Positions 1 through 64,000 of a stretch of 64,000 bases of DNA are shown piece after piece. Source of the DNA: Nitrospira sp. KM1. Its GTDB lineage: Bacteria; Nitrospirota; Nitrospiria; Nitrospirales; Nitrospiraceae. The position numbers were made by a program, and so were the translations under genes. The notes under the pieces are model-generated. The model did no database searches and was not told where the DNA came from. It saw only the letters and a list, made by a program, of their open reading frames with translations. The DNA is taken from the NCBI RefSeq assembly GCF_011405515.1, contig NZ_AP022671.1, positions 2,604,001-2,668,000 on the forward strand, read 5' to 3'. The number at the start of each line of letters is the position of its first letter. Position 1 is the first letter of the stretch.

Positions 1-167
1 TGCTTCAGTGATCCCTTCATTCCGTCGTCGGCCGTAAATGCCTCCAATGTCAGCCGGGCTTTCTCAACCAGCTGCTGTTGCTCCAGCGGCTCTGCGGCGA
101 GTGCGGGGGTTGTAACAAAGACAGAGAATATTCCGAGTGCACAAAGGAGTGCTCTAAGGGGTGACAT
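1..167 (-). CDS. SYLF-domain (YSC84-like) exported protein, 5' part only
   Basis: The first 55 codons of a gene that runs off the left edge. It opens with a signal peptide (hydrophobic stretch ending in TPALAAEP, likely cut after ALA). The mature part begins LVEKARLTLEAFTADD, which resembles the start of SYLF lipid-binding domains, where a helix of the form LV.KA..T...F..D precedes the glycine-rich core. The start ATG at 167 has a good ribosome site (AGAGGAG) just upstream. SYLF proteins are exported or membrane-associated lipid binders. Only the N-terminus is visible, so the family call is tentative. Confidence 0.6.
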   Translation of the reverse strand, partial: MSPLRALLCALGIFSVFVTTPALAAEPLEQQQLVEKARLTLEAFTADDGMKGSLK

Positions 168-289
168 TATAGGCTCCTCTTTGGACTAGAAGTTAAAGTG
201 GATCCGCGAAGTCTTCATCCTTCTTTTTTGGCAGAAGTCCGTTTACATATCGAGGTACTGCTGTCACGTACGAGCAGACCCAAAACGGC

Positions 290-499
290 TCACCCAAACA
301 CCCCTCCATAGTCCACGGACCTAATGGTGCCTCCATGAACCACTGATCTGGCGGTTCGTGAGGGCTGCTTTTGACAGCCGGGGTGATCGCACGGACACTT
401 CGTGACCGTTTTAGCCGCTCGTTGGCATTGATCACTGCAAAATGCCTCGCCCGCCACCTGGCACGAACAAGAATCATGTGCACATTTCTGTTGTGACAT
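290..499 (-). CDS. small metallothionein-like Cys-rich protein
   Basis: A 69-residue protein with eight cysteines in its first 42 residues (6, 11, 13, 21, 25, 35, 37, 42) and histidines at 8 and 39. The pattern C.H..C.C, then FCSDQC, then CPCDHPGC matches the bacterial SmtA/BmtA metallothionein fold, which binds Zn, Cd or Cu in the cytoplasm. The C-terminal 25 residues have no cysteine and are not typical of the family. The start ATG is preceded by GGAGGTG at the right distance, which favours this frame over a longer overlapping frame without a ribosome site. No metal-responsive operator was recognised. Confidence 0.72.
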   Translation of the reverse strand: MSQQKCAHDSCSCQVAGEAFCSDQCQRAAKTVTKCPCDHPGCQKQPSRTARSVVHGGTIRSVDYGGVFG

Positions 500-916
500 C
501 GCACACCTCCACGGTTAGAACTGCCAGTATGAGATGGAGCGGAGGCTTGGGCAATGGGAAGCTGCTCCTTTTGGTCGTTGAATCGTGAATGTCGTAACCC
601 ATGGCTGGTAGCAAGCTGGGTACCATGACCGCGACAGGGGCTCCCAAACACAGATCACCAATCAGGATTTCGAAATGCTCCAGAGTGGGATCAACCGGGG
701 TCCTTGTGCCATGTCCGGATGCCCTGCGCTCTCGGCGGCGTTTACCCATGGAGCGATGGATATTTCGTTGATCCCGGTACGAAGTAGCTCTTCTCAGGCA
801 AATCCATTTCCTCAGCACTGCGCAGCTTAGCGTGAGCTCTTCGGGATGTTGCATCAGATACTTCCTTCTTGGGAGACCACAGGCATGGTTCTATCACGCG
901 ACAGGCGTGAATCCAT
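500..916. other. gene-free stretch
   Basis: About 417 bases without a convincing gene. Open frames exist on the minus strand but have low-complexity, Arg/Ser-rich translations, no ribosome site and no family resemblance. No RNA gene or long repeat was seen. Confidence 0.4.
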
Positions 917-1198
917 TCATTCCCGCAGGATCTCTATGCTGTTCACTTGCACCCCTTCAAAGCGCAGGGGAATGATGCAGTCGCGTGTGGCGTATTCAAT
1001 CGCGAGAGCCTTCTTCCTATTCGAGCAGGTCTCAATGTTGGTAAATGCACGTGGAGGGGGAATCGGTAGGCGGTCATTTACAAAGGACACGATGGTCCAG
1101 CGGGCCTTCACGCGCCAGATACCCCGGTTGGATTTGGACAAATGAATCTTGACGATCCCTTTGCTGGCCAAATTGACGGTGCACAATTCGCAAGCCAT
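917..1198 (-). CDS. hypothetical protein
   Basis: A 93-residue frame beginning MACELCTVN. The composition looks like a real soluble protein (KARWTIVSFVND, KKALAIEYATRD, PLRFEGVQ), but no family is recognised. The frame stays open a further 28 codons upstream, and no clear ribosome site marks any start, so the N-terminus is uncertain. A CELC pair near the start could be half of a metal site, but no second pair follows. It stands alone, with no neighbour close enough for an operon. Confidence 0.4.
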   Translation of the reverse strand: MACELCTVNLASKGIVKIHLSKSNRGIWRVKARWTIVSFVNDRLPIPPPRAFTNIETCSNRKKALAIEYATRDCIIPLRFEGVQVNSIEILRE

Positions 1199-1569
1199 GG
1201 AGGTCGAGACCACGCAGAATCCACGGAGCAGCCGCTCTCTAGCGCCTCCCGCATTTCGCGCAGGCTCTTCATTCAATAACAACCCGCCTTCCTAACTACA
1301 AAGCTGTACGTACTTGACCCAGACCAGCTTCAGCCCCCATGGGTTTCGGTACTTCCCTGTGTGCCCCGTATCGTCAGACTCGCAAGTTGGAAGGGGACTT
1401 GGCAGAATAGTTCTCGATCTTACGATTAGGGACACCCTTCTTTATGGCGCGATCGCTTTTCCGCCGATCTCATTCGGCTGTTCCGAAGCTCAGCTCATCT
1501 TTCGGTCGGTCGCCATGCTCCGTGAACTCCCAGTTTCGTAGCCCGCTCGCACGTGCTAACCTTATTCTC
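1199..1569. other. gene-free stretch
   Basis: About 370 bases with no supportable gene. Short frames on the plus strand have no ribosome site or recognisable domain. Confidence 0.35.
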
Positions 1570-1818
1570 ATGGACGTACGTGTCACGAGGACAGCACCCG
1601 ATGCCGTCGATCAACGACGGAGATTCGACCAACGATCCGCTTTGTGGATTGGCATTTCGGTTGTCATCGCGGTTCTTGCGGTTCTTATCGTCGCTGTATT
1701 CATCTTCGGAGAAAGCTTCACCTCGATCTATCACCCTCAACCAAAAGCTTCGGTGATTCCCCAGCCGCGCGTCCCGCCCAATGCGCCGGTTCCTGCAGTC
1801 CCTTCCACCTTGCCATAA
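1570..1818 (+). CDS. small single-pass membrane protein with proline-rich tail
   Basis: An 82-residue protein: a charged N-terminus with many Arg (cytoplasmic by the positive-inside rule), one strong membrane helix at about residues 27-49 (GISVVIAVLAVLIVAVF) and a proline-rich C-terminal tail expected in the periplasm. The frame is open further upstream, but that part is Ser/Arg-rich and unconvincing. The ATG at 1570 has no good Shine-Dalgarno sequence. Function is unknown. Similar short anchor proteins occur as envelope spacers, but nothing in the sequence supports a specific role. Confidence 0.5.
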   Translation: MDVRVTRTAPDAVDQRRRFDQRSALWIGISVVIAVLAVLIVAVFIFGESFTSIYHPQPKASVIPQPRVPPNAPVPAVPSTLP

Positions 1819-2096
1819 GAGATTGCTTCATTTGTGCGAGAGAAGTGAACAGCTGGAAGTAGATTTCCAATCATCCAGATCTCGAGTAAGCAAGCCACGT
1901 GAGTTGAGACATTAGAGAGCACCATAATGCGAGGATCACGTCCCGCCGACCGGTGCGCCAAGCGGGAATCGACGGTGTTACTCTTTTGTTAACTTTGCAG
2001 CGGCAAATGCTAAAAGTCTTCCCCTACCTCTTCATTTGTGAGAGCCTGAAAGTCATCCAAATTCACCTCTCCCTATGCAGAAAGGCAGGCTTCTCC

Positions 2097-2264
2097 ATGT
2101 CGCACGTGGCTACTGTTCTTGGAACTTCCTTGGTCAGGTTCGGAATTTTCGGCTCGGTCATTGTCATGTTCGTTGGAACGACGATTTTTGCCGTTCATCT
2201 AGTCATGGTCTCCGCAGGAGACCAAGTCCCTAAGACGAGCTCAGAAGGCTGCCGTTCTGTCTAA
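2097..2264 (+). CDS. possible small membrane peptide
   Basis: A 55-residue frame with one predicted membrane helix (FGIFGSVIVMFVGTTIFAVHLV) and a short hydrophilic tail. An AGG-containing stretch lies about 9 bases before the ATG. It has no recognised family and may be chance. Confidence 0.3.
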   Translation: MSHVATVLGTSLVRFGIFGSVIVMFVGTTIFAVHLVMVSAGDQVPKTSSEGCRSV

Positions 2265-2398
2265 GGAATGCCTACTACGCTGCGCCGCTCTTCCGCGATG
2301 TTCGTGCTTCGCTAGCAACTTTTCCAATCGGGGGTCAGACTGATCGATCCTCTCCCAATCCTCGACATCAGCAGCAACCCCCGCCGCCGACAATCCGC

Positions 2399-2536
2399 CT
2401 AGTGCCTCGTCGCAAGCGGGCCTTCCGGCCCTGACCTATAATCCAGACTGTACCGAAATTCCCGCTCAGCGAGCTTGCGTGCGTCGATCACAAGGAGGAC
2501 GAGATACATCACCGCTAAGATAATCTTCATCGCCAT
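2399..2536 (-). CDS. 45-residue membrane-associated peptide
   Basis: A short gene supported mainly by an excellent ribosome site: GAGGAGGAG ends 5 bases before the ATG at 2536. The peptide starts MAMKIILAVMYLVLLVIDARK, one hydrophobic helix followed by a charged tail rich in Arg and Glu. It could be a small inner-membrane peptide. No family was recognised. Confidence 0.55.
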   Translation of the reverse strand: MAMKIILAVMYLVLLVIDARKLAEREFRYSLDYRSGPEGPLATRH

Positions 2537-2662
2537 GATGTCTCCTCCTCGCCTGGCCATTCCATCGCCGGTTCGGCAAGTGACGGTGGCTCCATGCCGT
2601 TAACGGGCTCCGGAGATGGCGTGTGGAGGGTCTCTCTTCCTATCAACCCCGTCAGCCGGGCT

Positions 2663-3088
2663 TCATGTTTCCGGTACATGCTCAATCCAGTCGGTCAGCG
2701 CCGCAAGATAGGCGTGCAATTCCTGCAGCTCCTTGGTGAAGATCGACCGATGCACGGCACGAAATTCGGCGATCGCTTGCGCCAAGACGTGCAGATCGCC
2801 GTTCTCGTATGCCGCAAATCGACCATCGCCCTGACACCAATGCTGCGTTTCGACATGCTCGCGCTGCGCCTCACTCTCAAAACAATCCGGCCCCGTGGCC
2901 CATCCTGGAATGTTGCTGTCGGTGTCCTCCTGTGGGTGAGTGGTGGTTACGCTGCCCCTCTTCGATTTGAAATGCTGATCGAGCAAGTGACGGATCAGGC
3001 CGGCAGCTGACGCACCGCACTGACGCTCGGCGTCGAGCTTGCGCTTCAGTGATTCAGGAATTTTGATAACGATCCGGTTCATTGTCAT
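2663..3088 (-). CDS. ribbon-helix-helix DNA-binding protein with long C-terminal region
   Basis: A 141-residue protein. Residues 1-42 fit a CopG/Arc-type ribbon-helix-helix: a short beta strand (NRIVIKIP), then ESLKRKLDAERQ and a second helix AAGLIRHLLDQHF. The remaining 100 residues are hydrophilic, with a helical C-terminal segment (LHAYLAALTDWIEHV), and have no recognised domain. RHH proteins bind DNA as dimers, often to their own promoter. Two palindromes 26-55 bases upstream of this start are natural operator candidates, so autoregulation is likely but inferred. A second RHH gene lies divergently at 3246. No toxin partner is visible next to it. Confidence 0.75.
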   Translation of the reverse strand: MTMNRIVIKIPESLKRKLDAERQCGASAAGLIRHLLDQHFKSKRGSVTTTHPQEDTDSNIPGWATGPDCFESEAQREHVETQHWCQGDGRFAAYENGDLHVLAQAIAEFRAVHRSIFTKELQELHAYLAALTDWIEHVPET

Positions 3089-3113
3089 GATTGCACCCAG
3101 TGGCGTACACTAC

Positions 3114-3143
3114 TTATGTTACGTAAATTCTAATGTTACATTA
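3114..3143. promoter_or_regulatory. tandem palindromic operator candidates
   Basis: Two similar 13-base elements with centres 17 bases apart: TTATGTTACGTAA (3114-3126, one mismatch from a palindrome) and TAATGTTACATTA (3131-3143, a perfect palindrome around a central base). Both share the core ATGTTAC. They sit between divergent ribbon-helix-helix genes, closer to the minus-strand one, as expected for RHH operators. Confidence 0.5.
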
Positions 3144-3245
3144 TCTAGCAAGTGATAGCAAATGCTGTTTGCCAGCAGGTTAAGAGTCGTGTAAAACGAT
3201 GTCAGGCGGGTGTCCTACAATGTCCTGCCCCAGGACGGGGGATAA

Positions 3246-3434
3246 ATGGCTCCAAAGACGAATCCCGATAAACCTGCCCATTTGAATGTCCGCGATATCC
3301 CTCGTGAGACCTTATTTCGTCTCAAAATGGCAGCAGCGGCAGAACAGAAGACAGTAAAGGATCTTATTCTCGAACTGGTGAACGGGAAGATTCAGGAGTT
3401 GGAAAAGAAGGGCTTACTGCCGAAAGGCAAATAG
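3246..3434 (+). CDS. small ribbon-helix-helix (Arc-like) protein
   Basis: A 62-residue protein with the Arc-type layout: a beta strand HLNVRDIP, then helix RETLFRLKMAAAAEQK and helix TVKDLILELVNGKIQELEKK. It probably binds DNA as a dimer. Proteins of this size are often antitoxins, but no toxin gene (PIN, RelE or HicA type) follows, so it may be a plain regulator. A GGGGGA sequence lies just before the ATG. It begins a tight run of three small genes (gaps of 2 and 3 bases), suggesting one transcript. Confidence 0.7.
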   Translation: MAPKTNPDKPAHLNVRDIPRETLFRLKMAAAAEQKTVKDLILELVNGKIQELEKKGLLPKGK

Positions 3435-3436
3435 AG

Positions 3437-3637
3437 ATGGCTTCTTCAAAACCGCCCTGCCCCAAGTGTCATAGCCTGTGCATCCATCACCAGTTCGTTG
3501 GGTATGTGAGATCCCGAACTTTCAGTGGCAGTCTGGTGACCAAGCCGCTTGGGCCGGGAAACTGGATGTGCCAGGACTGCGATTATAAGTGGCGAGACGA
3601 CGGCATGACGGCAAGAATGAGTCCTGCCAGGGGGTAG
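3437..3637 (+). CDS. small zinc-ribbon protein
   Basis: A 66-residue protein with CPKC near the N-terminus (residues 8-11) and CQDC at about 45-48, spaced as in a zinc ribbon. The region between is basic and aromatic. Such small ribbons bind nucleic acid or bridge proteins, but no specific family was recognised. It starts two bases after the stop of the RHH gene and is followed closely by another small gene, so the three are probably co-transcribed. Confidence 0.65.
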   Translation: MASSKPPCPKCHSLCIHHQFVGYVRSRTFSGSLVTKPLGPGNWMCQDCDYKWRDDGMTARMSPARG

Positions 3638-3640
3638 TCC

Positions 3641-3844
3641 ATGTCTGCGATCAACCCCGACCTCAACGAGGTCATCGACACAATCCTCAGCCTCACCATT
3701 GACCCTTACCGGCGTTTCATAGAAAAACTGAGGATTGAGGGTCGGATCTCGGATGCCGAGATTGCCGAGTTAAACGAGGTGGTCAAAGTTCAACGAACTG
3801 AAATGTCCAAGCTCATTCAGGACGGGCTAACAGACGAGACATAG
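3641..3844 (+). CDS. hypothetical small helical protein
   Basis: A 67-residue acidic protein, apparently all helical (NEVIDTILSLTI, YRRFIEKLRIEGRI, AEIAELNEVVKVQRTEMSKLI), third in the small-gene run after the RHH and zinc-ribbon genes. GGGGG lies upstream of its ATG, inside the end of the preceding gene. No domain was recognised. Confidence 0.6.
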   Translation: MSAINPDLNEVIDTILSLTIDPYRRFIEKLRIEGRISDAEIAELNEVVKVQRTEMSKLIQDGLTDET

Positions 3845-3966
3845 ATGGCTAGAACCTCGCCTACTATGCCAGTACGATCAAATCCTTCCCCGTCCTACTA
3901 GCCCGGCTATTGGAAAAGTGAGCTTCGCGTATTCCGAGAGGAGCGCGGGGCGGTCATTCGACAAGC

Positions 3967-4191
3967 ACCGGCCGCACGATTGCCGATGTGCTGTTAGCCG
4001 ATGGAGCGGATGTGAACCATCAACTGGTCAAGAGTGGCTGGTGTTGGTGGTATGTGCCGAAGGACACCGTACTTGAGAGATTGGAGGGAGAAGCACGAGA
4101 AGCGAAGCTAGAATTATGGACTGATGCTTCTCCCGTTCCACCGTGGAAGTTCAGGAAAAGTAGGAGAGGAAGGCGCGCCGGAATGTGTTGA
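3967..4191 (+). pseudogene. C-terminal remnant of a staphylococcal-type nuclease (thermonuclease) gene
   Basis: The translation from 3967 (TGRTIADVLLADGADVNH, then QLVKSGWCWWY, then DTVLERLEGEAREAKLELW, then PPWKFRKSRR) matches the C-terminal third of secreted SNase-like nucleases. The N-terminal OB-fold part carrying most catalytic residues is absent. About four residues normally found after WWY are missing. The frame has no proper start codon or ribosome site. It is best read as a decayed gene rather than a functional nuclease. It lies next to the small RHH/zinc-ribbon run in what looks like accessory DNA. Confidence 0.65.
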
Positions 4192-4466
4192 AATGGAAGC
4201 TTCTGCTGTTGAAGTCGCTCCATAGGACGTTCCTGAATTGTCCTATTCAGAAGGGCCACACCGACTTCATGAATTTCCGTCTCAACCATCCACCACTCTC
4301 TCATCACGTTCGCCATCCTTCAAAAGGCAAAGCGATCTGACTTATAGGCATCCTATCTCTCCCTTCTTCACCTGCATGCCAACTTGTTTCCCCATAGCTT
4401 TCATCGAGGCGACCGCACCTCGACCGTAATGACCTCAAATGTTAAGTGTGTTCATGTCTGACAGGG

Positions 4467-5546
4467 TTAGGGAGAGATCGGTCCGATATATTTTTGTGCA
4501 ACCACAACATTGTCATACCAGATCTGACTGACATGACCCGCCGGATTTCTATAGGGGACATAATGTAGAAGCCAGACCCAGTTTAGTGCGAGCTCGGGAG
4601 CTGTCCTCCATCGGAAACCTTCGAAGGTGCCCTGGGCAGTGACTTCGGGTGTAAAGGAATCGCCAGTCCACGTTCCGCGAGGGTGCCCTTCCTCGTAGTG
4701 GGCCACTGGAACTCCGTCAATCCATAAGCGCAACTGGCCGTTTCGGGCGGAGAAAGGCTCGTTCACTTTTACGCCAAACTCCACCGCGTACCATTTCCCC
4801 GGCGCGACTCGAGGGCGGGAATTCTTCATCATGGTATTGCCAGATGCCTTTGCCTTTAACATGGAGGTGCTTGGATCGATTTCTTTTTGGACAGGTGTAA
4901 CAATCTCTCCCCAGCGTTTCATTTCGACCCAGTAAAGATAGAAATCCAACATGAATTGGTCGAAGATCTCAAATCCAACCGAAAACGCAGAGTCCCCTTC
5001 CGGCCAGTGACAACAGAATCTGGGATGAGAGAGCTTGGGTGGATTAAGTCCCCCCATGAGAACTCCGGCATGGGTATAGATCCCGTCGTGCGCATATTTC
5101 ACGTAGTACCGAATAAACAGTTCGTTGTAGTTCTGAGGGAGCATTTTGTAGAGGTCAGCGCCCCATGTTTGTCCGCCGATGGCGCTCAGCTTCAATGCCT
5201 TGGAGTCTCTCGCATGAGGGGCCGGATCATCGACCAAAGTCATGCCAATGCTGACATTCCTGATCTCTGACCAGTCCTGTTCAAGGTCATCCACCGAATT
5301 GCGGTCGAATCTCTCGACGAACACGACGGCAGGGTCATGTTCGATCCCCACGTCGCCGGGATACTTTTTCGCAAGGGCTGAACGGTCATCGTCGATCGTC
5401 TTGCGATATTGGAGGGGATCATCCGGATGCAGGTCAGTAGTCTCCGACGGTAGAGAAAATAGATACTCCGGCCCGTACGCGAATAATAGAAGAACAAGTG
5501 CGGTAAGCACACACCATGTCTGTCTCATCCTTTTTGGCGAAATCAT
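4467..5546 (-). CDS. exported or anchored protein with polysaccharide-lyase/lectin-like beta-sandwich
   Basis: A 359-residue protein. An N-terminal membrane helix (WCVLTALVLLLFAYG) could act as an uncleaved anchor or signal. The rest is rich in Trp, Tyr and beta-strand patterns, including GKWYAVEFGVKVN, GQLRLWIDGVPVAHYEEG, NWVWLLHYVPY and IWYDNVVVA. This resembles concanavalin-A-like jelly rolls of the polysaccharide lyase 14 type found in uncharacterised bacterial proteins. I cannot identify catalytic residues. The frame continues 8 codons upstream to a TTG; the ATG at 5546 was preferred. It stands alone, followed by a gene-poor gap. Confidence 0.85.
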   Translation of the reverse strand: MISPKRMRQTWCVLTALVLLLFAYGPEYLFSLPSETTDLHPDDPLQYRKTIDDDRSALAKKYPGDVGIEHDPAVVFVERFDRNSVDDLEQDWSEIRNVSIGMTLVDDPAPHARDSKALKLSAIGGQTWGADLYKMLPQNYNELFIRYYVKYAHDGIYTHAGVLMGGLNPPKLSHPRFCCHWPEGDSAFSVGFEIFDQFMLDFYLYWVEMKRWGEIVTPVQKEIDPSTSMLKAKASGNTMMKNSRPRVAPGKWYAVEFGVKVNEPFSARNGQLRLWIDGVPVAHYEEGHPRGTWTGDSFTPEVTAQGTFEGFRWRTAPELALNWVWLLHYVPYRNPAGHVSQIWYDNVVVAQKYIGPISP

Positions 5547-5840
5547 ATGTATGGCTTGAGACCCCCGCAAAGGTTATCCGCATTTTCCAATGAAATCCAG
5601 ACCGTGCCAAAACATCATATCCAAGCTATCTTCTAAGAGTAGGCGAAAGTTAAGACATTGCGACATGCCAAGGCCATCCCCACCGTGGGGTGTAGGAAGA
5701 TCAGTCGGGGAGGTGCCACAGCGGATTGAGAAGGAATCTTGCACCGTAGAGGCGCCGCCATAATGATGCCCGCCAGCGACAGGTGAGCGCCGGTATGCTC
5801 AGGATGGCGAGCAGAAACCTTGCCTACCCATCTTCAGGTA

Positions 5841-7265
5841 TTAATCGACACGGCCGCCAGTGCTGTCGAGATGCGCGATCTCGGATGCCAGAACTGGCTG
5901 CAGGCACTGCGCAATACGAGCGTTGGCACGGCTTGAATAGTGCGCCCCAGAGGGGACGAACTTTGGGTAGCTGTCTTGGTCAATCAAACACCCTGCCATG
6001 TCGTGATACGGCAATCCTGCGCGGGTCAGCATCTGTATCGTCGGGCGTCGCTCATTAGGCACACCAAATTCAGATTCGTAGGGCAGCGTGACAATTAACG
6101 GGATCGCCCCGTCCTCCCGTATATCCTGCACCAAAGACCGGATTACGAGTTGACTGGCGCGAATGGATTCAAGAGAGACATCTTTGTACATGAATTCGCC
6201 GGGAGGCCTGACAGAGTTCAGTAAACGAAATACATAGGAGTGTTCCAGCGGACCCCAGACCCCTTGTCGTTCCCATTGTATCGGCTGAAAATAGTCGTCG
6301 AGCTCAAGATAGGGCAAGTCGTTGATCGAGCGCGCAGAAACATCGATGGTGCCGGATACTGGAGCATTAATGGCGACCGGACGAGCGTGATTCTCAACCA
6401 ACCGCGGACGGACAAAAGGGAATCCAAACCACTCCGGATTCATAATAAAGGGATACACGCTGTTGATGCGCAAGAGCATCATTGAGGAAATTCCAATGAC
6501 CACAATCTGCGGGTTCCAGGAACGGACATCTTGTCCATAGCGTAAAAATGTCTGATTAAGCCCATAGGCGGACACTCCAAAATTCAGGACCTGTGTGTCG
6601 GGTTGCAACAATCCTTCTAATGCATGCCCCCACGATTCTTCACAGCTCACCTCGGCGCCAAACGTCATAGAGTCTCCAATCAGCGCGATGCGAACGGTAG
6701 CGGGACGATTCGCCATGCCCGTGTGTCTGGTGCGTGAATCATGAAATGAGACGCCGAGCCGAGGGCTGCGAATTCCCTCCGTGCTGCTGAATCGCAGTCC
6801 GCTTGCACTCCTTCGAGAGGGGCCGATCGTCCAGCCGAGGGTCGGATCGGGCACGAGATAGGGAGAAGTGAAGGCCATTTCAGCGATCACGGATTTCGTC
6901 GTGCTGACGACATCGACCCAATGCCTGGGATACAACACGATGCCGAATATCGTCTCGGTCGATCCGGACGATCGAGACAGAAGCCGTGAAGTCGCTTCGA
7001 GGCTCCCTAAAACAAGGGGTAGCAGAAGCAGGTTCATGCTTGCCCCCATCAATGCATCTCGTCGGGCCTGTCTGTCGCTACTGCATACCGTACGCATCAT
7101 CCATGTTACACAGACCATGATGAGGAGAGACGAACAGAGAAAGACGATGCCTGGGAGGCTGAATAGGAAGTACCACACATCCGGTTTGCCTGCCGCCCGA
7201 TAGAGCGAAAGGACGGCGAGAAACAGGCCGGCTTCGGCAGCACCGAGGATAAGAAATATCACCAT
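5841..7265 (-). CDS. membrane-anchored SGNH/GDSL-type hydrolase
   Basis: A 474-residue protein with three N-terminal membrane helices (about 2-22, 31-56, 72-88) and then an SGNH domain. The nucleophile block is GDSMTFG at 197-203 (Ser199). Further features are GVSAYGLNQ around the Gly block and an NPQIVVIG strand. The C-terminal block reads SGAHYSSRAN, so the His is kept but the Asp of the usual DxxH appears to be Ser, which could weaken or alter the catalytic triad. Family members de-esterify or acetylate cell-surface polysaccharides. The substrate here is unknown. No partner gene is adjacent. Confidence 0.85.
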   Translation of the reverse strand: MVIFLILGAAEAGLFLAVLSLYRAAGKPDVWYFLFSLPGIVFLCSSLLIMVCVTWMMRTVCSSDRQARRDALMGASMNLLLLPLVLGSLEATSRLLSRSSGSTETIFGIVLYPRHWVDVVSTTKSVIAEMAFTSPYLVPDPTLGWTIGPSRRSASGLRFSSTEGIRSPRLGVSFHDSRTRHTGMANRPATVRIALIGDSMTFGAEVSCEESWGHALEGLLQPDTQVLNFGVSAYGLNQTFLRYGQDVRSWNPQIVVIGISSMMLLRINSVYPFIMNPEWFGFPFVRPRLVENHARPVAINAPVSGTIDVSARSINDLPYLELDDYFQPIQWERQGVWGPLEHSYVFRLLNSVRPPGEFMYKDVSLESIRASQLVIRSLVQDIREDGAIPLIVTLPYESEFGVPNERRPTIQMLTRAGLPYHDMAGCLIDQDSYPKFVPSGAHYSSRANARIAQCLQPVLASEIAHLDSTGGRVD

Positions 7266-7913
7266 ATTCTAGGCTTGCGATGTGAGTAGAATGCAAAGAG
7301 GAAATGGTCACTGTCAGGTAGACTCAACGAATACGAAATGCCGCTAACGATGGGCATGTCGACTCCGGTCAAGCGTTATGTGAGAGGTCAAACTACGCAG
7401 GCTAGGGGTTCGTCCTCATTGCCCACGTCGCTCACCGCATCAGATTCGTCGCTATAGCAAGCACAGGGCCTAAGGGCGACTTGCTTTGGCAGTGGGGAGA
7501 AATCCGACGAACGTGCTGTAATGGATAACTACCCTCACCTTGTGAGCACACGAATTAAATTGGTTCTACTGGACTGAACGGTCAGATGTGCGTAACCGCT
7601 CGGCCTGCGCGGTGCGCGACCGCGCAGTCTCTACGCGTGAACGCATAGTTCCGGGTCTATACAAATTGCTCGGGCCGGCTCAACGGCGGGTTGAGATCCA
7701 AATAGGAACGGGCGAGGCTTCCTATGCCGGAGGTCTGCTAAGGAAGAAAACGCGAGGTGGAGACGGCAGCAAATCAATCAGTAGACTCTAATTCCACGCA
7801 TTCCATATTCCTCCTTCGTACTATTGGTGGACGAAACCCCGCTTCAGTAGACTCGGGTTCCTAAGCGTTAGAGACGTCCCATTATTCTTCTACCTCTAGC
7901 TGGAAGGAGTGCC
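7266..7913. other. gene-free stretch with a GC-rich hairpin
   Basis: About 650 bases without a convincing gene. One short plus-strand frame (around 7588-7791) is Arg/Gly-rich and unsupported. The notable element is a perfect inverted repeat at 7605-7627: CTGCGCGGT, five bases, ACCGCGCAG. No T-run follows, so it is not a classical terminator. An undetected small RNA is possible. Confidence 0.35.
7605..7627. repeat. perfect 9-bp GC-rich inverted repeat
   Basis: Arms at 7605-7613 and 7619-7627 are exact reverse complements separated by GCGCG. It sits alone in a long intergenic region about 290 bases before the next gene. Confidence 0.6.
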
Positions 7914-8579
7914 ATGATATTCTTCTTGATTCTCCTCCTCATGCCCGTTCCTGCCTTCGCTGAACTTGAAATCGCCGCCTACGGCGGAGGTTCCTTCACG
8001 AATAAAACTAATATCACCGAAGATAGTCTCAATCTGTCCATAAACAACGTGAAGTTCGATGACTCAGTCACAGTGGGTGGGAAAGTGGGGTATTGGTTTC
8101 CTGCCTTCTCCAACATTCTGTCCTATGGCCTTGGCGTGGATGTGTTTTATTTCCGACCGAACATCTCTGAGCAAACAGTTGGGCTCAGAGTCGGCAATCT
8201 CCAAGGTAGCGGTCGACTGTCCGCGATTAATATTCGAACTGTCGGAATTGGAGTGGATATTTTGAAACTGCGCTTGGAGCTATTGAAGGACGACCATTTC
8301 CAGCAGGGGCGGTTTCAACCGTATATCACGGCCGGTCCAGCTATCTTCCTAACTGAATTCAAACAGGATAATGAGAAGGCGAACGACACAAAGCTCGGTC
8401 TTAAGGCTGGTGGCGGGGTGCAGGTCCTTTTTACGAACATGGTTGGCCTATTTGCTGAGTACCGCTTCACCCATTATGTGGGAGCGGTTGATGTAGAGTT
8501 CTCCCCAGTAGATACGCGAACGCTGGAAGGTGATATCAATACTCACCATCTCGTAGGCGGCCTCGCCCTTCACTTCTAA
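7914..8579 (+). CDS. outer-membrane beta-barrel protein
   Basis: A 221-residue protein with a short signal peptide (FFLILLLMPVPAFAE, cut after AFA). The mature part is made of alternating beta strands with aromatic girdles (VGGKVGYWFP, YGLGVDVFYF, RFQPYITAGPAIFL, VGLFAEYRFTHY) and ends GGLALHF, with the terminal Phe typical of BAM substrates. This fits the eight-strand OmpA-like/OMP_b-brl class. A strong AAGGAG precedes the ATG. No specific function can be assigned. A nearby minus-strand gene also encodes a barrel protein. Confidence 0.85.
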   Translation: MIFFLILLLMPVPAFAELEIAAYGGGSFTNKTNITEDSLNLSINNVKFDDSVTVGGKVGYWFPAFSNILSYGLGVDVFYFRPNISEQTVGLRVGNLQGSGRLSAINIRTVGIGVDILKLRLELLKDDHFQQGRFQPYITAGPAIFLTEFKQDNEKANDTKLGLKAGGGVQVLFTNMVGLFAEYRFTHYVGAVDVEFSPVDTRTLEGDINTHHLVGGLALHF

Positions 8580-8770
8580 TAATCATCTCGAACGAGGGCT
8601 TCCATCAAGAGGAGCCCTCAACAGCCCCGTCGAATAACTTTAATCGTTTTTGTCGTGTTGGTCGGACCCTGACCCATTATCAGAGCGGGTCCCATCGCCG
8701 CGGCAGGGTTCTTTATGTGAGAGGTTCAGGAAGAAGAAGGCCCCTTGGCTGCGGGCTTATTCATGAGGGG

Positions 8771-9838
8771 CTAGAATTCAAAGCCCACGCCAAAAATGTA
8801 GGCATCGTCTACCTCCTTGCGATCGGGGGCAGGCTTCGTATTCAGCCGATAGTCGTATTCAAGGCTTACGTACAGCGTCTGATAGACAGGGATGCGGACA
8901 CCTTGATCCATGGTAATGCGAATAGCATTTCCGTACTTGAAATCATAGTACCCATCAAAACGCTGAAAGATCTTGATGCGAGACCATAGCGTGGCTTCAA
9001 AGCGGTATCCTGCATGGGCGGAGGGCGTTTGGGTGCGAGGTACCGTGGTGTAATCTTCATCGACATAGGCCATGCCGACCGTGCTGGATAGAGAAAGCTG
9101 CCCTGTATTGAAGAATTGATACCCCACTCCGGCGCCTAACGTGGTACGAAGCTGGAGGTTCTGAAACCGGTCATGTTCGAGCATGTTGGACGTGTTGAGA
9201 AAGACCTTCTCGGTGAGAAAATAGTCATATTTTAATTGGAATAACCAGTTTCTCGCGGTCACGGCACCATTAGCTTCGCCATAGTTGTATTTGCCCTCCA
9301 GATCTAAACGCTGACGATGGGCTTGGATCTTGACCCGGCTGACTGCATTGACGGCTTTGGTATTGGTGTTCCCAGTGGTGTGGTTCCCCCCTAGCGTGAT
9401 TGTGCCGTCATGGCGGATATGCCCGATGTTGATGCCTTTGACTTCGGATATAGGGATGGGGCCGTCCTGCCTAAGCTCCGTGACATGGCGGAATTCATGC
9501 CCGCCCACGAAAAAGTCGGAAACGAGACCTTTCTTCTCCCCTGACACCCTCACTTTCATTGGTTTGGTGGATGTCACGTGCACGACTTTCCCCCATTCGA
9601 TCTTCATCTCTCCATATTCGGTGTCAAGGGTCAGAATGCCATCCTCCATCGTGACGATCTCGCCACTCAGGCGATCTCCATTGTGCGTCATGACCTCATC
9701 GGCCCATGCAGAGCCCGACATCCAGCCAAGAGCCGCTAGGATCAGCCAGTGGCAGTGCCGACATCTCAACAAGTGACGACTCTCGAAGACATCGCTCGGG
9801 CTCAGTTGCTTTCCAGGTTTGTCGCAGATCCGATACAA
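8771..9838 (-). CDS. DUF481-family outer-membrane protein
   Basis: Up to 355 residues. An N-terminal hydrophobic segment ends SGSAWAD (signal cleavage after AWA). The first mature part (MTHNGDRLSGEIVTMEDGILTL, then GEMKIEW) is the small beta domain that often precedes DUF481. The C-terminal half is a barrel with a central GNTNTKAVN motif, many YDYFL, GYYDFKYG and LEYDYRLNTKP strands, and a final Phe (FGVGFEF). This matches the DUF481/YdiY family of salt- or stress-related outer-membrane proteins of unknown role. The start is doubtful: 9838 is a TTG and the true start may be another TTG nearer the signal peptide. Confidence 0.85.
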   Translation of the reverse strand: MYRICDKPGKQLSPSDVFESRHLLRCRHCHWLILAALGWMSGSAWADEVMTHNGDRLSGEIVTMEDGILTLDTEYGEMKIEWGKVVHVTSTKPMKVRVSGEKKGLVSDFFVGGHEFRHVTELRQDGPIPISEVKGINIGHIRHDGTITLGGNHTTGNTNTKAVNAVSRVKIQAHRQRLDLEGKYNYGEANGAVTARNWLFQLKYDYFLTEKVFLNTSNMLEHDRFQNLQLRTTLGAGVGYQFFNTGQLSLSSTVGMAYVDEDYTTVPRTQTPSAHAGYRFEATLWSRIKIFQRFDGYYDFKYGNAIRITMDQGVRIPVYQTLYVSLEYDYRLNTKPAPDRKEVDDAYIFGVGFEF

Positions 9839-10306
9839 CCCTAAGTGGAGAAGCCAGAGGTTATATCACTGGACTGCTGCTGTTCTTCAAGAGTAGTAGG
9901 AACATCGCAAATTGGCACTTTCAGGAATCTGGTTGCTACCGCATTAATAACCACGAGCTGGGAACGTGCAGTCGACTGGAATTTCCGGTCATAAGTTGGG
10001 GTTTTTCCTATAGAGAGTGTCCTCTTTTTCGAGGACATTGTAGATAAAAATCCCGTGGGTGCCCGTGTTGTATCTGTCCCTTTCGTGATCACTGCTTTCA
10101 CAGATAGATTCCAATTACATATAGAGCCGGGTTTCCTTTTCGAGGGTGCCCAGGTTGGGAAAAACGAGGAGAACGGTGTTGAAACGCCTGTCAATTCTGA
10201 CAGTACCCAAATCTATGAGAAACCCCTACGCTCACCCCGACTAAGCATCAGCCGGACGCTTATGCACGGTTCTGAGAATTCTGAATACGGACAAGGAGAC
10301 AATTGT
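9839..10306. other. intergenic region upstream of the arylsulfatase gene
   Basis: About 470 bases between divergent genes. It carries a perfect hairpin at 10018-10037 (TGTCCTC, loop TTTTTC, GAGGACA). No gene was accepted here; an open frame leading into the sulfatase gene lacks protein-like composition. Confidence 0.35.
10018..10037. repeat. perfect 7-bp hairpin
   Basis: TGTCCTC at 10018-10024 and GAGGACA at 10031-10037 flank a six-base T-rich loop. It lies about 270 bases upstream of the arylsulfatase. It could be an operator or a weak terminator. Confidence 0.45.
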
Positions 10307-11842
10307 ATGAGGGGAATCACACTGTTCGTCGTGCTCTTGGGTATGACCTTGCTACTCGTCCCTGCCGAAGCAGCGGACAAGAAACCCAACATCGTCATCA
10401 TCTGGGGCGATGACATTGGCTACTGGAACGTCAGTGCTTACAACCAGGGCATGATGGGCTACAAGACGCCGAACATTGACCGCATCGCGAAGGAAGGTGC
10501 ACTGTTTACCGACTGGTATGGCCAGCAGAGTTGCACCGCCGGCCGCGCGGCATTCATCACCGGCCAAGTCGGCTTTCGGACCGGGCTGCTCAAGGTGGGC
10601 CTGCCGGGTGCCAAGGAAGGGCTTCAGGAGCGAGACGTCACGATCGCTCAGCTGCTGAAAGGGCAGGGCTACATGACCGCGCAGTTCGGCAAGAACCATT
10701 TAGGTGACCGCGACGAACACCTGCCCACAGCCCATGGCTTCGACGAGTTCATGGGCTCGCTTTACCATCTCAATGCTGAAGAAGAGCCGGAGAATGTGGA
10801 TTATTTCAAAGATCCGGAATTGATCAAGAAGTACAACACCCGCGGCGTGATCCACACCTGGGCGAATCCGGACGGCACGCAGAAGATCGAGAGCACCGGC
10901 CCTCTCACCAAGAAGCGCATGGAGACGATTGACGAGGAAGTTACGAAGGCATCGCTGGATTATCTGGAGCGCGCGAAGAAAGCGGACAAACCCTTCTTTC
11001 TCTGGTGGAATTCGACCCGGATGCATATCTTTACGCATCTCAAGAAGGAAAGCGCAGGCAAAACCGGGCTTGGAATCTATCCCGACGGCATGGTCGAGCA
11101 CGATGCCATGGTCGGCCAGCTCCTCGACAAACTCAAAGAATTGGGCTTCGAAGAGAATACGATCGTAATGTACTCCACCGATAACGGCGCTGAGTCGTTT
11201 AGCTGGCCCGACGGGGGCACGACTCCATTCCGTGGCGAGAAAGCGACAAATTGGGAAGGCGGCTTTCGTGTCCCCACTGTTATCCGCTGGCCCGGGGTGA
11301 TCAAGCCCGGCACCGTCAACAACGAGATCTTTGCCCATGAAGACATGCTACCCACGTTGTTAGCAGCAGCAGGTGATCCGGACGTAAAGGAAAAGCTGCT
11401 CAAAGGCATGAAGGTCGGCGACAAGATATTCAAGGTTCATCTAGACGGGTATAACATCACCAATGCGCTGGCTGGCAAAGCCCCAGATCCCCGTCAGGAA
11501 TTTTTCTATTTCAACGACGACGGCTCACTGGTGGGGCTGCGTTACAAGCAATGGAAGCTTGTGTTTGCCGAGCAACGTGCTCATGGCTTCGATGTCTGGC
11601 AGGAACCGTTTGTCCCGTTGCGGCTCCCAAAGCTCTTTAACCTGCGCTCTGATCCGTTCGAAACGGCCGATCATGTCGGCATGGATTATAGCCGTTGGCG
11701 GGCCGAGCGCATCTTCTTGCTCGTGCCAGCCCAGCAATACATCGGGAAATTTCTCTCCACGTTCAAGGAATTCCCGCCCAGCCAGAGGGTCGGCAGTTTT
11801 AGTCTCGATCAAGTGCTGGAAACCCTTCAGAACCGCCAGTAA
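10307..11842 (+). CDS. periplasmic arylsulfatase (formylglycine-dependent)
   Basis: A 511-residue sulfatase that hydrolyses sulfate esters. A signal peptide ends VPAEA before ADKKPN. The metal-binding start NIVIIWGDDIGYW is followed by SCTAGRAAFITG (Cys76), the C-x-A-x-R motif whose Cys is converted to formylglycine, then KNHLGD and YSTDNGAE, all family hallmarks. The start ATG follows AAGGAGAC; an in-frame upstream extension of 84 codons is rejected because it lacks a signal or family sequence. The formylglycine-generating enzyme is not in this window. The gene stands alone, so the substrate is unknown. Confidence 0.92.
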   Translation: MRGITLFVVLLGMTLLLVPAEAADKKPNIVIIWGDDIGYWNVSAYNQGMMGYKTPNIDRIAKEGALFTDWYGQQSCTAGRAAFITGQVGFRTGLLKVGLPGAKEGLQERDVTIAQLLKGQGYMTAQFGKNHLGDRDEHLPTAHGFDEFMGSLYHLNAEEEPENVDYFKDPELIKKYNTRGVIHTWANPDGTQKIESTGPLTKKRMETIDEEVTKASLDYLERAKKADKPFFLWWNSTRMHIFTHLKKESAGKTGLGIYPDGMVEHDAMVGQLLDKLKELGFEENTIVMYSTDNGAESFSWPDGGTTPFRGEKATNWEGGFRVPTVIRWPGVIKPGTVNNEIFAHEDMLPTLLAAAGDPDVKEKLLKGMKVGDKIFKVHLDGYNITNALAGKAPDPRQEFFYFNDDGSLVGLRYKQWKLVFAEQRAHGFDVWQEPFVPLRLPKLFNLRSDPFETADHVGMDYSRWRAERIFLLVPAQQYIGKFLSTFKEFPPSQRVGSFSLDQVLETLQNRQ

Positions 11843-12304
11843 GCGAAGTCGCGCGCGATGGGCTCTTGTCCAGATGAGAGCGATGGATGTCTCCGCCGGG
11901 CGTGGGAGTCCTCAATCGGCCATCACGCCTGCCGCTTGATGCCGGGGGAGGACTCCTGCCATGTTGTATAAGGTGTTGCTTTTGGATGACAAACATGGGC
12001 CATTGGACCAACATTTGCCGAGGCCGAACCAGCGTGCCCTCCCTCTCACTACCGGCGGTGACATTTATACCGACTCCAGGGTTCTTTTAAACCTAGCAGC
12101 TACCTCTTGCAGCTCATCAATCATTCCGTACTGCTCCACTAGCAGCAGGCCTTCCACTCGCCCTCTCCGTTTCAACGACGGCGATATCACCGAGCATAGA
12201 AATAAATGTACCTAATGTCATTAGTGTCCCTACGAATGAGGTATTGGTCGTCAAAGTGTGAAGGAATAAGCTCCTGACGCTTTCTTAAAAGGAGCAACGC
12301 TGCT
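11843..12304. other. intergenic region with a long-loop inverted repeat
   Basis: About 460 bases without a supportable gene. GGAGTCCTC (11905-11913) and GAGGACTCC (11948-11956) form a perfect 9-bp inverted repeat around 34 bases, downstream of the arylsulfatase stop. No T-run follows. It may help end transcription. Confidence 0.35.
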
Positions 12305-13846
12305 ATGAAAACGATTACAAAGTGCCTCCTGTTGTGTTTCTTATCCATAAGCGTTGGCTCATTCCTCAATGCATGTAGCAGTGGCGGAGACAGCTCATCT
12401 TCCGCTCCGCCTTCCCCACCAACTACGACATCAGTTAGTTCCGGTCCCAGTATTGTGTATGTGGCCGATCAGGACATCGATGAAGTATTCGAGCTGTTTG
12501 TTGCCGGCTCCTCCGTCAAGTTGAATCCGCCGTTACCATCTGGACGAAGTGTCACAGACTTTGTCCTCACTCCTGACAGAACTGCGGTGATCTATAGGGC
12601 GGACCAAGATGCTGACGACGTGTTCGAGTTGTATCGTGTCACCTTCGCCAATCCAGGCGTCAGTACGAAGCTCAACGGGCCTTTGCCACCCGGGGCGAAT
12701 GTGTCGTTCAACTTTGTCGTGACGAAAGATAGCTCTTCGGTCTTATATCTCGCGGATGAAACCACAGCCAACGTGCTGGAACTCTATCGGGTATCCTTTG
12801 TTAATCCAACGAAGAGCACTCGTCTCAACGGACCATTAGTCGCCGGCGGTAATGTATTTTTTAGATTTGCAGAAACTCCTGACAGTTCAGCGGTGGTTTA
12901 CTTTGCAACGGAATTAGATGCGGATCGAGTTGAGTTATTTCGCGTCCCGTTCGCGACCCCACGCATCAGCACAAGACTCAGTGACCCATTGCAGGAGGGT
13001 GATGTCGATAGTTTTGTCATTGCGCCCAATGGTTTGGTAATCGTCCATGGTCTCTCTCGCCAGGTGCCTATCCCAGGGACTAGCTTTACTCAATTCCAAA
13101 GAGAAATATTTCTATGTTCCGCTGTCGTCTCTGGGAGCAGCACGAAGCTCAATGGACCATTCGTGGGTACTCCCACTCCGCGCTTCGTCCACGCATTTGA
13201 CATCAGACCGGACAGCGCATCTGTCGTCTATACGACCGCAGATACCACAGGGGATTACCGCCAACTGTACTGGGTACCGTTCGCCGCTCCTGGAATGAGT
13301 ACCCGCTTGAATGGGGTTGCCGATGACAATTTCCTGTCTTTCTTCCGAATCACCCCGGATGGCTCGGCTGTCGTGTACGCGGCTAATACTAAACCGCCCC
13401 TTTCTGCAAGCAGCACCGGCGGTACGGCCGTTTACCGTGTGCCCTTTACCTCACCAGGAGTTTCGACCAGATTGAGCGGAACGCCTGTGGCAGGAGGTGG
13501 GGTCCACTATTTTGCCAATGCATTCGCAGTGACTCCGGACAGTTCAGCAATTGTGTACCTTGCCGACGAAACGACTGACAATGTACTTGAGACGTATCGC
13601 GTCCCGTTTACGACGCCAGGCTCCAGCACAAGGCTGAATGGTCCGATCGTAGCTGGAGGCTCCGTTAGTTCTCTTTTAGGTTTCTCCATCCTTCCTGATA
13701 GCTCCGGCATTGTATACGCCGCTGATGAAGCGGTAGACGATGTTATTGAACTCTACCGTTCGGACTTCTCAACTCCAGGGGTAAGCACAAAACAGAACGG
13801 GCCTCTTGTCGCAGGAGGTAATGTGGACGGGTTCATCGTGCAGTAA
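12305..13846 (+). CDS. lipoprotein with nine propeller-like repeats
   Basis: A 513-residue lipoprotein. The signal peptide ends LNAC, a lipobox with the acylated Cys at about 24, followed by a Ser/Pro linker. From about residue 48 to the end there are nine repeats of 45-60 residues with the consensus VYxADxxxDxVxELYRVxF, PGxSTxLNGPL, then TPDSS. This resembles TolB/WD40-like beta-propeller blades (PD40 type), suggesting a surface or periplasmic binding scaffold. Repeat 5 is the most diverged. AAAAGGAG precedes the ATG. The ligand is unknown and no partner gene is adjacent. Confidence 0.88.
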   Translation: MKTITKCLLLCFLSISVGSFLNACSSGGDSSSSAPPSPPTTTSVSSGPSIVYVADQDIDEVFELFVAGSSVKLNPPLPSGRSVTDFVLTPDRTAVIYRADQDADDVFELYRVTFANPGVSTKLNGPLPPGANVSFNFVVTKDSSSVLYLADETTANVLELYRVSFVNPTKSTRLNGPLVAGGNVFFRFAETPDSSAVVYFATELDADRVELFRVPFATPRISTRLSDPLQEGDVDSFVIAPNGLVIVHGLSRQVPIPGTSFTQFQREIFLCSAVVSGSSTKLNGPFVGTPTPRFVHAFDIRPDSASVVYTTADTTGDYRQLYWVPFAAPGMSTRLNGVADDNFLSFFRITPDGSAVVYAANTKPPLSASSTGGTAVYRVPFTSPGVSTRLSGTPVAGGGVHYFANAFAVTPDSSAIVYLADETTDNVLETYRVPFTTPGSSTRLNGPIVAGGSVSSLLGFSILPDSSGIVYAADEAVDDVIELYRSDFSTPGVSTKQNGPLVAGGNVDGFIVQ

Positions 13847-13985
13847 AGGTGGTACACCTTCAGCACCAAACTATACGATGTCATGACCGGGGGATAGGCC
13901 GCCAGAAAGCGCCGTACCTTGGCGAGTCACTTCATAGTTCGGCGACGAAGGGGGGCGGATTCGTCACTAGCCTGAAGGAAATTAC

Positions 13986-14195
13986 GTGGCGGACGTACCA
14001 TTCAAGAGATACCTCTGTCTAGGATGCGGGTTCCACTACGACGAGGCTCTGGGGTTGCCAGAATTTGGAATCACCCCGGGCACACGCTGGGCAGACATCC
14101 CTGACGACTGGGTTTGCCCCGACTGCGGCACTCCCAAGCGCCTCTTCGAGATGGTTGAGATCGACTATGCCGAGGGGCAGCCTAAGGGACATTGA
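13986..14195 (+). CDS. rubredoxin
   Basis: A 69-residue one-iron electron carrier. Both knuckles are present, [10 protein letters not shown] near the N-terminus and [12 protein letters not shown] near the C-terminus, with the usual [18 protein letters not shown] segment between. It starts at GTG after AAGGAAAT. Its stop overlaps the start of the pirin gene by four bases (TTGA), so the two are probably translated together. It would be cytoplasmic. The redox partner is unknown. Confidence 0.92.
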
Positions 14196-14965
14196 AGACT
14201 GACTTGGAAACCGCCGTGTCGAAATCATTCGTACTACGCGCTGCCGACCGCGGGCACGACCGCATTCCTTCCACTGGACCCAACTCGTCGTACGTCTCTG
14301 GACACCCGGAGTCGTTCATCATCCGCGATTCGAGCTTCAACTTCCACGAATACCAGGACGGACGACACGGCTTCGGCCGGATGCGGGTCTTCGGCGACGA
14401 GGTATTTCACGGGATGGGGTGCGGATATAACATGCATCCCCATCACAATTTCATCATCTGCGCCGTCGTTCTCAAGGGGTGCCTCATACACATCAACACG
14501 CTGGGTGATATCGACCAGCTCGGGCCAGGCGATTACTACGCATTTTCGGCTGGCTCGGGAGGGAAACACACCGAACTGAGCATCGGCGACGAGGACATGC
14601 ACGCTATCTATCTCTGGTTCATCCCTGGCAAACTCTCGCTGCCGCCCACGTACGCTCGCGCCCACTTCGACTCGATCACCCGGCGAAACCAGATCACGCA
14701 ACTGGTGGGAGACGCCAACGGTGCACTGCCGGTTGAACAGGACATCCGCATCTCACGCTTAGCCGGTGACAGACCAGCCGACTACATCTATACGCCGCGG
14801 TCGAGTGGGCACGGGGTGTACGTCTTCGTGATCGACGGGGAATTGCAGTGCCAGGGCGAAACGCTCGGCTGGCGCGACAGCATTGGGGCGTGGGGCCAGT
14901 CGTCGCTCGCTTGCCGGACGGGGCACGGTGGCGCGGATGTGCTGCTCGTCGAAACAATTATGTAA
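14192..14965 (+). CDS. pirin-family bicupin protein
   Basis: A 257-residue protein with the pirin layout. The N-terminal cupin carries the metal ligands HPHH, LIHIN and KHTE after [14 protein letters not shown]. The C-terminal cupin ([18 protein letters not shown], then [11 protein letters not shown]) lacks the ligands, as is normal for the family. Pirins bind Fe and include quercetin-dioxygenase-like enzymes and regulators. The start is likely the TTG at 14192 overlapping the rubredoxin stop, preceded by AAGGGA; a GTG eight codons on is the alternative. Pairing with rubredoxin suggests iron or redox chemistry, but this is inference. Confidence 0.88.
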
Positions 14966-14990
14966 TCGATCCCCGCACGGGAGGGTTTCT

Positions 14991-15559
14991 ATGCCGATCA
15001 TGCAAGTGCAGTATCCCGCTGGCGGCCTGAACAAATCAGCGAAAGTGGATCTTGTGAAGAGACTGACCGAGGTGCTCATCGCGATGGAGGGAGGAGCCAA
15101 CACGCATGGTGGTCGCGCCTTCGCCTGGGTGCTGTTCACAGAGGTTCCGGCCGGCGACTGGTGGATTGGGGGGCAGTTGCGAAGACGAGTTCGTGTCGCC
15201 ACCTGGCAAATTCCTCGTTCACGTCACCGTGCCCGAGGGGTATCTGAACGGTTCCCACAAGACGGAAATTCATGCAGCCATCAACCAGGCCGTCCTCGAA
15301 GCGACAGCGGTGGCTGCGCCTGCGGGCATTCCCCCGGCCACGGAAGCGAGCGTCCTGGTGGTAATCGACGAAGTTCCGGAGGGGAATGGGGTGCCGGCGG
15401 GAAGACCATCTCGTTGAATCGATCGCCGAGGTCGTCGGCCTTTCGAAGGACGGAGTTCGCTATGCGTGGGTGCGGGCATACTTCGCAGCGAAGGCGCGAC
15501 AGTACGCGGCTGCCGGTTACCCCGAAGACACCGGCTCACTCCTTCCGACTCGCGTGTAG
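14991..15559 (+). pseudogene. tautomerase-family gene broken by three single-base indels
   Basis: The frame opens MPIMQVQYPAGGLNKSAK after GGAGGG, typical of 4-oxalocrotonate-tautomerase-like proteins with a catalytic Pro2. It stays in frame to about 15170, where a run of six Gs carries one base too many. The sense frame then continues one phase on (CEDEFVSPPGKFLVHVTVPEG) to about 15390. A missing base in AATGGG restores WGAGGKTISL, and a missing base at TTGAATCG moves to a third phase (ESIAEVVGLSKDGVRYAWVR) that ends at a stop at 15559. Correcting the three sites gives one continuous protein of about 189 residues. It is either a recent pseudogene or a run of sequencing errors. It follows the pirin gene by 25 bases. 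Confidence 0.8.
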
Positions 15560-15899
15560 GTCAGCTGAGAAGATTTTTGAGCATGGCACGGAAGGCCTAT
15601 TCAGCAAATGGGCAAAGGCTGAAGGAGGTTTGAAGGGTCTTTCTTGAATGCAAGATAGTGAGCAGGATCCAAGAAAATAAATGCGGGTCGTAAACGCCGA
15701 AAATTGGGATCATGGCAAGTCGCGACTCCATCTCCATCCGTCCAAAGCAGCTTCTGTGGTGTGAGCTAAGATCTGCAAACTGTGCTAGTTACGAAGGTGG
15801 GAAGCCGCTGATATTAACTTTGTGCGCAAATTGCATTGACAGAGTAAACAGCGTTCGACTAGAGCTATAGCTAGTTTTCCCCTCACTATGGGAGGTCCC
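15560..15899. other. gene-free stretch before the 15900 gene
   Basis: About 340 bases without a gene. A promoter candidate lies at 15836-15865; nothing else was recognised. Confidence 0.4.
15836..15865 (+). promoter_or_regulatory. sigma-70-like promoter candidate
   Basis: A perfect -35 box TTGACA (15836-15841), 18 bases, then TAGAGC as a weak -10. The gene at 15900 starts about 35 bases further on. Confidence 0.35.
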
Positions 15900-16325
15900 A
15901 TGCCGGAACCGTTTTTCAATATTCCGAAAACGATAGTTCGTCGAGACGCATCGCTCATGGGTGGAGGAAACAATCCGAGCGAAGAATTGACTCTGATCGA
16001 TCTCGGAACGACATCGTTTGTGCTGCAAATGGCGAGTGTCATGATCATGGAAGATGAACCGCAAGAGAATCTCCTTGCCTTCATGGTCGTGCGGAGCCCT
16101 AACCCTAACATCCCGCCAGGTCCGCCGGAAATCATTCAGAGTCTCAGTATCCCTGTAGTGCAGAGCGGGCATTTGAAAGGGAACGGAGCCGGTACGTATG
16201 TGGGCATCGTGCAAGGCCCGATACCTCTTAAGTCTGGCGAGAAGCTTTGCTTCCAGGTGCAACGGAAAGTGGGGCCGGGCACATACGCCTTTCACGCTCA
16301 GGCATGGGGATTCGCAACGAAATGA
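15900..16325 (+). CDS. hypothetical protein, probably all-beta
   Basis: A 141-residue protein without signal peptide. It is rich in beta-strand patterns (EELTLIDLGTTSFVLQMASVMI, QENLLAFMVVRSP, YVGIVQGPIPLKSGEKLCFQV), ending in AFHAQAWGFATK. No family was recognised. The ATG at 15900 is chosen because GGGAGG sits just upstream; an ATG four codons earlier would overlap that ribosome site. It is preceded by a possible sigma-70 promoter and is monocistronic as far as can be seen. Confidence 0.7.
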   Translation: MPEPFFNIPKTIVRRDASLMGGGNNPSEELTLIDLGTTSFVLQMASVMIMEDEPQENLLAFMVVRSPNPNIPPGPPEIIQSLSIPVVQSGHLKGNGAGTYVGIVQGPIPLKSGEKLCFQVQRKVGPGTYAFHAQAWGFATK

Positions 16326-16531
16326 GAAGCGATTTCCGGCGACCGCGAAAGTCAGACGGTAGGTAACGCCAGACTGGCAATCACATGCAATAACGATAAA
16401 AACGTAGGAGAACTTGCAGCCGCATCAAGCAGTACGGTCATTCGGCCTTATTCACGCTAGTGCCTGCCCCCCTGCCATAATGCTCTTGTTCTCTGTTGCT
16501 GCAGGGCATATAAAGGCTTCCGAGGTGAATC

Positions 16532-16729
16532 ATGCGTAATGTCGCGCGGATCATCGTTGGACCGATAAACACAGACGGTCTCGACTTGCGGGTGGTGGAA
16601 CTTTCGGACGGTTCGGGACGCGTTGAGGTTTGGAACGGAATTTTGTGGGTTCCCGCCGGTGGCAACCGACCTGTTACGCCCACAATCCCTGTCCACCTGC
16701 AGGTTCCTGCCTCGTTGGAAATTCACTAG
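16532..16729 (+). CDS. small hypothetical protein
   Basis: A 65-residue protein with short beta-like segments (DLRVVELSDGSGRVEVWNG) and a Pro/Thr-rich tail. GAGGTG lies 4 bases before the ATG, which is the main support. No domain was recognised. Confidence 0.5.
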   Translation: MRNVARIIVGPINTDGLDLRVVELSDGSGRVEVWNGILWVPAGGNRPVTPTIPVHLQVPASLEIH

Positions 16730-16762
16730 CTGCCGGTCAACCCAGCCTCCGCTCTCTGTCTG

Positions 16763-17008
16763 CTAGGACTTGGACTGCTCTTCGCTTTTTTTGAGCTGTC
16801 TGACGTCTGCAAGAGGTATGGGCGCTCCCAACCTTCGTGTCACAAGTATTGTCTCACTGAAATCTTGTACAATGCCATACCAGTGATCGGTATGTATTGT
16901 GGGTGATGTCGATTCCTCGCCAGCCACGAGAATAGACATGAGTTGGGTGTGATATGATGCGCATACACGTTTGGTGTCATAGATGGCCCGCTTTGGAAAT
17001 ATGAACAT
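16763..17008 (-). CDS. hypothetical protein
   Basis: An 81-residue frame with protein-like composition (MFIFPKRAIYDTKRVCASYHTQ, TDHWYGIVQDFSETILVTRRLG, ADVRQLKK). No family was recognised. The best ATG (17008) lies a few bases inside the start of the divergent lipoprotein gene and has no Shine-Dalgarno sequence, so its start is doubtful. The frame stays open into the lipoprotein gene, but that part is not convincing. Confidence 0.45.
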   Translation of the reverse strand: MFIFPKRAIYDTKRVCASYHTQLMSILVAGEESTSPTIHTDHWYGIVQDFSETILVTRRLGAPIPLADVRQLKKSEEQSKS

Positions 17009-17405
17009 GATCGTTCGTTCTGTTCTCAGTATTCTGAGCCTTGCGAACGTACTAATGTTGACATCTTGCGTTTCTTTGTCTGGGACACCCGGATCTCTCA
17101 ATCGCTGTCCCTCTGCTGCCCCCAAGCAGCTTGTTGGTGCAGGTCACAATACCTTGCATGTGGAATATCAGGAGCCGGAGACCCAAGTGAACGGGATGCC
17201 GCTCAGAACACTGAGTTTTACGACCATTTATTACGACTTAGGATCTGGCGCTGTTGAATATGCAAAACATAACGCCACAGACGTTGGGGGAAAAGGAAAA
17301 GTGAGTCGAGACATTGTTATTCCGATCTCTGCCGGAAAGCAAACTGAAGTACGCGTGTGTGTGACAGCTACCAACTCCGTGGGAGAAGGAGCCCCATCCT
17401 TCTAG
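17001..17405 (+). CDS. small lipoprotein with fibronectin-III-like domain
   Basis: About 134 residues. The signal peptide ends LMLTSC, a lipobox with Cys at about 23. The mature domain has beta-sandwich features (LHVEYQEPE, LRTLSFTTIYYDLG, KVSRDIVIPISA, TEVRVCVTATNSVGEG) resembling a fibronectin type III or similar Ig-like fold. Three in-frame ATGs (16983, 17001, 17007) are possible; a GGAAA lies just before 17001. It is probably anchored to the outer or inner membrane facing the periplasm. Function is unknown. Its start overlaps a divergent hypothetical gene. Confidence 0.75.
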   Translation: MNMIVRSVLSILSLANVLMLTSCVSLSGTPGSLNRCPSAAPKQLVGAGHNTLHVEYQEPETQVNGMPLRTLSFTTIYYDLGSGAVEYAKHNATDVGGKGKVSRDIVIPISAGKQTEVRVCVTATNSVGEGAPSF

Positions 17406-17537
17406 CGCGCTCTTTATAGAATGTCGATTTATCCAAGAGTTTCCCCGCTGCAGTGATACCAAAGAACCTCCAACGCAGCCAGCTCGATGGATCGGATGCG
17501 AAAACGCTATCCAACGATCCAGATTACCCATTACGCA

Positions 17538-18281
17538 TTATTGTCCCTCAAAGAAGCGGACGGCGTTCAGCAATTCAGGGAAATTGTAAATAATATAATC
17601 TGGGTTGACCCCTTCCTTCTCCTGCAGACCCTGGTTTGATCGGATAAAAACGGTCTTGATTCCCACGCGTTGGGCGCCATAGACATCTCGATACATGTCG
17701 TTTCCGACATACAACACTTCGGAGCTCTTCAAGTTGATGGCAGAGAGGACGTTTCGGAACAATTGCTGATGGGGTTTTCTGAAACCTACGTCCCCGGAGA
17801 CGATTATGGGATCGAAGTACCGCAAGAGACCTACGGCGTGCAGCTCCGGTACAGCATAGGGTGTCTGAGCATCAGTAATCACGGCGAGCTGGTATGTTTG
17901 ATGGAGTTGAGCAATTGTATCCATCACTCCAGGATACAATTCCAATCGAAAGCGTGACGCTGCCCGGTAGGTCTCTGCCAGATACAAGGGCAAATGCTCA
18001 AGTTTCTGCTTCGGCAGTCGTCGTGAAAAATCCGATGAATACAGACTGATGATGTCCTGAAAGATTTCGACGACATTGAACTCGGGGTGCCGCTGTTGCG
18101 ACGCATCGCGCTGTTCCTTCATTTTCCGAAAAAATGTGTCTCTCAACCTGGCAGGGTCGAGCGCAATGCCCTGATATGACAGCACGTTGCTTACGATCCG
18201 GTACACATCTTCGAGCCCTTCATCTGTTCTGATATCCACGAGCGTCCCGTTGACGTCGAATATCAGACCTTTGACGATCAT
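17538..18281 (-). CDS. HAD-family hydrolase (subfamily IA type)
   Basis: A 247-residue HAD hydrolase. Motif I is FDVNGTLVD: the nucleophile Asp is kept, but the second Asp of DxDGT is Asn, unlike most phosphatases. Motif II is AVITDAQ, the motif III lysine lies in RKPHQQLF, and motif IV reads LYVGNDMYRDVYGA. A helical cap lies at about residues 20-100. The start ATG directly abuts the stop of the upstream APH-like kinase gene, so the pair is one operon. A phosphate-ester substrate made by that kinase is plausible but unproven. The Asn could alter or slow the acid/base step. Confidence 0.88.
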   Translation of the reverse strand: MIVKGLIFDVNGTLVDIRTDEGLEDVYRIVSNVLSYQGIALDPARLRDTFFRKMKEQRDASQQRHPEFNVVEIFQDIISLYSSDFSRRLPKQKLEHLPLYLAETYRAASRFRLELYPGVMDTIAQLHQTYQLAVITDAQTPYAVPELHAVGLLRYFDPIIVSGDVGFRKPHQQLFRNVLSAINLKSSEVLYVGNDMYRDVYGAQRVGIKTVFIRSNQGLQEKEGVNPDYIIYNFPELLNAVRFFEGQ

Positions 18282-19295
18282 TTACAAACCTCTCCTCCAG
18301 CACTCCTTGGCTTCGTTGATCAAGCGCCTGCGATAATCGTGATCGACCCATGCATTGCGTGCGATACGCAAAAGCGTCATGCCCATATAAAACGGGACGC
18401 GGCCGGTCATGGATCGAAATGCGCCCTCGCGGTCGGGGAAATGGCAGGCATATTCCCATAGGAAATGTCCTATGAATGGTTCTGCGGCATGCCTGTCATG
18501 CGTCATGTGCATGAAGAAATGCTTCAATTCTCCCGCGATGCGCCCGGTGTCAAACACCCGATCTGCATGCTTCCCCCGCTCGAGGTCGAACGTGATCACG
18601 TGCAAATGCTCTCCGAAGGCAAAGTTTTCCGGCGTGGCGTCCCCATGCACGAACACCTGGTTGTCCTGCCACATTTTAGGTTGACGACTCCACTGGTCCC
18701 GGAGCCAGCGCAATTCGCCGCACTCCTCGTTCCCGACGGCTCCGATCTTGTGCAGGCTATGGATGAGGCGATCGACATAGCGACAATCTTGATGGAAGTC
18801 GACCCTGGCGCTGACAGCTGTCCGATTGTGGAACGTGGAGAGAAAATACGCGAGCGCGGTCAGCTTGGAATACAGCTTGGGAGAACGCCCGTCTCGAATC
18901 GATTCACGAATCACGTCACTGAGCAGTTCTCCGCCCGTATGCTCGGTCACCAGTAGCGCGTTCATGGAATAGTAGCGCCCCAACGGTTTGACGACCTGGT
19001 GGGGATAGCCGGTCAGCCCTTGTTCCCGCATCATACACAAATGGTCGAACTCATGCGTGAGTCGTATGGCCGCCTTCTCCTGGTTCGGATTGCCCGACGA
19101 AAGGAAAAACTTGCCGATCACCTGCGTGCCTGTCGAACGCTCTTCATACAGATACACATCATTCGATCCATTGAGTTTGAACACACGGTAGGTAGCGGAG
19201 CCGGAAGTTCCCGTCAGTTGTGGCTGGACGTGGTGCTGAAGATAATCATGCAACGGATCGTGGTGCGGAAGACGCCCGACGTAGGTTTTGCGCAT
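18282..19295 (-). CDS. APH-fold kinase (aminoglycoside phosphotransferase family)
   Basis: A 337-residue protein-kinase-like small-molecule kinase. The catalytic loop is VFVHGDATPENF (HGDxxxxN) and the metal-binding segment is ITFDLERG. The N-lobe has the nucleotide-binding lysine in VIGKFFLSSG. Family members phosphorylate sugars, choline, antibiotics or cofactors; nothing here points to resistance. It lies immediately upstream of a HAD hydrolase with no gap, suggesting a kinase/phosphatase pair acting on one metabolite. The start at 19295 has no strong ribosome site. Confidence 0.85.
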   Translation of the reverse strand: MRKTYVGRLPHHDPLHDYLQHHVQPQLTGTSGSATYRVFKLNGSNDVYLYEERSTGTQVIGKFFLSSGNPNQEKAAIRLTHEFDHLCMMREQGLTGYPHQVVKPLGRYYSMNALLVTEHTGGELLSDVIRESIRDGRSPKLYSKLTALAYFLSTFHNRTAVSARVDFHQDCRYVDRLIHSLHKIGAVGNEECGELRWLRDQWSRQPKMWQDNQVFVHGDATPENFAFGEHLHVITFDLERGKHADRVFDTGRIAGELKHFFMHMTHDRHAAEPFIGHFLWEYACHFPDREGAFRSMTGRVPFYMGMTLLRIARNAWVDHDYRRRLINEAKECWRRGL

Positions 19296-19549
19296 GGCTC
19301 AAAAGACCTGGTCGACAGTTGCGATCGGACAGCGCGTGTCACCGAGTAATCCGGAGATACGAAGGTCATTCTCACACCCGAACCCCGCTTACACAAATGC
19401 CGGCCGTTGTTGAGAAGAGGATGGATCATCCCATGCTGTGGGCGCCATATTTTCTCAGTGCGTCCATGGGAGGTGACGATTGAGACGTGTTGTGTAAGGC
19501 GAAACAAGAGCGGTACAGTTGAGGCAGGTCTTAGCCAAGCGGTGAACGG

Positions 19550-19744
19550 ATGAATACAACTCAAGCGGCGGAACTGCGGGTGAAATGGAAGGAACGGCGT
19601 GAGATGGCCATGTGTGAGCATCTCAATCTAGAATTGGAATGGACGGACAATGGTTTTCGGACGGGATTCTATGACTGCATTGTGTGTGGAGAACATGTCG
19701 TCCGTCAGCCCAGGCCGAAGGAGGGACACGCTCAAGAAAGCTGA
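19550..19744 (+). CDS. small Cys-containing hypothetical protein
   Basis: A 64-residue protein. A basic helix (ELRVKWKERREMAM) is followed by CEHLNLELEW, then YDCIVCGEHV. The C-x-H plus CxxC arrangement could bind zinc. No named family was recognised. It is convergent with the receiver gene at 19764. Confidence 0.65.
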   Translation: MNTTQAAELRVKWKERREMAMCEHLNLELEWTDNGFRTGFYDCIVCGEHVVRQPRPKEGHAQES

Positions 19745-19763
19745 TGTTGAGGTGGGGGCTCCC

Positions 19764-20186
19764 TCATAACGGTCGATCTCTTCGAATTGATTTGACGGCG
19801 GCGATGGCCTCCCGGAGCGCTTGGTCCAGGTCTTCCACGGAAGTCAATGCTTTTACCAAACAGACGTATGCACCGGACCTCATGGCAAGGTCGGCGAGCG
19901 TGAGGAAAATTTTGCGTGTCAGCACGACCACGGCGATGTCAGGGTGATGGGGACGTGGAAGGACCCGAGCCAACAGCTCCAAGCCTGTCATATCAGGCAG
20001 ATCCAGTTCGAGAATGATGCAATCAAACGAGTGGGCCTGCAGTAATTGAAGAGCCGTCTGGCCGCTTTCAGCTTCTACGACATGATAGTCGGCTGAGGTT
20101 AACGTCAACTGCCGCCGCCAGTACGGGCGGTCATCATCGTTGCTGTCGATGATGAGCACGTTGATGCGCCCATGTGAGCCCTCCAT
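19764..20186 (-). CDS. receiver-domain protein with Glu at the phospho-acceptor site
   Basis: A 140-residue single receiver domain. The acidic pocket (LIIDSNDDD), the switch Thr (VVVLT) and the lysine (CLVKAL) are present. The acceptor segment reads CIILELDLPDMTG, so the Asp normally phosphorylated aligns with Glu. Such receivers are phosphorylation-independent and may mimic the active state. The start is taken at 20186 (MEGSHGR); upstream in-frame sequence up to 20414 is not receiver-like. No kinase is adjacent; a normal receiver gene lies divergently at 20734. Confidence 0.8.
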   Translation of the reverse strand: MEGSHGRINVLIIDSNDDDRPYWRRQLTLTSADYHVVEAESGQTALQLLQAHSFDCIILELDLPDMTGLELLARVLPRPHHPDIAVVVLTRKIFLTLADLAMRSGAYVCLVKALTSVEDLDQALREAIAAVKSIRRDRPL

Positions 20187-20733
20187 ACTTTCACCTTGGT
20201 CCAGATTCCTTTTCTGAGTCAACGTAAGGCCCAATTTTCTCAGTAAGTGTGACAAATGACCCCAAACACGAAATCGACGAGCCGTACCGGGAACGGTGAG
20301 ACTCACTCTTGTGAGTCGACATACTTCCTCATGTAAAATTTCGTGGTTCCGTGCCGAGTGCGAACTATGAGCTTCGATTTCTGAGCGCCGATCGCCGCCG
20401 AGAGCCACGGCCAACTCCTACATAACCTTCCGTCCTTCGGTGGCCTTCGAGCGGCGGCTCTCCGAAACGATCAACACTCGGGCGTGACGGCTTGGCATGA
20501 ACCGTCTGGCCCGAACAGTTTTCTTGCGGGGAACCAACGCCTGAGCATTGATCATATTCCCTCGTCTCGAAGACGCCCGCTCGCCTTCCCACCATAGCCA
20601 TGTGCATTATCCCGTCCGGGATCGGTCCGAGAGCGCCATGATCCGGGATGCAAGTCTCAAATCAATCTTCTCCTTGTGAATCTCCTCGTTTTCAGTATCC
20701 TCAGTGATGTTGCGTCGTGCACGACGGGAGATT
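20187..20733. other. intergenic region between divergent receiver genes
   Basis: About 550 bases. Open frames on the minus strand lead into the receiver gene but are Ser/Arg/His-rich and unsupported. It probably holds both promoters; none was clear enough to mark. Confidence 0.35.
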
Positions 20734-21096
20734 ATGGCATCAATCCTCATCATCGATGACGAACCCGCGGTTCGGCTGCTCTTGCGGACCGTGCTGGAAC
20801 AATCAGGTTATGACGTGCGGGAAGCCCAGAGCGGTCGAGAAGGTCTCGCTTCCTATAGAGAACAGACCGCCGATCTAGTGATCACGGACATTCTGATGCC
20901 TGATCTGAGTGGCCTGGATACGATCATTGAGCTGACGAGAGAATTTCTCAACGTAAAAGTCATCGCCATTACGGGCGTGCTAGGTGAGCCGCAGATGCTC
21001 GAAAGGGCAAGACTGCTGGGCGCCCGTCACATGCTCACCAAGCCTTTCAGTGTTCCGGAACTCCTCAGCGCCGTGCGTGACGAGTTGGAACACTAA
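20734..21096 (+). CDS. single-domain response regulator
   Basis: A 120-residue CheY-like receiver: ILIIDDEPAVR acidic pocket, phospho-acceptor Asp in LVITDILMPDLSG, switch Thr in IAITG, lysine in MLTKPFS. It has no output domain. GGGAG lies just before the ATG at 20734; an in-frame upstream ATG is rejected because it places the ribosome site inside the gene. A similar protein is encoded at 58734-59135, sharing LVITDILMPD and the IAITG region. Confidence 0.9.
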   Translation: MASILIIDDEPAVRLLLRTVLEQSGYDVREAQSGREGLASYREQTADLVITDILMPDLSGLDTIIELTREFLNVKVIAITGVLGEPQMLERARLLGARHMLTKPFSVPELLSAVRDELEH

Positions 21097-21219
21097 CCGG
21101 AACCGAACTCACCATCCAGGAACAGTCGATGATCCCCGCCGACGTTTTGTGGGTGGCACAAACGAGCGCGCTCGGCGTATGCTTGACCAGCTGGATAAAT
21201 CCTGGGGGTCTATCTGCGC

Positions 21220-22299
21220 ATGCGGAGCCCGGTTGGACTGGATACCATCATCAACATACGTTGGATGCTCATTATTATTCTTGGGTGTGCCATGCTCGTC
21301 GGAAGAGCAGAGGACGGCGTACCCCACTCTCCCGCCGGCTCGTCAGAGGATCAGCATTCTCATGGGTTCGTAGGGAATCGGTTTGTCGCTTCATCAGCAG
21401 GGAAGAATCCGTCGACCCAGCCGACTGGCGCAGGGAAACTGCTGCTTCGCTGCGTTTCTCCACTTGGTTGCCGCGTCAGTATAGACGGAGAGCCCTTTGC
21501 AACGATTCCACCGAATGCAGCCAGGAAAGCTGCTCTCGATTTTGGAGAACACCTGATCGAGACTGATTCAGACACTCCCGCCCTTGGAGCCATTGCCTCT
21601 CATTCGACCGTCGTGAATAGCTCGCAACAACGACTATATGAAATCGCCCCGCGACCTCCAACGTGGGCACAGGTCGCAACTGCCGTGGAAGGAAGGGCAG
21701 TCCTGGCGCATACAAAAGCCGGGGCGAGAGGTTTTGACCGGGACAAGAAGGAATGGACCGGCATCGGAGCCTCTCACGAGATCAACGGGATCTCAGATGT
21801 GTGCTCGGGGTTTCTCAACCGATTCGTCTTGGCGGACGTGGAGAAGGTTGGGTCGATGTTCATCCTCCCGGAGCTGCTGGATGTCAGCAGTTCCGGCGGG
21901 AAACCAATCGAGATCAAGCCACGAGATTGCTCGAAACAGGTAAAGCAGAATCTGCATCATCATGGATTGGAGCAAGCGGAGAGCGAGGGATGGCTGACGG
22001 TAAGGACGCAGAGTCTCACCGGGATGCATGACAAGAATGGAGAGAGCGTACTGGTCGGTCAATCGACGTCTGCCTATCCCTCCGATATCTTTTCACTCGT
22101 GGCCAGCGACGTGCGCGTCAGGGGGGGGAGAGCATTGAGGCCGGGCAAATTGGATGATTGCCCCAGGGGTGAGAACCTGGCTCCCTTCTTCATTGGCGAA
22201 GTATTGGGATATCTCTTAACGGCAAACGTAGGCCTGTATGTGGATACTGAAAAACTTGAGGAATTCGACAGCACAGTTCGGGTCTTATGGTGTCGATAG
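21220..22299 (+). CDS. exported hypothetical protein with a PEGA-like segment
   Basis: A 359-residue protein. An N-terminal hydrophobic helix (WMLIIILGCAMLVG) acts as signal or anchor. Residues about 73-115 (LLLRCVSPLGCRVSIDGEPF, then GEHLIETDS) look like a PEGA-type beta domain. The rest has six further Cys and no recognised domain; it contains DVCSGFLNRFVLADV and PELLDVSSSGGKPIEIKP. The ATG at 21220 follows GGGGGT, but a start nearer the hydrophobic helix is possible. It stands apart from both flanking genes. Confidence 0.75.
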   Translation: MRSPVGLDTIINIRWMLIIILGCAMLVGRAEDGVPHSPAGSSEDQHSHGFVGNRFVASSAGKNPSTQPTGAGKLLLRCVSPLGCRVSIDGEPFATIPPNAARKAALDFGEHLIETDSDTPALGAIASHSTVVNSSQQRLYEIAPRPPTWAQVATAVEGRAVLAHTKAGARGFDRDKKEWTGIGASHEINGISDVCSGFLNRFVLADVEKVGSMFILPELLDVSSSGGKPIEIKPRDCSKQVKQNLHHHGLEQAESEGWLTVRTQSLTGMHDKNGESVLVGQSTSAYPSDIFSLVASDVRVRGGRALRPGKLDDCPRGENLAPFFIGEVLGYLLTANVGLYVDTEKLEEFDSTVRVLWCR

Positions 22300-22411
22300 G
22301 TAGCGGAAGGTTGCACCCTCTGGTCTGATGAGACGGGAATTGATACTATGTTAAGCATTCCGCGCACCGGATGAGGGGTGCGGGTCCGGAAGAAACGGAG
22401 GAGTGTCTATC

Positions 22412-22816
22412 ATGATGAAAAGCTATGTGGTCCAACTCGAAGAAGCGACGATTGAGAACAAGAACTTCCGCCATGTACTGTTTACCGCACACCATTCACA
22501 ATTGGTCCTCATGAGTTTGAAACCCGGAGAGGAAATTGGAGAGGAAGTCCACGATCTCGATCAGTTCATCCGGTTTGAGTCGGGCACGGGTATGGTCGTC
22601 CTGGACGGACAGCAGCAGCCTGTCGGAGACGGATTTGCGGTGATCATCCCAAAAGGCACAAAGCACAACGTGTTCAATACCTCAAAGACCGAGCATCTGA
22701 AGCTCTACACTGTGTACAGTCCGCCCGATCACAAACTTGGAACTATTCACAAGACCAAGCAGGATGCGGATAGGGACTCTCAGGATCACTTCGACGGCCG
22801 GACCGACGTCCAATAA
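22412..22816 (+). CDS. cupin-domain protein
   Basis: A 134-residue single cupin. Conserved features are LVLMSLKPGEEIGEEVHDLDQFIRF (motif 1, with E and H ligands), then GDGFAVIIPKGTKHNVFN (motif 2, with the H ligand). It resembles the RemF/mannose-6-phosphate-isomerase-like small cupins that bind a metal and a small molecule. The start is set by GGAGGAG eight bases before the ATG; a GTG three codons earlier lies inside that ribosome site. No partner gene indicates a substrate. Confidence 0.88.
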   Translation: MMKSYVVQLEEATIENKNFRHVLFTAHHSQLVLMSLKPGEEIGEEVHDLDQFIRFESGTGMVVLDGQQQPVGDGFAVIIPKGTKHNVFNTSKTEHLKLYTVYSPPDHKLGTIHKTKQDADRDSQDHFDGRTDVQ

Positions 22817-22912
22817 TGATCGATGCGCAAGCATCGGGTGCCGAGGACGAGCATCGTGAAATCGAGCCTGCGTCGAAGGTGGACACGCCACCAACGCTGT
22901 AGGAGGTCATCC

Positions 22913-23245
22913 ATGATGTGCGGTATGCGAATCGTTGTCGTTCTGCTCCTTGCCGTGCTTCCGACAGTCGTTCCGGCCCAAACTCCCGATGGCGTTCCTT
23001 CAAACGCTGCTACGGTTGTGAAAGGAGATGTATTGTATTGGGAAGGAGAGGAACTGGTCGTGAGAGAATTTTCAGGCCATGAAGTTCGGCTGCGCGTGGC
23101 GGCTGATACCAAGATCGTCGGAGCGGCAGGAAAACTCAAGACGGGCGACAAGATTGAAGCGTTGACCAAGTCAGATGGTCACACTACTTCAATCACGCTC
23201 CAAATTCCAGGCGGCGCATCCCCCGCTCCGCCCGTCCCTCAGTAG
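22913..23245 (+). CDS. exported small protein (DUF5666-like)
   Basis: A 110-residue protein with a signal peptide (MRIVVVLLLAVLPTVVPAQ). The short beta domain reads VVKGDVLYWEGEELVVREFSGHEVRLRV, then TKIVG and LKTGDKIEALTKSDGH, resembling small exported OB-like proteins of the DUF5666 type. The tail is Pro-rich. AGGAGGT lies just before the ATG. It lies about 96 bases after the cupin gene and could share its transcript. Confidence 0.78.
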   Translation: MMCGMRIVVVLLLAVLPTVVPAQTPDGVPSNAATVVKGDVLYWEGEELVVREFSGHEVRLRVAADTKIVGAAGKLKTGDKIEALTKSDGHTTSITLQIPGGASPAPPVPQ

Positions 23246-23702
23246 GCTTCTTTGCCGGGTGGACCCGATAGCCTGAAAATTTCGATTCAAACCCCGCGAT
23301 TGACGATTCCTGCCGCACGCAACTCTGGGCAGTAAGAAGATGATTCGAAAGCGAGACCGTGAGATGGCCGTAACGGGTTGAGAGATCCTGAAGAAGTTCG
23401 ATTCGACCCTCTACGTTACAGCTTCTTGTCGTGCAGGTACTTGGTCGGTCGTCCCTGGCTTCCCGTTTCTGCCATTGCGCTCAGTAGCCTTGGGAGAACC
23501 TGGGACGCTCATGACTATCGGACAACGGGTCTATCTCCCAAAAGCACTCTCAGGGAGATCTTGTGTTCAACTACCAGAATGTAGAGGCTGCGCTGCAAAG
23601 CATTTTTCAACTGCCAATTGAATCTCATCAGCATGCGATTGATGATTGAGGGTGATGTCCACAGATGCGCGGTGTCGTGGAACGACTAAAGTGTACCGAC
23701 GA
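23246..23702. other. gene-free stretch
   Basis: About 455 bases without a supportable gene or recognised RNA. Short frames lack ribosome sites. Confidence 0.4.
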
Positions 23703-24245
23703 ATGGGAATGAGATTTACCACGAGAGTATTGTTAGCCGTCGCCGAGTGGGCACTCGGTCTTGCCCTTGTCCTTGTTCTCCCTCAGACCGTCCATCACGC
23801 CTCTGCTGCGACTGGACAGGACAACGAAAAGATTGAACTCTATATGATCGCAGGCGACTACCGTCGTGCACTGGAAACGTGCCAGCGGGGTCTGGACGAG
23901 ACCCCGTCCGTGTCGGGGTATGTTCGCTTGATCTATGTCTATCATGCCATTGATGCATATCTTGAGCACCTTTCGCGTGAGGAGCAATGGACTGCCGTCG
24001 AACAGCTGTATCTCAACCTCGCCCATCGAGCCACCGAGGAACTGGTTGACCCTCCCGGAGGCTTGGCTCGCATGGCAAAAGAAATGATTCAGACAGGTGT
24101 TCGCCAACAATCGGACGTCGCGGCAGCCATGGCAAACAGACTGAACAAAACAGAAACTGATCGTCTCTGGTTAGAGCAGGCACGGTGGCGTGACGCTCAT
24201 CCGAGTGGATGGTGGAAAAGCCTGCCGTCGGATTGGATGCGGTAG
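23703..24245 (+). CDS. exported helical hypothetical protein
   Basis: About 180 residues. A signal peptide (VLLAVAEWALGLALVLVLPQ, then HHASAA) precedes a wholly helical region that begins IELYMIAGDYRRALETCQRGLDETPS, reminiscent of one TPR hairpin, and continues YLEHLSREEQWTAVEQLYLNL. The C-terminus is Trp-rich (SGWWKSLPSDWMR). No named family was recognised. Several in-frame ATGs are possible. It ends 6 bases before the photolyase remnant. Confidence 0.7.
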   Translation: MGMRFTTRVLLAVAEWALGLALVLVLPQTVHHASAATGQDNEKIELYMIAGDYRRALETCQRGLDETPSVSGYVRLIYVYHAIDAYLEHLSREEQWTAVEQLYLNLAHRATEELVDPPGGLARMAKEMIQTGVRQQSDVAAAMANRLNKTETDRLWLEQARWRDAHPSGWWKSLPSDWMR

Positions 24246-24251
24246 ACCCCC

Positions 24252-24584
24252 ATGAGTGACGTCGCCGCGAACAACGGCAACTGGCAATGGTGCGCCTCCA
24301 CCGGCACTGACGCCATGCGCGGGTACCGTATTTTCAACCCCGTCTTGCAAAGCAAGAAATTCGATCCGGACGGTAGCTACATTAAGCGGTATGTGCCAGA
24401 ACTCGTCTCGCTTCCTGAGCGGTTCATTCATGAACCTCATATGATGAGCACGCAAGAACAGACTCGATTCGCTTGCCGTCTCGGCATAGACTATCCTGAG
24501 CCTGTGGTAGATCATCAGCAGGCCCGACACGAATATTTATCGCTGGCCGAATCGTCCCGAGCGGAAGCACGCGGATCCTCATGA
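24252..24584 (+). pseudogene. C-terminal photolyase/cryptochrome remnant
   Basis: The 110-residue frame begins MSDVAANNGNWQWCASTGTDA and continues YRIFNPVLQSKKFDPDGSYIKRYVPEL. This is the FAD-pocket end of class I photolyases (about the last 100 of 470 residues, including the NNGNWQW signature). The antenna domain and most of the FAD domain are absent, and no further sequence was found upstream. It cannot repair DNA alone. It has an ATG but no clear ribosome site, and overlaps the next gene by 4 bases (ATGA). That neighbour is the ybgA-like gene, which also adjoins phr in Escherichia coli, so the remnant marks an ancestral pair. Confidence 0.8.
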
Positions 24585-25558
24585 CAAGCACAGGCCTAAG
24601 CGAGTCTCATCCCTTACCGATTCGCATTGGCGTCAGCCGGTGCCTTTTGGGGGAACAGGTCAGATACGACGGCGGTCACAAACGGGATCGCTTCGTCACC
24701 GACGTGTTGAGCCGTCACGTCGAATGGGTGCCGATTTGTCCTGAGGTTGAAGCGGGCATGACCACGCCCCGTGAGCCCATGCGCCTGGAAGGCGATGTGC
24801 TGCACCCGGAGCTTATTACAATTAAGACCGGCAGGAACATGACCAGGCAGCTTGCTGACTATACAGAGCGAAAACTTGGCTCTCTGGCAGGCGATGGGCT
24901 CTCGGGGTATATTTTCAAGAAAGATTCTCCGAGCTGTGGTGTCACACGGGTACGCGTATTCGATCGTCATGGTCTGCCGATCCGTTCCGGCGTCGGACTC
25001 TTCGCACGGGCGTTTACCAAACAGTATCCTCTTGTCCCGGTAGAAGATGAAGGCCGTCTGTCCGATCCGGCCATCCGTGACAATTTCATTGAGCGAGTCT
25101 GTTCGTATTATCGGTTCCAGAGATTGGGACAGGGCGGACTCACCCGTGAGAAGATCGTTCGATTTCATACGATTCACAAGTACCTGGTACTGGCGCATAG
25201 CCGCGGTCATTACCAGACGTTGGGACGACTTGTGGCTCACGCCCACGTGTATAGATCTGCACAGCTCTACGAGCGCTACGGCCCGTTGTTCATGCAGGCC
25301 CTATCGGTAAAAACGACCCTACGAAAGCACGTCAACGTTCTTCAACACATCGTGGGCCACCTCAAAGACCGCCTCCAAGCGGATGAACGGCAGGAGCTCG
25401 ATGCGGTGATCCGCGAATATCATCAGGGTTTCGTGCCGCTCGTTGTGCCCATCACGTTGCTTCAACATTACGCGGGCGTGTATGACGTCTCTTATCTTCG
25501 AGAGCAGGTCTATCTCACTCCCTACCCAAAGGAGCTCAAGCTTAGAAATTACGTGTAG
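24581..25558 (+). CDS. DUF523/DUF1722 (YbgA-like) protein
   Basis: A 325-residue fusion of two domains. Residues about 14-155 are DUF523: GVSRCLLGEQVRYDGGHKRD, then VPICPEVEAGM and KKDSPSCGVTRV, all conserved. Residues about 200-320 are DUF1722, with FHTIHKYLVLAHSRGHYQTLG and the conserved C-terminal FVPLVVPITLLQHY. The family is often encoded beside photolyase genes; its biochemical role is unsettled. It overlaps the photolyase remnant by 4 bases. Conserved Cys residues in the DUF523 part may bind metal. Confidence 0.9.
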   Translation: MTSTGLSESHPLPIRIGVSRCLLGEQVRYDGGHKRDRFVTDVLSRHVEWVPICPEVEAGMTTPREPMRLEGDVLHPELITIKTGRNMTRQLADYTERKLGSLAGDGLSGYIFKKDSPSCGVTRVRVFDRHGLPIRSGVGLFARAFTKQYPLVPVEDEGRLSDPAIRDNFIERVCSYYRFQRLGQGGLTREKIVRFHTIHKYLVLAHSRGHYQTLGRLVAHAHVYRSAQLYERYGPLFMQALSVKTTLRKHVNVLQHIVGHLKDRLQADERQELDAVIREYHQGFVPLVVPITLLQHYAGVYDVSYLREQVYLTPYPKELKLRNYV

Positions 25559-25590
25559 GCTGTTGAACAGGCGCGATGAAAGGAGTCATG

Positions 25591-26103
25591 ATGGCAGGAG
25601 TGGTTCGTGGCGTCGTGTTGGTAGGTCATGGAGGCATTCCGAAGGACTGCCCTCCGGAATTAGTGACGAGATTAAAGCGTTTGGAGGGGCAGCGGCGCGC
25701 GGCCAACCTGCCTCCTTCTTCGGAAGAATTGGAACTAGATACCAAGATTCGTCGATGGCCCAGGACGGCACAGACGGATCCTTACCGGTCCGGCCTCGAA
25801 GCTGTGGCGTCGGCGTTGCGGCCGCAGCTCAACGGCGTACTGTTTGCCTTGGCGTACAATGAATTTTGTGCTCCGACGCTGGAGGAGGCGGTCGATGACC
25901 TTGTTGCGCAAGGCGCGACGCATATCACCGTCGCTACGACGATGTTCACTCCTGGAGGATCCCATTCGGAAGTCGAAATTCCAGAAATTCTTGATGCGTT
26001 ACGCACGCGTCACCCCGGGGTCAATTTGCGATATGCCTGGCCATATGATTTGAACTTGGTCGCCGCGCTTCTGAGACAACAAACCAACAAGTTCCTCGCG
26101 TAG
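25591..26103 (+). CDS. CbiX/SirB-like chelatase-fold protein
   Basis: A 170-residue protein of the small class II chelatase fold. Signatures are VVLVGHGGIP near the N-terminus and MFTPGGSHSEVEIPEIL, giving the metal-binding His residues. Family members insert Co or Fe into sirohydrochlorin, or are stand-alone domains of unclear role. An unusual insertion (about residues 15-60) after the first strand separates it from typical CbiX. The start is set by AAAGGAG five bases before the ATG at 25591. No sirohaem genes are adjacent. Confidence 0.8.
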   Translation: MAGVVRGVVLVGHGGIPKDCPPELVTRLKRLEGQRRAANLPPSSEELELDTKIRRWPRTAQTDPYRSGLEAVASALRPQLNGVLFALAYNEFCAPTLEEAVDDLVAQGATHITVATTMFTPGGSHSEVEIPEILDALRTRHPGVNLRYAWPYDLNLVAALLRQQTNKFLA

Positions 26104-26191
26104 AGGTCTGTCGTCCTGCTGCTACCGGGTGTGGGTCCCGCCTTACATGCCGCAGTGGGATCCACCATGAACCGCTATGAGCTTGGCGGCA

Positions 26192-29100
26192 TCACCGTGC
26201 GGTTGCGTCAGCATCTTTGTCTTCAGCCGGTGCTGTCAAGAGAGTCGAACCCGTTCTGCAGGCGTTGATGGGGAAACATGGAGGAATTTCTCTCGCCACG
26301 CTCGGTTCATCGGATCCGATGTCGATGGGCGTTTCCGCGACGATAGTTTCCGGTAGATAGGTGGAGATCACGGCGATCATGTTCGGGCCTGTGGGCTCAT
26401 AGAGATAGGAAGGAATGACCGAATCGCGATTAAAGGATGGTACGAACCCCATGAAGCCGGCAGTCGGACTGGTTGCAGGAACGTAACAACCATTGAAGCA
26501 CACGAGTCCAGGCGGCGCGTTCAAGAGACTCAGCGAATTCCCGGGGCTCACCCTGCCCGTCACAAATGCCGAGATTCCAGACACGGCGGTTGCCGCGCGT
26601 ATGCTGAGCATGCCGGCATTCACGTTGACCTGTAAGGGGGATATCTGTGTGCCCACCACTCCATTGAATGCTTGAAGGGTCGAATTCCCTCCGGCTGAGA
26701 CATTGACTCCGGATCCCGGAGCGCTCATGACCGAGCCATTGTTGGCGGCGACATTCACCGCTCCCCCTGTAGTGAGAGACCCTAACGTCACATCAGTTCC
26801 AGCGGAATAGATGATCGCCCCCGCTCCAGTCGTGGACATTGCCGTGGCCAGCATAGCGATTGGCCCCCCCGATGTCGATACGGTCACAGTGTTCGGCCCG
26901 TCTGTCGCGAGGTTGGCAAGTTGAGTCACCGAATTCGTGGCGTTCAAATTCAAGATTCCCCCGCTTGAGGTCAATGCCCCACCGATTGTCAAGTCGCTGG
27001 CGCTCACGGATATGTTTCCGTTCACGGTCGACGCGCTGAGCGTCAAGGCGTTCGCATCGGTGAGGGAGACATTGTTTCCGCTGGCAATGCCGACGGTGCT
27101 GAAATTGTTGGCCGCATTATTCAGGGTGATGTTGTTGGCCGGGCCAGCTGCGAGGACGGTAGCCCCGGCGACCGTCATCATACCGGTTTGCGTGATCGGC
27201 CCGGTGGCGGTGATTCCGAGCGTACCGGCAGAGGTGGCCCCCGCATTGGCGCTCACGCTCCCGATGGTGACGGGGCCGGTCTCGGCCCAGGTGATGTTGC
27301 CCCCGGTGAAATTGACGGTCTCAAAACTGTTACCAGTGTTGGGCAGGGTGATGTTGCCACGGGTGCCGGTAGTGCCGCCGAGGTCCGTAACCGTCAGGTT
27401 CTGACCGACATTCAATGTCACTGGCGCACTCTGGGTCAGGTGATAGGTATTCGTTATGGTGCCGGTGAAGGCGGAGGTTGCAGTGGTCACGGAGACAGGG
27501 CCGCTGAAATGATTTCCCGCGTTGTTGAGCATAATGGCAGAGGGGAGCAGCGCCGGACCCGTGAAGGTGGCAGTGGTCCCGGTCGTGGTAACGGTAATGG
27601 GCCCGGTGCCTGGTAACGGCAGCGCATTGAGATTCGTATCGGTGCCCAACACAAAGCTCGCCCCCGCGCTGCCGACGGACGATTGCGTCCCACCGATCCG
27701 AGTTGTGCCCAGGAGGTTCACATTGCCGGCCGGAGTCAGCGTGGCATCTCCTGCGACGGTAAGAGTTTGACCGGCCGGTAGTGTCAGATCACCGGCGGTG
27801 GTGGCCGCTGTCAGATTGCCGCCCACCGTCGAAGTGTTGAACGCGAGAGCATTACCGTTCGTCAGTGTCACCGACCCCATTGCGCCCGCCGCCGTGGTGT
27901 CAAAGCTTGCCGCGCCTGCGACGGTTAGGGCGCCCGATTGGCTGATCAAGCTTCCCGCCGTAACGTTCAGCGATCCTGAAATCGTCGAAGTAGCTAGGTT
28001 CAGTGCATTGGCATCGGTCAGGACGACGTTGTTCGCACTGGTGATGCCGACGGTGCTGAAATTGTTGGCCGCATTATTCAGGGTGATGTTGTTGGCCGCG
28101 CCGGCCGTCAAGGTCGTGGCTCCCGTGATCGTGAGCGCACCGCTTTGGGTGAGAGCGCCATTGGTGGTCACGCCCAAGGTGCCACTGATGGTGGAGGTAC
28201 CAAGATTCAGCGCATTGATGTCATTCAGCATGACGTTATTGCCGGTCAGGATCGAGACGGCGCCAGTGAAGTTGTTCGCATTATCGAGGGTGATGTTGTT
28301 GGCCGCGCCAGCCGTCAGGGTCGTGGTACCGGGGACCACGAGATTGCCAGAGTCGGTGATTGTGCCGCCGGCCGTGACAGACAAGTTGCCCCCTGCCTTC
28401 AGGACGGTGGGGGGCAAGGCGATCGACGCGTTATTGAATGTCAGCGTTAGATTACGCAGATTGGTGAGACCAGCTAAGGCCGGGACGGTCGCGCCGGCAT
28501 TCACGTTACGGAGCGAGACGTCGCGGAAATTGGCTTGTGTACCGGCAAAAGCCAATGCCCCGCCGAAGTTATTCACCTGGGTGCCCAGGAACACGTCGCT
28601 ATTGGTTGCGGTCGCGGTGAACGTGGTGGCGCCGGTGACGGAGAGGGCGCCCGACTGGGTCAGGGCGCCGCCGGTGGTCACCGTAAGGGGCCCGGCAATC
28701 GTCGAGGGGCCCAGCGCCAGCGCATTGATATCGTTGAGCGTGACGGCAGCGGCACTCGGGACCGACACGGCGCCGGTAAAGTTGTTCGCATTATCGAGCG
28801 TGATGGGATTGGCGCCGGCCGTCAAGGTTGTGGTGCCCGGAATGACGAGGGCGCCGCTGTCGGTAATGGCCCCTCCAGCGGTCACGGTGAGAGTGCCTCC
28901 TGCTGCCAGTGTCAGGGCTGGGAGAGCCACGGCGGCATTATCGTGGGTCAGGGTGAGATTGCGGAGATTCGTGAGGCCGGCCAGGACCGGAACGGTCGCG
29001 GCCGCGTTCACGTTGCGCAGCTGCACGTCGCGGAAGTTCGTCAACGTGCCGGCAAAGCCGAGCGGGCCGCTGAAGGTATTGGCCTGCGTCCCCAGCAGCA

Positions 29101-31981
29101 CATCCGTATTGGCGACCGTGGCGGTGAACGTGGTGGCGCCGGTGACGGAGAGGGCGCCCGATTGGGTCAGGGCGCCGCCGGTCGTCACGCCGAGGGTGCC
29201 GCCGACGGTAGACGGCCCGAGGATGAGCGCGTTGGTGTCGCGCAGGGCGACGTTGTTGCCGCTCGTCACGGTGACGGTGCTGAAGTTATTGGCGGCGGTG
29301 CCCAGATTGATATCGTTGGCCGATCCGGCGGCCAGGGTGGTGGCGCCGGTGACCGTGACGACACCGGTTTGCGTCAAGGCCCCGTTGGTGGTCACGCCGA
29401 GGGTGCCACTGACAGTGGAAGCGGCAAGAGCCAAGGCCGTGGCATCGGTGAGGGCGACGTTGTTGCCGCTGGTGATGGCGACGGTGCTGAAGGCGTTTCC
29501 GGCGTCTGTGAGGGTAATGTTATTGGCCGCGCCGGCGGCCAGGGTGGTGGTCCCTGTCACCGCCAGGGCTCCCGATTGGGTCAGAGGGCCGGCGGTCGTC
29601 ACCGCCAAGGTCCCACTGATCGTCGAGGGGCCCAAGATCAAGGCGTTCGCATCCCGCAGGGCGACGTTAAACGCCCGACTGACGCCGATCGCACCGATGA
29701 AGTCGTTACCGGCAGTATTCAGTGTGATGCCTGCGGCCGGGTCGCCGGTCGCCAAATCAATGGTGCCCGAGGCTCCCGTATCCACCGTTAGGACCGCTCC
29801 TTGGGTAATCGCACCTCCGGTGATGTTTCCTCCTGCTCCGGTTTGTCCGCGTGTGGTGATAAGGGTGGTTCCACCGCCGCCAGTCGAGATGGATCCTCTC
29901 AAAGCCGCTGTGCCAGTTCCTCCCGCGGGACTGTTTACGACGAGTTGAACGGCGTTCCCCCCGGAGTTTGTCGTGGCAATGGAACTCCCTGCGTTCATCG
30001 TAAGTCCTTGAGCTCCTGCCCCATCCGTATTTGCGTTGATCGAAATGGTCCCAGAACCAGCATTGACGATTCCGGAAAGACTGACGCCATTGGGAGAGGT
30101 GATCGCGATGTTGCCGGTCGTGGTCGTGAGATTCCGCACTGTCGTGATGGCTCCTGGATTGAATGGCGCTGTACTGGAAGATCCTACCGACAGCGCAATA
30201 TCGCCGCTGCCTGCGCTGAGGCTACCCGCCGCTCCGAAGGTAATCCCGCCGGCGCCTGCTGTCCGATTGGCGCTGATGGCATTGGAATCGTTGGCCGACA
30301 GCGAGATATTTCCATTGTTGGTTGTGACCGCCGCATTCACGTTGATGTTACGTCCAGCCTGCATGCTGATTCCAACGCCATTGTTGGTCATCGAAATGGG
30401 ATTGGACACTGTCACGTCGGCGTTTGCCTGCAAGGTCACATTTGCGGCGGCCGCATTGATCGTCGCTGAGTCAATCGTCTGGTTGGCGGCCGGTGTATCG
30501 CCGAATTGGTCCACCTGCGCCAACGTGGCGGCACCTCCCGTCGCTACGGTTATGCTGAGCGGATCGAGCAAGAGAGACCCGGTCATCCCGTTGGGCGCCA
30601 GCGCGTTCACGTGCCCATTGAATCCAAGCCGCTCATGCCCCGACACTTCTACCTGGCCTCCATTTCCGCTTTGGTCTCCTCCCCTGGCAAGAATATTTCC
30701 GTTGAACCGGGTGTCGCGGTCAGACCACACCACTACGTTTCCAGCACTCGAATGACCGGCCCCTGATGCATCGACCACGCTGTCAGTTGTGGCCACGGTA
30801 TTCTTTGTCGATGCGATGAGGATTCGTCCACCCTGAGAACCATCCGTTCCTCGCGCAAGGATGTTCCCAGACAAGCGTACAGTCTCTCCGGTAATTGTCA
30901 CCTGGCCCTGAGACGCTCCGGGCTGTGCCGCTGACACGTCGATTTCGCCCGTATGGAGTACTATCCCATCCGCGTGCTTCACTTGCCCCAGGTTGGTTTT
31001 CCAGCCGATGCGACCGGTATTGGTGACGGGATCCGATCCCTCCAGTCGTACGATTCCTCCCTCGCCGGCCAAACTTCTGGCTCGGATGACCCCACTTTGA
31101 TTGACGACGGAGGAAAACACCTCTCCTGAGGCTTTGGCCGACAGGATGACTTGACCGCCGCCGGCTATGATTGTCCCGCTGTTTCCCACGGCAGAGGCGA
31201 GTGGCGCGCCGTCCATACCCGTGAGGCGACTAAGGACTTTTCCGTCTATCGCGTAATTGATGAGACCGTCTCCCATCATATCCATTGTGAACTGCCTACC
31301 CGACCCCAGAACGACCTGTCCGAGATTGGCGACGATCAAACCTTCGTTGGAAACGCCAGGAGCCACGAGAAACACAAAGCCATGATCCGATATCTGGATC
31401 GCCCCCCGATTAACGACCGTTCCCAGCGTTTTCAAGGGATCTTGCGCAAATAAATAGTGACCGGCCATGAAGTCGCTGTCGCGGATCTGCAATGTTGTGG
31501 CAAGCAATCCCCCGACGTTGATCTGAGACCCTGCTCCAAAGAGAACCCCATTGGGGTTCAAGAGAACGAGTCGCCCATTTGCCTGTAGTCGGCCGAGAAT
31601 AATTGAAGGGTCGGTTCCAAGTACGCGATTCAGAGCGACCGAGCTTGCGGAAGGCTGAACAAATTGAACGGATTCCCCTTGCCCGATCGAAAAGCTTTTC
31701 CAGTTCAGGATGGCCTTGTCGGTGGTCTGTTGAATGGTGAGGGCTTTGCCGGTACTCAATTGTATCGTCGCCCGACCTCCAACCACCGTACCGTCGGCTG
31801 GAAGCGCAGCGGCCAGAGTCGGCATGAGGATCTGAACAGATGCCAGGAGGCAACGGAGAGCTCGCGACAGGCTGGCTCTGCCGTGAAAGCCGGCCGCCAG
31901 TCTATGCAAGCGATCTTGTTGCGTCAGAATGCGCGCGTGTGTCTTGTTGAGATGGCTTTGCGGATAAAGATGATCACGCAC
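26192..31981 (-). CDS. large TpsA exoprotein (filamentous haemagglutinin family)
   Basis: A 1,929-residue protein secreted across the outer membrane by the TpsB encoded just upstream. A long N-terminal extension and signal peptide end about residue 60 (LMPTLAAALP). The TPS domain follows, with NPNGVLFG at 142-149 and VGGLLATT. From about residue 480 to 1800 the protein is built of repeats of the type ALTQSGALTVTGATTL, then ANNITL, then FSTV, expected to form a beta-helix fibre. The last 30 residues carry CFPINAC, a Cys pair 21 residues from the end, as in HMW1-type tethered adhesins. The GTG at 31981 follows GAGGGA, 16 bases after the tpsB stop. It is probably an adhesin; the target is unknown. 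Confidence 0.9.
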   Translation of the reverse strand: MRDHLYPQSHLNKTHARILTQQDRLHRLAAGFHGRASLSRALRCLLASVQILMPTLAAALPADGTVVGGRATIQLSTGKALTIQQTTDKAILNWKSFSIGQGESVQFVQPSASSVALNRVLGTDPSIILGRLQANGRLVLLNPNGVLFGAGSQINVGGLLATTLQIRDSDFMAGHYLFAQDPLKTLGTVVNRGAIQISDHGFVFLVAPGVSNEGLIVANLGQVVLGSGRQFTMDMMGDGLINYAIDGKVLSRLTGMDGAPLASAVGNSGTIIAGGGQVILSAKASGEVFSSVVNQSGVIRARSLAGEGGIVRLEGSDPVTNTGRIGWKTNLGQVKHADGIVLHTGEIDVSAAQPGASQGQVTITGETVRLSGNILARGTDGSQGGRILIASTKNTVATTDSVVDASGAGHSSAGNVVVWSDRDTRFNGNILARGGDQSGNGGQVEVSGHERLGFNGHVNALAPNGMTGSLLLDPLSITVATGGAATLAQVDQFGDTPAANQTIDSATINAAAANVTLQANADVTVSNPISMTNNGVGISMQAGRNINVNAAVTTNNGNISLSANDSNAISANRTAGAGGITFGAAGSLSAGSGDIALSVGSSSTAPFNPGAITTVRNLTTTTGNIAITSPNGVSLSGIVNAGSGTISINANTDGAGAQGLTMNAGSSIATTNSGGNAVQLVVNSPAGGTGTAALRGSISTGGGGTTLITTRGQTGAGGNITGGAITQGAVLTVDTGASGTIDLATGDPAAGITLNTAGNDFIGAIGVSRAFNVALRDANALILGPSTISGTLAVTTAGPLTQSGALAVTGTTTLAAGAANNITLTDAGNAFSTVAITSGNNVALTDATALALAASTVSGTLGVTTNGALTQTGVVTVTGATTLAAGSANDINLGTAANNFSTVTVTSGNNVALRDTNALILGPSTVGGTLGVTTGGALTQSGALSVTGATTFTATVANTDVLLGTQANTFSGPLGFAGTLTNFRDVQLRNVNAAATVPVLAGLTNLRNLTLTHDNAAVALPALTLAAGGTLTVTAGGAITDSGALVIPGTTTLTAGANPITLDNANNFTGAVSVPSAAAVTLNDINALALGPSTIAGPLTVTTGGALTQSGALSVTGATTFTATATNSDVFLGTQVNNFGGALAFAGTQANFRDVSLRNVNAGATVPALAGLTNLRNLTLTFNNASIALPPTVLKAGGNLSVTAGGTITDSGNLVVPGTTTLTAGAANNITLDNANNFTGAVSILTGNNVMLNDINALNLGTSTISGTLGVTTNGALTQSGALTITGATTLTAGAANNITLNNAANNFSTVGITSANNVVLTDANALNLATSTISGSLNVTAGSLISQSGALTVAGAASFDTTAAGAMGSVTLTNGNALAFNTSTVGGNLTAATTAGDLTLPAGQTLTVAGDATLTPAGNVNLLGTTRIGGTQSSVGSAGASFVLGTDTNLNALPLPGTGPITVTTTGTTATFTGPALLPSAIMLNNAGNHFSGPVSVTTATSAFTGTITNTYHLTQSAPVTLNVGQNLTVTDLGGTTGTRGNITLPNTGNSFETVNFTGGNITWAETGPVTIGSVSANAGATSAGTLGITATGPITQTGMMTVAGATVLAAGPANNITLNNAANNFSTVGIASGNNVSLTDANALTLSASTVNGNISVSASDLTIGGALTSSGGILNLNATNSVTQLANLATDGPNTVTVSTSGGPIAMLATAMSTTGAGAIIYSAGTDVTLGSLTTGGAVNVAANNGSVMSAPGSGVNVSAGGNSTLQAFNGVVGTQISPLQVNVNAGMLSIRAATAVSGISAFVTGRVSPGNSLSLLNAPPGLVCFNGCYVPATSPTAGFMGFVPSFNRDSVIPSYLYEPTGPNMIAVISTYLPETIVAETPIDIGSDEPSVAREIPPCFPINACRTGSTLLTAPAEDKDADATAR
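27040..29710. repeat. degenerate direct repeats encoding the TpsA fibre
   Basis: Within the tpsA gene, blocks of about 180-260 bases recur with high DNA identity. For example, the segments near 27100-27140 and 28060-28100 are nearly the same, and those near 28618-28680 and 29123-29185 are almost identical over 60 bases. Such near-identity invites length change by recombination and could also be a site of misassembly. Confidence 0.75.
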
Positions 31982-31997
31982 GCGTTGTTCCCTCGGA

Positions 31998-33611
31998 CTA
32001 GAATCTAGCGATCGCCTGTAAGTAGATGATCGGCGAACGACCGCCGGCAACCGTACCTCCAATGGGTGTGGGTCCAAGCGGGAATCCCGCCTCGGCTCGA
32101 AGCCTTGAAGAAAGATACGGTAACTCTGTCTGAAGTCCCATTCCGGTGCCGGTCAGATTATTGGAAGGTCGTTCGCCGGGTTGAGGGTTATGTACGCGTC
32201 CGTCGCCATGGTCGATAAAGACCGTGGCCTGAGTCGATCCCAACAGCGAAGGGAAAAAGGGCACGCGCACTTCGGCAGAAACGGAGTATCCCTCATCGAC
32301 GAACCGTTCGCCGAGTTGGTAACCGCGAACGGAATCCGGACCGCCGAGCAGCATTTGTTCAATCACCACGACGGGCCCTGTCGTCGCCTGTCCAGTGGCT
32401 CTGACGATCATGAGGGCACCGTGACCGAGGCTCTGTATGCGCCCCGCGTTCAAGGTCGCCTTGGTAAATCTGTTATCCGCGCCTTTGCGCGTACTAAGGC
32501 TCGAATTGTCATCCATCCCCCCGAGGAGCTCTCCAAGACCCTGATAGCCATACAGCGAAACGTAACTTCTGCCGGAAAGGTCCAGGCGATCGTAGTTGAC
32601 GCCGGCTTTCAGCATGCGCACGGCGTCGTCTCCGGTCAACGTTCCCAACGCGAACAGTTTATTGTCTTTCGAGGCGAACCCCGCTTCGGCCAAGAGCGAC
32701 TGAAAGCGCGACTTCGCAAATGGGTGAGTCATGGCAATATCGTATGTGGTGATCGTTCCTCGGAACTGAAGGGCCGCCAATTCTGCGCCGACATCAAAGC
32801 GTCCGCCCGACCCCGACGCGACGAGCTTTGTCCCATGAGCCCCGATCGGGACGGCATAGGCTCCGGTGACAAACTGCAACTGGTCCGGATGATCTCCGAT
32901 GATGCCGTTGAGATTCATGGTCGCACCATCAAACAAGACATTTCCGGCTTCGACGCCCAGGCCAAAACGATTTCGCGAGATGGTGTTGAACCCGTAATTG
33001 TTATAATCCACCGTGACATGAAGCGGTCGCTTGTCCTCGGCCTGAAGACGGATGTTCGTCGACCCCGTGGAGGGACCCGGCTCCAGGACGGCGGAGACTT
33101 TCAAATCGGGATACTCGTTCAGCAACAACAATCCCCGTTCAAGAGCGGCGTTTTTTACGACGTTGTCCTCCATGGCTTGTGCGAAATTGCGTCGGATGAA
33201 GTCGGTTGAATAGTGCCGGTTGCCTGTGACGGAGATATTCCCCACCCTGCCTTCCAGGACCGCGACCGTCACCATACCGAACTGAATGTTCTGCTGTGGA
33301 ATATAGGCCGTGGCGAGGGTATATCCCTTTTGCCGATAATGTTCTGTGACTGCATCGGCCACGCCTTCAAGTTCCGCCAGAGTCAGTGATCGGCCTGTAT
33401 ACGGTTTGGTCACTGCTTCGAGTTCAGATTCGGATACGGCGGTATTGCCGGCGAATGAGAATCCTTTGACAAGCAAGCTGCTAACGGGTGCCGGTTCAGC
33501 CAATCCGGCACCTCCCCACAGGCAGAGCACGATTCCGATGACGTCGACCCGTATCCATGAAAAACCGCGCGGGCCGCACCAAAATCCATACGCGATTGGT
33601 GACGGCTTCAC
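31998..33611 (-). CDS. TpsB transporter (ShlB/FhaC/HecB family)
   Basis: A 537-residue outer-membrane transporter of the Omp85 superfamily that exports the TpsA encoded next. The signal segment ends GGAGLAEP. POTRA 1 begins LLVKGFSFAGNTAVSESEL, and POTRA 2 (EGRVGNISVTGNRHYSTDFIRRNF) follows. The 16-strand barrel contains the family motif DSVRGYQLGE, then FIDHGDGRV, and ends QAIARF with the terminal Phe. The frame begins with a GTG at 33611; an internal start cannot be excluded. Its stop lies 16 bases before tpsA, so they form one operon. Confidence 0.93.
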   Translation of the reverse strand: MKPSPIAYGFWCGPRGFSWIRVDVIGIVLCLWGGAGLAEPAPVSSLLVKGFSFAGNTAVSESELEAVTKPYTGRSLTLAELEGVADAVTEHYRQKGYTLATAYIPQQNIQFGMVTVAVLEGRVGNISVTGNRHYSTDFIRRNFAQAMEDNVVKNAALERGLLLLNEYPDLKVSAVLEPGPSTGSTNIRLQAEDKRPLHVTVDYNNYGFNTISRNRFGLGVEAGNVLFDGATMNLNGIIGDHPDQLQFVTGAYAVPIGAHGTKLVASGSGGRFDVGAELAALQFRGTITTYDIAMTHPFAKSRFQSLLAEAGFASKDNKLFALGTLTGDDAVRMLKAGVNYDRLDLSGRSYVSLYGYQGLGELLGGMDDNSSLSTRKGADNRFTKATLNAGRIQSLGHGALMIVRATGQATTGPVVVIEQMLLGGPDSVRGYQLGERFVDEGYSVSAEVRVPFFPSLLGSTQATVFIDHGDGRVHNPQPGERPSNNLTGTGMGLQTELPYLSSRLRAEAGFPLGPTPIGGTVAGGRSPIIYLQAIARF

Positions 33612-33633
33612 TTTGTCGTCAAGCTATGCCAAG

Positions 33634-33858
33634 ATGGCACCCTTTCTGATGCCATGTGGGGAATGGTTGAAAGCCTTTTCGCTACCCCTCTGTCTTATGT
33701 TGATCGTCCAGGCCTGCGCGATACATTCAGATCGCGCATCACACCACGGTGAAACGTCCGCAACCGATGAAGCACAACCGCCTCCTGAGGTAGAGAAGAT
33801 AGATCCGCCTCGCCCACCGTCCACGATCTGTCCGCCTGCCATGAAAGGATCCTGTTAG
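33634..33858 (+). CDS. small proline-rich lipoprotein
   Basis: A 74-residue frame with a signal peptide ending LIVQAC (lipobox) and a mature tail rich in Pro, Glu and Asp (AQPPPEVEKIDPPRPPSTICPP). It is divergent from tpsB with 22 bases between starts. No strong ribosome site; an internal ATG five codons on is an alternative. Function is unknown. Confidence 0.5.
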   Translation: MAPFLMPCGEWLKAFSLPLCLMLIVQACAIHSDRASHHGETSATDEAQPPPEVEKIDPPRPPSTICPPAMKGSC

Positions 33859-33880
33859 ATCACAGTTGTACTAGGGTCAT

Positions 33881-33909
33881 TTGACCGTACAGCGAAGGAC
33901 GAATATGGT
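33881..33909 (+). promoter_or_regulatory. sigma-70-like promoter candidate for pyrE
   Basis: TTGACC (33881-33886), 17 bases, then TATGGT (33904-33909), giving five and four of six consensus matches. The pyrE start lies about 75 bases downstream. Confidence 0.45.
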
Positions 33910-33987
33910 CAATGAAATGTCCGATTTTTCACGTATGATCCGGTTTGGATCGATTACTGCTTATCAGGCTTCCGCGGTGACTCTGCT

Positions 33988-34566
33988 ATGAGTGCCCGGC
34001 AGGAATTAATTCGAGCATTCCAGCATACGCGGTCGTTCAAATGGGATCCTGGAAAGGGGTTCATTCTCGCCTCGGGGGAAGTCAGTCCATTTTATGTCGA
34101 CTGTCGATCGCTTATGGCCCATCCCGACGCGAGGAATCTCGTGGGAGCCCTTGCGCATGAGGTACTAGGCGACATCGCGTTCGATTGTCTCGGAGGTTTG
34201 GAACTCGGGGCGATTTCCATTGCGACCAGCATCTCTGATTATGTTTTTCGAGCCACGCCCCGCCGTGCATGGCGCACGTTTGTGGTACGCAAGCAGGTTA
34301 AGGGTCACGGAATGGGCAAGCTCATCGAGGGAGCGATCAATCCCGGTGATCGGGCACTGATCGTCGATGACGTCTTGACCAGCGGAGGGTCACTGCTGAA
34401 ATCGGTTGCGGCTGCAAGGCAAGCCGAACTTCACGTCACTCACGCACTCGTCATTGTGGACCGAAAGGAACAGAATGGGCGATCTCGCGTTGAGCAGGAA
34501 GGGCTTACCGTGGTGAGCCTGCTGACAATTGATGATTTGCTCGCGGGTGCGCGTCAATCCGCTTGA
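33988..34566 (+). CDS. pyrE: orotate phosphoribosyltransferase
   Basis: A 192-residue type I PRTase that joins orotate to PRPP to form OMP in pyrimidine synthesis, in the cytoplasm. The PRPP motif reads ALIVDDVLTSGGSLL. FILASGEVSPFYVDCRSL matches the OPRT N-terminus, and VRKQVKGHGMGKLIEG contains the conserved catalytic-loop lysines. The length is typical. No other pyr gene is adjacent, and no attenuator was seen in the leader. Confidence 0.92.
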   Translation: MSARQELIRAFQHTRSFKWDPGKGFILASGEVSPFYVDCRSLMAHPDARNLVGALAHEVLGDIAFDCLGGLELGAISIATSISDYVFRATPRRAWRTFVVRKQVKGHGMGKLIEGAINPGDRALIVDDVLTSGGSLLKSVAAARQAELHVTHALVIVDRKEQNGRSRVEQEGLTVVSLLTIDDLLAGARQSA

Positions 34567-34587
34567 GATCGGTGTGACGGCGTGACA

Positions 34588-34905
34588 TCACTGAGAGGGC
34601 TTGCATCGGAATTCAATCCCCCACCGGCGCTCCGAGAGCATTTCCTGCGATCCCTGAACCGCGGTTGAAACTCTCGTCCGTCCTTTTGTTTCGCCCTCAC
34701 GGGTAATCGTATATTGGCCGCCGCACTTCTCTCGCATCAGATCGATGGCGTCTTTTCGAAAGGAAGACAACATGGATCCTTGCGGCGCCTTGAATGGATA
34801 GACCACCACGCCTCCATCGCCCGTATCCTGGACGAGTTTGGCCCCTTCGGCGCACCCGATCAACAAACACGTGACGGCCAAACTGAGCCTTGACCCGATC
34901 TTCAT
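34588..34905 (-). CDS. small lipoprotein
   Basis: A 105-residue lipoprotein. The signal peptide MKIGSRLSLAVTCLLIGC ends in a lipobox. The mature domain (VVVYPFKAPQGSMLSSFRKDAIDLMREKCGGQYTITREGE) resembles small proteins with a helix bearing a conserved REKC, known in several envelope lipoproteins but without assigned role. AGGAG precedes the ATG at 34905; the longer frame upstream is rejected because it lacks a signal peptide at its start. It is divergent from the exported rhodanese gene at 34977. Confidence 0.82.
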   Translation of the reverse strand: MKIGSRLSLAVTCLLIGCAEGAKLVQDTGDGGVVVYPFKAPQGSMLSSFRKDAIDLMREKCGGQYTITREGETKGRTRVSTAVQGSQEMLSERRWGIEFRCKPSQ

Positions 34906-34976
34906 GCGGCTCCTATCATAAACATCACGGGCCGTTCCTGTCGATTGGCGCGACGAGTATGAAAGGGAGGTATCAA

Positions 34977-35402
34977 ATGAGCAGCCGGATGGTTGGAATA
35001 ATCGGCGGTCTGGTGATGTCGATGCTCGTGGCCGGTAACGGCGTCTCGGCTCACCATTCGTATCTCTTGTCCGTCCAGCAGTTGCGGGCGGGCATCGCGA
35101 AGGCGCCTTCAAAGAGCGGAAAGGGATTCATCCTCGTCGATGTGCGCTCTGCGGAAGAGCATGCCGAAGGTTTTATTCCCGGCACCGACTTCAACATTGA
35201 TTTCCGAGAGATCAAAGCCCGACACAAAGAGCTTGGAGCGAGCTTGACCGATCATATCGTCGTCTACTGTCGGTCCGGGCATCGGAGTAACATTGCCGCG
35301 GAGGCGTTAGCCGACTTAGGGTATACTCACGTGTACAATGTGAGCGGCAGCATGAATGCGTGGATGGAGGCGGGCTATCCGGTTGATTCGGGCGGACGTT
35401 AG
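34977..35402 (+). CDS. exported rhodanese-domain protein
   Basis: A 141-residue protein. A signal peptide (VGIIGGLVMSMLVAGNGVSA) precedes one rhodanese domain: FILVDVRSAEEHAEGFIPG, active-site loop VVYCRSGHRSN with the catalytic Cys, then MNAWMEAGYPV. It probably acts in the periplasm on sulfur transfer or as a binding module. GGGAGG lies before the ATG at 34977, which decides the start over two in-frame upstream ATGs. Confidence 0.9.
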   Translation: MSSRMVGIIGGLVMSMLVAGNGVSAHHSYLLSVQQLRAGIAKAPSKSGKGFILVDVRSAEEHAEGFIPGTDFNIDFREIKARHKELGASLTDHIVVYCRSGHRSNIAAEALADLGYTHVYNVSGSMNAWMEAGYPVDSGGR

Positions 35403-35413
35403 CCATGCGGCGG

Positions 35414-36298
35414 CTACGGCCCCCCTCCTTGACGATGCGCATGGCGGGGTGTGATCCCGATCACGGCGGGCAATCCGATATGCCCGGCACGCTGGTCATC
35501 GAGGAACGGCATCCAGTGTTCTCCGCCCGCAGTCGTCTTTCCAATGCGATGCAGTGGGGCCGCCAGCGCCACATCCGATGAGGAACCTCCATCCATCGCC
35601 ATTGCCCGACGAATCGTGAACATGCCTTCTCGTAGACACTGTCCAATCTCATACAAGGCGGCGGGTTGCGTCGTTTTGAGCAGCATGATTTTGCCGTTAC
35701 GTTGTTCGGCCACAATGGTTTGCTGAGCCTGCTTTCCTGTCCGTTTGACACGAACCGTTCCGCCCTCGTCAAGAAGCATCAATGATTGAGCGGCTTCCCG
35801 ATACGGAACCCGGCGCTCATCGAACGAATCTACCGTAAGGTCAAAAATACGAGCCCGTGCGGCGTCCGGATTGGTCGGTTCAGCCGTGAACAAGCCCATC
35901 CAGGTGGTGTGCGGCTTTCCGCCGAGTGAACGGCCGTTTGCGTAGAGCAAACCGAGATAGGAAAAATTCTCGCGAAACAGTCCCGCGTTGAAGACAAGAT
36001 CGTGGCCTGTGCGCGCTTGCCATTCGTGAATGTCCGGCGGAACGTCCAAGCGTTCGTTCTGATATTGATGGACGGAGAAACGATATCGATCGGGATCGAT
36101 CTCTATGGCGACCATCGGAGGGACGGCGGGACAACTCTCCGGAGTCCACAAACTGACGGCCAGTCCATCGGCTATGCGGTCCCAGACAATGGGACCGGCC
36201 CATCCGACAGAGCCGGAACAGGCGACCGAGATCCAGGCACAAAAAAAGAGAGAACGGAGATGAGACCCAGGTTGGCCTAAAGACAAATCCCGCAGCAT
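35414..36298 (-). CDS. exported phosphodiester glycosidase-like (NAGPA domain) protein
   Basis: A 294-residue protein with an N-terminal export signal (LFFCAWISVACSGSVGWAGP). The domain fits the NAGPA/phosphodiester-glycosidase family: LVFNAGLFRENFSYLGLLYANG, then LMLLDEGGTVRV and AMAMDGGSSSDVAL, the last a hallmark of the catalytic pocket. Family members hydrolyse sugar-phosphodiesters or process cell-wall sugars. Its end is close to and convergent with the rhodanese gene. The ATG at 36298 is preferred over an upstream TTG. Confidence 0.85.
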   Translation of the reverse strand: MLRDLSLGQPGSHLRSLFFCAWISVACSGSVGWAGPIVWDRIADGLAVSLWTPESCPAVPPMVAIEIDPDRYRFSVHQYQNERLDVPPDIHEWQARTGHDLVFNAGLFRENFSYLGLLYANGRSLGGKPHTTWMGLFTAEPTNPDAARARIFDLTVDSFDERRVPYREAAQSLMLLDEGGTVRVKRTGKQAQQTIVAEQRNGKIMLLKTTQPAALYEIGQCLREGMFTIRRAMAMDGGSSSDVALAAPLHRIGKTTAGGEHWMPFLDDQRAGHIGLPAVIGITPRHAHRQGGGP

Positions 36299-36389
36299 GG
36301 CTCCAACGGTGCCGAGTATAAAGATCCTCTCAACGTGGGTCAAACAATCCGAATAGATGACTCATATCCTCTCGGCCGGCATCAGACCT

Positions 36390-38006
36390 TCAATGCGGTA
36401 AAACCGAGGGTGTGGAGGCCAGGGCTTTGGCAGGACGTGCTGCCGTATCGAGAAGATGGCGGACCGTGTGTGCCAAGGTTTCAGGAGTAAACGGCTTTTG
36501 GAGAAATTCGATAGCTCCTTCTTCATGCCCGGCCAGAATTCCAATGTCGTCCGTGTATCCGGACATGAATAGAATGCGCAGATCGGGCTTGATGATGGAA
36601 AGATGTTGAGCCAGTTCTCGCCCCCCCATCCCCGGCATGACCATGTCACTGAGGAGGAGATGCAACGCGCCGACCTGTTGGCTGGCCAGCAAACAGGCTT
36701 CGACGCCGTTCTTCGCTTCGATGACCTTATACCCGAGCTTTCGCAGTTCATCCCGGATCAGGGTCCTCACACTGCCATCATCCTCAGCCAGGAGAATGGT
36801 CTCCGTCCCGCGTTGTGCGCCGGCTTGTCGTTGGTGGCACATCCCGGTCTCCACTTCGCTGTCCACGCGCGGCAGGTAAATGTCGAACCGCGTTCCATGG
36901 CCGATCCGGCTGGCGAGGTCGATGCCTCCCCCGCACTGTGTGACAATACCGAAGACGGTTGAGAGCCCGAGCCCGCTTCCCTTGCCTTCGTCCTTTGTGG
37001 TGAAGAACGGTTCGAAGATGTGCGACTGTGTCTGACGGTCCATGCCTGATCCGGTATCGATCACCGATAGTTTCACGTATGGTCCAGGCGGCAGCGGTTG
37101 CACATGATGCACTGGGCTCCGCATCAGTTCGATCGACGACGTCTCGATTCTCAGACTGCCTCCGTCCGGCATCGCATCCCTGGCGTTGACAACGAGATTC
37201 ATGATGACCTGTTCCAGCTGGGCCTGATCGGCTCGTACACGGCTTTCGTCCGGACCGGGGGCAATGACCATCCGGATATCCGCGCCGATGACCCGCCTCA
37301 GCATGCCCTCGATGTTCGACACGACGGCATTCAGAGCCAAGACTTTGGGCTCCAACGGCTGTTTGCGGCTGAATGCCAATAGTTGCTTGATTAAAGTGGC
37401 AGCCCGTTCTCCGGCTTTTTGAGATTCTTCAAGTTTGTCGTGCAGGGGATGATCCTGACCCAGCTCGGCTGAGAAGACGTGGTTGTATCCCATGATGACG
37501 GTGAGCAGATTGTTGAAATCATGGGCGATGCCGCCCGCAAGCCGCCCGACCGCTTCCATTTTTTGGGCCTGACGGAACTGTTTCTCACTCTGCCGCAGCG
37601 CTTCTTCGGCTCGTCTGCGTTCTGTACGCTCATCGCGTTCACGCAATGCGCGCTGCACGGAGGGCACGAGCCGGCCCAGACGCTGCTTGAAGACATAATC
37701 GGTCGCACCTTGGTGCATGGCATCAATCGCCAATTCTTCTCCGATCTGGCCGGACACGAATAAGAAGGGGACGTCGGGAGCGTGCTGGCGGGCGAGTGCG
37801 AGCGCGCTGATCCCGTCGAACCCGGGCAGCGAATAATCGGCGAGGATCAAGTCGAGAGTACCCTCCTTCAGGGCCGAAAAGAATTCGGCCCGGGTGTCGA
37901 CTCGTTGCGTGATGCAGAAGAGGCCCGCTTCGATCAGCGTGGCACGGATGAGATCGGCGTCGAGAGGGTTATCCTCGAGATGCAGCAGGCGGAGGGGCTG
38001 ATTCAC
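36390..38006 (-). CDS. hybrid histidine kinase with two receivers
   Basis: A 538-residue cytoplasmic kinase. The receiver (residues 5-120) has LEDNPLDAD and Asp in [13 protein letters not shown]. The HisKA region carries the phospho-His in [15 protein letters not shown], and the ATPase carries [20 protein letters not shown] and KGSGLGLS. The C-terminal receiver (about 395-510) has [10 protein letters not shown] and [13 protein letters not shown]. There is no membrane segment, so its input is probably the N-terminal receiver. It lies 17 bases after the Rcp1-like receiver gene and is the third gene of a signalling operon. No DNA-binding output is encoded nearby. Confidence 0.93.
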
Positions 38007-38023
38007 GGTTCCCTTCCCCGAGA

Positions 38024-38479
38024 CTATGAGGCGGCTTCCATCGCCGCTGGGGGCGGTTCATTGATGACACCCCAAAAGACGCCGAGTTCCTTGACGGCAT
38101 TGATGAATTGGTGAAATTCCACCGGCTTGACAACATAGGCATTGGCTCCGAGCGCATAGCTCCGAGCCAGATCTTGTTCTTCCCGAGAGGAGGTGAGCAT
38201 GACGACGGGAATCGGCTTCAGATCCGGGTCGCCCTTGATGATTCTGAGGACCTCCAATCCGTCAACCTTCGGCATTTTGAGATCGAGGAAGACTACTGCG
38301 GGATTACCGTGAGGGCGGGCTCTGAATGATCCGCGGCAATAGAGATAATCCAGCGCTTCTGCTCCGTCGTGACAGACGACCACTTTGTCGGCAATATGAT
38401 GCTCTTCCATGGCTGCCAGCGCCAGTTCCGCGTCGCGGGGATTGTCTTCAGCCAGAAGAATCGGTTTCATCATGGTCAT
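38024..38479 (-). CDS. Rcp1-like response regulator
   Basis: A 151-residue single receiver of the type paired with phytochrome-like kinases: LLAEDNPRDAELAL, the insertion HDGAEALDYLYCRGSF, acceptor Asp in VVFLDLKMPKVDG, switch region VVMLTSSREEQD and lysine in YVVKPVEFHQF. It starts inside the end of the upstream CHASE3 kinase gene (4-base overlap), so that kinase is its likely phosphodonor. It has no output domain and may pass the phosphate to the hybrid kinase next in the operon. Confidence 0.93.
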   Translation of the reverse strand: MTMMKPILLAEDNPRDAELALAAMEEHHIADKVVVCHDGAEALDYLYCRGSFRARPHGNPAVVFLDLKMPKVDGLEVLRIIKGDPDLKPIPVVMLTSSREEQDLARSYALGANAYVVKPVEFHQFINAVKELGVFWGVINEPPPAAMEAAS

Positions 38480-39963
38480 TGAGTATTCCTGTTCAACGGA
38501 AGTGAAAAGCGGAATGTCGCTCCTTGATCGATCGCACCTTCGGCCCAGGTCTTACCTCCGTGCCGGTGGACGATGCGTCTCACGTTCGCGAGCCCGATAC
38601 CGGTCCCTTCGAACTCGTCATTTCGATGCAGGCGTTGAAAGACACCGAACAATTTATTGACATACTGCATATCGAAACCGACCCCGTTGTCCTTGACGAA
38701 CAATTCGATTTCTCCGGGCGCCGCGGCAGCGACAGCCCCGATCTCAATCTTGGGAGTCTCTCTGGTCGCGGTAAATTTGACGGCATTGGATAGAAGGTTC
38801 GCATACACCTGGCGCAACATGGCCGGATCGCCGGGCACATCCGGCAACGAGCCGATTGTCCAGGAGATCGTCTTGGCTTGCAAGTCAAGTCGTAAATCGT
38901 GAATGACCGATTTCACCAGCTGGTTGAGATTCACCGTCGTCCGCAGCATCTCCTGTCGTCCCATGCGTGAAAAGACGAGCAGATCGTCGATGAGTTGCCC
39001 CATTTGCTTGGCGGAATCTGAAATGGTCTGAAGATAGCGCTGGGCTTTTTCGTTTAAGGAAGGACCGGCCGCCTTCGAGAGCAGGGAGGCATATCCATCG
39101 ATATGTCGCAGCGGAGCGCGCAGATCATGTGAAACGGAATAGCTGAATGCTTCCAGCTCTTTGTTGGCGGCCTGCAGTTGCTCCCCACGGCGTTGCAGTT
39201 CGGCCGCAACCCGACGCCGGGCCGTGATGTCGTGATGAATGAGATAGTACACGGCTGCGAGCAAGACAAGGAGTAACAATGCGCCCAGGCCGAGCAGCGC
39301 GATGGTGTTGCGTGTATTGACTGTGGACTGAAGAATACGGGTTCTCATGGATTGTTGTTCGGCCGTGTCCAACTCCGCCACCACCCGATGAATCTCCACG
39401 AGTTCGACTTTGGCCGCACCCGACAGCGCCAGATGGCGAACGCCTTCCGCTCCGCCGGCGGCGCGCTGGCGGATAGCCTGCTCCTCGGAGTCGATTTGCT
39501 TCCCGATCAACTGTTCGAGAGTGGAAATGCGGGTTTGTTGCTCTGCCGAACCGGCCGTGAGGAATTCTAAATAACGGAAATATTCTGGAGCTTGGTCTTT
39601 CACCGTGCGGTGGGCCTTCAGGTAGGACTCGTCGCCCGTGACCAGAAAGCGGCGATGACCGTTCTCTGCGGCATCGAGAGTTTCAGAGATGGAGGTCAGG
39701 AGCCGGATCAATTCATGACTCGCGGTGTCCATCCGGCTGTTTTGCAACACCTCCGCGGTATTGCGGTACGAAATGGCGGTGATCACCATGATTCCCGCGA
39801 AGACCAGTCCGAATCCGGCAAGAATACGCTGCTCGATCGACCACCCCGAAAACCAACTGGCCGTGGCGGGAGTTTCGGCGCCGGAGTCGGCGACCATACC
39901 GGAATCCGTGGTGCCATGAACAGGTGAAGTCGAAGCCGAATGTTGTTGCGAGGCGGATTCCAT
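38476..39963 (-). CDS. CHASE3-domain sensor histidine kinase
   Basis: A 495-residue inner-membrane kinase. Membrane helices lie at about 47-67 (AGFGLVFAGIMVITAIS) and 220-243. Between them lies a helical CHASE3 sensor domain (ENGHRRFLVTGDESYLKAH). The HisKA segment has the phospho-His in FSYSVSHDLRAPLRHIDGYA, and the ATPase has NLLSNAVKF, DNGVGFD and GTGIGLANVRRIV. It resembles phytochrome-type kinases without the chromophore domain. It is first in an operon with a Rcp1-like receiver and a hybrid kinase. The signal is unknown. Confidence 0.92.
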   Translation of the reverse strand: MESASQQHSASTSPVHGTTDSGMVADSGAETPATASWFSGWSIEQRILAGFGLVFAGIMVITAISYRNTAEVLQNSRMDTASHELIRLLTSISETLDAAENGHRRFLVTGDESYLKAHRTVKDQAPEYFRYLEFLTAGSAEQQTRISTLEQLIGKQIDSEEQAIRQRAAGGAEGVRHLALSGAAKVELVEIHRVVAELDTAEQQSMRTRILQSTVNTRNTIALLGLGALLLLVLLAAVYYLIHHDITARRRVAAELQRRGEQLQAANKELEAFSYSVSHDLRAPLRHIDGYASLLSKAAGPSLNEKAQRYLQTISDSAKQMGQLIDDLLVFSRMGRQEMLRTTVNLNQLVKSVIHDLRLDLQAKTISWTIGSLPDVPGDPAMLRQVYANLLSNAVKFTATRETPKIEIGAVAAAAPGEIELFVKDNGVGFDMQYVNKLFGVFQRLHRNDEFEGTGIGLANVRRIVHRHGGKTWAEGAIDQGATFRFSLPLNRNTQ

Positions 39964-40104
39964 AGGTGTTGAAAGGACGCCGGAGAAGACGACAATGGCT
40001 GCAAGAAACTGTACTCTGGCCGGCTGGACCCTGCAAGGAATATTTCAGTCCGGGTTGCGCCGCCGACTCAGTGGATATTTATTATGGGTGCGAAGAAGCG
40101 GCGA

Positions 40105-41601
40105 TTAGAACGGAAGAGTGCCCGGGTTGGATGGCAATGAGGCGGCGGGTCCGGTCAAATTCGAGAACATCATGGTCGCGGCGACGACCCAGTCGATAAC
40201 CGGTTGGGGATAGATTCCAACAATGAGTGTTCCTGCCAAGCCGACATAGACGACGGCTTTCATAGAACCCGACACCGTCAGCGGGGACGAGTCGTACGGC
40301 TCACTGATGTACATTTTCTTTACGACAATCAGATAGTAATACATGGAAATGACAATATTGATCAGACCGACGGTGATCAATGTGTATAGGCCTTCTTTGA
40401 TCGCTGCGACGAAGATGTAGAGCTTTCCAATGAAACCTGCCAGAGGCGGCACACCAGCCAAGGACAATAAGAAAATCAGCATGGAAAACGCCAAGAACGG
40501 TGAACGGCGGCCCAAGCCGCTGTAATCGTCGATCTCTTCGCTGCCGATGGCCTGCCCGACCGCGATAACGATGGCGAAGGCCCCGAGATTGGCAAATAGG
40601 TAGGTCAGCAGATAGAAGAGGATGGCATCGTTGCCCATCTTCGTTCCGGCGGCCAGACCGATCAGCACGTTGCCGACCTGAGCAATTCCTGAATAGGCGA
40701 GAAGGCGCTTGATGTTGCGTTGCGCAATCGCCACGATATTGCCGTAGGTCATTGAAAGAATCGAAGCTGCAACCAGGAGGAGTACCCAGGTCGGCTTGAA
40801 TGTGGCCAGCGCCACGAAGAACATGCGAAGCAAGATCGCGAACGCGGCTCCCTTGGGAGCGATCGACAGGAACGCCGTGACCGGGGTGGGGGAACCATGA
40901 TAGGTGTCCGGAATCCAAGAGTGAAACGGAACGGCTCCGATCTTGAAACCCAGTGCGCCAAAGATGAGCAGAAAGCCGATGATCAAGCCTGGTGTGGCCT
41001 GGACGGACTTCATATCTGAAAAAACGAGCTTCCCGGTTTCTCCGTAAACCAGGCTGATGCCATAGGCCAATAATCCCGCCGCGAACACGCCTAATATGAA
41101 GAACTTCAGTCCAGCCTCGTTGGAGGCCACATCGTCTCGAAGATACGAAACCAGTACATAGAAACCGAACGTGGAAAATTCCAGCGTGACAAAGAGCGAA
41201 AGGAGATCGTTGGCAGAGGCCATGAACATCATGCCCAGCGCGGACATCACGACCAGGAAGTAATATTCCCCGCGGAAAAACGCGAAGCGATGCACAAACT
41301 CGACGGATGCCAAGATCACCAGCATCGTGGCCGCAACGATGAAAATCTTGAAGAAAATCGCCATACGATCGACGACGAACATATTCGCGAACAACGATCC
41401 GGAAATGCCGGAAATATCGAACCAGGCCAGGCACCCCAGGACAGCCAGCAGTCCCGCGACACTGAGGTAGGCCAATTGTTCTTTGGCCAGCCGAGGGAAC
41501 GAAAAGTCGACGATAAGGATGACACAGAGCCAACAAGTCAGGAGGATCTCCGGCAGCAGCAGGAGAAGATCCGCGGATGTCATGGTCAAAGAAAATGTCA
41601 T
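40105..41601 (-). CDS. nuoN: NADH-quinone oxidoreductase-like subunit N
   Basis: A 498-residue, about 14-helix antiporter-like subunit of the complex I membrane arm that moves protons. The conserved Glu lies in FVTLEFSTFGFYVL and the lysine-bearing helix is KIGAVPFHSWIPDTYHGSPTP, followed by SIAPKGAA. It is the last gene of the cluster; its ATG overlaps the stop of the second nuoM by 4 bases. No sign of fusion or truncation. Confidence 0.95.
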   Translation of the reverse strand: MTFSLTMTSADLLLLLPEILLTCWLCVILIVDFSFPRLAKEQLAYLSVAGLLAVLGCLAWFDISGISGSLFANMFVVDRMAIFFKIFIVAATMLVILASVEFVHRFAFFRGEYYFLVVMSALGMMFMASANDLLSLFVTLEFSTFGFYVLVSYLRDDVASNEAGLKFFILGVFAAGLLAYGISLVYGETGKLVFSDMKSVQATPGLIIGFLLIFGALGFKIGAVPFHSWIPDTYHGSPTPVTAFLSIAPKGAAFAILLRMFFVALATFKPTWVLLLVAASILSMTYGNIVAIAQRNIKRLLAYSGIAQVGNVLIGLAAGTKMGNDAILFYLLTYLFANLGAFAIVIAVGQAIGSEEIDDYSGLGRRSPFLAFSMLIFLLSLAGVPPLAGFIGKLYIFVAAIKEGLYTLITVGLINIVISMYYYLIVVKKMYISEPYDSSPLTVSGSMKAVVYVGLAGTLIVGIYPQPVIDWVVAATMMFSNLTGPAASLPSNPGTLPF

Positions 41602-43295
41602 CGTACGATCCGTGATGAGTCCATAGGCTTTCGTGTGGCGAGCAGTCCGCTCTCTTCAGGTAATACGGAAGAAGCCGATGAAGGGGCGACTTCGTTCATC
41701 GCATGCGGTCGCGTCACAGGGACAACCTGGGTCACACGGGCAACCAGAGGATCGACCCCCGATCTCACCACGTTATAGAGATGCATGGGTAGAAGGCCAA
41801 AGCCGATGCTGACCGAGATCATGATGAAGAGGGGTAATCGGTCAACGGTCGCCACAGCATCGTGTGAATGACTATATTTCTGATCCATGGGACCATAGAA
41901 CAGGCCGCGCATCATTTTAAAGAGATAGGCCAGTGTCAGGACGATACCGACGACAGCCACGATGACCTGGAGGGGATATTTGTTCCAGCTGCCGACAATG
42001 ATCATGACTTCCGCGATGAAATTGACGGTCCCGGGCATGCCGATGGAGGCCATGCAGCCAATGACAAAGCAGCCGGCAATAAACGGCATCCGGTTTGATA
42101 AACCGCCGAGGGACGGAATGTCGCGCGTGTGCGTCTGGTCATACACCCAACCGGCCATGGCGAACAGCATACCCGTGGCCATGGCATGGGCGAACATGTA
42201 AATGACCGCCCCGCTGAGGCTGATGTAATCCAGCGCGGCCATGCCGAGGAACACGTATCCCATGTGGCTGGAACTCGAATAGCCAATGACGTACTTCGTA
42301 TCTTTGGCATAAAACGCCACAAAGCCGCCGTAGATAATGCTGAACATACACAGGATGGCCGCCATCGGCATCAGTTCGCGCGTCGTCTCCGGCAATATTT
42401 CAAATGCCACACGGATGATCGAGAAGTGCCCGAGCTTCATCAGAACCCCCGCATGCAACATGCTGGTGGCGGCGGGAGCGGCGGCATGGCCGACCGGCGA
42501 CCATGAATGGAGGGGCCAGAGTGGCGCGATCGACGCAAAGCCGAAAAAAATCAGGATCCAAATGATCTTATCCAGCGTGGTCCCCAGCACCGGAATGTTC
42601 ATGAGTTTGGCCTGCTCACGGAGCACGAGAATGTCGAAGGTGTTGAGACCGGCATACTTGTAGATTAGCAGGATCCCCATGAGCGCCGCGACCGCGAATG
42701 CCGAAAGGAACAGCACCAGCTTCATCGCCGCGTATTCTTTGCTATTGGAGCCAAAGTTAAAAATAAAACCGACGGAGTCGCGGAGTTGGAGACCGTCCGG
42801 GTCCGTCATCTCGAGGTACTTTTTCGTGTGGCTACCCCACATGCCGAGGAGGAGATACATCGGAATAACGGACATTTCATAGAAAAAATAGAGGAAAAAC
42901 AGATCCAGCGACATGAACACGCCGATGGTGGCGGCCGCAAGAATCAGGAGCCAGATGTAAAACTCTTTGGTTCTATCCTTGATGTGCCACGAAACGAAGA
43001 TGCCGGCGAACAGCAGAATGGCCGAAGCAAGGACCAGCGGGGTGCCGATGCCGTCGACTCCAAGATGGAGCGAGATTCCAAGCTGTCTCGACCATTCATA
43101 TTTCTGGACAAACTGAAATCCGCCCTTGACCGGATCGTAGGTGTAAAAGAGATACAATGAGGCCAAGAGGGAAATGAAGGCGGATCCCGCCGCAATGCCG
43201 CGTACCAGCATCGCCTGCCGGTTAGACACGAAGATCAGCGCCAAGGCGCCGGCGAAGGGAGCGAACAGGATATAGAGCAGCGTGTATTCACTCAT
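41598..43295 (-). CDS. nuoM: second, divergent NuoM subunit
   Basis: A 565-residue antiporter-like membrane subunit. It keeps the NuoM Glu in FFYEMSVIPMYLLLGMWG and a helix lysine in AGVLMKLGHFSIIR. It is far from the first NuoM: the loop PLHSWSPVGHAAAPAATSML replaces the usual PFHTWLPD-type sequence, and there is an extra segment near residues 165-190 (TDPDGLQLRDSVGF). So it is an old paralogue rather than a recent duplication. A complex with one more pumping subunit is expected. The ATG at 43295 was preferred over a TTG three codons upstream; it lies 5 bases after the first nuoM stop. Confidence 0.93.
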   Translation of the reverse strand: MSEYTLLYILFAPFAGALALIFVSNRQAMLVRGIAAGSAFISLLASLYLFYTYDPVKGGFQFVQKYEWSRQLGISLHLGVDGIGTPLVLASAILLFAGIFVSWHIKDRTKEFYIWLLILAAATIGVFMSLDLFFLYFFYEMSVIPMYLLLGMWGSHTKKYLEMTDPDGLQLRDSVGFIFNFGSNSKEYAAMKLVLFLSAFAVAALMGILLIYKYAGLNTFDILVLREQAKLMNIPVLGTTLDKIIWILIFFGFASIAPLWPLHSWSPVGHAAAPAATSMLHAGVLMKLGHFSIIRVAFEILPETTRELMPMAAILCMFSIIYGGFVAFYAKDTKYVIGYSSSSHMGYVFLGMAALDYISLSGAVIYMFAHAMATGMLFAMAGWVYDQTHTRDIPSLGGLSNRMPFIAGCFVIGCMASIGMPGTVNFIAEVMIIVGSWNKYPLQVIVAVVGIVLTLAYLFKMMRGLFYGPMDQKYSHSHDAVATVDRLPLFIMISVSIGFGLLPMHLYNVVRSGVDPLVARVTQVVPVTRPHAMNEVAPSSASSVLPEESGLLATRKPMDSSRIVR

Positions 43296-43300
43296 ACGTA

Positions 43301-44860
43301 TCAATCAAGTCGCTTTGAGGCGACGGCGTTCTCCGATACCATCGCACCATGGTGCACGCGGTCGACCAGTGCCTGCACCGACCCGTTCATCATGCGAAGG
43401 AATGGGGATGGATACAGGCCGATCCATAGAATCATGGCTGAGAGCGAGACGGCGATGATGACTTCGCGAAGGTGCAAATCTTCGATAGAGGCCTTGACTG
43501 TTCTCCCCACCGGTCCGAGAACGGCCCGCTCGTAATACCAGAGAAAATATGCCGCTCCGGTAATGACGCCGGTCACCGCAATGAGACCGTAGAGCCAATA
43601 AGCTTTGAACGTCCCCAACAGGATCAAGAATTCTCCGACGAAGCCGTTCGTGCCCGGTAATCCGATCGAAGCCAACCCGATCAGCAAGAAGAATGTGGCC
43701 AAGAGCGGCGTGTGCTTGGCGATGCCCCCGAACGCACTGAGATGCGTGGTCTGTTGTCTGGTGTAAAGAAACCCGGCGATGAAAAACAGCCCGGCGGTGC
43801 TGAAACCAAGATTAATCATGGTCAAGAGGCTTCCCTGAAGACCCTGAAAGTTCAGGGCAAACAGACCAACGACGATGAACCCCAAATGGCTGATGCTGCT
43901 GAAGGCGAGCAGACGCCTGAAATCCGGTTGGATCAATGCCATGAGGGCACCGTAGACGATGGCGGCCAGTCCGAGCGCCATGAGCACCGTCACGACCATT
44001 TCGTTTTTGGATGCATCGGGAAGTAAGGGGATGCTGAAGCGCATGAAGCCGAATGTCCCGAGCTTCAGACCAGCCAGCGCAACGGCCATACCGATCGGAC
44101 CTTCCATAAGGGCGTTGGCGAGCCAGGTATGGAAAGGGAAGACCGGAGCCTTGAAGGCGAAACCCATGAACATGAACCAGAAGATCAACAGTTGCTGGTT
44201 CAAAGGGATGGGAACGGCCAAGAGCTCCAACAGATCAAACGAGTAAAGGGTGTCGCTATGATGGAGCGTGGCCCAGTTGTGGTAATTGATGTCCAACAAG
44301 GCTATGCCCACCAGCATGAACACGCTTCCCAGCAGTGTGTACAGCACATATTTGAGCGCCGCGTAATGCCGCTCAGCCCCTCCGCCCCAGAGCTTGATCA
44401 GGAAATAACTGGGAATGAGCATCAACTCCCAGAAGACAAAAAAGAGAATAAGATCCAGCGAGACAAAGACACCCATGGTGGTCGTTTCCAGCGCCAGAAG
44501 CGACATCATGTACAGCTTCATCTGGTGCCGGACCGTGTCCCACGAATAGATGACGATGAGGACGGTCAGAAAAGCCGTCAGCCCGACGAAGAGCACGCTG
44601 ATGCCGTCTACTGCCAGGTGATAACTGATCCCCAATGCAGGTATCCAGCGCACGCGCTCGACAAATTGCATCGCCGCGGAATCAGGGATGAATCGGACCA
44701 GTACGAAAATCGACAGCGCCAGCTCAACCAATGCGATCGTCAGAGCAGAGGTGCGGACCAGGTCTTCGTCATCGAACAGCCAGAGCACCGCAGCTCCGAT
44801 GAGGGGGAAAAAGAGAATGCAGGACAGGATCGGAAAGGTCGAGGAGAGTTCTACAAGCAT
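43301..44860 (-). CDS. nuoM: first NuoM subunit
   Basis: A 519-residue proton-translocating membrane subunit. It carries the Glu in FFVFWELMLIPSYFLIKLWGG and the region APVFPFHTWLANALMEGP, then AGLKLGTFGFMR with the key lysine. The GLPGTNGFVGEFLIL motif is typical of NuoM. The start is set at the ATG at 44860, 8 bases after the nuoL stop; sequence upstream in frame lies inside nuoL and is not NuoM-like. It sits directly before a second, divergent nuoM. Confidence 0.95.
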   Translation of the reverse strand: MLVELSSTFPILSCILFFPLIGAAVLWLFDDEDLVRTSALTIALVELALSIFVLVRFIPDSAAMQFVERVRWIPALGISYHLAVDGISVLFVGLTAFLTVLIVIYSWDTVRHQMKLYMMSLLALETTTMGVFVSLDLILFFVFWELMLIPSYFLIKLWGGGAERHYAALKYVLYTLLGSVFMLVGIALLDINYHNWATLHHSDTLYSFDLLELLAVPIPLNQQLLIFWFMFMGFAFKAPVFPFHTWLANALMEGPIGMAVALAGLKLGTFGFMRFSIPLLPDASKNEMVVTVLMALGLAAIVYGALMALIQPDFRRLLAFSSISHLGFIVVGLFALNFQGLQGSLLTMINLGFSTAGLFFIAGFLYTRQQTTHLSAFGGIAKHTPLLATFFLLIGLASIGLPGTNGFVGEFLILLGTFKAYWLYGLIAVTGVITGAAYFLWYYERAVLGPVGRTVKASIEDLHLREVIIAVSLSAMILWIGLYPSPFLRMMNGSVQALVDRVHHGAMVSENAVASKRLD

Positions 44861-44868
44861 GATGAGCT

Positions 44869-46833
44869 TCAGCCTTGTACAATCAACTGGATCACGACTG
44901 CGAGCAGAAACAGCCCTGCGACGATGATGGCGGCATAATGATGGACCATGCCGCTTTGCAACTGCCGCCATTGTTTGGCGACAAGATGGTTCCCGTAACC
45001 GATCACGTTAAGGCCGCCATAGATCACATACTTTTCGATCCATGTCGACCCGGCGGCTCCCAGCTCAGCCATGTGCCCCACGGCGCGGACGATGCCGTCG
45101 ATGACGACTCGATCCAACCAATCAAGAGCCAGACCCAATTTCTTGGTAGGTTCGACGAAGAGGAAATCGTAGAGCTCATCCACATAGTATTTGTGAAGGA
45201 GTGTGGTGTAGACCCCTCGCATCGAGGCCGCCCACCGTTCAGGGGCGCCTGGATTGATGCTGTACAGATAGTGGGCGAGCCCTAATCCAAGGAAGGCAAT
45301 TCCCGTTGCGATCATCATCAGCGTCAAGACCAGACCGGTACTCGCTTGGTGCTCGCCAGCCATTCCGGCCACCGGCGCAAGAAAATGATGGAGCCATCCG
45401 TGTTCGGGAGGGAATCCCAGAAACCCGCCAGCGAGTGACAAAACTCCCAAACCCATCAACGGGCCGATCATGACCGTAGGAGATTCATGGACGTGCGCCT
45501 CGGTATGGTGGTCCATTCGGGATTGTCCGTAGAACGTCAGATACGTCAGTCGAAACATGTAGAACGCTGTCAGCAGAGCACCCACGGCGGCCATGCCGTA
45601 CAACACATAGTGATGATGCGTGAAGGCATGGGCCATGATCTCGTCTTTGCTCCAAAAGCCAGCGAACGGTGGTATGCCGGCAATGGCGATCGTGCCGATG
45701 AGAAACAGCCGGTATGTCCATGGTATTTTCTGGCTCAGCCCGCCCATTTTCCGGATATCCTGTTCCCCTGAAAGTGCATGGATGACCGAACCCGCCGACA
45801 GAAAGAGGAGCGCTTTGAAGAACGCATGCGTCATCAGGTGGAAGACGGCCGCCGTGTAGGCCCCGATCCCGCAGCCGAGAAACATGTACCCCAGCTGACT
45901 GACGGTCGAATAGGCGAGGACCCTCTTGATATCGTTTTGCACCAGGCCGATCGTCGCGGCGAAAAGTGCCGTACTGCCACCGATAACTCCGACAACGGTC
46001 ATCGCCGTCGGGGACAAGTCAAAGATGGCATGATTCCGGACGATCATGTAGACACCCGCTGTCACCATTGTCGCAGCATGAATGAGGGCGCTGACCGGGG
46101 TTGGTCCCTCCATGGCGTCAGGCAGCCACGTATAGAGCGGAATTTGGGCCGACTTGCCGACGGCGCCGATCAGGAGGCACAACGCGATGGCGGTTGCCAT
46201 TTCCGGCGGTAGTTGTCCCACCTGAGGGAATACCTTCGTGTAGTCCAGAGTCTTGAAATTGATGAATACAAGGAAGATGGCCAGAAGAAATCCTGCGTCG
46301 CCGATGCGGTTGACGACGAATGCCTTTGAGGCGGCCTTGGCCGCCGATACTTTGTCGTAGTAGTAGCCGATTAAAAGATAAGAGCAGAGGCCCACGCCCT
46401 CCCACCCGATGAACAGCACGACATAGTTATTCCCCATGACCAACAACAGCATGGAGACCATGAACAGATTCATATAGGTGAAGAAGCGTGTGAAGCCTTC
46501 TTCTCCGTGCATATACCCCACCGAATACACATGAATAAGAAGGCCGACCCCGGTGATCACGAGCAGCATCACGCAGGTGAGAGGGTCGACCAGAAATGCG
46601 AGATTGATGGTCAGGTCGCCTCCGAAGATCCACTGGTAGGCGACGACTTCATGGGAGATTCCAGTCTTCAGCACGTCCACGAAGACCCCGAGCGTGCAGA
46701 GGAACGAGAGCCCCACCGAACCCCATGCCAGGCGATGCGCCAAGTCATGGGAATAACGGCTTCCCAGCAGACCGTTCAGAATGACGGCCAGTAAAGGGAA
46801 TACAGGAATCAATTTGATCAACAGGTCTGTCAT
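44869..46833 (-). CDS. nuoL: NADH-quinone oxidoreductase-like subunit L
   Basis: A 654-residue, about 16-helix distal pumping subunit. Conserved segments include LFIGWEGVGLCSYLLIGYY (Glu), then VGKSAQIPLYTWLPDAMEGP and ALIHAATMVTAGVYMIVR with channel lysine and histidine residues. The C-terminal part would form the lateral helix that clamps the membrane arm; since this complex carries an extra NuoM, its geometry must accommodate that. It starts one base after the nuoK stop. Confidence 0.95.
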   Translation of the reverse strand: MTDLLIKLIPVFPLLAVILNGLLGSRYSHDLAHRLAWGSVGLSFLCTLGVFVDVLKTGISHEVVAYQWIFGGDLTINLAFLVDPLTCVMLLVITGVGLLIHVYSVGYMHGEEGFTRFFTYMNLFMVSMLLLVMGNNYVVLFIGWEGVGLCSYLLIGYYYDKVSAAKAASKAFVVNRIGDAGFLLAIFLVFINFKTLDYTKVFPQVGQLPPEMATAIALCLLIGAVGKSAQIPLYTWLPDAMEGPTPVSALIHAATMVTAGVYMIVRNHAIFDLSPTAMTVVGVIGGSTALFAATIGLVQNDIKRVLAYSTVSQLGYMFLGCGIGAYTAAVFHLMTHAFFKALLFLSAGSVIHALSGEQDIRKMGGLSQKIPWTYRLFLIGTIAIAGIPPFAGFWSKDEIMAHAFTHHHYVLYGMAAVGALLTAFYMFRLTYLTFYGQSRMDHHTEAHVHESPTVMIGPLMGLGVLSLAGGFLGFPPEHGWLHHFLAPVAGMAGEHQASTGLVLTLMMIATGIAFLGLGLAHYLYSINPGAPERWAASMRGVYTTLLHKYYVDELYDFLFVEPTKKLGLALDWLDRVVIDGIVRAVGHMAELGAAGSTWIEKYVIYGGLNVIGYGNHLVAKQWRQLQSGMVHHYAAIIVAGLFLLAVVIQLIVQG

Positions 46834-46834
46834 G

Positions 46835-47137
46835 TCACCACTTGAGCAGATTCATTTCATCGACGTTCGTCGAAATCTTGCCGCGGAAGACGACGATAAT
46901 GATGGCCAGTCCCACAGCGGCTTCACCGGCGGCAATTGCAATGATGAAAAGGGCGACCAATTGACCGGCCATGGATTCCAGATAATAGGAAAAGGCGACG
47001 AGGTTGATGTTGGCCGCGTTCAACATGATTTCCACTGACATGAGTACGATGATGAAGTTGCGCCGGATCAGCACCCCGAGGAGGCCGGTCATGAACAGCA
47101 CGGCGCTCACCGCGACGTATGCAGAAAGAGGAACCAT
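46835..47137 (-). CDS. nuoK: NADH-quinone oxidoreductase-like subunit K
   Basis: A 100-residue, three-helix membrane subunit. It carries the conserved glutamates in the proton channel (VLMSVEIMLNAANINLVAF, then IAAGEAAVGLAIII). Length and spacing match the family. It lies 4 bases after nuoJ and adjoins nuoL. Confidence 0.95.
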   Translation of the reverse strand: MVPLSAYVAVSAVLFMTGLLGVLIRRNFIIVLMSVEIMLNAANINLVAFSYYLESMAGQLVALFIIAIAAGEAAVGLAIIIVVFRGKISTNVDEMNLLKW

Positions 47138-47141
47138 GATG

Positions 47142-47663
47142 TCAGTTCTTATTCGTCTCGATGGGTTTGGGGGTCTTGGCCAGCACGATGGCTCCGATGA
47201 TCGCGCCCAGGAGAAAGATTCCGACGATCTCGAATTGCAGGAGATAGTCGCTGAACATCTTCATGCCCACGGCATACGTCGCTCCGTCCTGGAGGACCGT
47301 GGTGGTCGGAGCGTCACCCTTGGCGCCTCCGAATGGGGAACGGAACAACAGGGCCACCACGTAGAGTGAGCCCAGTACCGCGGGAATCAAAAAGTACTGA
47401 AACGAGGAATGAAAGTATCGTTCTTCGGTTTTCAGATTGAGCAACATGAGCACGAAGAGATACAAGACCAGAATGGCCCCTGCGTAGACGACGACCTGCA
47501 CGGCCCAGAGAAATTCTGCGTTGAGCAGAACGAAAAGACCCGAGACATGAAGGAGGAGCGCCAGGAGAGCCAATCCGCAGTGGACGGGATTTTTTAGCGC
47601 GACGGTCAGTACTGCCGCGGCAATGCTCATGAACGCGAAATAGGCAAAGAACAGCGAGATCAT
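47142..47663 (-). CDS. nuoJ: NADH-quinone oxidoreductase-like subunit J
   Basis: A 173-residue, five-helix membrane subunit near the junction of the two arms. It shows the family segment NPVHCGLALLALLLHVSGLFVLL followed by FLWAVQVVVYAGAILVLYLFVLML. It ends 4 bases before nuoK and follows nuoI closely. The neighbouring subunit H, which it contacts in known structures, is not encoded in the cluster. Confidence 0.94.
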   Translation of the reverse strand: MISLFFAYFAFMSIAAAVLTVALKNPVHCGLALLALLLHVSGLFVLLNAEFLWAVQVVVYAGAILVLYLFVLMLLNLKTEERYFHSSFQYFLIPAVLGSLYVVALLFRSPFGGAKGDAPTTTVLQDGATYAVGMKMFSDYLLQFEIVGIFLLGAIIGAIVLAKTPKPIETNKN

Positions 47664-47672
47664 CTGTCAGGC

Positions 47673-48260
47673 TCAGGTCAAATGCTTTGGTGTCGACTGC
47701 GTCGGTTTCACCACCGATTGCGGGAAATAGTAGCGGTACTCCCGGCTTTCCTCGACGTTCTTTTCTTGATTGTGGGCATAGAGATATTTTTTCGCGTCGT
47801 CGAGATGACGCTCCCCGATATCGTAGAGCCGCTTTTTGTCGAATAGGAGGGTCCGCTTGTCGTGCGTTGAAAATTCGTACATCTTGGTCATGGCCAATGC
47901 GTTGACGGGGCAGGCTTCGACACAGTATCCGCAGAACACGCACTTCGTGATGTCGATATAGAACTCACTCGCGTACCGTTGGAGCGGCCGATCGGCGTCC
48001 TCTGAGCTGATGACCTTTATGCAACGCGAGGGGCATGCGGCCTCGCAGAGGTCGCAACCGACACACCGTTCACGGCCGTCGTCATATCGCAACAGTCCCA
48101 AGGCTCCGCGGTGTGCGTCCGGAATGACCCGTTGTTCGCGTGGATATTGAAAGGTGATCGGTTTGTGAAACATGTGCTTGAACGTGACCTTCATGGCGTC
48201 CCAAATCTCATAGAAGAGGGCTGCTTGAAGGATTTTCTTGGTCATGGATCCGACGTTCAT
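47673..48260 (-). CDS. nuoI: NADH-quinone oxidoreductase-like subunit I (2[4Fe-4S])
   Basis: A 195-residue ferredoxin-like subunit holding clusters N6a and N6b. The two motifs are CVGCDLCEAACPSRCIKV and CVFCGYCVEACPVNALAM, with the N-terminal amphipathic helix (LFYEIWDAMKVTFKHMF) that lies on the membrane. The start is taken at the ATG at 48260, 10 bases after the nuoG stop; a TTG eight codons earlier would overlap that stop. In most bacteria nuoH precedes nuoI; here nuoG does. Confidence 0.94.
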   Translation of the reverse strand: MNVGSMTKKILQAALFYEIWDAMKVTFKHMFHKPITFQYPREQRVIPDAHRGALGLLRYDDGRERCVGCDLCEAACPSRCIKVISSEDADRPLQRYASEFYIDITKCVFCGYCVEACPVNALAMTKMYEFSTHDKRTLLFDKKRLYDIGERHLDDAKKYLYAHNQEKNVEESREYRYYFPQSVVKPTQSTPKHLT

Positions 48261-48270
48261 CGCTTCTCGC

Positions 48271-50958
48271 TCACGCTTTCTCAATGGTTACGGCGGTGCG
48301 TTTGAATGACGGTACTCCCGTTGTCGCATCAACCTGAACGGACATCAAATCTTTCACCGGCGGTTCATTGAAATGCTCCGGGAAAAAACAGGTGCCGGCC
48401 GCGACGGTGTGGTCTTGCTGGACGTTGATCTGCAACGAACCTCGGTCGGAGGTCAATCGCACGGCGTCGCCGTCCCGTAGATTCAGACGTTCCATATCGG
48501 AGCCGTTCATTCGGATCCGGCCCGTGTTGGGATCGATCTTGATGAGTCCGGGCGCGAGGGTGGACAACTTGCCGGAATGATACAGCACCTGGCCCATGAG
48601 CAGCGTGAACGGCCGTGCGCTGGGGGGTGACGGTGTTACATAGCGTCCTGCAGCGCCTGCGGCATATCCGTTCGCGAGGTATCGATCGGCAGTCGGGATG
48701 ATCTTCCTCGGCTGTCCGAGATTATAGTACCCAGGAAGCAGTTTCATGATCTCGGCTTGAATGTCGTTGGCGGACTCGTATTCCCATTGGCAGCCCAATC
48801 CGTTGGCGATGGCCGTCATGATGTGCCAGTCAGGGAAACTTTCTCCGATGGAATCCATGGCCTGCCTGACCCGCAGGACGCGTCCTTCCAAATTTGTGAA
48901 GGTTCCATCCTTTTCAGCATAGGTAGACGCCGGCAACACGATATGGGCGAGCCGGGCGGTTGCCGTGAGAAAGGGATCCTGGACGACCAGAAGATCCAAG
49001 CGCTCCAAGGCCGCTTGAACCTCGAGGGAAGCGGGAAGGGTCTCCAGAGGGTTTTCGCCGATCAGATACAACGCGCGGATCTCTCCTCTCCGGCAGCGCT
49101 CAAGGATTTCCATCAGCCGGACGCCGCTTCCGGATTTGGGAAGGGTGACATCCCAGGCGGTAGCCAGCCGATTTCTGGTCGCCTCATCGTCGAACGACGC
49201 TAAGCCCGGAAGAAATTCTGGAGCGACCCCCATATCGACCGCACCCTGCTCATTGGCTTCTTCGGTGACGGTGCTTACTCCGCAGCCAGGGCGGCCGAGT
49301 TTTCCTGTGATCCATGCCAGATCGATCAACTTCAAGACATTGTTGTAACCGTTGATCTGTCGCACGATGCCTTCTGCGCAGAGAATGATGGAACGCGGTG
49401 ACTCGGCAAAAATCGTGACCGCCTCTTTCAGGTTGTCCACCGTCAATCCGGTGCGCGAGGCGACCTGCTCAAGGGAAACGGAGGCGACAGCGGATTTCAA
49501 GGCCGCGAAGGCCCGGGGATGTTTCGTGACCGTTTCTTCATCGACGAGATCGAGTTCGATGGCGGCCTTCACGAGCCCATCAATGATCAAGCTTTCCGTT
49601 CCTGGCTTGATCAGGAACGGATGAGAGGACAATTTGCCGAGATTGGTCACGGCGGAGTCGAAAACCATCACCTGAGCCTTATAGACGCGAATCGCTTCTT
49701 TGATGCGAACTGCCGTCAAGGGATTGGTTTCAGTCAAGTTCGACCCGATAGCCAGAACAGCTTTGGCCTTGGTGAGATCCTCCCAATCATTCGCCGCACG
49801 GCCGATCCCCAGAGCATGTTTCGAGGCATGCACGAAATTCATATGACCATAGCGGGCGCTGCTGTCGAGGTTGTTGGAGCGGAACCCGGCTCGCATGAGT
49901 TTCTGGAAAAGATACAACTCTTCGTTCGTGCAACGCGCGGTGATCAGGCCGGCGATGGAGTCGGACCCATGTTTCTTTCTCGTTTCTTCGAAGCGATCAA
50001 CGACGGTATGCATGGCTTCGAGCCACGGTACGGCCGTAAGGCGGTCACCCTTGCGCACCATCGGTTGCTTCAAACGGGCCGGCGAGTCGATGTATTCAAA
50101 CCCAAATCGTCCTTTGACGCAGATGCCTCCGTGGCCTTTGGCGGTCTCAGCCCGGTCGCCCCATTTATTTTTCCACGACAGCGGAGAGGTGACGCGAATG
50201 ACTTCTGTATCCTTGGTTTCCACATGCATCTGACAGCCGTCGCCGCAGTAGTTGCAGGTCGTCGTGGTCTTCTTCATCTGCCAGGGCTTGTACAAATACT
50301 TTGAAAATTTATTTGTAATCGCCCCGACCGGGCAGACGGCCAGGCAATCTCCGCAAAATTCGCAGGAGAGCGGCACGTCGCCCTTGGCGACGACCTGATT
50401 GAATCCGCCTTTCTTCATGAACTGGAGCGCATCGATCATGAGCACGTCTTTGCAGACGTTGATGCATTCCGCGCAGGCAATGCAGCGGTTCATGTTGAAA
50501 TCCAGCACGAGACTGCGCGTGTCCTCAGGGATAAATTTCTGTTTGGCGTTGGCCAGATTGGTGACGCCGTGCTGGAACGCCATATCTTGCAATTCACAAT
50601 GGCCGTCGGCGTCGCAGACTGGGCAGTCCAGCGGATGGACGGAGAGATGCTTCTCCACCGCCTTTTTTCTGGCGAGGAACAGATCGTCCCCTTCCGTCCG
50701 GATGATCATGCCGGCCGTCGCTTTAGCCGTGCAGGAGCGGACCGGGGCCTTCTTGCCTTCCTGCGTCACCAGGCACATGCCGCACGACCCGAAAGGATCG
50801 AAGGTATAGTGATAGCACATGGCCGGGAGAATCTTGCCGGTGCTTGAGATCACGTCGTAGAGCGACACCCCGTCCTTCGCGGTCACCGTCTTCCCGTCGA
50901 TGCTCAGCTCGATGGTCGCGGCTTCGACGTCAGGATTCGTGGCTGGCTTCAGTCCCAT
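48271..50958 (-). CDS. nuoG: NuoG-like subunit with formate-dehydrogenase-type architecture
   Basis: An 895-residue iron-sulfur subunit. N-terminal [2Fe-2S] motif: FGSCGMC with C48 and C76. Then HPLDCPVCDADGHC (His-ligated [4Fe-4S]), a two-cluster ferredoxin module (CIACAECINVC and CEFCGDCLAVC) and CNYCGDGCQ with GGICVKGRFG, the N-terminal cluster of FDH-type molybdopterin enzymes. Where formate dehydrogenases have the Cys/Sec ligand in AR.[CU]H, this protein has ARYGH, so no Mo chemistry is expected. A C-terminal molydop-binding-like domain is present. GGAG precedes the ATG. With no nuoE or nuoF in the cluster, its electron donor is probably a ferredoxin or another protein, which is inference. 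Confidence 0.93.
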   Translation of the reverse strand: MGLKPATNPDVEAATIELSIDGKTVTAKDGVSLYDVISSTGKILPAMCYHYTFDPFGSCGMCLVTQEGKKAPVRSCTAKATAGMIIRTEGDDLFLARKKAVEKHLSVHPLDCPVCDADGHCELQDMAFQHGVTNLANAKQKFIPEDTRSLVLDFNMNRCIACAECINVCKDVLMIDALQFMKKGGFNQVVAKGDVPLSCEFCGDCLAVCPVGAITNKFSKYLYKPWQMKKTTTTCNYCGDGCQMHVETKDTEVIRVTSPLSWKNKWGDRAETAKGHGGICVKGRFGFEYIDSPARLKQPMVRKGDRLTAVPWLEAMHTVVDRFEETRKKHGSDSIAGLITARCTNEELYLFQKLMRAGFRSNNLDSSARYGHMNFVHASKHALGIGRAANDWEDLTKAKAVLAIGSNLTETNPLTAVRIKEAIRVYKAQVMVFDSAVTNLGKLSSHPFLIKPGTESLIIDGLVKAAIELDLVDEETVTKHPRAFAALKSAVASVSLEQVASRTGLTVDNLKEAVTIFAESPRSIILCAEGIVRQINGYNNVLKLIDLAWITGKLGRPGCGVSTVTEEANEQGAVDMGVAPEFLPGLASFDDEATRNRLATAWDVTLPKSGSGVRLMEILERCRRGEIRALYLIGENPLETLPASLEVQAALERLDLLVVQDPFLTATARLAHIVLPASTYAEKDGTFTNLEGRVLRVRQAMDSIGESFPDWHIMTAIANGLGCQWEYESANDIQAEIMKLLPGYYNLGQPRKIIPTADRYLANGYAAGAAGRYVTPSPPSARPFTLLMGQVLYHSGKLSTLAPGLIKIDPNTGRIRMNGSDMERLNLRDGDAVRLTSDRGSLQINVQQDHTVAAGTCFFPEHFNEPPVKDLMSVQVDATTGVPSFKRTAVTIEKA

Positions 50959-51028
50959 AATTCACTCCGCCTGTCATGCCCGCATGGTCTCCCTACAGGG
51001 AATACATGTGCTCCGCCGAGGATGCCCG

Positions 51029-52273
51029 TCATCGATCGCACTCACCCATCACGATGTCGTACGTGCCGAAGAGGGTGATGGCGTCGGCGATCATATAGCC
51101 TCTCGACATATGATCGAAGGCGCCCATGTGGATGAAAGACGGGGCACGAATTTTCAGCCGGTACGGCTTGCCTCCCCCGGCACTGACGATATAAAAACCG
51201 AGCTCCCCCTTATGAGCCTCGGTCCCGCAATAGATTTCTCCCGGAGGGGCGTTGAACCCCTGCGAGAACAATTTGAACTGTTGAATCATGGACTCGAGAT
51301 TTGTGAATACACGGTCTTTGGGCGGCAACGTGACGCTCGGGACATCCGCCATGATCGGCCCGTCCTGCATTTGTTCCAGACATTGTTTGACGATCTTCAC
51401 GCTCTCATACAGTTCCATGACACGGATCCAATAGCGATCGTACGTGTCGCCGTTTTTTCCAAGCGGCACATTGAACTCGCACTTGGGATAGGCGGAGTAT
51501 GGTTCGGCTTTGCGGAGGTCGTAATCGACTCCGGACCCTCGCAACGTCGGACCGCTCAGCCCGAAACTCACGGCATCCTCGGCGGAAATCACAGCAACAC
51601 CCTTGGTCCTGGCCAGCCAGATCCTGTTTTTCTCCAAGAAGACAATGTACTCATCGATCTTCGGAGGAAAGTAGTCCAGAAACTGCTTCAACTTGTCCAA
51701 CAGCGAAGATGTGAAATCCCGTTCCACACCCCCGATGCGATACCAGCTCGTTGTCAGTCTGGCCCCGCAGAGTTCGTCGAACCAGTCCAACAAGATTTCG
51801 CGATCGCGAAAACAATAGAAAAACACCGTCATCGCGCCGATATCCAGCGCCTGTGTGCCGAGCCAGAATTGGTGGCCGATGATCCGTTGGACTTCTGCTA
51901 CGATCGTCCGGAGATATTCTGCCCGCTCCGGCACGGTAATGTTCATCAGTTTCTCGACGGCTCGACAGTAGGCGAAATTGTTGTACATCGCGCAGACGTA
52001 GTCCAGGCGGTCTGTATGGGGAATAAACTGATGATAGGTTCCCTCTTCGGCCAGCTTCTCTACCCCGCGGTGCAAGAATCCCATTACGGGGGTGGACTTC
52101 ACGAGCCGTTCGCCTTCCAATTCGAGGATGACTTTCAGGACTCCATGCGTGCTCGGGTGCTGCGGCCCCATGTTGAGAAGAAGCTCTTCGGTCCGAAGGG
52201 TCGGCAGCGTCTCGCTCTCCGGATGAGCCGGGTCGACTTTATAGACGGTCGTTCTTTGATCTTCGAAAGCCAT
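51029..52273 (-). CDS. nuoD: NADH-quinone oxidoreductase-like subunit D
   Basis: A 414-residue subunit forming the quinone-reaction site with NuoB, related to hydrogenase large subunits. Conserved features are NMGPQHPSTHGVLKVILELEGE with the quinone-site His, then GFLHRGVEKL, PHTDRLDYVC and the C-terminal FGTYDIVMGECDR. It is separate from nuoC, as in most bacteria other than Escherichia coli. It is followed by nuoG after 70 bases, where nuoE or nuoH might be expected but is absent. Confidence 0.96.
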   Translation of the reverse strand: MAFEDQRTTVYKVDPAHPESETLPTLRTEELLLNMGPQHPSTHGVLKVILELEGERLVKSTPVMGFLHRGVEKLAEEGTYHQFIPHTDRLDYVCAMYNNFAYCRAVEKLMNITVPERAEYLRTIVAEVQRIIGHQFWLGTQALDIGAMTVFFYCFRDREILLDWFDELCGARLTTSWYRIGGVERDFTSSLLDKLKQFLDYFPPKIDEYIVFLEKNRIWLARTKGVAVISAEDAVSFGLSGPTLRGSGVDYDLRKAEPYSAYPKCEFNVPLGKNGDTYDRYWIRVMELYESVKIVKQCLEQMQDGPIMADVPSVTLPPKDRVFTNLESMIQQFKLFSQGFNAPPGEIYCGTEAHKGELGFYIVSAGGGKPYRLKIRAPSFIHMGAFDHMSRGYMIADAITLFGTYDIVMGECDR

Positions 52274-52287
52274 CGTTCAAGCACCGA

Positions 52288-52791
52288 TCAGCGGGATGTT
52301 TCATCGAGAAATTCGAAGGTGTCCCGCCAGCCTTTACCGCGTAGAGGGAAATCCTTTCTCAACGGATAACCTTCGGTATAGTCATCCGGCATGAGGATCC
52401 GGCGAAGATCCGGATGACGACGAAATCGAATCCCCATCATGTCGTAGACTTCCCGCTCCATAAATTCCGCGCCCATCCACAGATCCGTCAGCGAATCCAC
52501 GATACAGTCCGATTCCGGCACCCGGGTTTTTAAGCGGATGCGATGGCGCTTCTTGATCGAATAGAACTCGTAGACCACTTCGAACCGTTCTTCGTCATCG
52601 GGCCAATCGACGGAGCTGACGTGAACGATATAATCGAAATCCATGGCCGGATCGTCGTGAAGAAATTGCGCCACTTCATGTAATGCCTCACGGGAGACCG
52701 TCACGGCCAAGTCACCTCGCCATTCCACGGCCTTGACGAAGCCGGTTGAAAAATTTTCCTGAAGGCGATTGGTCAATTGATCTGGGGACAT
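52288..52791 (-). CDS. nuoC: NADH-quinone oxidoreductase-like subunit C
   Basis: A 167-residue peripheral-arm subunit of the 30-kDa family. Signature segments are AQFLHDDPAMDFDYIVHVSSVD, then WMGAEFMEREVYDMMGIRFRRHPDLRRILMPDDY and YPLRKDFPLRG. It carries no cofactor and supports NuoB and NuoD. It starts 9 bases after nuoB. Confidence 0.96.
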   Translation of the reverse strand: MSPDQLTNRLQENFSTGFVKAVEWRGDLAVTVSREALHEVAQFLHDDPAMDFDYIVHVSSVDWPDDEERFEVVYEFYSIKKRHRIRLKTRVPESDCIVDSLTDLWMGAEFMEREVYDMMGIRFRRHPDLRRILMPDDYTEGYPLRKDFPLRGKGWRDTFEFLDETSR

Positions 52792-52800
52792 AGACGATGC

Positions 52801-53328
52801 CTAGGCTTTGAAGCTTGGCCTCACCTGCTCGGGCTGTTTCACAAACACGCGCTTCTGCATAATTCGCTCTTGAAGCTTCAAGATTCCGTCAAACAGGGCT
52901 TCGGGCGTGGGTGGACAGCCGGGGACATAGATGTCGACCGGTACGAAACGATCCACTCCTTGCACGACACTGTAGCTGTCATAAATGTTCCCGGACGTGG
53001 CGCAAGAACCCATGGCAATCACATATTTCGGTTCCGGCATCTGATCGTAAATCTTGCGGATGACCGGTGCCATCCGCCTGCAGACGGTCCCCGCAACGAT
53101 CATGAGATCGGATTGCCTGGGAGAGGCTCTGAACACTCCCGCTCCATAGCGATCCATATCGTACCGCGAAGAAACCGCGGCAATCATCTCGATAGCGCAA
53201 CAGGCCAACCCGAACGTCATCGGCCACAACGAACCCTTTCGAGCCCAATTGACGGCCTTTTCCACCGTAGTCGTAATCACGTCCGGCGAGCCGTCCTTTT
53301 CCTGGCGACCGAGTTGGATTAGTCCCAT
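52801..53328 (-). CDS. nuoB: NADH-quinone oxidoreductase-like subunit B
   Basis: A 175-residue subunit carrying the [4Fe-4S] cluster N2 that hands electrons to quinone. The Cys ligands are seen in [10 protein letters not shown] (adjacent pair), MGSCATSG and [11 protein letters not shown]. It starts 10 bases inside the end of nuoA. The N-terminus is slightly longer than in Escherichia coli. Confidence 0.96.
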
Positions 53329-53711
53329 TCCAGGGCCCCCTTTCGCCAGGCGTAGACGTAGGCGACGAGGAACAGCGCGATGAAGATCAGCATCTCCACC
53401 AATCCGATGACACTCACTTTATTGATATCGGTGAATACCACTGCCCAAGGGTAAAGGAAAATGACTTCAATATCGAAAATGACAAACAGCATTGCAAAGA
53501 TGTAGTAGCGCACCGGGAAAGGCATTCGGGCATCGGAAAACGGCTCAGATCCGCACTCATATGCCGAAAGTTTCTCCGGTTCCGGATACTTAGGTTGAAC
53601 CAAATAACTGATCAATAGGGTCACGACCCCGAATCCCAGCGCAATGAAAATGAAAAGAAGTATCGGAAAATACTTTGTCAGATACTCAAGGAGTAATTCA
53701 AAACCGCTCAT
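53319..53711 (-). CDS. nuoA: NADH-quinone oxidoreductase-like subunit A
   Basis: A 130-residue membrane subunit with three helices. Conserved [42 protein letters not shown] identifies it, including the loop Cys near the quinone cavity. It is the first gene of the cluster, after GAAAGG. The long upstream gap must hold the operon promoter; no -10/-35 pair was clear enough to mark. Confidence 0.95.
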
Positions 53712-53948
53712 GGGAAGTGCCTTTCAACGCCTTGAGTTGCAAGGAAGAACGGGATCTTAGACGGTGGGTCGTACGTATAGCAAGCGTACAAAGGACCTAG
53801 GGTCGAGACCCGAAAGTCCTAGGCTGATCGAAAGAATTTATCTTGCCATTTTGAAGCAAAAGCGAGCTTGCCGGTTGAACGTCCCCTCAGTCGCATCTCT
53901 GAATTATGCAAGAATCTTATCTGGCTGGAATTGCAGGAAAATATTCAT

Positions 53949-54131
53949 TTAAGAACGACGCATATTCTCTGCCGGCATCCGTAAATGCCCCGGGGGTGCC
54001 TCGTCATTTTGCTGCCACTCGGATTGCAGAGGCGGCTGGGCCGTTGCCTTTTTCCGCCTATGGATTTGTGTCTCGATACGGGAGGCCCTCACGCTCGGGG
54101 ATTTCTCAGGTCCGTTTGAAGGCGTACTCAT
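53949..54131 (-). CDS. possible small polar protein
   Basis: A 60-residue polar, unstructured-looking frame upstream of the nuo operon, reading the same way. The composition (Ser, Pro, Glu, Arg, Gln) is compatible with a real small protein. There is no ribosome site and no recognised family. Confidence 0.3.
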   Translation of the reverse strand: MSTPSNGPEKSPSVRASRIETQIHRRKKATAQPPLQSEWQQNDEAPPGHLRMPAENMRRS

Positions 54132-54207
54132 GATCGATTCTTCATCCATTGGGTCGAGCGTAGCACCCGTTGTTGCCTATGGTCAATTGGGCAAGACCGC
54201 ATAAACC

Positions 54208-54235
54208 TTGACAGTATGTGACGATTTGCTAAGGT
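54208..54235 (+). promoter_or_regulatory. sigma-70-like promoter of the OmpA-like gene
   Basis: A perfect TTGACA (54208-54213), 16 bases, then TAAGGT (54230-54235). The gene start at 54277 is about 40 bases downstream, after AGAAGGA. Confidence 0.55.
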
Positions 54236-54276
54236 TGCTCAAAGCAACCCTTGTCCTAACAAGAAGGACTACTACT

Positions 54277-55809
54277 ATGATCCTGCGCTCAACCTTACAT
54301 GTTGTGGTTCTGTCCGTAATGGCATTGGCTTACGCAAACTGCCAGATGGCTTGGGCTGATGATCTCGACAGCATTCGATACGGAGAATCGGTCCTCACCT
54401 ATGCATCCGGATCGATTAGGCAATCGAGCCCTCAGGATGGCGTGGTCAACGTCATTACCGGAGACAATCAGACAACCGGAGACAGGATGCAGTTGGGGCA
54501 AGGTGACGTCTTGTATCTCAAATTAAGGAATCCGGGAGAGGCGTCAATAGGCGACCTTTACAGCATTTTCAAGCGAACGCGCAAGGTTTTCCATCCACAG
54601 ACGAACCGATATATGGGCTATCTCGTTAACCGTCTCGCCATCGTGCGTGTGACGCAGGTGGAAAAATCGCTGAGCACGGTTCAGGTCATCAGAGCCTATG
54701 CAGCGATCTCTCCAGGCGACCCGGTGGTGAAATTCACTCTCCCTGAAGAACATCCGGCTCCTGACAGAGTCCCGGCAAAGGATGTGACGGGCATGGTCGT
54801 CGAATTGCAGGCGAACATGGGCATGACCCTCGTTGCGCAACGCAATATCGTCTACATTGATAAAGGACGAGAGGACGGGGTCCGCCCAGGGGATCAAATG
54901 GAGGTCGTTCGCTCCGGCGGTAATCTGCCTTCGCGCGTAGTGGGCCAAATCAGCATTTTGGGGACAGAGGATCATACCGCGACGGCGCTCATCACCAAAT
55001 CCACCTCGCGGATCCTCAAGGGAGACCGTGTGCACCTCAAACTGCAAGGTGACGATATCGTACCGGTCTCGATGCCTTCTGAGGGATATGACTCGATTCC
55101 GTCGGTTTCCTCGGCCATGGCATCTTCTGGTGACAGGGCGGCTCATGCCAAAGGTACCGTACGGGAGACTCGTATTACACTTACCGGACTGACGAAGCAG
55201 TTGCGCTATGAATCTGGTGAGGCGACCATTCAACCGGATGGTCAAAGGGTGCTGGATCAGCTCGTGGAAAACGTGAAGGCCGCCCCGGGCGAACAAATGA
55301 TTCGAGTCGAAGGGCATGCCGATGACATGGAAATTGGTCCCGCTCTCAAATCGCGCTATCCGACCAATTGGGATCTGTCCAAAGCCCGCGCGACCGGGGT
55401 TCTGAGATATCTCGTTGACAAGGGGGGCATCGACTCGGCACGAATCTCTTCCATCGGGTTTGGTGACACAAAACCGGTTGTCAGCAATGCGACGGAGCAA
55501 GGCCGTCAGCGGAACCGTCGAGTCGATGTTGTGCTGTATACTCCTGAGACCGGTAAGGGAGATGCAGAACGGTCTTCTGCGGCGGGAGATTTAAGAGACG
55601 AAGTCCAATCGAGCCATCCGGCACCGGATATCAAAGGTCTTGCCGCGCCATCCCATCAACCGGTAGCCGAACCAGCCGTCGAGTCGAAGAGCTCTGCGAT
55701 TGATAGCGCCTCGATCGGATCGGATCAAATTCCAGGAGCCGGGCGAACGGTTGTCGAGCCTGCGGCTCCGGATCAGGTTTCAAATCAGCAGTCCCTCGTT
55801 CAGCCGTAG
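54277..55809 (+). CDS. OmpA-family peptidoglycan-binding envelope protein
   Basis: A 510-residue protein with a signal peptide (VVLSVMALAYANCQMAWA). Residues about 35-270 form an unassigned beta-rich region with internal similarity (GDVLYLKLRNPGEASIGDLYSIF and IVYIDKGREDGVRPGDQMEVV), like the flagellar/LysM-linked SAF-type modules. Residues about 310-430 are an OmpA domain: RYESGEATIQPDGQRVLDQL, then IRVEGHADD, NWDLSKARATGVLRYLV and GRQRNRRVDVVL, the peptidoglycan-binding signature. A Pro/Ser-rich tail follows. Promoter and ribosome site are clear. It probably links peptidoglycan to an envelope structure. Confidence 0.9.
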   Translation: MILRSTLHVVVLSVMALAYANCQMAWADDLDSIRYGESVLTYASGSIRQSSPQDGVVNVITGDNQTTGDRMQLGQGDVLYLKLRNPGEASIGDLYSIFKRTRKVFHPQTNRYMGYLVNRLAIVRVTQVEKSLSTVQVIRAYAAISPGDPVVKFTLPEEHPAPDRVPAKDVTGMVVELQANMGMTLVAQRNIVYIDKGREDGVRPGDQMEVVRSGGNLPSRVVGQISILGTEDHTATALITKSTSRILKGDRVHLKLQGDDIVPVSMPSEGYDSIPSVSSAMASSGDRAAHAKGTVRETRITLTGLTKQLRYESGEATIQPDGQRVLDQLVENVKAAPGEQMIRVEGHADDMEIGPALKSRYPTNWDLSKARATGVLRYLVDKGGIDSARISSIGFGDTKPVVSNATEQGRQRNRRVDVVLYTPETGKGDAERSSAAGDLRDEVQSSHPAPDIKGLAAPSHQPVAEPAVESKSSAIDSASIGSDQIPGAGRTVVEPAAPDQVSNQQSLVQP

Positions 55810-55910
55810 AGACTGATCCCGTTGGGAGCGTTCGCTTCCTGCGATCGCTCCACGGGCCTCTTACGACCCGCTCCATTGTTCGGTGTTTTCAAGCGCTGCT
55901 ACAATGCGGC

Positions 55911-58214
55911 ATGAACGTCAACCTGCCTTCTCCGATTTCTCAAACCGATTCTCTGTATGCCGATGTCATCGTCCCTCGTCATATGGCGGGTCCCTTTACC
56001 TACAAGGTTCCGTCCCGGCTCGCGTCGAGCATCAAGGTCGGTCACCTCGTCGTCGTCCCATTTGGAAAATCGATTTTGCACGGAGCGGTAATCGAACTGG
56101 CTCGCACGTTTTCCGGTCCAGTTGAGCACTCGAGAGTCAGAGAAGTCCAGGGATTCGTCGGCGGATCGGCCAGTGCGGAGATTCCCTCACGACTGCTTCA
56201 TCTGGCAAGAGAGATATCCCACAATTATTGTGCGCCGTTGGGGCAATGCTTGCGGCTTGTCATGCCTCCGACCCATGCTTGGCCGCCTGATTCGGGACTG
56301 TTGAAACTGACTGAGAGCGGACGTGATGCTCTCAATGGGAACGGCACCCTGCCTCCTGACGAACGTATTCTCTTGAAGCGGCTTTTAAGGAAACGTGGGG
56401 GGATTAGACAGCTCACGTTGACGGGGAAAACCGGTTCAAGTGTCATGGCCACGATAGAAGGGCTGCTGTCGAAAGGTTGGATCGAGAGATCCAGAGTGCT
56501 GCCAGCTGGAGAAGACCGAGAGGACGGCCGAATCGATCGATGGACAATTGGCGGTGATGGCGGGCAGGAGACGAGAGCAGAATCGTTTCAATGGGAGCAG
56601 CGGATAAGCACTCTTCTGCTCGAGCGCCGAGCAGCCCGCATGGCGGTTCAGGCTTCCAGTCAGGATCGTATTGATGCTCTCGGACGCGCGGTAAGCATAG
56701 TTTTGGGCCAACAGCGGACCGTCATGGTCCTCGTTGGCGAGGCCAACCGAGCTGAAAGGTTGGCTGCGATGTTGTCCGCTGTCATCAAAGCGAAAGTCAA
56801 TTATTTCCACAGCGGGTTACGAGAGGAACAGAGGTGCGGCATTTGGGATGAGGTCAACAGGCAGAAGGTCCCGATTGTAGTAGGGACTCGGTCAGCGCTA
56901 TTTCTGCCGATGACTCAACTAGGTTTGATCTGGATTGAAGAGGACGAGGACGCGGCGTTCAAGGAACCTCAAGAGCCTCGCTACCATGCACGAGAAGTGG
57001 CCTGGATGAGGGCCAATAGCGATCAGGCGCTTCTCGTGCAAGCCTCGTTACACCTGTCTCTTGAGTCGGAGGCGCTCAGTCAAGGTGACGTGTATACTCA
57101 TCCGTCTTCTGTCGCCCGACTATCGTCCATAGAAGTTGTCGATCTACGCGCTCACCCCCGAAACAAAGCACTGAGCCCCCGGATGATCGCTGCGATCGAG
57201 GAGACGATCCATCGGCAGGAGGGCGTCGTATTATTTCTCAATCGTAAGGGGTATGCAGGCGCGCTGGTCTGCGGTGAGTGCGGTCAGGTTCCTCGTTGCG
57301 CGTCCTGCAGCGTGGCGCTGACCTACTATCGGCTAGCCGGACGACTCTCATGCTCATATTGCGGCGTGCGCATCCCCATTCCCGAAACCTGCGCGGCATG
57401 CGGCGGGTCGCGTCTGCAACCAATTGGCGAGGGAACCGAGCGGGTCGAAGATGAAATCAAAGGGCGATTCCCAGGAGCGCGGGTTGTTCGGGCAGACGGC
57501 GAAACCATGCGCAAGCCGGCCCACGCCAAGGCGACATGGAGCCGCATCTCCCGGCGTGAATGGGATGTCCTCATCGGCACGCAACTCATTCTCCGAGATT
57601 CCAGATTATCTGGCGCCGGTCTTGTCGGGATCGTTCAGGCAGACAGCAGCCTCAATCGTCCTGACTTTCGCGCGGCCGAACGCACGTACCATCAATTGCT
57701 GGATGCGATCGAATTAGTCGGCCGAGACGGAGGTGGTGTAGGCCGCGTCATCATTCAATCGTACCTCCCGCACCATCATGCCATACAGTCGATTGCGCGA
57801 TCCGACGGAGCGTTGTTCAAACTCGAAGAATTGTCCCATCGACAAGCGTTGATGTATCCGCCCGTCGTGCATCTGATCGCACTGCAAGTATCGGGATTGC
57901 ACGGCGCAACCGTTGTAAAGGCGGCACGCGAATGGGCGAGTCGACTTCAAGAGTTTCCTCAGCCACACGAAAGAGAAGAGGGACTGGTTCCTCGCGTTGC
58001 ATCAAAGACCGCTCATTCTTTCATGGTACTGGGGCCGGTGCCGTCACCCATCGCAACACTGAGAGGCCGAAGCCGATGGCAGATTCTGATCAAAACATCG
58101 GATCGAGATTACGGAGTGCAGGTCGTCCGACTCGCGACGGCCAAACTAGAGGAGGCGTATCCAGCCCGTATGGCGAAGTTTGACGTGGACGTCGATCCTG
58201 TCGAGACATGGTAA
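55911..58214 (+). CDS. priA: PriA-like replication restart protein lacking helicase motifs
   Basis: A 767-residue PriA. The N-terminal 3'-binding domain (YADVIVPRHMAGPFTYKVP), the segment VPIVVGTRSALFLP, all eight zinc cysteines (CGECG, CASC, CSYCG, CAACGG) and the C-terminal domain are present. Walker A (GSGKT in other PriAs) aligns with ASSQDRID. The DEEHD box is EEDED, the SAT motif is lost (QASLHLS), and QVAGRAGR is degenerate (around ELVGRDGGGVGR). So ATP hydrolysis and helicase activity are not expected, as in the actinobacterial PriA proteins. It probably still binds forks and loads the restart machinery. It starts about 100 bases after the OmpA-like gene. Confidence 0.92.
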   Translation: MNVNLPSPISQTDSLYADVIVPRHMAGPFTYKVPSRLASSIKVGHLVVVPFGKSILHGAVIELARTFSGPVEHSRVREVQGFVGGSASAEIPSRLLHLAREISHNYCAPLGQCLRLVMPPTHAWPPDSGLLKLTESGRDALNGNGTLPPDERILLKRLLRKRGGIRQLTLTGKTGSSVMATIEGLLSKGWIERSRVLPAGEDREDGRIDRWTIGGDGGQETRAESFQWEQRISTLLLERRAARMAVQASSQDRIDALGRAVSIVLGQQRTVMVLVGEANRAERLAAMLSAVIKAKVNYFHSGLREEQRCGIWDEVNRQKVPIVVGTRSALFLPMTQLGLIWIEEDEDAAFKEPQEPRYHAREVAWMRANSDQALLVQASLHLSLESEALSQGDVYTHPSSVARLSSIEVVDLRAHPRNKALSPRMIAAIEETIHRQEGVVLFLNRKGYAGALVCGECGQVPRCASCSVALTYYRLAGRLSCSYCGVRIPIPETCAACGGSRLQPIGEGTERVEDEIKGRFPGARVVRADGETMRKPAHAKATWSRISRREWDVLIGTQLILRDSRLSGAGLVGIVQADSSLNRPDFRAAERTYHQLLDAIELVGRDGGGVGRVIIQSYLPHHHAIQSIARSDGALFKLEELSHRQALMYPPVVHLIALQVSGLHGATVVKAAREWASRLQEFPQPHEREEGLVPRVASKTAHSFMVLGPVPSPIATLRGRSRWQILIKTSDRDYGVQVVRLATAKLEEAYPARMAKFDVDVDPVETW

Positions 58215-58646
58215 TCACCGCCTGTTACGGCGGCGCGGCGGAGTCGCTGGTGGGAGAACCTCCGCTGTCGTCACAGATGCCGATGGCGTCCCTGCTCGTT
58301 TGAATAGCCCGTAGGAAAATGCCAGCCAAAATACTGAGGAAAACAGCCCGATGAGTGCGGCCGAGAGAATGGTTCCCATTTGCTCATCGGACGGCTGTTG
58401 CGTCGCCGTCCGGACCTGTATCATCGTCACGACAGGCCAGGCGAAGCTTTCCGCGCCCAGGAAGAGAGTGGACCATGCCCATACCAAGCCGGCGGTAGTG
58501 CCCTTCCAGATCAGAAATGCCGTGACGGCCGTGAATAGCAAGATGGCCAATAGCAGCGGAAAGGCATCCCATGCCAGCCAGCCGCCCACTGTGACAACAA
58601 GGCTGCCCAGCAGCGCATTGCCAAGAGAACTCCACGATATAGTCAC
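58215..58646 (-). CDS. four-helix membrane protein
   Basis: A 143-residue inner-membrane protein with about four hydrophobic helices (ALLGSLVVTVGGWLAWDAF, LLLAILLFTAVTAFLIW, LVWAWSTLFLGAESFAWPVV, ALIGLFSSVFWLAFSYGLF) and a basic Pro-rich tail. No family was recognised. It starts at a GTG after GGGAG. Its stop directly abuts the convergent priA stop, with no intervening terminator seen. Confidence 0.8.
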   Translation of the reverse strand: MTISWSSLGNALLGSLVVTVGGWLAWDAFPLLLAILLFTAVTAFLIWKGTTAGLVWAWSTLFLGAESFAWPVVTMIQVRTATQQPSDEQMGTILSAALIGLFSSVFWLAFSYGLFKRAGTPSASVTTAEVLPPATPPRRRNRR

Positions 58647-58733
58647 CCATCAACTCCCGACGTGGATCATTCAGGACAGTCTGAAGTCAGTCTGAGAGCT
58701 TGTCAACGGGAGTGGAGGGCAGGGAAGCCTAAA

Positions 58734-59135
58734 TTAGGTCTGGAGCGCCGATTCGGCTGCAGCGAGGAGAGATTTCATCTCAAACGGCTTTTGGAGAGTC
58801 CGATGCGCCCCCAACATTTTGGCCACGTCGAGGAACCCCAAGACGCCGATCATGTCGCTGCCGCCGGTGATCGCAATGATCTTCACATGCGGGGATTCGC
58901 GCCGCAGGGTGGTAATGCATTCAAGCCCGTCTTGATCCGGCATGAGAATATCGGTGATGACGAGATCGGTGGGTGCCATGCGATATTGCGTCAAGGCATC
59001 TTTCCCATTACTGGCCTCTGTTACACGATATCCCGCCTCTTCGAAGGTACTCCGGATCAACCGGCGCACCTGATCTTCGTCGTCGACAATGAGGATTGAG
59101 GGCCGAGATTCCTTTGGGAGATTCATAGCATTCAT
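58734..59135 (-). CDS. single-domain response regulator
   Basis: A receiver of about 133 residues: ILIVDDEDQVRRLIR, acceptor Asp in LVITDILMPDQDG, switch Thr in IIAITGG, lysine in TLQKPFEMK. It has no output domain. It resembles the receiver at 20734, sharing LVITDILMPD. The start is uncertain: 59135 and 59126 are both possible and neither has a strong ribosome site. Confidence 0.9.
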   Translation of the reverse strand: MNAMNLPKESRPSILIVDDEDQVRRLIRSTFEEAGYRVTEASNGKDALTQYRMAPTDLVITDILMPDQDGLECITTLRRESPHVKIIAITGGSDMIGVLGFLDVAKMLGAHRTLQKPFEMKSLLAAAESALQT

Positions 59136-59366
59136 AGTGTGTGAACTGTTGTGATTGATTGCTTGGTCGAGAATGATAGTTACCGAGCACTCTAGCATCG
59201 GAGTGCGAGCCGAGCAAACAATTCACTAACTTTGGCGTGAGCCTCCTTCTCTGATGAGACTGGCACCGAGTTCTCGGAAGCTTGGGGGCATACGGTCAAG
59301 GGATCAGTCGGAGAGAGTTGGAGGTGCAAAGAGGTGCAAGATGTCTAGAGATGACCACGAAGCATT

Positions 59367-59450
59367 TGGTGCCGAAGGCGGGACTTGAACCCGCACGGCT
59401 TGCGCCACACGCCCCTCAAACGTGCGTGTCTGCCATTCCACCACTTCGGC
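59367..59450 (-). tRNA. tRNA-Leu (anticodon GAG)
   Basis: An 84-base class II tRNA. The acceptor strand GCCGAAG pairs with CTTCGGC, followed by discriminator A and an encoded CCA. The anticodon stem CACGT/GCGTG holds the loop TTGAGGG, giving GAG, which reads CUC and CUU. The long variable arm (TGGCGCAAGCCGTG) and the GGTTCAAGTCC T-arm are typical of leucine tRNAs. Confidence 0.95.
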
Positions 59451-59680
59451 ATTAACGGGAGTACACCCTTGCGTGCATGGCACCCTGTTATCGTCGTCGC
59501 CTACGCACTGTTCTCCATCCCGCAATGGGGAAAATAGAACCGTCGCAGGGCGCGAGCAAGCACAAGCGACATGCTGAGGGAGCGACATTATAGAAGTACC
59601 CCAAAATCCTTGTCAATCAACAGGCTGTTCGGTAAGATTGGCGCTCGATTGCCCACACTTACAGAGCCGCTTTCAATAAC

Positions 59681-60391
59681 GTGCAAGGGTATCACGATCT
59701 TCATCCCTCACTCGTTCGAGCCGCTACGGCGTCTTCCGTGACTTCTGTCGCGGCATTATTCGACGTAGACAACACCTTACTGCCCGGACAGGCCAGCGAA
59801 ATCAGGTTTTTTCGCTATCTCTGGCGCAAAGGCTTCGTCGGGTGGCTCGAGCTCAAAAGGAGTGTGGCGTGGGTGGTCGGGAAGAGAACATTCTCCATCC
59901 ATCCGCTGCGGGAAAGGAAATTGTATTTGGCCGGCAAGCATCGGTTCGAAATCGAGGCCCATGCCCGCGACTTTTTTCGAAATGAAATGGTCGGACGTGT
60001 CTCGTCGAAGGCCCGCGACCGGCTCGACGCCCATCGACAGGCCGGCCATCACCTGATCTTAGTGACGGCTGCTCCGGATTTCTTGATCATTCCTTTGGCG
60101 GAACTTCTGAACGTTCCTACGCTGTTTGCCGCCAGACTCGAACGACTCGATGGCGTCTACACGGGCCGTGTCCTTCCTCCGCTCCCTTACGGCCGCGGCA
60201 AACAGGAGTTGATCGTGGCACATGCACGCGAAAAAGACATTGATCTCAAGAATTCGTTTGCATACGGCGATAGTCCGGGAGATGTCGAGTTGCTGGAATC
60301 AGTGGGATACCCGGTCGTCGTCAATCCCATCCGGGGAATGAGACAGATCGCGAGCCGTCGGAGCTGGCCGGTTGTAGGATGGAACTCATGA
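59681..60391 (+). CDS. HAD-IB family phosphatase (SerB-like)
   Basis: A 236-residue HAD phosphatase of the phosphoserine-phosphatase-like IB class. Motif I is FDVDNTLLPG, motif II LILVTAAPDFL, the lysine lies in GRGKQELIV, and motif IV is AYGDSPGDVELLESVG. A helical cap lies at about 60-120 (ELKRSVAWVVG, HARDFFRNEMVG). Substrates in this class include phosphoserine and lipid or sugar phosphates; the membrane-leaning cap leaves the substrate open. It begins with a GTG at 59681; a second GTG near SVAALFD is possible. Confidence 0.9.
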   Translation: MQGYHDLHPSLVRAATASSVTSVAALFDVDNTLLPGQASEIRFFRYLWRKGFVGWLELKRSVAWVVGKRTFSIHPLRERKLYLAGKHRFEIEAHARDFFRNEMVGRVSSKARDRLDAHRQAGHHLILVTAAPDFLIIPLAELLNVPTLFAARLERLDGVYTGRVLPPLPYGRGKQELIVAHAREKDIDLKNSFAYGDSPGDVELLESVGYPVVVNPIRGMRQIASRRSWPVVGWNS

Positions 60392-60489
60392 CGCTGAGCG
60401 TCGGCCGTGTCCTGCCCGTACAGACATCCAATTTTACTCCAGGTGATCCCCGCCTTGATTCCGGATATGATCGGCTTCGGAATTGACTC

Positions 60490-61125
60490 ATGCGAATTAC
60501 GGAAATCTTCCATAGCATTCAGGGCGAGTCATCCTATGTGGGAATGCCCTGCGTGTTCGTGCGGCTTACCGGATGCCCGCTTCGTTGCAATTGGTGTGAT
60601 ACGGAATATGCCTTTCATGGCGGAACAGAGTGGTCGATCGACACGTTACTCACGAAGGTGTCTTCCTACAATTGTCCCCTGGTAGAAGTGACCGGAGGAG
60701 AGCCGCTCGCGCAGCCTGAAGTGTTCCTGTTCATTACAAAGCTCTGCGACGAAGGATACACAGTATTGATTGAAACGAGCGGGGTGCTCGACATCGAACC
60801 AGTTGACAGGCGGGCGCATGTCATCCTGGATGTCAAATGTCCGGCCAGCGGGATGGCGGACCGGATGAACTGGTCGAATCTGTCCAAGCTGGAGGCAAAG
60901 GACGAGGTCAAATTCGTATTGGGAGACCGGCGTGATTACGACTGGGCACGTGATGTCATAGACCGGTTTGATCTTATCAAGCGCTGCCCCATTTTGATGA
61001 GTCCCGTCTTTGGGAGCGTTGAACCTCGGCAGCTTGCCGATTGGGTGCTGGAGGATCAACTCCCCGTGCGGTTTCAATTGCAAATTCACAAATTCATCTG
61101 GGCTCCCGACATGCGAGGGGTGTAG
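60490..61125 (+). CDS. queE: 7-carboxy-7-deazaguanine synthase
   Basis: A 211-residue radical SAM enzyme that converts carboxytetrahydropterin to CDG in queuosine synthesis, in the cytoplasm. The N-terminus EIFHSIQGESSYVGMPCVFVRLTGC is diagnostic. The cluster-binding motif is CPLRCNWCDTEYAF, followed by VTGGEPLAQ and LIETSG. The C-terminus QLQIHKFIWAP is also typical. It lies near a HAD phosphatase but no other que gene is present. Confidence 0.94.
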   Translation: MRITEIFHSIQGESSYVGMPCVFVRLTGCPLRCNWCDTEYAFHGGTEWSIDTLLTKVSSYNCPLVEVTGGEPLAQPEVFLFITKLCDEGYTVLIETSGVLDIEPVDRRAHVILDVKCPASGMADRMNWSNLSKLEAKDEVKFVLGDRRDYDWARDVIDRFDLIKRCPILMSPVFGSVEPRQLADWVLEDQLPVRFQLQIHKFIWAPDMRGV

Positions 61126-61229
61126 ACCGCGGATAGGACGCCTTGCGGGAGGGGTCGCCCTGTGAATTGACGGTCTGCGTTGGTCGCGGCAGGCTCCATG
61201 ATTGAGCCATGAACAAGGAGATCCGACGA

Positions 61230-62741
61230 ATGAAGATCATGCAGGTGGAGGTCAAGGCCGGGCGAGCAGAATCTGAAGCGGCTCAAGCGATCGTATTGCT
61301 GCATTGCGAAGGCGAAGGACTGGGCAAGCAGGACGCCGCCGTCATTGATAAGGGACTCGGAGGCGCATTGCGTGAGCTGTTGCAAACCCGGGAATTCGAG
61401 GGCAAACCCCATGAAACGCTCGTCTTTCATTCGCAAGGGAAAATTCCCGCCAAGCGCATTGTCCTCGTCGGGTTGGGGGAAAAAAAGGAACTGACCCTGG
61501 ATGCCATCAGGCAGGCTCTGGGGTACGCCGTCAAACGAGTCCGGCAGTGCAAGGCCGACTCTTTCACCGTGATTGCTCCTCAAGTCGCTCCGAGGGGGCA
61601 TTCACTGACCGAGATGGCCCAGGCGATGGCCGAGGGCGCGATCCTCGGAAGCTACCAATTCACCGCCTACCGCAGTGACAACAGTCCGGGTAAAGACATG
61701 GCCGCGATGACGGTTCTCACATCCCAGAAAGCCACCGTCCGCCAGTTGACCGAAGGCGTCCGGCGGGGCGTGGCCACGGCCGAGGCCGCGACGTTTGTGC
61801 GAGACCTCTGTAACCATCCATCGAACGTGATGACTCCGTCGCGTATTGCGACCGAGGCCAAGTCCATCGCCAAGGAAGAGAATATCGCGCTCAAGATTCT
61901 CGAGCAAAAGGATATGGAACAGCTTGGGATGGGGGCATTGTTGGGCGTGGCCAGAGGCAGTCAGGAACCTCCCAAGTTCATCATCCTCGAGTACAACGGC
62001 GCCAGGAAGAAGGACGAACGTCCCGTCGTCCTCGTGGGGAAGACGATCACGTTTGATACGGGGGGTATCTCTCTCAAGCCGGCAGAGAACATGGAACACA
62101 TGAAGGCGGACATGACGGGCGGAGCCGAGGTACTCGCGTCGATCAGAGCCGCGTCCCGACTCAAGCTTCCCATCCGTCTGGTTTCGATTTTACCGGTTGC
62201 GGAGAACATGCCGGGCGGTAAAGCGATGAAGCCGGGAGACATCGTGAAGACCCTTGCGGGAAAGACGGTGGAGGTTCAGAACACCGATGCTGAAGGCCGG
62301 TTGATATTGGCTGACGGGCTGGCCTATGCGCAGCGATATAATCCTGTCGCCCTCATCGATATCGCCACCCTGACAGGGGCCTGCGTGGTTGCGCTCGGTC
62401 AGTTCGCGATTGGAATGTTCGGGACTGACAATCGGTTGAAAGAGCAACTGCGCAAGTCCGGATTCAAATCCGGCGAACGGGTATGGGAAATGCCGCTCTG
62501 GGATGAATACTTCGAACAGCTTCGCAGCGATGTCGCGGACATGCGCAATATCGGCGGTCGTGGCGGGGGGATGATTACCGCAGCGTTGTTCTTGAGCAAG
62601 TTCGTGGGCAACTGTCCCTGGGCGCACATCGACATTGCCAGCACGGATTGGAGCGAACGGGAACGGGCCTATGTTCCGAAGGGACCGACGGGGATCGGGA
62701 CTCGGCTGCTCTTGCAATACCTGATCGACAGGAGCCTCTAA
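61230..62741 (+). CDS. pepA: leucyl aminopeptidase (M17 family)
   Basis: A 503-residue cytosolic aminopeptidase with two metal ions. The metal-ligand region is VGKTITFDTGGISLKPAENMEHMKADMTGG (lysine and aspartates) and the signature NTDAEGRLIL follows. NPVALIDIATLTGA and the C-terminal half match the family; the N-terminal domain is the usual macro-like one. The ATG at 61230 is chosen because AAGGAG sits eight bases upstream; an ATG seven codons earlier lies before that site. It adjoins nagZ. Confidence 0.95.
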   Translation: MKIMQVEVKAGRAESEAAQAIVLLHCEGEGLGKQDAAVIDKGLGGALRELLQTREFEGKPHETLVFHSQGKIPAKRIVLVGLGEKKELTLDAIRQALGYAVKRVRQCKADSFTVIAPQVAPRGHSLTEMAQAMAEGAILGSYQFTAYRSDNSPGKDMAAMTVLTSQKATVRQLTEGVRRGVATAEAATFVRDLCNHPSNVMTPSRIATEAKSIAKEENIALKILEQKDMEQLGMGALLGVARGSQEPPKFIILEYNGARKKDERPVVLVGKTITFDTGGISLKPAENMEHMKADMTGGAEVLASIRAASRLKLPIRLVSILPVAENMPGGKAMKPGDIVKTLAGKTVEVQNTDAEGRLILADGLAYAQRYNPVALIDIATLTGACVVALGQFAIGMFGTDNRLKEQLRKSGFKSGERVWEMPLWDEYFEQLRSDVADMRNIGGRGGGMITAALFLSKFVGNCPWAHIDIASTDWSERERAYVPKGPTGIGTRLLLQYLIDRSL

Positions 62742-63869
62742 GTGGCACGTCTCCAATTCAGCTCTCGCGAGAAAATCGGCCAATTGTTCATGTTCGGCTT
62801 CATGGGGACCTCGGTGGCGCCCGATCTCGCCGAATTCATCAAAGAGTATAAGCCGGGAGGGATCATTCTCTTTTCCAGGAACCTGGAATCCGTTGAGCAA
62901 ATCGTGGAACTGACGAATGACTTGCAGCGGCACAGTCCGAAATCTCCGCTTTTCATTTCCATCGATCAGGAGGGTGGACGAGTGTCCCGGCTGCCGAATG
63001 GGTTTACGATTTTCCCGGCATGCGAACTCCTCGGCCGGTGCAACTCGAGCGAGTTGACGTATGCGGCGGCCGCGACGATCGCCAAGGAATTGAAGGTAGT
63101 CGGGATCAACATGAATATGGCGCCGGTATTGGATGTCAACAGCAATCCGGACAATCCGATCATCGGAGATCGGGCGTTCGGATCCACACCGGACATCGTC
63201 AGCGAGATGGCGGCGGTCATGGCCGCCGGCCTCCAAGACAATCGTGTGGTCGCGTGTGGGAAACACTTCCCCGGCCACGGGGATACGAAGGCGGATTCCC
63301 ATAAAGAATTACCGGTTGTCGAAGCCGCTCACGAACGGCTGGAGGCCGTCGAACTTCCTCCGTTCCGTCGTGCCGTGGCGGCAGGGATCGCATCGATCAT
63401 GACCGCCCACGTACTGTACAGAGAGCTGGATCCGCAATTGCCGGCGACCCTGTCCCATACCATCATCACCGGTTTGCTCAGGGAGGAACTTCGCTATGAC
63501 GGCGTCGTACTGAGCGATGACCTCGAAATGCGAGCGATCGTCGATCACCACGGAATGGGCGACGCATCGGTTCTTGCCTTGCAGGCAGGTTGCGACACGT
63601 TATTGATCTGCAAAGAGCGTGAACGAGAAGTTGCGGCCTTTGAAGCGATTGAAAAAGCGGTATCTTCGGGAATCATTTCAACGGAGCGACTGGATCAATC
63701 GGTGGCCAGGATTCAGCGCATGAAACAACGATTTCTCATTCCCTACAAACCCGCTGTTCTTTCGGACGCCAAGTTGGTTGCGGGCTGTCGCACGCATCGA
63801 GCCTTATTGCATACTATGCTGCAGTTTAAGTCCCGGCTCGATAAGAGGGCGATTGCCAAGGCGGTGTAG
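62742..63869 (+). CDS. nagZ: beta-N-acetylhexosaminidase (NagZ family)
   Basis: A 375-residue glycoside hydrolase family 3 enzyme that removes N-acetylglucosamine from muropeptides in peptidoglycan recycling. Motifs are LFISIDQEGGRVSRLP, then NMNMAPVLDVN, the loop CGKHFPGHGDTKADSH with the catalytic His and Asp, and GVVLSDDLEMRAI with the nucleophile Asp. It has no signal peptide, fitting a cytoplasmic NagZ. It starts at a GTG immediately after the pepA stop, so the two are one operon. Confidence 0.95.
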   Translation: MARLQFSSREKIGQLFMFGFMGTSVAPDLAEFIKEYKPGGIILFSRNLESVEQIVELTNDLQRHSPKSPLFISIDQEGGRVSRLPNGFTIFPACELLGRCNSSELTYAAAATIAKELKVVGINMNMAPVLDVNSNPDNPIIGDRAFGSTPDIVSEMAAVMAAGLQDNRVVACGKHFPGHGDTKADSHKELPVVEAAHERLEAVELPPFRRAVAAGIASIMTAHVLYRELDPQLPATLSHTIITGLLREELRYDGVVLSDDLEMRAIVDHHGMGDASVLALQAGCDTLLICKEREREVAAFEAIEKAVSSGIISTERLDQSVARIQRMKQRFLIPYKPAVLSDAKLVAGCRTHRALLHTMLQFKSRLDKRAIAKAV

Positions 63870-63896
63870 CGTTGGGTGTGAGTATACGGAGGACTC

Positions 63897-64000
63897 ATGG
63901 GAGTAAAGAAGGGCGATCTCATTGATGAGCGAAAACGGCATCCGCACGCCTGCGGGCTGGTTGTCAAAGTCATGGGCGGTGGCGCCGGGTTCGAGAAAGT
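63897..64000 (+). CDS. 5' part of a gene, function unknown
   Basis: A frame opening after a good ribosome site (CGGAGGACTC) and running off the right edge. It begins MGVKKGDLIDERKRHPHACG, then VVKVMGGGAGF. It probably continues the pepA-nagZ transcript. Too little is visible for a family call. Confidence 0.6.
   Translation, partial: MGVKKGDLIDERKRHPHACGLVVKVMGGGAGFEK

Follow-up and report, generated by a model that had tools for sequence, protein, structure and literature searches.

Loss of the helicase motifs from the replication restart protein PriA of Nitrospira sp. KM1, its order and a related family

By alignment, the Walker A, DExH, SAT and QxxGRxGR motifs of an active SF2 PriA helicase are all lost in the PriA protein of Nitrospira sp. 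KM1, and a corresponding loss is found throughout its order and in one family of the same class outside the order, here called f8. The most probable reading, which we hold with considerable confidence, is that this protein is the sole restart PriA of the cell, that it has been a pseudohelicase since the common ancestor of the order and f8, and that it serves as an ATP-independent platform for fork recognition and DnaB loading. The gene is located in a window of 64,000 nucleotides, which is the whole stretch of DNA that was analysed (contig NZ_AP022671.1, positions 2,604,001 to 2,668,000), and contains the following features:

55911..58214, + strand: priA, encoding a putative helicase-dead PriA (pseudohelicase) of 767 aa; ORF, profile and motif evidence
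55962..56267, + strand: 3'-DNA-binding domain (3'BD), residues 18-119; PF17764, 66.5 bits
56652..56675, + strand: former Walker A, residues 248-255; one residue deleted, R253 opposite K230
56883..56903, + strand: retained GTRSALF, residues 325-331; alignment
56937..56951, + strand: former Walker B/DEEHD box, residues 343-347, now EEDED; alignment
57042..57056, + strand: former motif III (SAT), residues 378-382, H381 replacing T358; alignment
57270..57401, + strand: zinc region with eight cysteines, residues 454-497; PF18319 spans part of the region
57576..57611, + strand: former motif V, residues 556-567, AKGxxFP lost; alignment
57696..57728, + strand: former motif VI, residues 596-606, QxxGRxGR lost, L602 replacing R584; alignment
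57861..58199, + strand: C-terminal domain (CTD), residues 651-763; PF18074, 50 bits

The motifs were read from an alignment of the window PriA with the Klebsiella and E. coli proteins, in E. coli numbering obtained by subtracting 15 from the number in the Klebsiella chain, which places K230 on the lysine of GKT. The Walker A sequence GITGSGKT was replaced by A-SSQDRI, with a deletion of one residue and R253 in the lysine column, the position of the gap being the aligner's choice, such that a different placement would move the residue opposite K230. SAT was changed to SLH, AKGHHFP in motif V to LRDSRLS with loss of the KG, and Q580, G583 and R584 in motif VI to D598, E601 and L602; the final G-R of motif VI was still aligned (G604 R605), and the N-R and G of motif IV were retained. 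A pattern search of the protein for [AG]x4GK[ST] and QxxGRxGR gave no match, and the sole match to DEx[HDN] was at residue 313, away from the Walker B position. The first-pass annotation had described Walker A, DEEHD, SAT and QxxGRxGR as changed and GTRSALF and the eight zinc cysteines as kept, and the alignment bears out both statements: it recovered neither a Walker A lysine nor a DExH box, and it placed the cysteines at C454, 457, 463, 466, 481, 484, 494 and 497. The residues that we take to form the SSB-tail and 3'BD pocket sites of E. coli PriA were placed by the alignment on other residues than expected.

The protein is a full-length PriA, with a score of 372.2 bits against TIGR00595 (cut-off 230.35) and matches above the Pfam cut-offs to PF17764, PF18319 and PF18074, which represent the 3'BD, the zinc ribbon and PriA_C. 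It scored 430 bits on the best PRK05580-type model versus at most 198 bits on models of the PRK14873 type, which we take to be actinobacterial in scope. Its best solved relatives were PriA structures, with chain 4nl4, presumably Klebsiella PriA, at the top. A profile search with TIGR00595 identified a single PriA in the genome, which consists of one contig of 4.5 Mb. The other matches, considered as candidates for a second intact PriA and rejected, scored only 19 to 57 bits and were located in frames of 1152, 852 and 676 aa. The first two were the second-best and best matches of the genome to the RecG model, by which ranks they are probably Mfd-like and RecG, respectively, and the 676-aa frame is presumably UvrB. 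Another PriA elsewhere in the genome, a possibility raised in the first-pass annotation, was thus not found, and priA is present in single copy.

PriA matches were obtained in 7/7 genomes in a search of the same genus and in 282 of the 295 genomes of a phylum-wide draw, and the motifs were read from 95 rows, including the window, the same-genus rows, 30 loci from the phylum draw and 60 stretches chosen from that draw. Every row from the order of the window with readable sites was degenerate, as were both f8 rows; canonical PriA was read in the rows of families f4 to f7, f9 and f10 of the class and in those of other classes. Six rows (L006, L007, L008, L031, L055 and L095) that were fragments, contained runs of N or were duplicates were not counted further, and the remaining set comprised 65 degenerate and 24 canonical rows. 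The one-residue deletion in the P-loop was present in all 65 degenerate rows and in 17/17 further degenerate rows. Among the 65, the lysine column contained R in 55, the R584 column L in 58 and the R587 column P in 45, and the eight zinc cysteines were intact in 70/70 degenerate rows that covered the zinc region. Another 20 stretches were read to fill genera, of which 17 were degenerate and 3 canonical, with the eight cysteines in all 20. The loss was not uniform, as the DExH box is retained in large part in 2 families: PriA of f40, inside the order (L209, L210), had DEEH with the P-loop deleted and motif VI lost, and f8 PriA had EEEQ or similar at this site with both the P-loop and motif VI lost.

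The profile count with TIGR00595 covered 156 genomes of the class with a completeness of 90% or more, 132 in the order and 24 outside it. PriA scored above the cut-off in 127 of the 132 order genomes, with 332 to 453 bits, and the scores of the degenerate proteins of the order and f8 together ranged from 245 to 453 bits. In the order, the matches began at model positions 11 to 78, beyond most of the P-loop, with the exception of one genome (G341, position 6), whose PriA (L208) was degenerate on motif reading. The five f8 genomes had scores of 245 to 448 bits, G266 being a fragment, and in 15 genomes of other families in the class the match started at model position 1 and scored 609 to 670 bits; PriA in G307 was a canonical fragment. 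No canonical-scoring copy was found in the order genomes among the matches listed, which are ordered by score down to 208 bits. We noted that PriA above the cut-off was missing in 5/132 genomes of the order (G111, G260, G322, G327 and G340), one of which is 99% complete, and in 3/24 outside it (G179, G242 and G306), so that PriA is perhaps dispensable in some members of the order or falls in assembly gaps. It was also noted that G260 had no DciA match either, and that the f8 genome G299 (95% complete, 2% contamination) contained 2 degenerate PriA genes, L219 and L220.

In a contig scan with 590 confirmed loci, the 5 loci whose record titles read Nitrospira, Nitrospirae or Nitrospirales (L096 to L099 and L107) were all degenerate and the other 75 among the best 80 contained GKT, as read by eye from the table, these 80 being a biased sample that included no Deinococcota or Actinobacteria. 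As judged from the motif readings and the profile count, the loss of the helicase motifs is a feature of the entire order and of f8, and no local oddity.

Two genes flank priA in the window:

54208-55809, + strand: gene upstream of priA, encoding a protein whose C-terminus looks OmpA-like by eye
58215..58646, - strand: small protein, probably membrane, 143 aa; next-door gene, convergent with priA

The convergent gene adjoined priA in 36/36 order loci with flanks and the OmpA-like gene was upstream in 32 of these; the former was not seen as a neighbor of priA in 7 loci with canonical PriA and 2 from f8, nor in the truncated neighborhood of f40. The first-pass annotation had offered a different restart route as one implication of the loss, but the distribution of the restart partners does not point to one. 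DciA, encoded at G000:C1:2513599-2513859 in the genome of the window, was present in 154/156 class genomes and hence does not track the loss of the motor, and RecG-model matches were found in 50/50 genomes, this genome included. DciA and RecG are common to genomes with canonical and degenerate PriA, and PriC was found in 0/25 genomes with either type, nor was it found in the genome of the window. The searches for DciA, RecG, PriC and UvrD thus identified no replacement restart factor gained alongside the loss.

The UvrD proteins differed between the 2 groups. A PcrA-like copy of more than 300 bits was present in 15/16 genomes with canonical PriA versus 0/34 with degenerate PriA, a contrast that represents one branch and was therefore given no statistics. 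The order and f8 were without the canonical PcrA-type UvrD, and a shorter or different UvrD-like copy remained (L179, G000:C1:4016247-4017050). The best UvrD match in the genome of the window was a protein of 691 aa with an intact Walker A and a score of 244 bits; on the PcrA model it scored 437 bits versus 869 for the copy in a canonical genome.

Degenerate PriA is under purifying selection: the dN/dS values across the protein were 0.13 to 0.24 in 17 close pairs, and in most of these were lowest near the zinc region and the second helicase lobe. The column entropies were calculated after the rows had been thinned to 40 degenerate and 22 canonical ones. The mean for the P-loop was 2.75 bits in the degenerate versus 0.03 bits in the canonical set, and the corresponding values were 0.48 and 0.44 for GTRSALF, 0.53 and 0.49 for motif IV and 0 in both sets for the zinc cysteines. 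Furthermore, 12 columns were conserved in both sets with different residues, including those with R instead of K at 253, H instead of T at 381 and L instead of R at 602, which indicates that parts of the former ATP cleft have been fixed anew and are not free to vary; the new residues conserved in the clade in this cleft were H381, A599, L602, P356 and E352.

An AlphaFold2 model of the window PriA, built on a 48-row alignment of this protein and the contig-scan loci, had a pLDDT of 87.5 and a pTM of 0.87. It matched E. coli PriA 6dcr with a Z score of 32.6 (rmsd 3.2, 621 residues), PriA bound to fork DNA in 6dgd with 31.0 (rmsd 3.4, 604 residues) and the PriA/PriB/fork complex 8fak with 29.9 (rmsd 2.7, 582 residues); the next family was Mfd, with a Z score of 20.6. 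The fold is thus predicted to be that of an intact PriA, in which strand 242-247 joins helix 250-266 through a turn of 2 residues.

The residues fixed across the clade in the former ATP cleft are what a new contact surface would look like, and PriA could on this ground have left restart for some other DNA-bound role, such as keeping SSB or recombination proteins in place at forks. We regard this as unlikely, given that all PriA domains and the predicted PriA fold have been retained in a genome with no other PriA, and that PriC was absent from all genomes searched for it.

The origin of the degenerate proteins was studied with 2 maximum-likelihood trees of chosen rows from which the motif columns had been removed. 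All degenerate PriA fell on one side of one branch, both in a tree of 49 rows (support 96/94) and in a tree of 48 rows that included f40, f3 and five f8 rows (99/95), and their motor was apparently lost once, in the common ancestor of the order and f8. In the latter tree, f8 branched off first, followed by f40 and then by f3, and, as the remnants of the DExH box in the earliest branches suggest, Walker B was lost later than the P-loop and motif VI. The f40 proteins L209 and L210 have the appearance of intermediates that preserve a trace of this order of decay. The suggestion in the first-pass annotation of an independent loss holds with respect to the other Nitrospirota lineages, whose canonical PriA surrounds the clade, the scope of the trees being sampled Nitrospirota rows.

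Acquisition from a lineage that was already helicase-less, in Deinococcota or Actinobacteria, would be compatible with the Walker A K-to-R change reported for Deinococcus-Thermus in the available text of PMC4504706, and PriA from these 2 phyla was absent from both trees. It is nevertheless quite improbable, since the early branching of f8 and f40 with much of the DExH box fits a stepwise decay in place, and since the window PriA scores far higher on PRK05580-type than on PRK14873-type models. That the protein still consumes ATP at a rebuilt, non-standard site, for which the new conserved residues at some of the former motif positions might be cited, is hardly credible with a P-loop that is shortened and relatively variable, with the lysine and motif VI R584 gone and with a turn of only 2 residues between the predicted strand and helix. 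A decaying pseudogene or an artefact of sequencing or assembly has nothing but the motif loss itself in its favor and is practically negligible, with the same degenerate score in 127/132 order genomes, one-contig genomes among them, full-length frames, dN/dS values of 0.13 to 0.24 and an invariant zinc site.

Pseudohelicase forms of PriA are already known as a kind, to which the Nitrospira order adds another lineage. Actinobacterial PriA probably lacks the helicase motifs. It resembles the window PriA in being a divergent ortholog, and differs from it in that the latter scores far higher on canonical-type than on PRK14873 models, the comparison being one of models alone. The first-pass annotation had named Actinobacteria as the precedent for loss of the PriA ATPase; the divergence is in print, in the description of these proteins as "smaller and very divergent" (PMC1193525, available text), but the closest proven precedent is PriA of D. 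radiodurans. This protein, with a natural K to R change in Walker A, showed no measurable ATPase activity and unwound DNA to a negligible degree, yet it binds fork DNA and DnaB, and Deinococcus-Thermus is named as a notable exception to the conservation of the PriA motifs in the same source (PMC4504706, available text). The 2 proteins are alike in the loss of Walker A and B, the replacement of the lysine by arginine and the retention of the DNA-binding parts, as far as the sequences tell. They differ in phylum, in the P-loop, which is one residue shorter in the Nitrospira order, and in motifs III, V and VI, which are altered throughout that order; moreover, the loss of activity was measured in D. 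radiodurans PriA, whereas for the window PriA we infer it. In E. coli, the K230R substitution abolishes the ATPase, but the strains are viable and primosomes assemble (PMC4504706, available text). The window PriA shares with the E. coli and Klebsiella proteins the domain order, the predicted fold (Z 30-33), the zinc cysteines, GTRS, the 3'BD and the CTD, but not the ATPase motifs, and PriC was missing from the 25 genomes tested. E. coli PriA holds all 3 fork arms, and the lagging strand threads a pore formed by the zinc region, the second lobe and the CTD (PMC10175261, available text). These pore-forming domains are retained in the window PriA. Among the matches listed in our literature searches, there was no report of PriA motif loss in Nitrospira or Nitrospirota. 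What is new is that the loss extends over the order and falls on a single branch, together with the deletion in the P-loop and the residues fixed afterwards.

For a PriA that remains in restart as a pseudohelicase, the analogy with E. coli K230R and D. radiodurans PriA points to a motorless loading platform, a role already proposed for the latter protein (PMC4504706). Such a protein would most likely recognize abandoned forks and D-loops through the 3'BD, the winged helix, the zinc region and the CTD, and reload DnaB without ATP, probably assisted by DciA. Judging from its motifs, it would not spend ATP on clearing the lagging strand. Where unwinding is required, it could be provided by another helicase, such as RecG or the remaining UvrD-like protein; alternatively, restart may be confined to forks in which the lagging template is already single-stranded. 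A more speculative and rather doubtful extension is that the former ATP cleft has been rebuilt and fixed (H381, A599, L602, P356) to dock DnaB or DciA, with restart that proceeds without an ATP-driven PriA and with fewer fork helicases, a reduction to which the missing canonical PcrA-type UvrD also points.

E. coli can live without the PriA motor, and yet the motor is retained in most bacteria, which raises the question of its benefit. An environmentally major order that includes nitrite- and ammonia-oxidizing Nitrospira has lost this motor, apparently once, while the rest of the protein has remained under selection. Since sister families in the same class have canonical PriA, restart in the presence and in the absence of the motor can be compared in nature, and the Nitrospira order provides a further lineage in which to seek how the lost PriA motor may be compensated.
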